From: an uncultured Oscillospiraceae bacterium
GTDB lineage: Bacteria; Bacillota; Clostridia; Oscillospirales; Oscillospiraceae
Direction of reading: 5' to 3'
Assembly (NCBI GenBank): GCA_947631845.1
Contig: CANRMY010000027.1
Span: forward strand, 1-32,623
Length of the DNA: 32,623 bases
This document shows, piece by piece, positions 1 to 32,623 of this stretch. Position numbers and translations under genes: made by a program. The notes beneath the pieces were generated by a model. The model was not told where the DNA came from. It saw nothing but the letters and a program-made list of their open reading frames with translations, and ran no database searches. The first letter of the stretch is position 1. Each line of letters opens with the position of its first letter.

Positions 1-94
1 AGAATACTTTGTGTATTGTCAAGGCTTTTGACAAAGTACTGGCGCAAATCAGCCGCCGAAAACCGGCGCGGGTTCGACTCCCGTCACCTTACTG
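1..94 (+). other. tRNA/tmRNA-like T-arm fragment, unresolved
   Basis: A canonical T-arm is visible: stem GCGGG at 68-72, loop TTCGACT at 73-79, stem CCCGT at 80-84. Directly before it is a 5-bp hairpin, CGCCG at 54-58 with CGGCG at 64-68, placed like a class II variable arm or the tail of a tmRNA. GCCA follows at 93-96, but two bases out of register for a normal acceptor. No 5' acceptor strand matching CACCTTA exists in the preceding bases, and no convincing anticodon arm is seen. It may be the 3' end of a tmRNA starting outside the window, or a truncated tRNA remnant such as an attachment-site scar. It could also be coincidence. Confidence 0.25.
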
Positions 95-130
95 CCAAAT
101 GAGAATCAAGATTCGAGGCGATCATCCCAT

Positions 131-1309
131 ATGAGCAGATTCGTATACGCCGACAACGCGGCGACCACCGCCATGAGCGACACCTGCGTCAAGGCCATGC
201 TCCCCTATTTCACCCAAAACTACGGCAATCCCTCCAGCCTCTACTCCGTGGGCCGCAGCGCCCGCCGGGGACTGGACGAGGCCCGGGCCAAGGTGGCAAA
301 GTGTCTGAACGCCGAGCCCACGGAGATCTATTTCACCGGGTGCGGCACGGAGTCGGACAACTGGGCCCTGAAGGGCATCGCCGAGGCCAAGGCCGCCAAG
401 GGAAAGCACATCATCACCAGCTCCATCGAGCACCACGCCATCACCCACACCCTGGACTGGCTGAAAAAACGCGGGTATGAGGTCACCTATCTCAAGGCCG
501 ATCAAAACGGCGGCATTGACCTCCAGGAGTTGGAGGCCGCCATCCGGCCCGACACCGTCCTCATCTCCGTCATGATGGCCAACAATGAGATCGGCACCAT
601 CCTGCCGGTTGCGGACATCGGCCGCATCGCCCACGAGCACGGCGTTCTTTTCCACACCGACGCCGTCCAGGCCGCCGGCCACATCCCCATCGACGTGAAG
701 GCCATGAACATCGACATGCTCAGCATCTCCGGCCACAAGTTCCACGGCCCCAAGGGCGTGGGCGTCCTTTATATCCGCCGGGGCGTCCGGGTGCCCCAGC
801 TGCTCCACGGCGGCGGCCAGGAGCGCAACCAGCGCTCCGGCACCGAGAACGTGCCCGAGATCATCGGTATGGCGGCGGCGCTGGAGGAGGCCGTCAACAA
901 CCTGCCCGAGACCATGCCCCGGGTCTCCGCCATGCGCGACCGGCTCATCGAGGCCTTCAAATCCATCCCCTATTCCCGCCTCACCGGCGACCCGGTGAAC
1001 CGGCTCCCCGGCATCGCCAGTTTCGTCTTTGAGTGCGTGGAGGGCGAATCCCTGGTGCTCTCCCTGGACGCCAAGGGCATCTGCGCCAGCTCCGGCTCCG
1101 CCTGCTCCTCCGTGTCCCTGGATCCCAGTCACGTGCTGTTGGCCATCGGCCTGCCCCACGAGGTGGCCCACGGCTCCCTGCGCCTCTCCCTCTCCGACAC
1201 CACCACGGACGAGGACATCGACTACATCATCGAGACGCTCCCGCCCATCGTCGAGCGGCTGCGGTCCATGTCGCCCCTCTGGGAGGATCGGCTCAATGGA
1301 AAATTTTAA
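131..1309 (+). CDS. nifS: Cysteine desulfurase, NifS/IscS family
   Basis: PLP-dependent enzyme that takes sulfur from L-cysteine, leaving alanine, and passes it as a persulfide to an Fe-S scaffold. The 392-residue length is normal for the family. The PLP lysine is K203 in SGHKFHGPKG; His101 in SIEHHA stacks on the cofactor; the persulfide cysteine is C325 in the SSGSACSS loop. The start follows GAGGCGATC and gives the family-typical MSRFVYADNAATT. It overlaps nadA by 14 bp and iscU follows, so the operon probably serves NadA cluster assembly, as Bacillus NifS does. No clear promoter was found in the 130 bases upstream. The family call is firm; nifS versus iscS naming rests on the neighbours. 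Confidence 0.96.
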   Translation: MSRFVYADNAATTAMSDTCVKAMLPYFTQNYGNPSSLYSVGRSARRGLDEARAKVAKCLNAEPTEIYFTGCGTESDNWALKGIAEAKAAKGKHIITSSIEHHAITHTLDWLKKRGYEVTYLKADQNGGIDLQELEAAIRPDTVLISVMMANNEIGTILPVADIGRIAHEHGVLFHTDAVQAAGHIPIDVKAMNIDMLSISGHKFHGPKGVGVLYIRRGVRVPQLLHGGGQERNQRSGTENVPEIIGMAAALEEAVNNLPETMPRVSAMRDRLIEAFKSIPYSRLTGDPVNRLPGIASFVFECVEGESLVLSLDAKGICASSGSACSSVSLDPSHVLLAIGLPHEVAHGSLRLSLSDTTTDEDIDYIIETLPPIVERLRSMSPLWEDRLNGKF

Positions 1310-2207
1310 CGAGCTCCAGCGGGAGATCCTCCGGCTGAAGCGGGAGAAAAACGCCCTTGTCCTGGCCCACTACTACGTGCCCCTGGCGGTGCAGGACGCG
1401 GCCGACGCGGTCTGCGACTCCTTCGCCATGGCCCAGAAGGCCGCGCGGGCGAAGGAGGATCTGATCGTCATCTGCGGCGTGCGGTTCATGGGCGAGAGCG
1501 CCAAGATCCTGTCCCCGGAAAAGACGGTGCTCCTCCCCTCTTTGGACGCCGGCTGTCCCATGGCGGACATGGTGACGCCCGAGGACGTACTGCGGCTGAG
1601 GGCCGAGCACCCCAGGGCGCAGGTCATGTGCTACGTCAACTCCTCCGCCGCGGTGAAGGCCGTCTCCGACGTGTGCTGTACCAGCTCCTCCGCCTTGCGG
1701 ATTGCGAAAGGTCTGGACTGCGAGGAGATCATCTTCGTGCCGGATAAGCATCTGGGCTCCTTCGTGGCCCGGCATGTACCGGAGAAGAAGTTCTGGCTCC
1801 ATCCCGGCTTCTGCCCCACCCATCATAAGATCACCGAGGCGGACGTTCTGGCGGCCAAAAAGGCCCACCCGGAGGCGGCGTTCGCCGTCCACCCGGAGTG
1901 CGGCGAGGACGTGGTCAAGTACGGCGATCTGGTGGGCTCCACCGCCGAGATCCTGGATTTCGCCCGCAAGACCGACGCGCCGGAGATCCTGATCGGCACC
2001 GAGAGCGAGATCGTGGAGCGGCTTCGCCGGGAGCTGCCGGAGAAAAAGATCTACGGCGTGGGCAGCTCCTTCGTCTGCCCCAACATGAAAAAAGTGACCC
2101 CGGAGGCGCTTTACGAGTGCCTGCGGGACGAAAAATACAAGGTCGAGCTGCCGGAGGACCAGCTGCGCGCCGCCCGCCGGAGCCTCGACCGGATGGTAAA
2201 TTCTTAA
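1296..2207 (+). CDS. nadA: Quinolinate synthase NadA
   Basis: Condenses iminoaspartate with dihydroxyacetone phosphate to quinolinate, the precursor of NAD, using a [4Fe-4S] cluster. The 303-residue protein starts at the ATG inside the end of nifS; an upstream reading-frame extension overlaps nifS and is not credible. The three cluster cysteines are visible with family spacing: C87 in DAGCPMADM, C173 in GFCPTHHKI, C261 in VCPNMKKVT. The catalytic HPE motif is at 199-201 and the N-terminal AHYY at 24-27. NadB and NadC, which act before and after it, are not in the window. Translational coupling to nifS by a 14-bp overlap suggests dedicated cluster supply. Confidence 0.97.
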   Translation: MENFNELQREILRLKREKNALVLAHYYVPLAVQDAADAVCDSFAMAQKAARAKEDLIVICGVRFMGESAKILSPEKTVLLPSLDAGCPMADMVTPEDVLRLRAEHPRAQVMCYVNSSAAVKAVSDVCCTSSSALRIAKGLDCEEIIFVPDKHLGSFVARHVPEKKFWLHPGFCPTHHKITEADVLAAKKAHPEAAFAVHPECGEDVVKYGDLVGSTAEILDFARKTDAPEILIGTESEIVERLRRELPEKKIYGVGSSFVCPNMKKVTPEALYECLRDEKYKVELPEDQLRAARRSLDRMVNS

Positions 2208-2219
2208 AGGAGGAACGCC

Positions 2220-2666
2220 ATGTATTCCGAAAAGGTAATGGATCACTTCACCAATCCCCGGAACGTGGGGGAGCTGCCCGACGCCAACGCCATCGGCCAG
2301 GTGGGCAACCCCGTCTGCGGCGACATCATGAAGATCTATATGAAGATCGAGAACGGCATCATCGAGAAGGTCAGCTTTAAGACCTTCGGCTGCGGCGCCG
2401 CCATCGCCACCAGCTCCATGTCCACCGAGCTTGTAAAGGGCAAATCCATCCAGGAGGCCCTGAAGCTCACCAACAAGGCCGTGGCCGAGGCCCTGGACGG
2501 CCTGCCCCCCCAGAAGCTCCACTGCTCCGTGCTGGCCGAGGAGGGCATCCGGGCGTGTCTGGCCGATTACTACAAGCGCCAGGGGCTGGAGCCGCCCCCG
2601 GAGCTGAAGGACACCGACTGCGACGGCTGCTGCGACACCTGCGCCAAAAACGGCACAGCGCACTGA
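2220..2666 (+). CDS. iscU: Fe-S scaffold, IscU/NifU N-terminal type, with Cys-rich tail
   Basis: Scaffold on which Fe-S clusters are built before transfer to targets. The 148-residue protein starts 6 bases after a strong AAAGGAGG. It has the three scaffold cysteines, C33 in NPVCGD (with D35), C58 in FGCGAA and C102 in LHCSVL. The N-terminal YSEKVMDHFTNPRN is typical of the IscU fold. The last 20 residues are unusual, with a C-x2-C-C-x2-C cluster (C134, C137, C138, C141) after a short linker, which could bind metal or act in redox. It is the third gene of nifS-nadA-iscU, 12 bases after nadA. The stop codon is followed immediately by a hairpin island. Confidence 0.93.
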   Translation: MYSEKVMDHFTNPRNVGELPDANAIGQVGNPVCGDIMKIYMKIENGIIEKVSFKTFGCGAAIATSSMSTELVKGKSIQEALKLTNKAVAEALDGLPPQKLHCSVLAEEGIRACLADYYKRQGLEPPPELKDTDCDGCCDTCAKNGTAH

Positions 2667-2672
2667 ACGGGA

Positions 2673-3075
2673 ATATAAGGTTGTCCGCCTTACAGGCGGA
2701 CGGGAATTTGCTTTCTTCTCTTTTGTGTTGACAAAAGAGAAGAAAGCAACAAAGAAGAGAAAAACAACTGAGAACCCCCTTTTAAAAACGACCAGAGGGG
2801 GCTTGCGAGCCCCCATCTGGACTCCCCCGGGGATCGCCCGCACGAGAGCTGACGCATTTCGTACATCGCACCCTGTACGGGCCGATGACCACATCGGCCC
2901 ACATGCGGCACCGCCGACTTCCTTTTGTACGGGCCGGACACCCGGCCGGCCCGCCCCGGTTAACCTCCTGGCTATCATTAACGCCGTACGGGCCGCCGCC
3001 CTCGGCGGCCCACCGAATTTCCCGATAATCTTCCGAATTACCTTGTACAGGCCGCCTCTCCAGGCGGCCTGTACG
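2673..3075 (+). repeat. Hairpin-module island 1 (left-half type)
   Basis: Gene-free stretch built of hairpins. In order: GTCCGCC/GGCGGAC at 2683-2701; a perfect 19-bp polypyrimidine/polypurine stem with loop GTTG at 2708-2749; an extra purine strand AAAGAAGAGAAAA at 2751-2763; a CCAGAGGGGG hairpin with TTGCGA apex near 2801-2820; then a run of GGGCC-based hairpins starting at 2875, 2927, 2986 and 3045, spaced 52, 59 and 59 bp. The last is a perfect 13-bp stem, 3045-3057 with 3062-3074. Only forward-oriented units are present, so this looks like half of the foldback seen in islands 2 and 3. No coding sequence is believable here. Confidence 0.85.
3045..3074. terminator. 13-bp palindromic hairpin between convergent-side repeats and the XRE gene
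   Basis: A GTACAGGCCGCCT arm and its exact complement flank a CTCC loop, 26 bp downstream of the XRE gene's stop on the minus strand. It could stop that transcript, but there is no clear U-tract on the minus strand. It is also the last GGGCC-type unit of island 1, so its role as terminator is only possible. Confidence 0.35.
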
Positions 3076-3099
3076 GCGTTTTAGGGCCGGAAATCTCCC

Positions 3100-3453
3100 C
3101 TAAACTTCCTCCTGCTCCCCGGACGTAAGGCTCTCCCTCATGCTGTCCAGGAGCCGAACGGCCAGATCCCTCTGCTCCGGGGTCAGCGTCCGGTAAAGCT
3201 CGTGGAGCCTGTCCCGCTCCTCATACACGGGCGCCGGCAGATAATCCGCCAGAAGAGTGGCGGGAGATACTTGAAGATTGCGGCAGAGAATAATAAACAT
3301 AGGCAAACTCGGCATCTTATGTCCAGACTCAATTTGCCGCAAATAGGTAGTATCCATATTGCAGACTTCAGCAAGCTTATCCGCAGTCATTCCCGCTTGC
3401 CTTCTTGCCAGCTTGATTTGTGCCCCAAGCGGTTTCCGTTCCATTCTATTCAT
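3100..3453 (-). CDS. XRE-family helix-turn-helix regulator
   Basis: Small DNA-binding regulator of about 115 residues. The helix-turn-helix spans roughly residues 10-65 (LGAQIKLARRQAGMTADKLA, then TTYLRQIESGHKMPS and the SPATLL end typical of the Cro/C1 fold). The rest, about residues 75-117, is a charged helical tail without a recognised domain. The AGGAGG site lies one base from the first ATG (3453) but 10 bases from the second in-frame ATG (3444), so translation may begin at 3444, giving MERKPLGAQIK. It is divergent from the DUF1273 gene with 128 bp between, where it may bind. Target and ligand are unknown. Confidence 0.85.
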   Translation of the reverse strand: MNRMERKPLGAQIKLARRQAGMTADKLAEVCNMDTTYLRQIESGHKMPSLPMFIILCRNLQVSPATLLADYLPAPVYEERDRLHELYRTLTPEQRDLAVRLLDSMRESLTSGEQEEV

Positions 3454-3510
3454 GCCTCCTGATCAACGCAGTCATAATCATTTTTTGTTACTTCTTAGAC
3501 TATATTCACG

Positions 3511-3539
3511 TTGACCAATTGCATATTATCTGATATACT
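3511..3539 (+). promoter_or_regulatory. Sigma-A promoter for the DUF1273 gene
   Basis: TTGACC at 3511-3516, a 17-bp spacer, then TATACT at 3534-3539. It lies 42 bp upstream of the gene start, in AT-rich sequence that contrasts with the surrounding DNA. Confidence 0.8.
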
Positions 3540-3581
3540 ATATAAGTATAAGCTTGCAGGTAATATTGGAGGCGTGTATTT

Positions 3582-4064
3582 ATGAGAGAAAAAACCTGCT
3601 GCGTCTTTGGGCATCGGGATTCGCCGCCCTCCGAGGCGGCGCTGCTGTCGCTGAGGCTGTCGGCGGAAATCATGAAGGCGTTCAAAGCCGGTTGTACGCG
3701 CTTTATATCGGGAATGGCCCAGGGGACCGACCTGATTTTTGCCGAGAACGTGCTGATCTTAAAGAAATACTTCCCCCAGATAGAGCTTGTGGCGGCGATT
3801 TCCCATCGGGGCCTGCTCAGGAGCAGGGACGAGGAATTTCAGAGGCTTATAAAACAGTGTGACCGGGTGGAGGTCCTCTCTGAGCATTACTACCCCGGCG
3901 TCAAGGGCGCGCGCACCCGTTGGATGCTGAAAAATTCCTGCCGCCTCATCGCCGTCTGGGACTACAAGGAGCACGGCGCCGTCTTCCGCGCCATTGCCCG
4001 CGCCGTGAAGATGGGCTTAACGGTACAGGATATCGAACCGATCGTGTTTTACTTTCCAAGATAA
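3582..4064 (+). CDS. YpsA/DUF1273-like SLOG-domain protein
   Basis: 160-residue soluble protein with a Rossmann-like SLOG fold. Visible signs are the N-terminal CCVFGHRD, the glycine-rich RFISGMAQGTDLIFAE at about 40-55, and CRLIAVWDY near 130, a pattern shared with Bacillus YpsA and the DUF1273 family. SLOG proteins are proposed to bind nucleotide-derived ligands; in Bacillus, YpsA has been linked to cell division, but the activity here is unknown. The ATG follows TTGGAGG at 9 bases, and a good promoter lies upstream. It is transcribed alone, divergent from an XRE regulator, and its stop is followed at once by the left end of island 2. Confidence 0.8.
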   Translation: MREKTCCVFGHRDSPPSEAALLSLRLSAEIMKAFKAGCTRFISGMAQGTDLIFAENVLILKKYFPQIELVAAISHRGLLRSRDEEFQRLIKQCDRVEVLSEHYYPGVKGARTRWMLKNSCRLIAVWDYKEHGAVFRAIARAVKMGLTVQDIEPIVFYFPR

Positions 4065-4068
4065 GGTG

Positions 4069-4954
4069 TACGCCTCATCCCGGCGGGGGTTTATAAGGTT
4101 TTCGCCCTTATAAGGGCGGAGGGATTTGCTTTTCTCCTTTTGGATTTCCAAAAGGAGAAAAGGCAACAAAAGAGGAAAAGAAACCAGAGGGGGGCTTTCG
4201 CGTTTCCCCCCTCTGGACTCCCCCTTAAAACGACCACACAGGGGCTTGCGAGCCCCTATGTGGAGAACCCCGGGGAGCTCCCGCACGCACCCTGTACGGG
4301 CCGGACACCCGGCCGGCCCGCGTGTCGAATTCCCGGAACGCTATCCGTAGGGGCCGATGACCACATCGGCCCACACGCGGCACCGTCGAATTCCTTCCGT
4401 ACGGGCCGGACACCGGCCGGCCCGTGGCACCATCAAATTTCCGCATTGCCCTCCCCCAAAAAGGTTACGGCTTCGCCGCCTATTTACAAATCGGGCGGCC
4501 AAGAGAGGCCGCCCCTACGGGGTATAACGAAAGATGTTCAGGAATTCGGAGGATGGGCCGAGCGGGTCTCTGGCCCCTACAGTAATGCATCGGGATATCG
4601 GTGGGCCGCCGAGGGCGGCGGCCCGTACGGCGTCTAACGAAAGATTCCCGGGAATTCGAAACACGGGCCGGCCGGGTGTCCGGCCCGTACGCAAACAGAA
4701 ACGATGTTTTTGATGACTGCACGTTACCCGCCGCACCAGCGCGGGTAAAAGAGGAGCTGTGGCTTTAATAATAGAGCGGTGAGCGGCTAAGCGGGTTAAA
4801 CGCAGAGACCATTCGTAACAAAGGCGCGCGGTGATGAGTGGGACGGGCCGCGATTTCCGCCCTATTGTTTTTCTCCTCTTTGTTGCTTTCTCCTCTTTTG
4901 TCAACACAAAAGAGGAGAAAGCAAATCCCCGTCCGCCTATAAGGCGGACAACCC
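4069..4954. repeat. Hairpin-module island 2 (foldback)
   Basis: About 890 gene-free bases between two convergent genes. Left end: CGCCTCATCCCGGCGGGGG, then CGCCC/GGGCG, a 15-bp polypyrimidine/polypurine stem (4129-4143 with 4148-4162) and two G-rich hairpins. Forward GGGCC hairpins begin at 4294, 4347 and 4399. A central hairpin with TTCG apex lies near 4461-4483. Reverse-oriented GGGCC hairpins lie at 4493-4514, 4555-4580, 4601-4630 and 4664-4690. The right end has a conserved segment at 4736-4848, a perfect 19-bp polypyrimidine/polypurine stem (4883-4901 with 4906-4924), and GTCCGCC/GGCGGAC at 4931-4949. Module order and orientation mirror about the centre. Confidence 0.88.
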
Positions 4955-6187
4955 TCAGAACGCGAAATTTCCGTTGACAAATACGGGGATCTCCCGCCCG
5001 TCGGGGGTGAGGCCGGTGATGTTGAGGTCGGCGGAGCCCACCATGAAGTCCTCGTGGGTGATGGACTGGTTGAGGCCGGCGGCCAGACGCTCCGCCTCCG
5101 TCATGTCCGCGCCGCCCTCCACGGTGGGGTAGCTGGCGCCGAAGGCCAGGTGGCAGCTGGCGTTCTCGTCAAAGAGCGTGTCGTAAAAGAGGGTATCCAT
5201 GTTGGAGATAGGGGAGTCGTAGGGCACCAGGGCCACCTCGCCCAGATAACGAGCGCCCTCGTCTACGCCGATCTCATCCTCCAGCATTTTGCGGTGCTTG
5301 GGATCGGCCGTCTCGATGTTGACGATCCTGCCGTTTTCAAAGGTAAAGGCGAATTGGTCGATGATCTCGCCGCCGATCACAAAGGGCTTGGTGGACACCA
5401 CGCGGCCGTTGACGCCGTCCCGCTTGGGGGCGGTGAAGATCTCCTCCGTGGGCATGTTGGCGTTGAAGGCGACGCCTTTGGCGCTCCGGGAGTTCCCACC
5501 TTCCCAGTAGTGCCCTTGGGGCAGCTCGATGGTGAGGTCGGTGCCCAGGGAGTTTGTGTAGTGCAGGGACCGGAAACGGTACGCCGTCAGCTTCTTCTTC
5601 CGGGCGTTCAGCGCCTCGTTATGCTTTCTCCACGCCTCCACCGGGTCGTTGCCGGCGGTGATGCGCATGGTGGAGAAGATGGCCTCGGTGAGCTTCCCCA
5701 TGGCCTCGTCGCCGGAGACGCCGGGGTACATTTTTTGCGCCCATTTTTCCTCGGGCAGGGCGGCGATGCACCACTGGATCTTGTCGGACATCTGCATCTC
5801 CCGATACTCCGCCACGGCGGGGCCGAAGACCCGGCTCTCCCGCACCATGCGGGTGTGGTCCACGCCGTTCATGCCGTCGGGGTCGGAGCTGATGATGCTG
5901 AGAAACGCCGCGCCCTCCCGGGCCAGGGTGTTCAGCATGTCCGCCTGCCAGGGGCGGTAGGTGTCGAAGATCTCATCCGCGGCGTGCAGATACGTCTCCC
6001 GGCTGATGGCCTGGTCGCCCCAGCGCATGACCACCTCCCGCGCGCCCGCCTTGTAGGCCTCGCGCACCAGCATACGGGCAAACGGCGCCTTGTCCACCGG
6101 GCACCTGATCACCAGCGTCTGCCCCGGCTGGACGTTGATGCCCACCGAAATCAGGAGCTTCGCGTATTTTTCAAATCTCGGATCCAT
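4955..6187 (-). CDS. M29-family metallo-aminopeptidase (AmpS/PepS-like)
   Basis: Cytosolic aminopeptidase trimming N-terminal residues from peptides using two divalent metals. The 410-residue length fits the family. Candidate metal and catalytic residues are E248/E249 in MPTEEIFTAP, E317 in YLGEVALVP, H346 in NASCHLAFG, H379 in SITHEDFMVGS and D387. The ATG at 6187 follows GGGAGGAAACC and overlaps the 3' end of trmD by 17 bp. A longer upstream reading is an artefact of the trmD region. It sits where rplS (L19) usually follows trmD. Its stop is immediately followed by the right end of island 2. Confidence 0.93.
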   Translation of the reverse strand: MDPRFEKYAKLLISVGINVQPGQTLVIRCPVDKAPFARMLVREAYKAGAREVVMRWGDQAISRETYLHAADEIFDTYRPWQADMLNTLAREGAAFLSIISSDPDGMNGVDHTRMVRESRVFGPAVAEYREMQMSDKIQWCIAALPEEKWAQKMYPGVSGDEAMGKLTEAIFSTMRITAGNDPVEAWRKHNEALNARKKKLTAYRFRSLHYTNSLGTDLTIELPQGHYWEGGNSRSAKGVAFNANMPTEEIFTAPKRDGVNGRVVSTKPFVIGGEIIDQFAFTFENGRIVNIETADPKHRKMLEDEIGVDEGARYLGEVALVPYDSPISNMDTLFYDTLFDENASCHLAFGASYPTVEGGADMTEAERLAAGLNQSITHEDFMVGSADLNITGLTPDGREIPVFVNGNFAF

Positions 6188-6947
6188 TTTTGGTTTCCTC
6201 CCATTCTTCTTCGATTTCCGCCAGGAGCTTGCGCTCCTGTTTGGTGTCCTGAAATTGCAGTTTTTCATACATATCCGGCCGGCGGGCCCGCGTGCGCAGG
6301 ATGGACTGCTTGCGCCGCCAGCGGGCGATCCTGGCGTGGTCGCCGGAGAGCAGGACGGGCGGTACCCGCCGCTCCCGCCAGACCTCCGGCCGGGAATACT
6401 GGGGGTACTCCAAAAGCCCGTCCCAGTGGCTCTCCTCCTGGAAGCACTCCGGGTCGGGGAGCACGCCGGGGATGAGCCGGCACACCGCGTCGGCCACGGC
6501 CATGGCCGGGATCTCCCCGCCGGTGAGCACAAAATCCCCCAGGCTGATCTCCTCGTCCACACATTCGTCAATAAACCGCTGATCCACGCCCTCGTAGTGG
6601 CCGCAGACCAGAATCAGCTTGTCGTAGTCGGAGGCCAGCCTCTTGGCGTCCGCCTGGGTGAAGGTCTTGCCGCAGGGGGAGAGGAAGACCGTGTGTACCG
6701 GCGCCCGGTGGGCCTTTCGGATGAACCGCCAGCAGTCGTAGAGAGGCTGGGCCTGCATCACACAGCCCCGCCCGCCGCCGTAGGGGTAGTCGTCCACCTG
6801 GCACTGCTTGTTTTTGGTGTAGTCCCGGATCTGGTGCGTCTCGATGCGGATGATGCCCCGGTCCTGGGCCCGGCCCAGGATGGACTCGTTCATCATGTCC
6901 CCCACGGTGTCGGGGAACAGGGTCATAATGTCGATCCAATACCGCAT
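6171..6947 (-). CDS. trmD: tRNA (guanine-N1-)-methyltransferase TrmD
   Basis: Makes m1G37 next to the anticodon of tRNAs with G36, using S-adenosylmethionine, which prevents frameshifting. About 258 residues. The trefoil-knot SAM-binding region is seen in LILVCGHYEGVDQRFID and EISLGDFVLTGGEIPAMAV, with the early signature DDYPYGGGRGCVM. The start is ATG at 6947, sharing one base with the rimM stop (TGATG); a GTG three bases earlier is also in frame. The C-terminal tail after about 235 is charged and slightly long. It is translationally coupled to rimM and to the M29 peptidase downstream. Confidence 0.97.
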   Translation of the reverse strand: MRYWIDIMTLFPDTVGDMMNESILGRAQDRGIIRIETHQIRDYTKNKQCQVDDYPYGGGRGCVMQAQPLYDCWRFIRKAHRAPVHTVFLSPCGKTFTQADAKRLASDYDKLILVCGHYEGVDQRFIDECVDEEISLGDFVLTGGEIPAMAVADAVCRLIPGVLPDPECFQEESHWDGLLEYPQYSRPEVWRERRVPPVLLSGDHARIARWRRKQSILRTRARRPDMYEKLQFQDTKQERKLLAEIEEEWEETKNGSEI

Positions 6948-7426
6948 CACATGCCCTCCAGGAGCCGCACCGTCACGCGCCCCGCCTCTATGTCCGCCTT
7001 CAGGAGAAATTCGTCGTTCAGCGGCACTAAGATTTCCCGCGCCCCCCGGATCTCCAGCACCTCCCCGCCGGGCGGGGTGAGGATATCCGTGACCTTCCCC
7101 AGGGCCGCGTCGTCCTGGTCAAAGGCCGCGCAGCCGATGAGGTCAGAGAGCAGGAACCCGCCCTCCTCCAGGGGGATGTCCTCCCGGGGCACGTAGACCA
7201 CCCGGTTGCGGAGCTTTTCCGCCTCCTCGATGGCGTCGATACCGGAGAGCTTGGCGATCACAAAGCGCTTCTGTACCCGGGCACGCTCCACCTTATGTTC
7301 CGTGCCCTCCACAAAGAGCCGCCGGAAGGCGCAGAACGCCTCCGGCGAATCCGCCCAGGGCTCGATCTTCACCTCGCCCCGCAGTCCGTGGGTGTTGACG
7401 ATTTTTCCCGTCTCGATAAGCTCCAT
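6947..7426 (-). CDS. rimM: Ribosome maturation factor RimM
   Basis: Assists assembly of the 30S head by binding protein uS19 during 16S rRNA maturation. About 159 residues. The N-terminal domain shows IVNTHGLRGEVKIEPWADSP; the C-terminal PRC barrel spans roughly 90-159, including DLIGCAAF and EILVPLNDEFLL. The ATG at 7426 is preferred over an in-frame GTG at 7441 because the promoter just upstream places the transcript start near 7439, excluding the GTG. GGAAGTGAG precedes the ATG. It is coupled to trmD. In most Firmicutes rimM follows khpA directly; here a cassette separates them and rimM has its own promoter. Confidence 0.95.
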   Translation of the reverse strand: MELIETGKIVNTHGLRGEVKIEPWADSPEAFCAFRRLFVEGTEHKVERARVQKRFVIAKLSGIDAIEEAEKLRNRVVYVPREDIPLEEGGFLLSDLIGCAAFDQDDAALGKVTDILTPPGGEVLEIRGAREILVPLNDEFLLKADIEAGRVTVRLLEGM

Positions 7427-7445
7427 AAAACTCACTTCCACGGCT

Positions 7446-7475
7446 ATTGTAGCACAGGCTTTGCTGTCATGTCAA
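7446..7475 (-). promoter_or_regulatory. Sigma-A promoter for rimM-trmD-M29
   Basis: On the minus strand, TTGACA at 7475-7470, an 18-bp spacer and TACAAT at 7451-7446. The predicted transcript start near 7439 leaves only about a dozen untranslated bases, almost all ribosome-binding site. Confidence 0.8.
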
Positions 7476-7487
7476 CTTATTGCGCCC

Positions 7488-7736
7488 TCATTCCTCCGAT
7501 TCCTCCAAAAGCCAATCCACAGAAACGCCCAGGATTTGCGCCAGCTTTTTCAGCTCGTAATCCGCCACAAAGCGCGTGCCGATCTCGATCCTGCTGATGC
7601 AATCCCGCTCCAGGGTGATGCCCTCCACCTGGAGCCTGGCGGCAAGATCCTCTTGTGTGATGCGTTTTTTGACCCTGGCGGCCCGTATCCGCTCCCCACA
7701 GAGGTTTTTCCGCCCGTTATAGTCGTATATTTTCAT
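7488..7736 (-). CDS. Small XRE-family regulator
   Basis: 82-residue DNA-binding protein, almost entirely a Cro/C1-type helix-turn-helix. Visible features are the first helix GERIRAARVKKRITQEDLAA, the recognition region ERDCISRIEIGTRFVADYEL, and the closing LGVSVDWLLE. The start follows GGAGG at 5 bases. It is divergent from the lipoprotein gene, and the 103 bp between contain a 12-bp palindrome that may be its operator. It belongs to the cassette inserted between rimM and khpA. The signal it senses is not evident, and no toxin partner is seen. Confidence 0.88.
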   Translation of the reverse strand: MKIYDYNGRKNLCGERIRAARVKKRITQEDLAARLQVEGITLERDCISRIEIGTRFVADYELKKLAQILGVSVDWLLEESEE

Positions 7737-7758
7737 GGTGTCCTCCTATGCTAATGAT

Positions 7759-7770
7759 AAGAATATTCTT
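7759..7770. promoter_or_regulatory. Candidate operator palindrome
   Basis: AAGAATATTCTT is a perfect 12-bp palindrome whose last two bases are the first two of the lipoprotein promoter's -35 box. A related GATAAGAATAT recurs at 7807-7817, downstream of the -10 box. The position between divergent genes, one encoding an XRE protein, suggests autoregulation and repression of the + strand genes. This is inference. Confidence 0.5.
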
Positions 7771-7797
7771 GACATTAACACGGGAATGATCTATAAT
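7769..7797 (+). promoter_or_regulatory. Consensus sigma-A promoter for the lipoprotein gene
   Basis: TTGACA at 7769-7774, a 17-bp spacer and TATAAT at 7792-7797: an exact match to consensus, which implies strong expression unless repressed. Confidence 0.88.
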
Positions 7798-7839
7798 TGT
7801 GGTAAAGATAAGAATATACAAAATATGGAGGATCACATT

Positions 7840-8412
7840 ATGAAAAAGGTGTTCTGGATCTTACCCTGTATCTCCATACTGCTTGTTCTGGCGTCCTGCG
7901 GCCGCGGGCAGACGGCGGGGGATTTGGGGGGCACCTCCCTGCCGCAGACGCAGGAAACGGCGGGAGCGGCAAATTCGTCGCCCGACACGTTGCCGCCTGA
8001 CACGGCACCGGAAGATACGACACCGCCGGATACAACACCGGAGGAGACGGTACCGCCGGATACAATACCGGAGGAGACGACGCCTCCGGACACCACCCCG
8101 CCTGACACAGCGCCGGAGGATACACAGCCTGTGGATACCGCCGCGCCGGCGGATGGGATCCGGCCGGAGTTTAAAAAGGCCATGGATGAATACGAGGCGT
8201 TTTACCGCGAATATGTGGATTTTATGAAAAAATATCAGGGATCCGATGATCCTCTGTCCATGCTGACCGATTATTTCTCCATGCTTGAACGGCTGGCCAA
8301 CGCGGAAAAAGCGCTGAGTGATATGAGAGAAGGGGAGATGTCTACGGAGGAATTAAAGTACTATACCGAGGTGACGCTGCGCATTGCTGAGATGCTGGAG
8401 GAAGTCGAGTGA
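7840..8412 (+). CDS. Lipoprotein with Pro/Thr repeat stalk and DUF6591-like C-terminal domain
   Basis: 190-residue probable lipoprotein. The signal peptide is MKKVFWILPCISILLVLASC with lipobox LASC, so C20 would be lipidated. Residues about 45-105 are five decapeptide repeats of the PPDTTPEETV type, an extended stalk encoded by 30-bp repeats at about 7993-8142. The C-terminal part, about 107-190, is acidic and helical (RPEFKKAMDEYEAFYREYV and FMKKY), resembling the DUF6591 family of Firmicutes; function unknown. The start at 7840 follows GGAGG. It forms a two-gene unit with the membrane protein 39 bp downstream, on the strand opposite the surrounding operon. Confidence 0.85.
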   Translation: MKKVFWILPCISILLVLASCGRGQTAGDLGGTSLPQTQETAGAANSSPDTLPPDTAPEDTTPPDTTPEETVPPDTIPEETTPPDTTPPDTAPEDTQPVDTAAPADGIRPEFKKAMDEYEAFYREYVDFMKKYQGSDDPLSMLTDYFSMLERLANAEKALSDMREGEMSTEELKYYTEVTLRIAEMLEEVE

Positions 8413-8451
8413 ACTATCGGCTATATTTGAGAGGAAGAAAAGGTGAATACA

Positions 8452-9018
8452 ATGGATAATACAGTTGAGACCCTGGAAAACAGACCCGGCGGGAAAAAGA
8501 CCGCGGAGCTTCCGAGACTTTTTGGCACAATATGCGCTTTGTTCCTGGTAGTCTGTCTGTTTCTACCCCTTTTTGTGGTGACGGAGGAGTACGCCGAGTA
8601 TTTGGACAGTTATCCCGCAGACTACGTGGACGAGTCGATCGGATTAAATATCCACGAGCTTGCCAGCGTCTCCGCGGTGGATTATGGAAGGATCTACGGT
8701 CGTATTTTTGCCGGTGTAGAGGGCGCTTTGTATATCGCCCTTACAGTGACGCTGGCCGTGGCGGCCCTCCTGACCCTTCTCTTTGCGGCTCTCAATAAGC
8801 CGATCGGGGCGATCGTCTTTGACGTGATTTCTTTTGCCGTATATCACGTTATGGTATATGATTTGATCGACAGGGGCGTTCTGCCCGATTCACGCTGGAA
8901 ATGGAGCGTCAGCTACTATTTGTTGAATATTGTCCCGGTGATGATGCTGGCAATCGCCATTTGGATGCTTGCGGTGAAGCGCAGGCGCAAGAAACATATC
9001 ACCAGTTCGAACAATTAA
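8452..9018 (+). CDS. Four-helix membrane protein, unknown function
   Basis: 188-residue integral membrane protein that I do not recognise. Four hydrophobic segments are visible: LFGTICALFLVVCLFLPLF; ALYIALTVTLAVAALLTLLF; IGAIVFDVISFAVYHVMVY; and YYLLNIVPVMMLAIAIWMLA. The loop between helices 1 and 2 (EEYAEYLDSYPADYVDES) is acidic and likely external; the end RRRKKHITSSNN is basic and likely cytosolic. ATG 8452 is preferred; an in-frame GTG at 8443 has an equally plausible ribosome site. It is co-transcribed with the lipoprotein, suggesting a membrane pair. A 14-bp stem-loop begins directly after its stop. Confidence 0.8.
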   Translation: MDNTVETLENRPGGKKTAELPRLFGTICALFLVVCLFLPLFVVTEEYAEYLDSYPADYVDESIGLNIHELASVSAVDYGRIYGRIFAGVEGALYIALTVTLAVAALLTLLFAALNKPIGAIVFDVISFAVYHVMVYDLIDRGVLPDSRWKWSVSYYLLNIVPVMMLAIAIWMLAVKRRRKKHITSSNN

Positions 9019-9050
9019 AACGGTGCCGTGGGCAAACCCACGGCACCGTT
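9019..9050 (+). terminator. Stem-loop after the membrane protein gene
   Basis: A 14-bp stem, AACGGTGCCGTGGG at 9019-9032 with its exact complement at 9037-9050, loop CAAA. It begins right after the stop codon and probably ends the + strand transcript, although the following bases are only moderately T-rich. An identical copy lies at 9258-9289. Confidence 0.65.
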
Positions 9051-9289
9051 CCAGTTTGTCAAAAAACTCAAATTCGATATTTTTTCCGGCGGCATGTACG
9101 TCGGAAAAAATCCCTTTTGCCGCCCAAGTGTGCCCCTTCGGGGCGTGCGCAGGGCGACAGCAGGGTAATTTTCTATGAATTTCGCAAAATTCATAGAAAA
9201 TTACCCGCACGTTCCCTTTGTCGGAAAAAGCCCGTCAGGGCTTTTTCGACAGTCTCAAACGGTGCCGTGGGCAAACCCACGGCACCGTT
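9051..9289. repeat. Second hairpin-repeat family, between converging genes
   Basis: No gene here. The stretch holds a TTTTTCCGGCGGCATGTACG element at 9079-9119 that recurs upstream of ylxM at 11658-11694; a GCCCC-TTCG-GGGGC hairpin near 9132-9145; a perfect 20-bp stem, 9163-9182 with 9187-9206 (arm GGGTAATTTTCTATGAATTT, loop CGCA); an AAAAAGCCC/GGGCTTTTT hairpin at about 9220-9250; and a second exact copy of the 14-bp terminator stem at 9258-9289. The two exact copies are 239 bp apart. They stand between the converging membrane-protein and khpA genes. Confidence 0.8.
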
Positions 9290-9301
9290 CGACAATATAG
9301 A

Positions 9302-9328
9302 TTGCCGCGGAGCTTCGCCCCGCGGCAA
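9302..9328 (-). terminator. Stem-loop downstream of khpA
   Basis: Minus-strand hairpin TTGCCGCGG/CCGCGGCAA at 9328-9320 and 9310-9302, starting 8 bases after the khpA stop. The following tract is only weakly U-rich, so termination efficiency is uncertain. Confidence 0.5.
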
Positions 9329-9335
9329 CGTTTAT

Positions 9336-9566
9336 TCAGTCAACGATATCCACACTGATGTGCAGGCCCTGGCGCTGAGCGACGGAGCGCATCAGCGTGC
9401 GGATCTCCTTGGCGATCTTCCCATGACGGCCGATGACCTTACCCATGTCGTCAGGCGCGACACGCAGCTCGAAGACGGTCTTATCCCCCTCCTCGCGCTC
9501 GGTCACAGTGACCTCATCGGGCTGATCCACCAGGGCGCGCGCGATATAGATCAGCAGTTCCTTCAT
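9336..9566 (-). CDS. khpA: KH-domain RNA-binding protein KhpA
   Basis: 76-residue single KH-domain protein. In Firmicutes it pairs with KhpB/Jag and affects cell-envelope growth and small-RNA binding. The RNA-contacting GxxG loop is GRHG in MGKVIGRHGKIAKEIRTLM. The N-terminal MKELLIYIARALVDQPDEV is typical of the family. It follows rpsP by 13 bases, the usual order. Here the next operon gene, rimM, is almost 1.9 kb away, so khpA ends the upstream half of the split operon. Confidence 0.95.
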   Translation of the reverse strand: MKELLIYIARALVDQPDEVTVTEREEGDKTVFELRVAPDDMGKVIGRHGKIAKEIRTLMRSVAQRQGLHISVDIVD

Positions 9567-9579
9567 AGCGAACCACCGA

Positions 9580-9819
9580 TCAAAGCACGCCGGCGTTCTT
9601 GAGAAGCTTCTTGACGGTATCCGTGGGTTGAGCGCCGTTCTTTATCCACTCCTTGGCCTTGTCGCCGTCTACCTTGACGGTGTTGGGCTCGGTGCGGGGA
9701 TCGTAGGTGCCAAGCTCCTCAATGAAGCGGCCGTCCCGGGGGAAACGGGAATCCGCCACGACGATGCGGTAATAGGGAGCCTTCTTGGCGCCCATCCTGC
9801 GAAGTCTGATCTTTACCAT
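9580..9819 (-). CDS. rpsP: Ribosomal protein bS16
   Basis: 79-residue small-subunit protein needed for 30S assembly. It begins with the family signature [20 protein letters not shown], followed by [20 protein letters not shown]. The start has GGAGG ten bases upstream. The 94-bp AT-rich gap to ffh is longer than elsewhere in the operon and may hold a weak internal promoter, but I see no convincing pair of boxes. Confidence 0.98.
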
Positions 9820-9913
9820 GTTGTTTGTACCTCCAAAATGTGTAAATAATGATTTTTATTTCAAATATCCCGAAAAGATAATTGATAACTCAACAGATCA
9901 AAGCCGCGCCGCC

Positions 9914-11260
9914 TCAGAAGGGGAAGCCGCCGCGCCGCCGTCCGCCGCCCATGAAGCCGGGGAGCTTGCCCTTGGACATCTGGCGGGTCAGGTCCCGCAT
10001 CATCTCGTACTGCTTCAAGAGCCTGTTCACGTCCACCACCTCGGTGCCGGAGCCGGCGGCGATGCGCTTTTTCCGGGAGGAGTTGATGACGGAGGGGTCG
10101 TTGCGCTCCTTTTGGGTCATGGACAGGATGATCGCCTCGGTGCGGGCCATCTGCTTCTCATCGATCTTCGCCCCGGCCATAGCCTTGCCCATGCTGCCGG
10201 GGAGCATCCCGGCGATATCGCCCAGGCCGCCCATGGATTTCAGCTGCTGGAGCTGGTCGTAGTAGTCCTGCAATGTGAAAGCGTTGCGGCGCATCTTGTC
10301 CGCCAGCTCTTTGGCCTTCTTCTCGTCGAAGCTCTGCTCGGCCTTCTCGATGAGGGTCAGCACGTCGCCCATGCCCAGGATCCGGCCGGCCATCCGGTCG
10401 GGGTGGAAGGGCTCGATGGCGTCCAGCTTCTCGCCTACGCCGCAGAATTTGATGGGCTTGCCGGTGACGGCCCGGACGGACAGGGCCGCGCCGCCTCTGG
10501 CGTCGCCGTCCAGCTTCGTCAGCATCACGCCGGTGATGCCCAGGGCCTCGTCAAAGGCCGCGGCGGCGTTCACCGCGTCCTGACCGGTCATGGCGTCCAC
10601 CACCAGCAGGATCTCGTCGGGCTGTGTCTCGGCCTTGATGCGCCTGAGCTCCTCCATCAGCTGCTCGTCGATGTGGAGCCGTCCGGCGGTGTCCAGGATC
10701 ACCAGGTCGTTGCCGTGCTTTTTGGCATGGGCGATGGCGGCCTTGGCGATGTTCACCGGATCCTCCGTGCCCATCTGAAAGACGGGGATATCCAGCTGTT
10801 TGCCCACCGTCTCCAGCTGCTTGATGGCGGCGGGGCGGTAGATATCGCAGGCCACCAGCAGGGGCCGCTTGCCGTTCTGCTTGCGCATCAGCGCCGCCAG
10901 CTTGGCGCCGTTGGTGGTCTTGCCGGCGCCCTGAAGGCCCACCAGCATCACCACGGTCATGCCCTTGGAGCTGATGTTCAGCCTTGTGGTGGTGGAGCCC
11001 ATGAGCTTGATAAGCTCCTCGTTGACGATCTTGATGACCATCTGGGCCGGGGTCAGGGATTCCAGAACGTCCGTTCCCACGGCCCGTTCCGAGACCTGCT
11101 TGACGAAATCCCGGACCACCTTGTAGCTGACGTCGGCCTCCAGAAGCGCCATGCGTACCTCCCGCATGGCCTCCTTGATGTCGGCCTCGGAGAGCCGGCC
11201 CTTGCCCCGGAGCTTTTTAAAAACGCTGCTCAGTTTGTCGGACAGTGATTCAAATGCCAT
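9914..11260 (-). CDS. ffh: Signal recognition particle GTPase Ffh
   Basis: SRP54 homologue that binds signal sequences on nascent membrane proteins and delivers ribosomes to FtsY. 448 residues. The N domain spans about 1-90; the G domain has GLQGAGKTT (G1), DIYRPAA, DTAGRLH and TKLDGDARGG; the C-terminal M domain is methionine-rich (LKSMGG, MLPGSMGKAM) and ends in glycine/arginine-rich GGGRRRGGFPF. It begins three bases after ylxM. The SRP RNA gene is not in the window. Confidence 0.98.
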   Translation of the reverse strand: MAFESLSDKLSSVFKKLRGKGRLSEADIKEAMREVRMALLEADVSYKVVRDFVKQVSERAVGTDVLESLTPAQMVIKIVNEELIKLMGSTTTRLNISSKGMTVVMLVGLQGAGKTTNGAKLAALMRKQNGKRPLLVACDIYRPAAIKQLETVGKQLDIPVFQMGTEDPVNIAKAAIAHAKKHGNDLVILDTAGRLHIDEQLMEELRRIKAETQPDEILLVVDAMTGQDAVNAAAAFDEALGITGVMLTKLDGDARGGAALSVRAVTGKPIKFCGVGEKLDAIEPFHPDRMAGRILGMGDVLTLIEKAEQSFDEKKAKELADKMRRNAFTLQDYYDQLQQLKSMGGLGDIAGMLPGSMGKAMAGAKIDEKQMARTEAIILSMTQKERNDPSVINSSRKKRIAAGSGTEVVDVNRLLKQYEMMRDLTRQMSKGKLPGFMGGGRRRGGFPF

Positions 11261-11263
11261 ATT

Positions 11264-11614
11264 TCAACCCTTCAATTCCTCCAGACCGTCGCGCACCTCC
11301 CGCGCCAGCTCCCCGGCGCGCCCCGTGGAGAGCGCCGCAAGCTCGGAGGCCCTGGCCTGGAGCTCGTCCACCTTTTGGGAGATCTCCCGGAAGCGGGCCA
11401 CCACGCCGGTCTTCGCCTCGTATTCCCGCAAAAGCGCCTCCGCCCGGGCCAGCACCGCGCGGACCGACTGGCGGGTGACGCCCGTGAGCTCCGCGATCTC
11501 GGAGAGGGACAGGTCGTCGGCGTAGTAGTATTCGAAATACTCCCGCTGGGTACCGGTGAGAAGCTCCCCGAAGAAGTCGTAGAGCAGGGTAAGCTGGTAA
11601 GTGTCGCTGCGCAT
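11264..11614 (-). CDS. ylxM: YlxM/p13-like helix-turn-helix protein
   Basis: 116-residue protein of the UPF0122 family, always found before ffh in Firmicutes and thought to modulate SRP. It looks like a sigma-factor region 4: YQLTLLYDFFGELLTGTQRE, then YYYADDLSLSEIAELTGVTR and QSVRAVLARAEALL. The C-terminal third is a charged helix. The ATG at 11614 follows AGGTGATGAG; a longer reading runs into the leader repeats and is rejected. It is first gene of the operon. Confidence 0.92.
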   Translation of the reverse strand: MRSDTYQLTLLYDFFGELLTGTQREYFEYYYADDLSLSEIAELTGVTRQSVRAVLARAEALLREYEAKTGVVARFREISQKVDELQARASELAALSTGRAGELAREVRDGLEELKG

Positions 11615-11657
11615 CTCATCACCTGTAGGCGGCTTGTGAAAAAAACGAATCCAGACG

Positions 11658-11694
11658 TTTTTCCGGCGGCATGTACGTCGGAAAAGCCCTTTTG
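11658..11694. repeat. TTTTTCCGGCGGCATGTACG repeat in the ylxM leader
   Basis: Second copy of the hairpin element at 9079-9119, sharing almost 40 bp including TTTTCCG and CGGAAAA arms and the trailing CCCTTTTG. It lies in the transcribed leader of ylxM-ffh. Just upstream in the same leader is a GTAAAAC/GTTTTAC hairpin at 11709-11728 enclosed by GCCAG/CTGGC. Confidence 0.7.
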
Positions 11695-11737
11695 AGCCAG
11701 CCTCACCTGTAAAACAGTTTCGTTTTACACCTGGCTT

Positions 11738-11766
11738 ATTATACACGGGGCGGGAGGGTTTGTCAA
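11738..11766 (-). promoter_or_regulatory. Consensus promoter for ylxM-ffh-rpsP-khpA
   Basis: Minus strand TTGACA at 11766-11761, a 17-bp spacer and TATAAT at 11743-11738, an exact consensus. The leader to ylxM is about 115 bases. Confidence 0.88.
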
Positions 11767-11844
11767 GGAATATTTTTCAGGATTTGCACAGATAATAGTG
11801 TGAACAACGTGAACAACGCCGAAAGCATGTCTTTGGAGGACTCT

Positions 11845-14800
11845 ATGAAGGACACCGACACGGGAATATACATGGAAAACGAGACGCTGGGCAATTTCGC
11901 CCGCAACACCGCCTCCGCCCTGGAGCGGGACGGCTTTGTCAGCGGGGCGAAGAGCGCCGCCCGCCTCCAAAGGACGCTGCGCGTCCTGGCAAGCCGCTGC
12001 GCGGCCCTGAAAAAGGGCGGCCAGGGGGAGGCGGAGGAGTGGTTTCGGGACAACTGGTACCTGGCCGAGCGGGCGGGCAAGGCCGCGGCGGCGGAGCTGC
12101 GCGCCCTGGGCAAACTGCCCCGGTGCCTGGGCGGCGGCCAGGCGCTCGTCTTCGAGGCCGCCTCCGCCTTAGTGCGTTCGGGGCGCGGGGAGGTGACAGG
12201 GGAGCGGATGCGCCTTTTTCTGGATGAGTTCCAGAAGGTCCGGGTCCTGACGGAGCGGGAGCTTTCCGCCTTTGTCCCGGCCCTGACGGCGGAGCTGTGC
12301 GCCTTTCTGGAGGCCATATTGCCGGAGGGGGAGGTCAGGGACGACGCCGAGCGGGCCCTGCTTTTCAAAAACATCTTCACCTCCCTCCGGGCGCTGTCCG
12401 TCATCGACGCCGGCGACATCCTGGAGGCGGTGAACCGGGTGGAGGCCGCCCTGCGGCAGGATCCCGCCGGGATCTATCCCCTGATGGACGAGGATACCCG
12501 CCGCTCCTACCGCTCCAGGCTGGCCCTGGAGGCCAGACGGGCCGGGATGGAGGAGTACGACGCGGCCAAAAAGGTGCTGGAGCTGGCCTCTCAGGGGGAG
12601 GACCGGCATGTGGGGACGTATATCTTCACCCGCCCGCTGGGGAAGGCCCCCCGGGAGCGGCGGGCGTCCTGGTATATCGCCGCCGTCACCCTGGCGACGC
12701 TCTTTTTCACCGTCCTCACGGGCGTGGTCACGGGCTCGGTATGGGCGTCGCTCCTGGTGCTCCTGCCCGTGTCGGAGGCGGTGAAAAATCTGACGGACGC
12801 GGCGGCTCTGCGGCTTGTCAGGCCCCGGCGTCTGCCCAGAATGGCCCTGGCGGGCGGGATCCCCAAGGCGGGGAAGACCGTCTGCGTCATCTCCGCCCTC
12901 CTGACCGGGGAGAAGGACGGGCCGAAATTTGCCCGCCTCATGGAGGAGTACCGGCTGGCCAACCGGGACGCGGGGGAAAATCTGCTGTTCGGGCTGTTGG
13001 CGGACCTTCGGGAGGCGGGACAGAAGCGCGTCCGGGAGGACGGCCCCATCCTGGCCTCCGCCAGGGCGGCGGTGGAGGCGCTGAATGAGAAATACGGCGG
13101 CGGGTTCTATCTCTTTTACCGGGAGCGGGAGAGGAACGAGGCCGACAGCGTATGGATGGGCCGGGAGCGCAAGCGGGGCGCCATCGAGGAGCTGGTCAGG
13201 CTCCTGAGCGGGGAGAAAAGCGCCCTCCGGGCCCTTTGCGGGGACGAAAGCGCTCTCCCGGGCACGAACTTTATCCTGACGCTGGACGCGGACACCCGTC
13301 TGACCGCCGGGACGGCCCGGGAGCTGGTGGGCACGGCCCTCCATCCGCTGAACGTGCCGGTCATCGACGAGGCCCAGAAGCGGGTGGTGTCCGGCTACGG
13401 CATCCTGGAGCCCCGGGTGGCGGTGGAGCTGGAGAGCGCCGGAAAAACCGATTTTTCCCGGCTTTTCGCCGGCGTGGGCGGCTTCGACCCCTACGCGGGG
13501 GCGGTGAGCGACCTCTATCAGGACCTCTTTGACGAGGGGACGTTCATGGGCAAGGGGCTCATCAACGTGCCGGTGTACCGGCGGCTCCTGGATGGGCGGT
13601 TCCCGGACAACACGGTGCTGTCCCACGACATCCTGGAGGGGGCGTACATGCGGTGCGCCTTTGTCACGGATCTGGAGCTGTCCGACGGGTGCCCGGCTAA
13701 GATCACCTCCTGGTTTGCCCGGCAGGAGCGGTGGATCCGGGGCGACTGGCAGAATCTGCGCTGGTGTACGGGCCGGGTCAGGACCCGGGACGGGGCGCTG
13801 GTGAAAAATACCCTCCCGGAGCTGGACCGGTGGAAGATCTTAGACAATCTGCGCCGGAGCCTGCTGCCCCCGGCGGTGCTGATTGCCCTGCTGGCCGCCA
13901 TGCTCCTGCCGGGGCGGGGGCTGACGGCGGCGGCCCTCATCGCGCTGGCGGGGTATGTGAGCCCGCTCCTGCTGGATCTGACCCGGAGCTTTCTCCGGCA
14001 CGACGGCTCCGGCCTTGCCCGGTACCACTCCGCCGTCCTTCCGGGTCTGGGCGGGACGGTCACCAGGTGGCTGGTGACGCTGATGCTCCTGCCCGCCCAG
14101 GGCTTTATCCAGCTGAAGGCCGCCGCGACGGCCCTCTGGCGCATGACCGTCAGCCACCGGGGGCTTCTGCGCTGGGTCACCGCCTCGGAGGCGGAGAAAA
14201 AGCACGGCAACACCGTTTATGTGAACTATCTGGCGCTGGCGGCGTGCCCCCTGGCGGGACTTCTCCTGCTGCTGGCGGCCCGGAGCGCCCTGCCCTGGGC
14301 GGTGGGGATCGTCTGGATCTTCGCACCGGCCTTCGCCAAGGCGCTCTCCGCCCCGCGCCGGCAGGAGGCTTACGTCTCCCAGGCCGACAGGGCGTGGCTC
14401 CTGGGACAGGGCCGGGAGATCTGGCGGTTTTTTGAGGAGAACATGACGGCGGAGGACAACTTCCTGCCCCCGGACAACGTGCAGATCGAGCCGGACACCG
14501 GGGCGGCCCGCCGCACCTCCCCCACCAACATCGGACTGGCGCTCCTGTCCGCCGCCGCGGCGGCGGAGCTGGGGTATATAAGCCCCGCCCAGGCGGGGGA
14601 GCGGATCGGCAGGACGCTCACCGCCGTGGAGAAGCTGGAGAAGTGGCACGGGAATCTGCTGAACTGGTACGACACCCGCACGCTGGCGCCCCTGGAGCCC
14701 CGGTACGTGTCCACGGTGGACAGCGGCAATCTGCTGGGCTGTCTCATAGCGCTGAAGGCGTGGCTGGCCGCCACGGGGGACGAAAACGGTGCGGAGAGGT

Positions 14801-17800
14801 GCGAAAGGCTCATCGAGGCCACCGATCTGCGGCCCCTCTTTGATGAGCGGCGGAAGCTTTTTCACATCGGCTGGGAGCTGGGGAAGGATGAACCCACAAA
14901 GGGCTGGTACGATCTGTTGGCCAGCGAGGCGCGGCAGACCAGCTTCATCGCCGTGGCGCTGGGGCAGGCCCCCCGCAAGCATTGGCGGCGGCTGAGTAGG
15001 GCCCTGGTGAGTCAGGACGGCTACGCCGGGATGGTCAGCTGGACGGGCACCATGTTCGAGTACCTGATGCCCGATCTGCTCCTGCCCGTTCCCCGGGACT
15101 CCCTTCTCTATGAGAGCGCCCGGTTCTGCCTCTACGTCCAGAAGCGGGCGCGGCAGGGCGTCCCCTGGGGCATCTCCGAGAGCGGCTTTTACGCCTTCGA
15201 TCCGGGCCTTGCCTACCGCTACAAGGCCCACGGCGTCCAGCGCCTGGCCCTGAAGCGGGGCATGGATACCGAAACGGTGATCGCCCCTTACGCCGCGTTC
15301 CTGGCCCTGCCGCTGGATCCCCGGGGCGCGGTGCGGAACTTAAAGCGGCTGGAGGGGCTGGGCCTCTCCGGGAAATACGGCTTTTACGAGGCGGCGGACT
15401 TCACCCCCGCCCGCGCTGGCGGCGGCAGGCCCCGGATCGTCCGGAGCTTTATGGCCCACCATCTGGGCATGAGCCTGACGGCGGTGGCCAACACCCTCTG
15501 CGGCGGCGTCTTCCAGAAGCGGTTCATGGAGGACCGGCGCATGGGGGCCTTCCGGGAGCTGTTGGAGGAGCGGGTGCCCACGGGCCGCATCCTCCTGCGC
15601 CAGAGCCCCCGGGACGTGCCGGAGAAGCCCGGAAGGGCCGAATCCGGCGGCTATTTTGAGCGTCTGGACACGGTGGACGCCCTGACGCCCGCCGCCGTGC
15701 CCCTCTCCAACGGCCAGTATACGGTGCTCCTGACGGAGACGGGCGCGTCCCGGTCCCGGTTCCGGGAGCTGGAGGTGACGCGCTTTGACCCGGAGCCCCT
15801 GGGGGAGCCGGGGATGGCCCTCTATCTGCGGACGGAGAAGGAGCTGCTGCCCCTGACCCCCGCCCCGGACTACGACGAGACGGTTCGCTACACCTGTGAG
15901 CTCTCCGACACCCAGGGGTCGTTCAAGGCCAAAAAGGGCGGCCTGTCCGCCGTCCTCACCGTCTCCGTACCGCCCTCCGGGGCGGGGGAGGTGCGCCAGG
16001 TGGAGGTGACGGCCCCGGCGGAGCTGGCCGCCTGCGAGATCCTGTGCGTCTTTACCCCGGTCCTCCAGCGGCGGGCGGATTTTACAGCCCACCCGGCCTT
16101 CTCCCTGCTGGCCCTGGAGGCCAAGCTCACCGGCGGCGTCCTGACGGTCCGCCGGCGGCCCAGGCCGGGGGAGCGGGCGGTCTACCTGTGCGCGGCGGCG
16201 GATAAGCCCTTTATCGCCGTGACCCACGCCCGGCGGGGCGAGCCCCTGGGGGCGGGGGAGCTTTTGCGGGCCTGCCCGGACTTCCATGTGGCGCTGACGG
16301 TCCCCGTGAGGCTCGCCGGGGGCCGGGGGCGGGCGACCTTCGCCCTGGGCGTGGGGACGGACGCCGAGGAGGCCGCCGTCACGGCCCGGAGGAACCTCCA
16401 GCGCCGGGAGAACCAGGCGGTGTCCCGCCTCTCCGCCGCGGCGCTGATGCTGGGGCTGAACGTGGCCGACACCAGGGCCGCCCTGGGCCTCCTGCCCAGG
16501 CTGATCTTCGGCCCGGAGCCCTCGGAACAGCGGCAAAAGCTCCTGGCGGCGGGGAAGATCCCCTTAGAGGAGCTCTGGAGCCTGGGCCTGTCGGGGCAGA
16601 TCCCCCTGCTGTGCGCCAGGGTCGGGAGCGAGGACGAGCTGGAGGGGGCCAGAAAGCTTATCCGCCTCCACGCGCTCCTGGCGGAAAACGGGGTGGAGAG
16701 CGACCTTGCCCTGCTCCTCTCCGACGGCGGCGACTACCGCAAGGCCCAGCGGACGGCGGTGCTGGAGGAGCTGAGGCGCATCGGGCGGGAGAGCGCCCTG
16801 GACGCGCCGGGAGGCGTCCATCCGGTGGAATCGTCCGGGAACGCCGGCGCGGCCTGCGAGGCCTACGCCGATCTGAACGTCCGCCTGGACGCCGTTCCCG
16901 CCGCCCCGGCCCGCCGGGAGAGGACGCCGTTACCCCGCCCCCGCTGTCTGCGGGGCACGGGGGAGGTGACGTGCCGGTGGGCGGAGGATGGGACGTTCCG
17001 CTTCGCCATGACGGACGCCCTGCCGGAGGCCGCCTGGAGCCTGGTGCTGGCCAACGAGAGCTTCGGCTTCCTGGCTGACGAGTGCGGCACGGGCCATATG
17101 TGGAGCGAAAATTCCCGGCTCTTCAAGATCGACCCCTGGCTGGGCGACCCGGCGGCCGAAACGGGGCCGGAGCGGCTGACACTGCGGCTGGGGGGCGTGA
17201 CGCGCTCCCTCTTCGCCGACGGCTCGGGCCTGCCCACGCTGGTGGAGTACGGCTTCGGCTGGGCGGCCTGGGAGCGGGATTTCGGGGCTGTCCGCTCCCG
17301 CCTCACCGCCTTTGTGCCGGCGGATCTGGCCGCCCGGGTGCTGATTCTGGAGCTTACCGGCGACACCGGCGGCGCGGAGGTGGCCTACGACCTGGACCTC
17401 ATTTTGGGCGAGACGGCCCTGGGGGCCAGGGCCATCGTCACGAGCTTTGAGGGCGGGGCCTTTACCGCCCGCAACCCCTCCGGCCCCTATAAAAACCGGC
17501 GCTTCACCTGCCTTGTGTCCGAGACGCCGGACGCCTTCACCTGCCGGCGCAAAAGCGCTCTGATGGGGGTGTACGACGAATTTACCGGGGCGGGGGAGGA
17601 GCCCTGCGTCGCCTTTACCCTGCCGGCCACGGCGCGGCTCGTCATCGTCTCTGGCACCGCGCCCCTCCCCGACCTTCAAAACGCCCTCCGGGAGGCGGAC
17701 GGACTTCTGGAAAAGACCAGGGCCCACTGGCGGGAGATCTGCGGCCGGGTGAAGATCGAGACGCCGGATAAGCGTCTGGACGCCTTCGTCAACGGCTGGG

Positions 17801-19200
17801 CCGTCTATCAGTCCCTGGCCTGCCGCCTGCTGGCCCGCACGGGCCTCTACCAGAACGGCGGGGCCATGGGCTTCCGGGATCAGCTCCAGGACGCCCTGTC
17901 CCTGCTCTTAGTGGAGCCGGCGCTGGCCCGGGAGCAGATCGGGCTGGCCGCCTCCCGCCAGTACCGGGAGGGGGACGTGATGCACTGGTGGCACGACACG
18001 CCGGAGGGCCTGATGGGCGTGCGGACCCACTGCTCCGACGATCTGCTGTGGCTGCCCTGGGCACTGTGCGATTATGTTAACCGAACCGGCGACAGAACCG
18101 TTCTGCGTCAGGAGGAGAGCTGGCTGCTGTCCCCGCCCCTGGAGGCGGGGGAGCGGGACAGGTACGAGCGGCCCGGGGTGAGTACGGAGCGGGACACGGT
18201 ACTGCGCCACGCCCTGGCCGCCGCCGACCTGTTCCTCCGGCGGGGCGTGGGGGAGCACGGCCTGGCCCTGATGCTGGGCGGGGACTGGAACGACGGCTTT
18301 GACGGCGTGGGCCGGGCCGGACGCGGCGAAAGCGTGTGGCTGACCCTGTTCGGCAGTACGGTCCTGCGGGAGCTGGCGGCCCTCTGCCGCCGGGAGGGGG
18401 AGAACGGCGAGGCCTATGACCGGGCCTCCGCCACCCTGCTGCGGGCCGCCGAGGGGGCCTACCGGGGGTCGTGGTATCTCCGGGGCTTCTGCGACGACGG
18501 CACCCCCTTGGGGAGCGCCGCCGGGGACAGGCCGGAGGGGGAGCGGGAGTGCGAGTTGGATTCCCTCTCCCAGAGCTTCGCCGCCTTTGCCGGGGCCGAC
18601 AGGTCCAGGGTGAAGCAGGCGCTCCAGAGCGCGTATACCAGGCTCTACGACGAAAAAAGCCGCCTTGTCAAGCTCTTTGACCCGCCCTTTGACCGGGGGA
18701 GCGCGGAGGTGGGGTATATCCGCTCCTACGCCCCCGGCTTCCGGGAGAACGGCGGGCAGTACACCCACGCCGCCGTGTGGCTGGCGATGGCGCTGCTGAA
18801 AACAGGTCAGCGGGAGCGGGGCGCGGAGCTTCTGGCGGCCCTGGCGCCGGGGGAGCGGGAGGCGCGCCGGTATGCCGCCGAGCCCTACGTCATGGCCGCC
18901 GACGTCAGCGCCGCCCAGGGGCTTACGGGCCGGGCGGGCTGGACCTGGTACACCGGGTCGGCGGGGTGGTATTTCCGGGCGGTGACGGCGAGCCTGCTGG
19001 GCCTGCGCATGCGGGACGGGCGGCTCTTCGTGGAGCCGAATCTGCCCGACAGCCTCACCCCGGCCAAGGTGCTCTATACCGCCGGGGGCAGGACATTGGA
19101 TATCCGCCTCTTCCCGGAGGGCGCGCTCATCGACGGCGAGCCCGCGCCAAAGGAGGGCGTGGAGATAGGGGAGAGCCTCGCCCCGGCGGGGGGATTATAA
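11845..19200 (+). CDS. Cyclic beta-1,2-glucan synthase-type GT84/GH94 giant membrane protein
   Basis: About 2,451 residues with the domain order of NdvB/Cgs enzymes, which polymerise UDP-glucose into beta-1,2-glucan, adjust chain length and cyclise it. Residues about 275-315: membrane helices. About 340-650: glycosyltransferase with TLDADTRLTAG (about 478) and RQERWIRGDWQ (about 626). About 672-710 and 790-833: more helices. About 1000-1220: glycoamylase-like domain with WYDLLASEARQTSFIA and HHLGMS. About 2000-2420: GH94 phosphorylase domain with GGAMGFRDQLQD, a GGDWNDG motif with the likely catalytic Asp near 2150, and GWTWYTGSAGWY. The ATG at 11845 has GGAGG five bases upstream; earlier GTG/ATG codons lack a site. 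The gene stands alone. The last leucine and stop fall in the TTATAAGG end of island 3. Confidence 0.9.
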   Translation: MKDTDTGIYMENETLGNFARNTASALERDGFVSGAKSAARLQRTLRVLASRCAALKKGGQGEAEEWFRDNWYLAERAGKAAAAELRALGKLPRCLGGGQALVFEAASALVRSGRGEVTGERMRLFLDEFQKVRVLTERELSAFVPALTAELCAFLEAILPEGEVRDDAERALLFKNIFTSLRALSVIDAGDILEAVNRVEAALRQDPAGIYPLMDEDTRRSYRSRLALEARRAGMEEYDAAKKVLELASQGEDRHVGTYIFTRPLGKAPRERRASWYIAAVTLATLFFTVLTGVVTGSVWASLLVLLPVSEAVKNLTDAAALRLVRPRRLPRMALAGGIPKAGKTVCVISALLTGEKDGPKFARLMEEYRLANRDAGENLLFGLLADLREAGQKRVREDGPILASARAAVEALNEKYGGGFYLFYRERERNEADSVWMGRERKRGAIEELVRLLSGEKSALRALCGDESALPGTNFILTLDADTRLTAGTARELVGTALHPLNVPVIDEAQKRVVSGYGILEPRVAVELESAGKTDFSRLFAGVGGFDPYAGAVSDLYQDLFDEGTFMGKGLINVPVYRRLLDGRFPDNTVLSHDILEGAYMRCAFVTDLELSDGCPAKITSWFARQERWIRGDWQNLRWCTGRVRTRDGALVKNTLPELDRWKILDNLRRSLLPPAVLIALLAAMLLPGRGLTAAALIALAGYVSPLLLDLTRSFLRHDGSGLARYHSAVLPGLGGTVTRWLVTLMLLPAQGFIQLKAAATALWRMTVSHRGLLRWVTASEAEKKHGNTVYVNYLALAACPLAGLLLLLAARSALPWAVGIVWIFAPAFAKALSAPRRQEAYVSQADRAWLLGQGREIWRFFEENMTAEDNFLPPDNVQIEPDTGAARRTSPTNIGLALLSAAAAAELGYISPAQAGERIGRTLTAVEKLEKWHGNLLNWYDTRTLAPLEPRYVSTVDSGNLLGCLIALKAWLAATGDENGAERCERLIEATDLRPLFDERRKLFHIGWELGKDEPTKGWYDLLASEARQTSFIAVALGQAPRKHWRRLSRALVSQDGYAGMVSWTGTMFEYLMPDLLLPVPRDSLLYESARFCLYVQKRARQGVPWGISESGFYAFDPGLAYRYKAHGVQRLALKRGMDTETVIAPYAAFLALPLDPRGAVRNLKRLEGLGLSGKYGFYEAADFTPARAGGGRPRIVRSFMAHHLGMSLTAVANTLCGGVFQKRFMEDRRMGAFRELLEERVPTGRILLRQSPRDVPEKPGRAESGGYFERLDTVDALTPAAVPLSNGQYTVLLTETGASRSRFRELEVTRFDPEPLGEPGMALYLRTEKELLPLTPAPDYDETVRYTCELSDTQGSFKAKKGGLSAVLTVSVPPSGAGEVRQVEVTAPAELAACEILCVFTPVLQRRADFTAHPAFSLLALEAKLTGGVLTVRRRPRPGERAVYLCAAADKPFIAVTHARRGEPLGAGELLRACPDFHVALTVPVRLAGGRGRATFALGVGTDAEEAAVTARRNLQRRENQAVSRLSAAALMLGLNVADTRAALGLLPRLIFGPEPSEQRQKLLAAGKIPLEELWSLGLSGQIPLLCARVGSEDELEGARKLIRLHALLAENGVESDLALLLSDGGDYRKAQRTAVLEELRRIGRESALDAPGGVHPVESSGNAGAACEAYADLNVRLDAVPAAPARRERTPLPRPRCLRGTGEVTCRWAEDGTFRFAMTDALPEAAWSLVLANESFGFLADECGTGHMWSENSRLFKIDPWLGDPAAETGPERLTLRLGGVTRSLFADGSGLPTLVEYGFGWAAWERDFGAVRSRLTAFVPADLAARVLILELTGDTGGAEVAYDLDLILGETALGARAIVTSFEGGAFTARNPSGPYKNRRFTCLVSETPDAFTCRRKSALMGVYDEFTGAGEEPCVAFTLPATARLVIVSGTAPLPDLQNALREADGLLEKTRAHWREICGRVKIETPDKRLDAFVNGWAVYQSLACRLLARTGLYQNGGAMGFRDQLQDALSLLLVEPALAREQIGLAASRQYREGDVMHWWHDTPEGLMGVRTHCSDDLLWLPWALCDYVNRTGDRTVLRQEESWLLSPPLEAGERDRYERPGVSTERDTVLRHALAAADLFLRRGVGEHGLALMLGGDWNDGFDGVGRAGRGESVWLTLFGSTVLRELAALCRREGENGEAYDRASATLLRAAEGAYRGSWYLRGFCDDGTPLGSAAGDRPEGERECELDSLSQSFAAFAGADRSRVKQALQSAYTRLYDEKSRLVKLFDPPFDRGSAEVGYIRSYAPGFRENGGQYTHAAVWLAMALLKTGQRERGAELLAALAPGEREARRYAAEPYVMAADVSAAQGLTGRAGWTWYTGSAGWYFRAVTASLLGLRMRDGRLFVEPNLPDSLTPAKVLYTAGGRTLDIRLFPEGALIDGEPAPKEGVEIGESLAPAGGL

Positions 19201-20395
19201 GGAGTCCGCCCTTATAAGGGCGGGAAAGACTTACTTTCTCCTCTTTTGTGTTGACAAAAGAGGAGAAAGTAACAAAGAGGAGAAAAGCAATTTTTTGGGC
19301 CCGGTGGTGAACCGGGCCCAAGCTTTATTTCGGCGGAACGGCGGCCGCGGAGGTGGACGATACCCATGGTACCATTCATATCCGCGCGGTAGCGTCGTCG
19401 CGGAACCGGCTTAACCTCGGGCTCCAAGTATTCGCCCTCAGGCGCCAGGTTCGCTCCTCCTTTCCCCATCGGGCGACAGCCCGATGGGGGCCCCGCATTG
19501 TCTCTGCGCCTAACTCGCTTAGCCGCTCACAGATCTATTAACGAGGCGTGATGCCCTCTTTCGGGCCGCGCTGTTGCGGTGTATGTCGTGTGGTGTTCGA
19601 AAACATCGTTTCTGTACGGGCCGGACACCTGGCCGGCTCAAACACCGCATTGTCGAATCCCTTCCGTACGGGCCGGACACCCGGCCGGCCCGCCGACTTC
19701 CCGGAACGCCATCCGTAGGGGCCGATGACCACATCGGTTCACAATTTATATAGGCGGCGAAGCCGCAACCTTTTAAACAGAGGTGCGGTGGGAATTCGGT
19801 AGTGCCATGGGCCGCCGAGGGCGGCGGCCCGTACGGCTTCTAACGATAATTTTTCGGGAATTCGAGACACGGGCCGGCCAGGTGTCCGGCCCGTACGGGG
19901 TGCGTTGAACGAAATGCGCCGGGAAATCGTGGGCCGCCGAGGGCGGCGGCCCGTACGGCGTGTTAAAAAAGTTTTTCGGGAATACGGCATGCGGGCCGGC
20001 CAGGTGTCCGGCCCGTACGGAACGGAATTTGATAGTGCGGCGTGTGGGCCGATGTGGTCATCGGCCCCTACATTACCAAAGGTTACCACACGAATACAGC
20101 CGTACCAGCGCGGCGTGAAAGAGGACATCACGCCTCGTGGATAGAGCGGTGAGCGGCTAAGCGGGTTAGACGCAGAGACAATACGACGACGCTCCCGCAC
20201 GGATATGAGTGGTACCATGGGTATCGACCACCACCGCGGGAGCCGGACCGCCGTAATAACGCGAAGGGCCCGGTTCACAACCGGGCCCAAAAGCTGTTTT
20301 TCTCTTCTTTGAAGCTTTCTTCTCTTTTGTCAACACAAAAGAGAAGAAAGCGTACTCCCCGGCGGATGCGCCGGAATCACATCAAGGCCCTGCGG
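19193..20395. repeat. Hairpin-module island 3, long foldback element
   Basis: About 1.2 kb without a gene, between converging genes. The two ends are long imperfect inverted repeats: CCGCCC/GGGCGG at 19206-19223, a 19-bp polypyrimidine/polypurine stem at 19231-19272 against a 17-bp one at 20314-20351, GGGCCCGGT hairpins at 19297-19319 and 20266-20288, a 17-bp exact inverted match at 19358-19374 and 20210-20226, and AGCGTCGTCG at 19391-19400 against CGACGACGCT at 20184-20193. After about 94 extra bases on the left side (19401-19494), similarity resumes at 19495-19585 against 20095-20183. The centre carries forward GGGCC hairpins (19614-19740), a TTCG-capped hairpin (19753-19774) and reverse GGGCC hairpins (19809-20071). 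Confidence 0.9.
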
Positions 20396-20397
20396 CC

Positions 20398-23121
20398 TCA
20401 GATCACCTCATTCTTCATGGCCTCGATGGGATTATCCCGTTTGATGCCCGCCATGGAGTACATCATGGAGAGGAACACCACCAGGAACACGCTGCCCACG
20501 GCCACGGCTACGGCGGACCAGGGTAGATAAAAGGAGGTGTCCATGCCCTCCATTACCCCCCGGTAGATGAGGTAGGTGACGCCGAAGGCGGCGGGGATGC
20601 CGTACAGCAGGGACTTGGCCCCGTACAGGAGGCACTCAAAGTTCATCATCCGGTTGAAGCCCCGGTTGGTCATGCCGACGGAGCGGAGCATGGCGAACTC
20701 CCGGCGGCGCAGGAGGATGTTGGTGGAGATGGTGTTGAACACGTTCAGCGCCGCGATCAGGGAGATGAGGGTGATGAAGCCCGTGGAGATGACCCGCACC
20801 ACGGTGATCAGACTGCGCTGGTTGGCGGTCTCCTGGTAGAGATCGGTAACGTTCCCGTCCGTGAAGGTGTAGCCCGCGTCATTGAGGGCGCTGGTGATAT
20901 CCGAAAGGCCCTGCTGATGGTCGGAGACGGTGAGGTACATCACCGTTTGATCCCAGCGGGATCTGCCTTCCTCCAGCCGCTGGGCCTCCGCCAGGGGCAG
21001 GAGGACGGTGACGGAGTTGCGCTCGTTGTTCCCGTTGAGGCCCAGGGGCAGCTCCTCGGTGACAAGGCCCACCTCATAGGTCTCGGTGGTGATGTAGGCC
21101 TCCTCGGCGGCGGTCTGCTCCTCCGGCGTCATGGCCTGGTAGCCGGCGCTCTCCCAGAGCTCCAAAATCGCCAGCTCGTCGCTGAAGCGCAGATCCAGCG
21201 TCCCGATATCCGCCCGGATCATTTCAAAGCGCTCAAAGCGCTGGGCATCCGGGTTGAAGCCCTCCACCGTGGAGCAGAGGACGATCTTTGGATGCTCGCC
21301 CATGTACTCCGCCTCGGACAGGCCCATTTTTTGCAGATACGCCCGGTAGACGGAGTCCTCCACGCCCAGGATCTCCACATAGAGGGATAAGGTATCCTCC
21401 TCGGCGTCCCGCATCAGGACGTCCCAGGTGCGCTCCGGCACCTGATCTTGCGTGAGCAGACAGCCGCTGGAATTCATGACCACCTTGAAGCCCGAAGCGC
21501 CGGTGACGCAGGGCACCTGGGAGACGGTTTGGATGAGATCGGGCAGATCGGCGCTGTTGATGTTCGTCTCGCCGGGCTTCACCGTGCTGCGCAGATTGTG
21601 AAGGCAGATGTCGTGATCGAAGTCATTGAAGAGGCCGTATACCGTGTCCGTCAGATACCGGCAGAAGGAGCTGGCGGAGATGAACAGCACCACGGACATG
21701 AAGAGGCTCACCACCGTGGCCCGGTAGCCCTTGCGGTTGCGCTTGAAGTGCTTGCCGGCGATGGCCCCCTCCAGGCCGAAGAGCCTGTAGGTGAGGGGGG
21801 AGGTCTTGACCTCCCGGGGCTTGATCCGCACGTCCTGGGACTCGCGAATGGCCTCCACGGCGGAGACGCGCATGGCCCGCCGGGAGGGGATCCAGGCGGA
21901 GATCAGCACCGTCACAAGGCCGATGACAGCCGCGGCGACGAGGGCGAAGGGCGTCAGGCGCAGGGTGAAGACAGGCGCGCCCAGGGTGTCGTTGACGGTG
22001 TCGGAGAGGAGCCGCCCCAGGGCCGCGCCGATGAAGTGGAAGGTGACGGCCATCCCCAGGATCCCGGAAAGAAGCCCTAAGGGGATGCCCACGGCGCTGA
22101 CGGCGAAGGCCTCGGTGAACACCATGGAGCGCAGCTGCTTTTTGGTGGCGCCCACGGACCGGAGCAGGCCGAACTGCTTTGTCCGCTGGGCCACGGAGAT
22201 GGAGAAGGCGTTGTAGATGAGGCTCACGGAGCCGAACATGATGAGGCCGATGAGAATGGCGGCGAAGGAGGAGAGGGCGGCGTTGAAGGTGCTGTACCGG
22301 GTGACGCCCAGGGTCATCAGCAGATCCCGGTTGTCCGAGGAGCCAAACCGGGTCTGGTAGTCCAGCTGCATCTGAAAGGTGTCCCGGGGCTTGTTCAGCA
22401 AAAGCCAGCCGTTTTGGAGGGCTTCGCAGTCCTCATCCCAGCGGGTGAGGCATACGATATCCGCGCCGGAGTTCTGGTCAAAGCGGGTGTCCTCCAGATA
22501 CCCCACCACGGTGAAGGTGCGGGTCTCCCGGACGCGGACCGTCTCATCCTCCAGGTGGGGCCCGTTTCCGAAGCCCAGGGTCTGGCCCTCCACGGTCCGT
22601 TCCCCCAGCTCCAGGGTGACGGTATCGCCCAGCGCGGTCTCCTGGCCGCCCAACATGACCTGGGAGAGGACGATCTCGTTGGAGTTTTCCGGAAGCCGCC
22701 CCTGGGAGAGGGCGACGGGCATCCGCTCCATAAAGGTCGGATCCGCGCCGAGTACGACGCAGAGGGAGAGGCTGTCCGTCTCCTGGCCGCCCGGTTCCCC
22801 GGAGGTGGCGCCGGCCGGGGCGCTCGCGCCGTCGGGGCCGTCGGACACCAGAGCCCAGTCGACCTGGGCCCAGGCGGCGGAGGCGGTGCGGGCGTCGGAT
22901 TCCAGATCCTCCCGGCCTTCCGCGTCCACGTTGAAGAAGACCACGTGCCAGTTCCCGTTCAGGGCCGTCATGGTGCCCTGGAGATACCGCTGGAAGCTGA
23001 CCACGCTGGTGGTGACGGCGGTGATCATGGCCGCCGACAGGAGGATACCGGCCACGGTGACGATGGTGCGGACGCGGTTTTTGACAAGGGTTTTTAAGGT
23101 GACCTTGGAAAAGATACTCAT
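20398..23121 (-). CDS. ABC transporter permease with two FtsX domains
   Basis: 907-residue permease of the FtsX/MacB superfamily. The N-terminal helix is near 18-40 (RTIVTVAGILLSAAMITAV), then an extracytoplasmic domain to about 290. The first FtsX core follows (ALSSFAAILIGLIMFGSVSL and two more helices), then a further helix and second large external domain (about 500-760), and finally the second FtsX core, VVRVISTGFITLISLIAALN to VFLVVFLSMMYSMAG. Such proteins move lipids, peptides or antibiotics, or transmit force. The start overlaps the ATPase stop as ATGA. Its partners are the ATPase and probably the two-component system upstream. Substrate unknown. Confidence 0.93.
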   Translation of the reverse strand: MSIFSKVTLKTLVKNRVRTIVTVAGILLSAAMITAVTTSVVSFQRYLQGTMTALNGNWHVVFFNVDAEGREDLESDARTASAAWAQVDWALVSDGPDGASAPAGATSGEPGGQETDSLSLCVVLGADPTFMERMPVALSQGRLPENSNEIVLSQVMLGGQETALGDTVTLELGERTVEGQTLGFGNGPHLEDETVRVRETRTFTVVGYLEDTRFDQNSGADIVCLTRWDEDCEALQNGWLLLNKPRDTFQMQLDYQTRFGSSDNRDLLMTLGVTRYSTFNAALSSFAAILIGLIMFGSVSLIYNAFSISVAQRTKQFGLLRSVGATKKQLRSMVFTEAFAVSAVGIPLGLLSGILGMAVTFHFIGAALGRLLSDTVNDTLGAPVFTLRLTPFALVAAAVIGLVTVLISAWIPSRRAMRVSAVEAIRESQDVRIKPREVKTSPLTYRLFGLEGAIAGKHFKRNRKGYRATVVSLFMSVVLFISASSFCRYLTDTVYGLFNDFDHDICLHNLRSTVKPGETNINSADLPDLIQTVSQVPCVTGASGFKVVMNSSGCLLTQDQVPERTWDVLMRDAEEDTLSLYVEILGVEDSVYRAYLQKMGLSEAEYMGEHPKIVLCSTVEGFNPDAQRFERFEMIRADIGTLDLRFSDELAILELWESAGYQAMTPEEQTAAEEAYITTETYEVGLVTEELPLGLNGNNERNSVTVLLPLAEAQRLEEGRSRWDQTVMYLTVSDHQQGLSDITSALNDAGYTFTDGNVTDLYQETANQRSLITVVRVISTGFITLISLIAALNVFNTISTNILLRRREFAMLRSVGMTNRGFNRMMNFECLLYGAKSLLYGIPAAFGVTYLIYRGVMEGMDTSFYLPWSAVAVAVGSVFLVVFLSMMYSMAGIKRDNPIEAMKNEVI

Positions 23122-23801
23122 GGCCGCAGCACCTCGTCCCGGACGATCCGGCCGTCCTCGATGGCGATGACCCGGTCGGCCTGGAGGGCGATGTTCTCGT
23201 CGTGGGTGATGACGATGAGGGTCTGGCCGTACTTTTTGTTGCTGAGCTTCAGAAGATCCACGATCTCCTGGCTGGCCTTGGAGTCTAAGTTGCCCGTAGG
23301 CTCGTCGGCCAGCACCACCGCCGGGGCGTTCATCAGCGCCCGGCCGATGGAGACGCGCTGCTGCTGGCCGCCGGAGAGCTGGTTGGGCAGGTGCTTCTCC
23401 CGGCCCACCAGGCCCAGCACGTCCAAAAGCTCCTTCAGGCGCTCCTCGTTGACCTTGCGCCCGTCCATCAGCACCGGCAGGGTGATGTTCTCCCGCACGT
23501 CCAGCACGGGGATCAGGTTGTAAAACTGGTACACAAGGCCCACCTCCCGGCGGCGAAAGACCGCCAGCTGCTCCTCGCTCTTGGCGTAGACGTCCTGGCC
23601 GGCCATGTAGACCTTGCCGGAGGTGGGGGTATCCACCCCGCCCAGAATGTGCAGAAGGGTGGATTTGCCGGAGCCGGAGGGGCCGATGATGGCCAGGAAC
23701 TGGCCCTTTTCCACCGAGAAGGACACCCCGTCCAGGGCCCGGACCTGGTTCTCCCCGGAGCCGTAAGTTTTCGTGAGATTTTCAACGCGCAGTATTTCCA
23801 T
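23118..23801 (-). CDS. ABC transporter ATPase, MacB/LolD type
   Basis: 227-residue nucleotide-binding subunit that powers the FtsX-type permease downstream. All motifs are intact: Walker A GPSGSGKS at 40-47, Q-loop Q92, signature LSGGQQQR at 142-149, Walker B VVLADEP at 162-168, switch His200. The ATG at 23801 follows GGAGG at 7 bases; a longer reading would run through the promoter and is rejected. It is coupled to the permease by a 4-base overlap. The upstream region has direct repeats likely recognised by a response regulator. Confidence 0.96.
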   Translation of the reverse strand: MEILRVENLTKTYGSGENQVRALDGVSFSVEKGQFLAIIGPSGSGKSTLLHILGGVDTPTSGKVYMAGQDVYAKSEEQLAVFRRREVGLVYQFYNLIPVLDVRENITLPVLMDGRKVNEERLKELLDVLGLVGREKHLPNQLSGGQQQRVSIGRALMNAPAVVLADEPTGNLDSKASQEIVDLLKLSNKKYGQTLIVITHDENIALQADRVIAIEDGRIVRDEVLRP

Positions 23802-23833
23802 GTGTGCGCCTCCTTTTGCCGTTGTATAGGGAC

Positions 23834-23876
23834 AGTATATCCTGTCAAGGTGACAGGTGGGTGACTTTTTGGTGAC
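23834..23876 (-). promoter_or_regulatory. Regulated promoter with three 11-bp-spaced GTCACC repeats
   Basis: On the minus strand, GTCACC occurs three times, with plus-strand GGTGAC copies starting at 23871, 23860 and 23849, exactly 11 bp apart. TATACT at 23839-23834 lies about 10 bp beyond the last copy, which places the repeats over the -35 region, as with OmpR-family activation. An overlapping TTGACA at 23848-23843 with TACAAC 16 bp on could be a second core. Confidence 0.65.
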
Positions 23877-23897
23877 AAAATCGTCATAATTGCGATA

Positions 23898-24422
23898 GCG
23901 CCTCACCCCGGCGGGGGAATAAGGTTGTCCGCCTTATGGGCGGACGGGAATTTACTTTCTCCTCTTTTGTGTTGACAAAAGAGGAGAAAGTAACAAAGAG
24001 GAGAAAAGCAACCAGAGGGGGGATTTCGATTTCCCCCCTCTGGACTCCCCCTTGAACCGACCAGAGGGGGTTGCGACCCCCATCTGGACTCCCCCGGGAG
24101 CTCGCTCGCACGAGAGCCGGCGAATTTCTTACAACGCACCCCGTACGGGCCGGCCGGGTGTCCGGCCCGTACAGAAACCGCACGATTATAGATATCCAGC
24201 GCGGGTGATGTAGGAGCTGTTGCTTTAATAATAGAGTGGTGAGCGGCTAAGCGGGTTAGACGCAGAGACAATGCGTAACATAGGCGCGCGGTGATGAGTG
24301 GGGACGGGTACCGACTCACGGAAATGACATTTTCTCTCTTTTGAAGCTTTTCTCTCTTTTGTGTTCAACAAAAGAGAGAAAAGCGTATCCCCTCCGCCCT
24401 ATAAGGCGGACACCTTATAAAA
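23898..24422. repeat. Hairpin-module island 4, short foldback
   Basis: Gene-free region between the ABC ATPase promoter and the kinase gene. The left end repeats island 2: CGCCTCACCCCGGCGGGGG, then GTCCGCC/GGCGGAC, a 19-bp polypyrimidine/polypurine stem at about 23953-23994 and two CCAGAGGGGG-type hairpins. A single reverse GGGCC hairpin lies at 24146-24174. The right end repeats island 2 nearly base for base over about 110 bp (24199-24308), followed by a CTTTTCTCTCTTTTG stem at 24346-24383 and CCGCC/GGCGG at 24394-24410. Compared with islands 2 and 3 the central array is mostly missing. The last bases are coding for the histidine kinase. Confidence 0.86.
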
Positions 24423-25412
24423 CCGTATGGTAAACTGCGCTCCGCCGGCGTGGGCGTTCTCCGCCTTGACGGTGGCGTTGGAGCTCTGGAGGATGGTCCG
24501 GGCCAGGGCCAGGCCGATGCCGGCGGACTGGGCGCCGGCGTCGCGGCCCCGGTAGAAGCGCTCGAAGAGGTGGGGCAGATCCTCCGGGTCGATGCCGGGG
24601 CCGGTGTCGGTGACCGTCAGCTCCACGTAGATGGACGTCTCCGCCGCTGTCACCGTGACGCGCCCGCCGGGCGGGGTGTGCTCCAGGCAGTTTTTCAGGA
24701 TATTCCCCACGGCCTCGGCGCACCAGGCCAGATCCGCCCTGATCGCCTGGTCCCCCACGTTCTCCCGGCAGAGGGCCACGTCCCGCACCTCCAGGGCGAT
24801 GAGCAGGGGTTCGGCGGCGGCGTCCACCAGCTCCCGGGCGGTAAATACGGCGGGGGACAGCTCCACCGTTCCGGCGTCCAGGCGGCTGAGCTTCAAAAGG
24901 GCCGTCACCAGCCATTCAAGCCTCCCCAGCTGGCGCTGGAGATCCCGGGCCAGCTCCCGCCGGCGCTCCTCGGAAAGCGTAGGCTCCGCCAGCATGGCGG
25001 CGGCCAGATTCATGCTGGTCAGGGGCGTTTTCAGCTGGTGGGAGATGTCCGCCAGGGAGTCGGCCAGAAAGATCCTGTCCGCCTTGAGGGACTCGGACTG
25101 GGAGCGCAGAGCCACCAGCAGCTTGGAAAGCTCCGACTGGAGGACGGACAGCTCCCCCTCGGAGAAGCGGTCCAGGGCGAAGCTCTCCTGGCCGTGGACG
25201 ATGCGGTCCAGCTCGTCGGCCAGGGCGGCCATCCGCCGGTAATGCAGGAGGGAGAGGCAGACGTAGAGGGCGTACAGCGCCAGGGCCGTTATCAGGGCCG
25301 CCGCGCCGGCGGTTCGGTTCACGGCGAAGGAGAGCCCGCCAAGGGCGGCCCCCAGCGCCAGAAAGAGCAGGCTCTCCCGCCGGAAGGCGGCGTTTCTCAA
25401 AAGACGCTTCAC
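24399..25412 (-). CDS. Sensor histidine kinase, short-loop membrane type
   Basis: 337-residue kinase. Two membrane helices (about 15-31 and 36-57) are separated by only a few residues, as in intramembrane-sensing kinases that read the state of a partner transporter. The phospho-accepting H125 lies in DISHQLKTPLTSM. The ATPase domain has NILKNCLEHT and DTGPGIDPEDLPHLFERFYR, then SAGIGLALA. It starts with GTG, overlapping the response-regulator stop as GTGA. The last five residues (KVSAL) and the stop are encoded by the terminal hairpin of island 4, so the natural C-terminus has been replaced or trimmed; the catalytic core is intact. Confidence 0.93.
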   Translation of the reverse strand: MKRLLRNAAFRRESLLFLALGAALGGLSFAVNRTAGAAALITALALYALYVCLSLLHYRRMAALADELDRIVHGQESFALDRFSEGELSVLQSELSKLLVALRSQSESLKADRIFLADSLADISHQLKTPLTSMNLAAAMLAEPTLSEERRRELARDLQRQLGRLEWLVTALLKLSRLDAGTVELSPAVFTARELVDAAAEPLLIALEVRDVALCRENVGDQAIRADLAWCAEAVGNILKNCLEHTPPGGRVTVTAAETSIYVELTVTDTGPGIDPEDLPHLFERFYRGRDAGAQSAGIGLALARTILQSSNATVKAENAHAGGAQFTIRFYKVSAL

Positions 25413-26071
25413 AGCTTGTACCCCAATCCGCGCACGGTCTTGATGATCCTGGGCTCCGCCGGATCGTCCTCGATCTTGTCCCGCAGGCGCTTGATATACA
25501 CCGTCAGGGTGTTGTCGTTGACGAAATCCCCGCCCACGTCCCAGATTTCGTCCAGAAGCTTGGCCCGGGACAGCACCTGGCCCCGGTTGTTGAGAAAGAC
25601 CAGCAGGAGCTTGTATTCCAGGGCGGACAGGTAGACCTCCCGCCCGTTTTTCGTCACCTGGGCCTTCTCCGTATCCACCCGCAGACCCTCCAGCTCCACC
25701 ACGCTGGACGCCCTGCCGGCCCGGCGCAGAACGGAGCGGATGCGGCTGGCCAGTTCCCGGGGGCGGAAGGGCTTGGCGATGTAGTCGTCGGCCCCCAGGT
25801 CGAAGCCCGTCACCACGGAATATTCATCCCCGGAGGCGGTGAGAAAAATGATGGGCGTGCCGAAGCGCTGTTTGATGGCCGAGCACAGGGCAAAGCCGTT
25901 GCCGTCGGGCAGGCCCACGTCTAAAAGCGCCAGGTCAAAGCTCTCGTCCACGGCCTCCAGCGCCGCCGCGGCGCCGGGGACGGACACCGCGTCAAAGCCT
26001 TCGCCCCGCAGAAAGTCCGTCAGATTCCTGGCGATGGCGCTGTCGTCCTCCACGATCAGGATGCGCGTCAT
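25409..26071 (-). CDS. OmpR-family response regulator
   Basis: 220-residue two-domain regulator. Receiver: acidic pair D9-D10, phosphorylated D51 in LALLDVGLPDG, T78 and K100. Winged-helix DNA-binding domain from about 125, with LSALEYKLLLVFLNNRGQVL and DNTLTVYIKRLRDKIEDDP, ending in RTVRGLGYKL-like IKTVRGLGYKL. It is coupled to the kinase. Direct 11-bp-spaced repeats before the nearby ABC operon are its probable target. An AAGATCAC/GTGATCTT inverted repeat lies between its promoter and start. Confidence 0.96.
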   Translation of the reverse strand: MTRILIVEDDSAIARNLTDFLRGEGFDAVSVPGAAAALEAVDESFDLALLDVGLPDGNGFALCSAIKQRFGTPIIFLTASGDEYSVVTGFDLGADDYIAKPFRPRELASRIRSVLRRAGRASSVVELEGLRVDTEKAQVTKNGREVYLSALEYKLLLVFLNNRGQVLSRAKLLDEIWDVGGDFVNDNTLTVYIKRLRDKIEDDPAEPRIIKTVRGLGYKL

Positions 26072-26134
26072 AAGATCACCTCGCTGTCAATCACTTGTGA
26101 TCTTCATTGTAGCACAAAAACCGCCGGATGGGAA
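26072..26134 (-). promoter_or_regulatory. Promoter and inverted repeat of the response-regulator operon
   Basis: Minus strand -10 box TACAAT at 26111-26106 with a weak -35, TTCCCA at 26134-26129, 17 bp apart. AAGATCAC at 26104-26097 and GTGATCTT at 26079-26072 form an 8-bp inverted repeat with 17 bp between. One arm spans the likely transcript start and the other overlaps the ribosome site (GAGGTG) and abuts the ATG. Confidence 0.5.
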
Positions 26135-26188
26135 AGGGAAAAGGGAAAAATTAAGAAAGAGCGGCGTTCCCGAAAGACTTTTTGCCTG

Positions 26189-26217
26189 TTGAGAAAATCG
26201 CGGGGATGTGGTATACT
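26189..26217 (+). promoter_or_regulatory. Sigma-A promoter for prfA operon
   Basis: TTGAGA at 26189-26194, 17-bp spacer, TATACT at 26212-26217, 40 bp before the prfA start. Confidence 0.8.
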
Positions 26218-26257
26218 TTTATCTTGAAAAACGATTTTATGGACCGGGGAGCTTGCG

Positions 26258-27322
26258 ATGTTTGAAAAGCTGGCACAGATCGAGGAAAAATACAATTCCG
26301 CCAAGGCGCGGCTGGAGACGCCGGAGGTGTATTCCGACCCGGCGCTCTACGCCCAGGCGGCCCGGGAGGTGAAGGAGCTGACGCCTGTGGCCGAGGGCTA
26401 CCGGCGGTGGAAGAACTTTCAGGCCGCTATTGACGAGGCAAAGGAGCTGCTCTCCGACCCGGAGCTGGGGGAGATGGCCCGGGAGGAGCTGGAGACGGCC
26501 AGGGCGGGGCTGGAGGAGAGCGAGCGGGCGCTGAAGCTCCTGCTGCTGCCACGGGATCCCAACGACCGGCGGAACGTGATCATGGAGATCCGGGGCGGCG
26601 TGGGCGGCGAGGAATCGGCGCTGTTTGCCGCCGACCTCTATCGGATGTACGCCGCCTACGCCGCCCTGAGGGGCTGGCGGATCGAGATCGCCTACCTGAG
26701 CGAGACGGAGCTGGGGGGCGTCAAGGAAGTAAGCTTCCTCATCGAGGGGGAGGGGGCCTGGTCGCGGCTTAAATTTGAGTCCGGCGTCCACCGGGTCCAG
26801 CGGGTGCCCGTCACCGAGTCCAGCGGGCGCATCCAGACCAGCGCCGCCACCGTGGCCGTCCTGCCGGAGCTGGAGGAGGTGGAGTTCCGCATCGACCCCG
26901 CCGACCTGCAGATCGACACCTTCCGCTCCACCGGCGCGGGGGGCCAGAAGGTGAACAAGACCGAGTCCGCCATCCGCATCACCCACCTGCCCACGGGCAC
27001 GGTGGTGGAGTGCCAGGACGAGCGCAGCCAGTATAAGAACAAGGACCGGGCCATGAAGATCCTGGCCTCGCGGCTGGCGGACGCGGAGCGGCGCAAACGG
27101 GACGCCGCCGTGGCCGCCGAACGGAGAAGCCAGGTGGGCAGCGGCGACCGCTCCGAGCGCATCCGCACCTACAATTTCCCCCAGGGCCGGGTGACGGATC
27201 ACAGGCTCACCGGGGAGAACAAGAATTTTGCCATCGACAGCGTCATGAACGGGGGCCTTGACCCCATCATCGACGCGCTGATCACAGCCGACCAGGCCGA
27301 GAAGCTGGCGGCGGGCGTCTGA
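26258..27322 (+). CDS. prfA: Peptide chain release factor 1
   Basis: Recognises UAA and UAG stop codons and triggers peptide release. 354 residues, normal length. The stop-codon reading motif is P184-V185-T186 in RVPVTESSGRIQTSA; the catalytic GGQ is at 228-230 in STGAGGQKVNKTESA. The RF1-specific N-terminal helices span about 1-100. The start follows GGGGAG. The family often has prmC, which methylates the GGQ glutamine, next in the operon; here tsaC follows directly and prmC is absent from the window. Confidence 0.97.
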   Translation: MFEKLAQIEEKYNSAKARLETPEVYSDPALYAQAAREVKELTPVAEGYRRWKNFQAAIDEAKELLSDPELGEMAREELETARAGLEESERALKLLLLPRDPNDRRNVIMEIRGGVGGEESALFAADLYRMYAAYAALRGWRIEIAYLSETELGGVKEVSFLIEGEGAWSRLKFESGVHRVQRVPVTESSGRIQTSAATVAVLPELEEVEFRIDPADLQIDTFRSTGAGGQKVNKTESAIRITHLPTGTVVECQDERSQYKNKDRAMKILASRLADAERRKRDAAVAAERRSQVGSGDRSERIRTYNFPQGRVTDHRLTGENKNFAIDSVMNGGLDPIIDALITADQAEKLAAGV

Positions 27323-27339
27323 CGGCGGAGAGGAGAAAA

Positions 27340-27966
27340 ATGGAAACACGATTTTTAAAGCCCGCCCAGGTCATCGAGGCCGCCGGGATCCTCCGGGACG
27401 GCGGCGTGGCCGCCGTGCCCACGGAGACGGTGTACGGCCTGGCGGCCAACGCCCTGTCCGGGGAAGCCGTGGAGAAGATCTTCGCCGCCAAGGGACGGCC
27501 GGAGCATAAGCCCGTCAGCATCTTCGTCACCGGCATGGAGATGGCGGAGCGGTTCTGCCGGGACATTCCCGGCGGGGCCTACCGGCTGGCGGAGGCCTTC
27601 TGGCCGGGGCCGCTGACCGTGATCCTGCGCCGCCGGGAGAACGTGCCGGACGCGGTCACCGCCGGAGGCGGGGGCGTGGGCGTGCGCGTCCCGGACCATG
27701 AGACGGCCCTGGCGCTTTTGCGGCTCACCGATCTGCCCCTCACCGGCACGTCGGCCAATCTCAGCGGGCAGGCGCCCGCCCGCACCGGGGCGGAGGCCTT
27801 TTCGATCTTCAAGGGCCGCATCGACTGCGTGGTGGACGGCGAGGCCCCCGGCGGCGTCCCCTCCACGGTGGTGGATCTGACGGGGGAGCGGGCGAAAATA
27901 TTGCGTTTCGGGGCGATTTCCGCGCAAGCCCTTGAAAAAGTATTGGGAGAAGTGGTAGAATGTTGA
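27340..27966 (+). CDS. tsaC: L-threonylcarbamoyladenylate synthase (TsaC/Sua5 family)
   Basis: Uses threonine, bicarbonate and ATP to make threonylcarbamoyl-AMP, the donor for t6A37 in ANN-decoding tRNAs. 208 residues, i.e. the short TsaC/YrdC form lacking the extra Sua5 domain. YrdC-fold signs: VAAVPTETVYGLAANAL, IFAAKGRPEHKPVSIF, AFWPGPLTVIL, and PLTGTSANLSGQ. The start follows GGAGAGG. It overlaps coaE by 7 bases. The usual gene name in Firmicutes is ywlC. Confidence 0.95.
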   Translation: METRFLKPAQVIEAAGILRDGGVAAVPTETVYGLAANALSGEAVEKIFAAKGRPEHKPVSIFVTGMEMAERFCRDIPGGAYRLAEAFWPGPLTVILRRRENVPDAVTAGGGGVGVRVPDHETALALLRLTDLPLTGTSANLSGQAPARTGAEAFSIFKGRIDCVVDGEAPGGVPSTVVDLTGERAKILRFGAISAQALEKVLGEVVEC

Positions 27967-28556
27967 CCGTTGGCATCACGGGCCCCACCGGCGCGGGCAA
28001 AACCACGTTTCTCCGGGCGGTGGAATCCCTGGGCGGCGCGGTCTTTGACTGCGACGCCGTCTATCGGGAGCTGCTGGCGACGAGCGCGCCCCTGCTGGCG
28101 GCCATCAACGGCCGGTTCCCCGGCGCGGTGCGGGAAGGGGAGCTTGACAGGGAGGCCCTGGCCCGGCGGGTGTTCACCGACCCTAAGGCCCTGGACGATC
28201 TGTCCGCCATCACCCATCCCTACGTTTTGCGGGAGGTGGAGCGGCGGCTGGAGGCGGCGCGTAAGGCCGGCTGCCAGCTGGCGGCGGTGGACGCCATCGG
28301 GCTTTTTGAGTCGGGCCTTTCGCGGCTGTGCGACAAGACGGTTCTGGTGACGGCGCCTGTGGAGACGCGGGCGGCCAGGATCATGGCCCGGGACGGCATC
28401 GGCCGGGAGGCGGCCCTCAGACGGATCGGGGCGCAGAAGGACGACGCGTATTTTCGGGCCAGATGCGACTGTGAGCTTATCAATACTTTCCCTGACGGCG
28501 GGGCGTTCTTTGACCGCTGCCGGGAATTTATAGGAGGACTTTATGAGCGAGCTTAA
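27960..28556 (+). CDS. coaE: Dephospho-CoA kinase
   Basis: Last step of coenzyme A synthesis, phosphorylating the ribose 3'-hydroxyl of dephospho-CoA with ATP. 198 residues. The P-loop is GITGPTGAGKTT at 5-16; the substrate region has FDCDAVYRELL, and the late ITHPYVLREV and AVDAIGLFESGL segments are as expected. The start ATG is inside the last codons of tsaC. It overlaps the next gene by 14 bases. Confidence 0.95.
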   Translation: MLTVGITGPTGAGKTTFLRAVESLGGAVFDCDAVYRELLATSAPLLAAINGRFPGAVREGELDREALARRVFTDPKALDDLSAITHPYVLREVERRLEAARKAGCQLAAVDAIGLFESGLSRLCDKTVLVTAPVETRAARIMARDGIGREAALRRIGAQKDDAYFRARCDCELINTFPDGGAFFDRCREFIGGLYERA

Positions 28557-29928
28557 GGACAAACTTTTCTACAAGCAGAAGCACCTTCAGGATGTCCTGG
28601 ACGAGGCCGGACGCGCCGCGTCCGAGGCGTACTGCGACAAGTACAAGGCCTTCCTCTCCACGGCCAGGACCGAACGTCTGGCCAACAGGGAGGCCATACG
28701 TCTGGCGGAGGCCTACGGGTTCCACGCCTTTGACAGGAACGCGCCCCTGAAGCCCGGCGAGAAGATCTATCACTCCGTCCACGGCAAGATGCTGGTGCTG
28801 GCGGTCATGGGCAGACAGTCCCTGGCGGAGGGCGTCAATATCTGCGCCGCCCACATCGACTCTCCGCGTCTGGATCTGAAGCAGCTCCCCCTCTATGAGA
28901 GCAACGAGGTGGCCTACTTCAAGACCCACTACTACGGCGGCATCCGCAAGTACCACTGGGTGACCATGCCCCTGGAGCTCCACGGGACGGTCTCGCTGGC
29001 GGACGGCTCCACCGTGGACGTCAACATCGGCCGCGATGAGTCCGACCCCGTCTTTGTCATCACGGACCTTCTTCCCCATCTGGCCTACAAGCAGTCCGAA
29101 CAGCCCCTGGCGAAGGGCATCCCCGCCGAGAAGCTGAACATCGTCATGGGAAGCCTGCCCCTGGACGGCAGCGAGGGCGCCGACCGGGTGAAGCTGAACG
29201 TGATGAAGCTCCTCAACGAAAAATACGGCATCACCGAGGAGGACTTCCTGTCCGCCGAGCTGGAGGCCGTCCCCAACATGCCCGTCCGGGACTCCGGCAT
29301 CGACCGGTCCCTTATCGCCGGCTACGGCCAGGACGACCGGGTCTGCGCCTTCGCCGAGCTGCAGGCCCTCTATGAGACCGAGGACCCCGAGAAGACCGCC
29401 GTGTGCATCCTGGCGGACAAGGAGGAGATTGGATCCGTGGGCGTCACCAGTATGCAGAGCCAGGCCTTTGAGACATTCCTGGGCGACCTGTGCGACAAGC
29501 AGGGTGTGAAGCTGGCCCATTGCCTGGAGAGATCCTTCTGCGTCTCCGCCGACGTGGCCGCCGCCTTTGACCCCACCTGGCCGGAGGTGTTCGAGCTGCG
29601 CAATTCCGCCAAGCTCAATTACGGCGTGGGCATCGCCAAATATACGGGCCGGGGCGGCAAGTCCGGCTCCAACGACGCCAGCGCCGAGGTCATGGGCAAG
29701 GTGCGCCGCATCTTCGCCGAGAACGGCGTCACCTGGCAGTACGCCGAGCTGGGACGGGTGGATGAGGGCGGCGGCGGCACCGTGGCCCTGTATCTGGGCA
29801 ACCGGAACATCGCCACCGTGGACGCCGGCACCCCCGTGCTGGCTATGCACTCCCCCTATGAGCTGACTGCCAAGTACGACTGCTACATGACCTATAAGGC
29901 CATGAAGGCGGTTTACAGTTCAAAATAA
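28543..29928 (+). CDS. M18-family aspartyl-type aminopeptidase
   Basis: 461-residue dizinc aminopeptidase, normal for the M18 family (ApeA/LAP4-like), cleaving N-terminal acidic or neutral residues in the cytosol. Metal and catalytic regions are CAAHIDSPRLD (H104), GYGQDDRVCAF, ADKEEIGSVG, and AMHSPYELTA near the end. The start follows TAGGAGG at 5 bases and overlaps coaE. A clear terminator follows, so it ends the prfA operon. Confidence 0.94.
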   Translation: MSELKDKLFYKQKHLQDVLDEAGRAASEAYCDKYKAFLSTARTERLANREAIRLAEAYGFHAFDRNAPLKPGEKIYHSVHGKMLVLAVMGRQSLAEGVNICAAHIDSPRLDLKQLPLYESNEVAYFKTHYYGGIRKYHWVTMPLELHGTVSLADGSTVDVNIGRDESDPVFVITDLLPHLAYKQSEQPLAKGIPAEKLNIVMGSLPLDGSEGADRVKLNVMKLLNEKYGITEEDFLSAELEAVPNMPVRDSGIDRSLIAGYGQDDRVCAFAELQALYETEDPEKTAVCILADKEEIGSVGVTSMQSQAFETFLGDLCDKQGVKLAHCLERSFCVSADVAAAFDPTWPEVFELRNSAKLNYGVGIAKYTGRGGKSGSNDASAEVMGKVRRIFAENGVTWQYAELGRVDEGGGGTVALYLGNRNIATVDAGTPVLAMHSPYELTAKYDCYMTYKAMKAVYSSK

Positions 29929-29951
29929 GGAAAGTCCCACCGGCAAGGAAC

Positions 29952-29982
29952 ATACACTCCCCGTATGGGGGGTGTATTTTTT
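29952..29982 (+). terminator. Rho-independent terminator of the prfA operon
   Basis: 11-bp stem, ATACACTCCCC at 29952-29962 with GGGGGGTGTAT at 29967-29977 (one G-U pair), loop GTAT, followed by a T-tract. Confidence 0.88.
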
Positions 29983-30724
29983 GGTTGCGCTGATCTCTCA
30001 GATCCCCGTCAGGGGGAGGACGTGTACCGTAAGCTATAAGCTTCTCCGGCCCCTGGGGCTTTCCTGCGTCTGGGCGGAGCTGAGGCTGGGCGTCCGGGCG
30101 TCTCGGCGGCAGGTGGGGCGGTGTCTTCGCGCCTGCGCCGGGGAGCTGACGGCCCGCCGCGCGGTGACGGCGGTGTTTCAGGAAAATATTGCCTGCCGGG
30201 ACGCCTTTCTGGACCGGGGCTTTCGGGAGGTTGGGTGCGGGGCGCTCCTGGCGGCCAAGGCGGGGGAGATCGTCGCGCTGGCCGCCAAGAACCGCGAGAG
30301 GGCGTACCTGGCCGCCCGCCGGGCGGACCGGGGGAGCCTGGAGACGGCGCGGCGGCTCTGCGAGAGCTTCCGCTATCTGACGCTGGACGTGCCGGTGGAG
30401 AGCTTCGGACGGTTCGAGGACGTGTGCGGGGCCGCGGGCGTCGCGCCGGAGCCGCCCGCCCTCTGTCCGTCGCCGCCGGACGCGGCGGTGTTCCTGTGCG
30501 GGCCGGCGGAGACGGTTTTCCTGCCGGGAAAATGCGTCAAATTGACCCTGGACGGGGCGGGGGAGACGGTAAAGGGGGGCCGGGAGATCGGCCGGATCTC
30601 CTTCACCCTCCCCGAGGCGCGGCGCTTTGACCTGCCCTTTCCCGCCGCGCCCCTGCTCTCCGCCGCCCTGGAGGCCGGAACGGTGACGCCGGGGGAGGTG
30701 ACCGTCGCCGCGGCGGCCCTGTGA
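29972..30724 (+). CDS. Hypothetical protein, unknown function
   Basis: Soluble protein of up to 250 residues that I do not recognise. The body is Ala/Arg/Leu-rich and helical (about 45-140: VTAVFQENIACRDAFLDRGF, then LAAKAGEIVALAAKNRERAY and RFRYLTLDVPV-like FRYLTLDVPVESF), then a Pro/Cys-rich link and a beta-looking end (KCVKLTLDGAGETVKGG). No signal peptide or membrane helix. Start uncertain: the first in-frame GTG (29972) lies inside the upstream terminator, the next candidate is TTG 29981, and the best ribosome site (GGGGGAGG at 30012-30019) precedes no standard in-frame start. Third-position GC bias supports real coding. Island 5 begins right after the stop. Confidence 0.55.
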   Translation: MYFLVALISQIPVRGRTCTVSYKLLRPLGLSCVWAELRLGVRASRRQVGRCLRACAGELTARRAVTAVFQENIACRDAFLDRGFREVGCGALLAAKAGEIVALAAKNRERAYLAARRADRGSLETARRLCESFRYLTLDVPVESFGRFEDVCGAAGVAPEPPALCPSPPDAAVFLCGPAETVFLPGKCVKLTLDGAGETVKGGREIGRISFTLPEARRFDLPFPAAPLLSAALEAGTVTPGEVTVAAAAL

Positions 30725-30726
30725 AT

Positions 30727-31235
30727 TCCCGGCGCATTTCATTAAACGCACCCGTACGAATTCCTGAAAATCTTCCATAAAACGCCGTAGGGGCCGCCGC
30801 CCTCGGCGGCCCGTCGAATTCCCGGAAGCCTCCCCCAAAACGCCGTACGGGCCGGACACCCGGCCGGCCCGACGCACCATCGACTTCCCTTACGCGCCCT
30901 ACCTCGAAAAGGCTGCGGCTTCGCCGCTTATTAAAAACCGTGGGCCGCCTGGAGAGGCGGCCCCTACGGCGTTGTAATTAATGCATCGGGAAGTCGAAAC
31001 ACGGGCCGGCCGACGTCGTCGCGGAACCGGCGATGGCTCGCCCTCCAAGTATTCGGGCTCACTCGCACGGTTCGCTCCTCCTTTCCCCATCGGGCGACGC
31101 ACCCGTGCGGGGCCCCAATACGGCCCGTACGGAAGGGAATTCGGAGGTGCGGTGTGCTGCCTTTTCTCTCTTTGGCGACCCAAAGAGAGAAAAGCAAATC
31201 TCTTCCGCTCTTATAAGGGCGGAAACCTAATTCCC
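30727..31235. repeat. Hairpin-module island 5 (right-half type, with nested insertion)
   Basis: No gene here. Forward GGGCC hairpins start near 30787 and 30845; a central TTCG-capped hairpin lies at 30907-30937; a reverse hairpin at 30940-30967. A further reverse hairpin is interrupted: its left arm ends at about 31011, its right arm resumes at about 31119, and the 100-odd bases between resemble 19393-19494 in island 3. The right end is a CTTTTCTCTCTTTGG stem with loop CGA at about 31161-31194 and CCGC/GCGG bases at 31205-31226. The left terminal hairpins are missing. Confidence 0.83.
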
Positions 31236-31287
31236 CACGGAATGCGACCCTCCGGGAGTATTAATCCTGCAAATGCCGGGCAATCTC

Positions 31288-31316
31288 TTGACAAAACGGG
31301 CAATTATCTCTATAAT
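31288..31316 (+). promoter_or_regulatory. Consensus promoter for greA-lysS
   Basis: TTGACA at 31288-31293, 17-bp spacer, TATAAT at 31311-31316, an exact consensus 46 bp before greA. Confidence 0.88.
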
Positions 31317-31361
31317 ATTTCAGATAAAAGAGAAAAAACTATCCAGAAGGAGTGTTCATAC

Positions 31362-31838
31362 ATGGCAGATTCCAACAGGTACAGAATGAGCCGGCAGAGA
31401 CTTGAGGAGATCAAGGAAGAGCTCAACTACATGCAGACCGTCCGGGAAAAGGAAGTGGCCGAGCAGATCAAGGAGGCCCGCTCCTTCGGCGACCTCTCCG
31501 AGAACTCCGAGTACGACGAGGCCAAGACGGAGCAGGGCAAGCTCTACTCCCGCATCGCCGAATTCCAGGACCTGATCGAGCACGCCGTCATCGTGGAGGA
31601 CAGCGAGGACAGCGACAAGGTGGGCATCGGCAGCATCGTCACCGTCCGCGACGTGAAAAGCGGCGTGACCTATAAATACAAGCTGGTGGGCTCCCAGGAG
31701 GCCAACCCCATGGAGGGAAAGATCTCCGACGACTCCCCCTTTGGCCGCGCCCTGTACGGACATGCCCACGGCGAGACGGTGGACGTGGACGCCCCCGCCG
31801 GCATCATCCAGTACGAGATCCTCGTCATAGAGAAATAA
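31362..31838 (+). CDS. greA: Transcription elongation factor GreA
   Basis: 158-residue factor that enters the RNA polymerase secondary channel and stimulates cleavage of backtracked RNA. The N-terminal coiled coil (about 8-78) carries the catalytic tip ARSFGDLSENSEYDEAKTEQ with its conserved acidic residues. The C-terminal FKBP-like domain spans about 85-158 (GIGSIVTVRDV, SPFGRALYGHAHGETVDV). The start follows AGAAGGAG. lysS lies 12 bases downstream, a standard Firmicutes pair. Confidence 0.97.
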   Translation: MADSNRYRMSRQRLEEIKEELNYMQTVREKEVAEQIKEARSFGDLSENSEYDEAKTEQGKLYSRIAEFQDLIEHAVIVEDSEDSDKVGIGSIVTVRDVKSGVTYKYKLVGSQEANPMEGKISDDSPFGRALYGHAHGETVDVDAPAGIIQYEILVIEK

Positions 31839-31850
31839 GGAGACAGACAG

Positions 31851-32623
31851 ATGGCAAACTATACGCCTGAGCCGGCGGAGTTGGATATCTCCGAGATCCT
31901 CAAGGTCCGCCGGGACAAGCTGGCCGCCCTGCAGGCGGAGGGCCGGGATCCCTTTACCATCACCAAATTTCAGCGCACCGCCTACGCCGGTGAGGTCAAG
32001 GCGGATTTTGAAAAATATGAAAACCGGCATGTGGCCATGGCGGGGCGCGTCATGGCCAAGCGGGGCATGGGCAAGGCCATCTTTGCCGACATCCAGGACA
32101 GCCAGGGCCGCATCCAGATCTATATCCGCGCCGACGCCGTGACACCGGAGGAGTTTGCCGACTTCCGCAAGGTGGACGTGGGCGATATCGTGGGGGTGGA
32201 GGGCTATGTCTTCCGCACCAAAATGGGCGAGATCTCCGTCCACTGCGAAAAGACACAGCTGCTCTCCAAGTCCCTGCGGCCCCTGCCCGAGAAGTTCCAC
32301 GGTCTGACGGACAAGGAGGTCCGTTACCGTCAGCGGTATGTGGATCTCATCGTCAACCCCGAGGTCAAGCGCGCCTTTGAGCTGCGCTCCAAATTCATCA
32401 AGTTCATCCGGGACTACATGGACGGCCGGGGCTATATCGAGGTGGAGACGCCCGTCCTCAACACCCTGGCCGGCGGCGCGGCGGCGCGTCCCTTCGTCAC
32501 CCACCACAACACCCTGGATATCGACATGTACATGCGCATCGCCACGGAGCTGCCCCTGAAGCGGCTCATCGTGGGCGGCATGGAGCGGGTCTATGAGATC
32601 GGCCGCATCTTCCGCAACGAGGG
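31851..32623 (+). CDS. lysS: Lysyl-tRNA synthetase class II, partial (3' end outside window)
   Basis: The first 257 residues of the enzyme that charges tRNA-Lys. The anticodon-binding OB-fold lies at about 60-145 ([20 protein letters not shown]). Class II motif 1 is in [19 protein letters not shown], with [10 protein letters not shown] and the beginning of motif 2, [13 protein letters not shown], at the window edge. No stop codon occurs before the end. The ATG follows AAGGAG. No T-box or other leader is present; it is read from the greA promoter. Confidence 0.97.

Follow-up and report, generated by a model that had tools for sequence, protein, structure and literature searches.

Foldback island in an Oscillospiraceae genome as a copy of a composite repeat-island family with predicted triplex-forming ends

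Introduction

The intrastrand triplex motif TM_ECO, earlier called PIT, is described by Holder et al. (2015, PMC4666352) as a hairpin plus a third purine strand in the order Y-R-R, present in many intergenic genomic copies, with occasional inverted pairs and with loci tied to strain variability. These features are shared by the repeat that we call module A. The two differ in their triads, which are about 13 nt and A-rich in module A but 9 nt and G/C-rich in E. coli TM_ECO, and in that module A, unlike TM_ECO as described there, forms the paired ends of a composite island. According to the same paper, the E. coli triplex was seen in solution but not by in vivo footprinting; neither Firmicutes nor Clostridia is mentioned in the portions of its text drawn on here.

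A second set of related systems comprises the GTAG-tagged REPs, BIMEs, and REPINs with their RAYT (PMC3733652, PMC3116915), which have in common with the islands a GTA(G/C) tag and a GC hairpin with exchanged stem pairs and, as far as PMC3733652 is drawn on here, clustering, a location at gene 3' ends, and a RAYT-like gene in the genome. Unlike in those systems, REPs constitute only the core of the islands described below, and the sections of PMC3733652 used here list GTAG repeats for Proteobacteria, Cyanobacteria, Chloroflexi, and PVC, not for Firmicutes. The TIR families of TIRtrons, outlined in the same source, resemble the islands in being partly self-complementary and in some cases arranged in dimers or clusters; unlike these, module A has no Y1-type gene nearby in the 25 loci searched. 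TRIP1 repeats of E. coli (PMC10888264, in the parts considered) are likewise multi-locus repeats that mediate chromosomal rearrangements, but each of their five types is confined to its own fixed locus, a comparison made by description only. Bacterial MITEs share with the islands their short length, inverted ends, intergenic location, and presence/absence variation, whereas the islands have no fixed interior, no target duplication that could be read, and no partner transposase among 25 Y1-type loci. Foldback transposons, a eukaryotic class, carry long modular inverted arms. Such arms are also found in the islands, for which presence/absence is seen, but here they are interchangeable and not always alike.

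Here, we analyze a window of 32,623 nt from an uncultured Oscillospiraceae bacterium, whose third island (island 3, 19195-20385) is a foldback structure. With a probability of roughly 70%, we read this island as a member of a composite repeat-island family, whose islands are gained, lost, and re-composed and form island-to-island junctions, with module A predicted to form a triplex and with pieces that spread as non-autonomous repeats. The first-pass annotation knew of no named family with such an architecture; within the searches made, this holds for the whole, but some of its parts are of known kinds, namely, REPs and intrastrand-triplex motifs.

Architecture of island 3

Island 3 is organized as A-B-C-D-E / REP core / E-C-B-A. 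On the plus strand, left-end module A (19196-19289) holds a pyrimidine-purine hairpin with 19-bp arms (19231-19272) and a third purine strand (19273-19286) that mirrors the purine arm, followed by the GGGCCCGGT hairpin of module B (19295-19321) and by module C (19331-19392). The left arm is then interrupted by module D (19393-19494, minus strand, 102 bp), a separate repeated element with strong covariation that the right arm lacks, and continues with module E (19495-19600, plus strand). The core consists of three forward REPs (19614-19740, plus strand), which start at 19614, at 19666, and, with an imperfect stem, at 19715, central module X (19744-19800, plus strand) with its TTCG-capped hairpin on the minus strand, and five reverse REPs (19809-20071, minus strand). 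The right arm, entirely on the minus strand, contains module E (20085-20185), module C (20186-20250), module B with its GGGCCCGGT hairpin (20266-20288), and module A (20294-20373), in which the hairpin spans 20314-20351 and the third strand about 20298-20311.

The inverted end hairpins (19231-19272 and 20314-20351) and the GGGCCCGGT hairpins of both arms noted by the first-pass annotation were all recovered, as was its 17-bp exact block in module C (19358-19374 and 20210-20226), and its conserved inverted 90-bp stretch corresponds to module E (19494-19594 and 20085-20185). The nearly 300-bp imperfect arms that it described are indeed inverted, yet their similarity is about 80% and D splits the left one: the outer arm pair (19234-19400/20184-20350) is 80% complementary, and the second (19494-19594/20085-20185) is 82% complementary. 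The best ungapped inverted match of the island scored 68 (+1/-2 scoring), compared with a mean of 12.2 (standard deviation, 2.0; maximum, 18) in 200 dinucleotide shuffles. A lack of coding capacity was borne out for the island 3 copy, whose longest listed open reading frame (19739-20290, minus strand) yielded nothing in Pfam at an E value of 0.001; this copy combines the terminal inverted repeats and the non-coding character of MITEs.

The island family

The search of this genome and of related ones proposed by the first-pass annotation showed the end module to be multi-copy: a model of module A gave 147 matches in the island's own genome (150 candidates scored), and of 25 genomes from the genus, 16 had matches. 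By BLAST, the own genome gave 276 matches. A single copy, a fixed locus, and a lack of inverted similarity, named beforehand as speaking against that annotation's reading, were not what we observed. The islands, of which this bacterium has dozens, are mosaics with inverted A ends, interchangeable arms, and a core that usually consists of GTAG/GTAC-tagged REP palindromes. Neighboring A copies less than 1.5 kb apart lie in +- orientation in 26 of 27 cases at own loci and in 20 of 21 cases at loci of relatives. Half islands also occur, and among the 69 A matches at own loci, 17 are outside any inward pair. Three A pairs in relatives enclose genes; those enclosed in G022 may be cargo or may lie between two adjacent half islands. 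One genome, G014, has 17 matches to D and none to A, which indicates that the modules are independent families. Since exact patterns of A and D had no match in viral contigs (exact patterns only), a phage origin was discarded.

The end module A

Modules A and D both have strong local structure and strong covariation. In module A, the pyrimidine-purine hairpin precedes a third purine strand, which mirrors the purine arm and covaries with it. Stem covariation was 0.324, compared with 0.146 in shuffles (0 of 500 as high), while further pair types showed no excess (17 versus 17.8 in shuffles, 446 of 500 as high). Among 48 distinct copies, the third strand fits better as a mirror than as a direct repeat in 39, with six ties and three copies favoring the direct repeat. 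The summed mirror score was 574 (direct, 509) against a shuffled mean of 511, and none of 1,000 shuffles reached it, although this count is not a probability because the copies are related.

It could be argued that the mirror third strand is merely a by-product of low-complexity purine sequence and that no triplex forms. The mirror of the main variant, AAAAGAGGAGAAAG, differs little from the variant itself (score of 13 as mirror and 12 as direct repeat), and the relatedness of the copies that weakens the shuffle count also fits this idea. However, the asymmetric variants AAAAGAGAAGAAAG, AAAAGGAGAAAAG, and GGAAAAGAGAAAAAG are followed by their mirror in most copies, and the observed sum lies above all shuffles, so that we consider a by-product unlikely. 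Such a three-strand match is characteristic of purine-motif intrastrand DNA triplexes, a fold predicted here from sequence: module A has the three blocks of such a motif, with the third strand mirroring the stem arm of like kind. Module A is a motif of a known, TM_ECO-like kind, which is used here in pairs at the ends of a composite element that is itself new. A similar but weaker signal of a putative mirror third strand was seen in module G (152, versus a shuffled mean of 141 and a direct score of 142; 0 of 1,000 shuffles as high; 23 variants). With a third strand that has kept pace with several changes of its stem, nature itself supplies evidence of a maintained three-strand match, and the A family provides ready-made natural variants for triplex tests.

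The REP core and candidate enzymes

All tagged hairpins of the window (21 entries, with one palindrome counted on both strands) lie inside islands and carry the tag GTAG or GTAC. They share the characteristics of the GTAG class of REP/BIME, namely, a GTAG-type tag beside a short palindrome, many copies, and an intergenic location. The forward-left, reverse-right arrangement seen in the first-pass annotation was the prevailing one: across 26 own-genome islands (22 with REPs), REPs point inward, the forward orientation accounting for 37 of 47 in left halves and the reverse one for 40 of 50 in right halves.

A RAYT-like open reading frame occupies one collinear locus in G000, G001, G002, and G018. 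That of G000 (C59) scores above the Pfam Y1_Tnp cut-off and below the NCBIfam RAYT cut-off; such reading frames reached 52.5 and 57.1 bits against a cut-off of 80. The two REPs at this gene sit within the reading frame rather than at its sides. Module A had no match in 25 loci with Y1 transposase-like genes, so that no link between A and that enzyme was seen. IS200-type TnpA genes of G012, G018, and G019 were rejected as the engine, given that no tagged REP was found in the five loci examined and no A in the 25 Y1-type loci.

The tag, the hairpin, the RAYT-like gene, and the 3'-end location would all fit ordinary REP/BIME clusters in which A, the arms, and D are chance accretions and REP transposition accounts for everything, and REP arrays without A do exist, as in the G018 spacer at the site of island 4. 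Against this, islands L062, L075, L076, and L079 carry A and arms but lack REPs, A copies are paired in inverted orientation in 26 of 27 close neighbors, and D occurs without A in G014. We therefore regard REP transposition as the sole cause as quite unlikely.

Islands in related genomes

Comparison of orthologous spacers, also suggested by the first-pass annotation, showed that islands in sister species are missing or of other content. The L005 site is empty in G002, with both flanks intact and no sequence lost, and the L079 island and island 5 are missing in G001, G002, and G018, with adjacent flanks. Some empty sites have, at the island position, a terminator-like hairpin that is native to the spacer, and several gains also displaced native spacer sequence. 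No target-site duplication was readable at 11 islands and at islands 4 and 5; compared proteins of the sister species differ by about 5 to 10%.

All five islands of the first-pass annotation exist. Island 1 (2668-3090) has a left A, H, and REPs but lacks the right A, and island 2 (4091-4959) reads A-G-H / REPs / E-type arm - A; both coincide with order breaks in G001, G002, and G018. Island 4 (23917-24420) is absent from G002 and has other content in G001 and G018, and island 5 (30757-31240) contains REPs, X, D, and one A. The window shows three order breaks against G002, located at islands 1, 2, and 3, and the contigs continue beyond the breaks. Swapped junctions, at which flanks of different islands are joined, numbered 5 of 15 in G002, 3 of 15 in G001, and 1 of 10 in G018 (raw counts), and three of those against G001 and G002 depend on the assembly of the own genome.

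Swapped junctions and replaced spacers are also what one would expect if islands were never inserted and spread solely by homologous rearrangement and gene conversion among spacers. The empty L005 site and the adjacent flanks at L079 and island 5 in three relatives speak against this, and we hold it to be similarly improbable as REP transposition alone. Insertion combined with island-to-island recombination is well supported.

Under the composite-island reading, single-stranded A, e.g., on the lagging strand, would fold into a purine-motif intrastrand triplex, and island pieces would spread as single-strand-structured non-autonomous repeats: REPs probably via the RAYT-like gene retained at a single locus and A caps through some putative enzyme. 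Homologous recombination between islands could swap arms and rearrange the chromosome, which would account for the foldback shape at places where two similar arms come together. It is tempting to speculate, although we rather doubt it, that the islands represent a novel class of composite mobile DNA with intrastrand-triplex ends, that the three-way covariation reflects a reading of the fold itself by selection or by the copying enzyme, and that islands with triplex caps, some of which enclose genes in one relative, are a driver of chromosome rearrangement within the genus. Because A lies at rearrangement junctions, the link proposed between motifs of this kind and genome instability can be tested beyond the groups studied so far.

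Setting at gene ends

Islands are located mostly at gene ends: by composition-based gene calls, at least one gene 3' end points toward the island in 22 of the 24 cases in which both flanks were called. This setting, the strong covariation of A and D, and the terminator-like native hairpins at some empty sites would suit large transcribed non-coding RNAs or two-way terminators that are kept for function and immobile, but arm types mix, so that the long arm-to-arm stem and overall fold are not conserved, close relatives lack whole islands, and the window has no Rfam family at gathering score, making this very improbable. In a permissive Rfam scan of four loci, only a T-box reached that score. 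Of the two options in the first-pass annotation, the non-autonomous mobile element is thus favored by multi-copy, dispersed islands that vary at orthologous spacers and by the non-coding nature of the island 3 copy, whereas the very large structured RNA is rejected as the principal reading, given the exchangeable arms and the orthologous spacers that lack islands.

The left end of island 3 overlaps the preceding GH94 gene (11800-19200), whose stop codon (19198-19200) lies inside the repeat; the outermost GC hairpin (CCCCGGCGGGG) with the TTATAAGG motif (19170-19200, plus strand) contains the final codons and stop of this gene. Island 4 supplies a new C terminus to the kinase gene at 24399-25412.

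Island 3 belongs to a multicopy family of capped islands

The large foldback described by the first-pass annotation is present at island 3 (19195-20385) as two inverted blocks, 19234-19400/20184-20350 (80% alike) and 19494-19594/20085-20185 (82% alike), which in the left arm are split by module D, a separate repeat. The top ungapped inverted match of the island scored 68, against 12.2 +/- 2.0 (maximum, 18) in 200 dinucleotide shuffles. The longest ORF listed within island 3 had no Pfam match, and the window held neither a tRNA nor an Rfam match at gathering score. The annotation had left open whether the foldback is a mobile element and proposed a whole-genome search, which returned 276 BLAST matches in the own genome (2.59 Mb, 119 contigs). 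Island 3 was matched in 21 of 40 genomes: its own, 19 of 24 further members of the genus, and, by one weak match, 1 of the 15 genomes belonging to other families.

The own-genome islands were fetched as stretches, and their modules were annotated by profile search. In 26 islands, one of which extends beyond its contig end, an inward-facing pair of module A (an end module of about 95 bp with a Y-R hairpin) spans 504-1263 bp. Neighboring A copies less than 1.5 kb apart were oriented +- in 26/27 cases in own-genome loci and in 20/21 cases in a partly overlapping set of loci from relatives. Of the 69 A matches in own-genome loci, 17 did not belong to an inward pair, some of these being at contig ends. 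The interior is made up of arms of a few types (B-C-E, G-H, and J, which is a variant E arm), usually with REPs (GTAG/GTAC-tagged palindromes) and optionally with module D. Island 3 is the case with B-C-E on both arms, the halves of islands with one G-H arm have only A in common, and REPs are missing from some arm-bearing islands of about 520-630 bp.

A covariance model, likewise suggested earlier and built here for module A, gave at least 147 matches in the own genome, a count that may be a lower bound because 150 candidates were scored; it matched 16 of the 25 genus genomes, own included. An exact-match scan of 84,980 species genomes with a 28-position A-hairpin pattern, which misses other A variants, yielded 58 stretches (57 labeled Oscillospiraceae and 1 Lachnospiraceae), all from metagenome-assembled genomes named "Lapin" and thus, going by the name, probably from rabbits.

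Islands differ in presence and content among sister species

Island flanks were compared in three sister species (G001, G002, and G018), whose proteins encoded next to island 3 show 90-95% identity, and matching spacers proved to lack the islands or to differ in content. Island 5 (30757-31240) is absent in all three, with 6, 11, and 20 bp between the matched flanks, and island 4 (23917-24420) is absent in G002, which has 17 bp there, including a small palindrome. The spacer that corresponds to island 3 measures 289 bp in G001 and contains REPs and D; in G018 the site is occupied by an A-G-H arm together with REPs. Eleven of 21 further islands were read, picked where a relative kept both flanks close, so that the choice was nonrandom. 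For 8 of the 11, at least one relative had no A module between the flanks, and for the other 3 the relatives carried half of an island, a 144-bp form, or REPs plus one arm. The L005 site in G002 is clean and empty; several cases also involved the loss of native spacer sequence.

The kinase gene at 24399-25412 ends in FYKGTV in the three relatives and in FYKVSAL in the window, where module A encodes the last residues. The adjoining histidine kinase and GH94 genes take their final codons, stop included, from island ends at 24399-24420 and 19170-19200, respectively.

Gene order breaks at islands

Compared with G002, the window shows three order breaks (2668/3040, 4089/4955, and 19170/20392), each on an island. 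Islands 1 (2668-3090) and 2 (4091-4959) are order breaks in G001 and G018 as well; each of the three relatives has a contig that continues for kilobases beyond the island-1 break, the remaining interruptions in G001 and G018 fall at contig ends, and islands 4 and 5 are unbroken throughout. For 23 islands, flanks brought together in a relative at a distance of up to 3.5 kb were counted, omitting partnerless flanks and islands 4 and 5; this gave 10 original and 5 swapped junctions in G002, 12 and 3 in G001, and 9 and 1 in G018; three of the swapped junctions rest on the own genome's assembly. A closed cycle in G002 joins the flanks of island 3 and of the islands at L004, L075, and L077, three of which are joined likewise in G001. 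Repeat-driven misassembly is unlikely next to island 3, since the G002 junctions there have spacers of only 153 and 159 bp. A T-box leader (Rfam; L077:3695-3913) adjoins the island at L077, upstream of a gene that we take to resemble valS. The matching leader in G002 adjoins the GH94 gene of island 3, not the L077 position.

The core of most islands holds inward-pointing REPs

All 21 tagged GC hairpin entries in the window, one palindrome being counted on both strands, lie inside islands. Their stems vary by exchanged pairs (GGGCCGATG..CATCGGCCC, GGGCCGCCG..CGGCGGCCC, and others), and across the 26 islands they point forward in 37/47 cases in the left half and in reverse in 40/50 cases in the right half. 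They are the GTAG class of REPs described in PMC3733652, where Firmicutes are not among the phyla given for GTAG repeats. A RAYT-like ORF (L060:1441-2010, contig C59), a Y1-type transposase-like gene, scores above the Pfam Y1_Tnp cutoff and below the NCBIfam RAYT cutoff. Two REPs in opposite orientation lie within its reading frame, and the locus is collinear in the three sister species, where it likewise contains a REP pair. A second Y1 transposase-like gene (L059:1267-2103) has repeats of another kind downstream and no tagged REPs nearby.

No inward A pair in own loci is more than 1.4 kb apart. Three wider pairs occur in loci of relatives: two in Lapin-021__bin7 (L197:3130-5000 and L212:2165-4129), each enclosing a predicted GNAT acetyltransferase, joined in L212 by a metallo-beta-lactamase-fold protein, and one at L224:3575-5828, where one of two enclosed ORFs resembles, judging from its sequence, a sigma factor. 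No transposase was recognized among the genes in these three pairs, which may represent either cargo or two half islands flanking a gene pair. By codon composition, the genes flanking 24 islands are convergent in 10 cases, tandem in 12, and divergent in 2 (2 more islands had one flank missing), the same preference as PMC3733652 reports for REPs.

Module A carries a covarying third strand

In the A hairpin, 99% of cells are paired, and 10 of 16 pairs change on both sides. Its covariation score was 0.324 versus 0.146 in shuffles (0/500 as high), and a measure of further pair types was not above shuffles (446/500 as high). The purine arm is followed by a short linker and a second purine run (AAAAGAGAAGAAAG then CAAAGAAGAGAAAA; AAAAGGAGAAAAG then CAAAAGAGGAAAA), which we scored against the mirror image and against a direct copy of the arm. 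The stem could be used in 138 of the 158 A copies, a set to which overlapping loci contribute, and these gave 48 distinct combinations; the mirror was better in 39, tied in 6, and the direct copy better in 3. Summed scores were 574 for mirror, 509 for direct, and on average 511 for third strands dealt to other stems; 574 was reached by 0/1000 shuffles, a count that is not a probability because the A copies are related. Proteins that bind B-DNA recognize direct or inverted symmetry and not the mirror kind. A mirror repeat has its physical basis in a purine third strand that runs antiparallel. TM_ECO, the intrastrand triplex motif of E. coli, is defined by the same Y-R-R order; according to PMC4666352, it forms a triplex in solution, was not seen to do so in cells, and has loci variable among strains. 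After module G hairpins (window 4184-4216 and others) comes a pyrimidine run with a weak tendency to track the pyrimidine arm's mirror image (152 versus 141 shuffled).

Among the openly licensed papers listed by literature searches, none had a title or abstract describing such islands. The REP core and the triplex motif are of known kinds; what appears to be new is their union in a capped, recombining island whose third strand covaries.

Module D and other repeats

Module D (about 100 nt; window 19393-19494, 31014-31115, and many other loci) shows strong RNA-like covariation, with 17 of 24 pairs altered on both sides and a score of 0.431 versus 0.145 shuffled (0/500 as high). It occurs in both orientations and at some places in tandem. 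Another genome, G014, has 17 D matches and zero A matches; among 197 genomes of the order, D was found in 6, of which 3 belong to the genus and the remaining 3 gave a single weak match each. Window segment 7462-9333, which carries a DUF6591 gene, is unmatched at that place in the three sister species, and a repeat of about 210 bp at 9049-9257 has dozens of matches in relatives among those listed.
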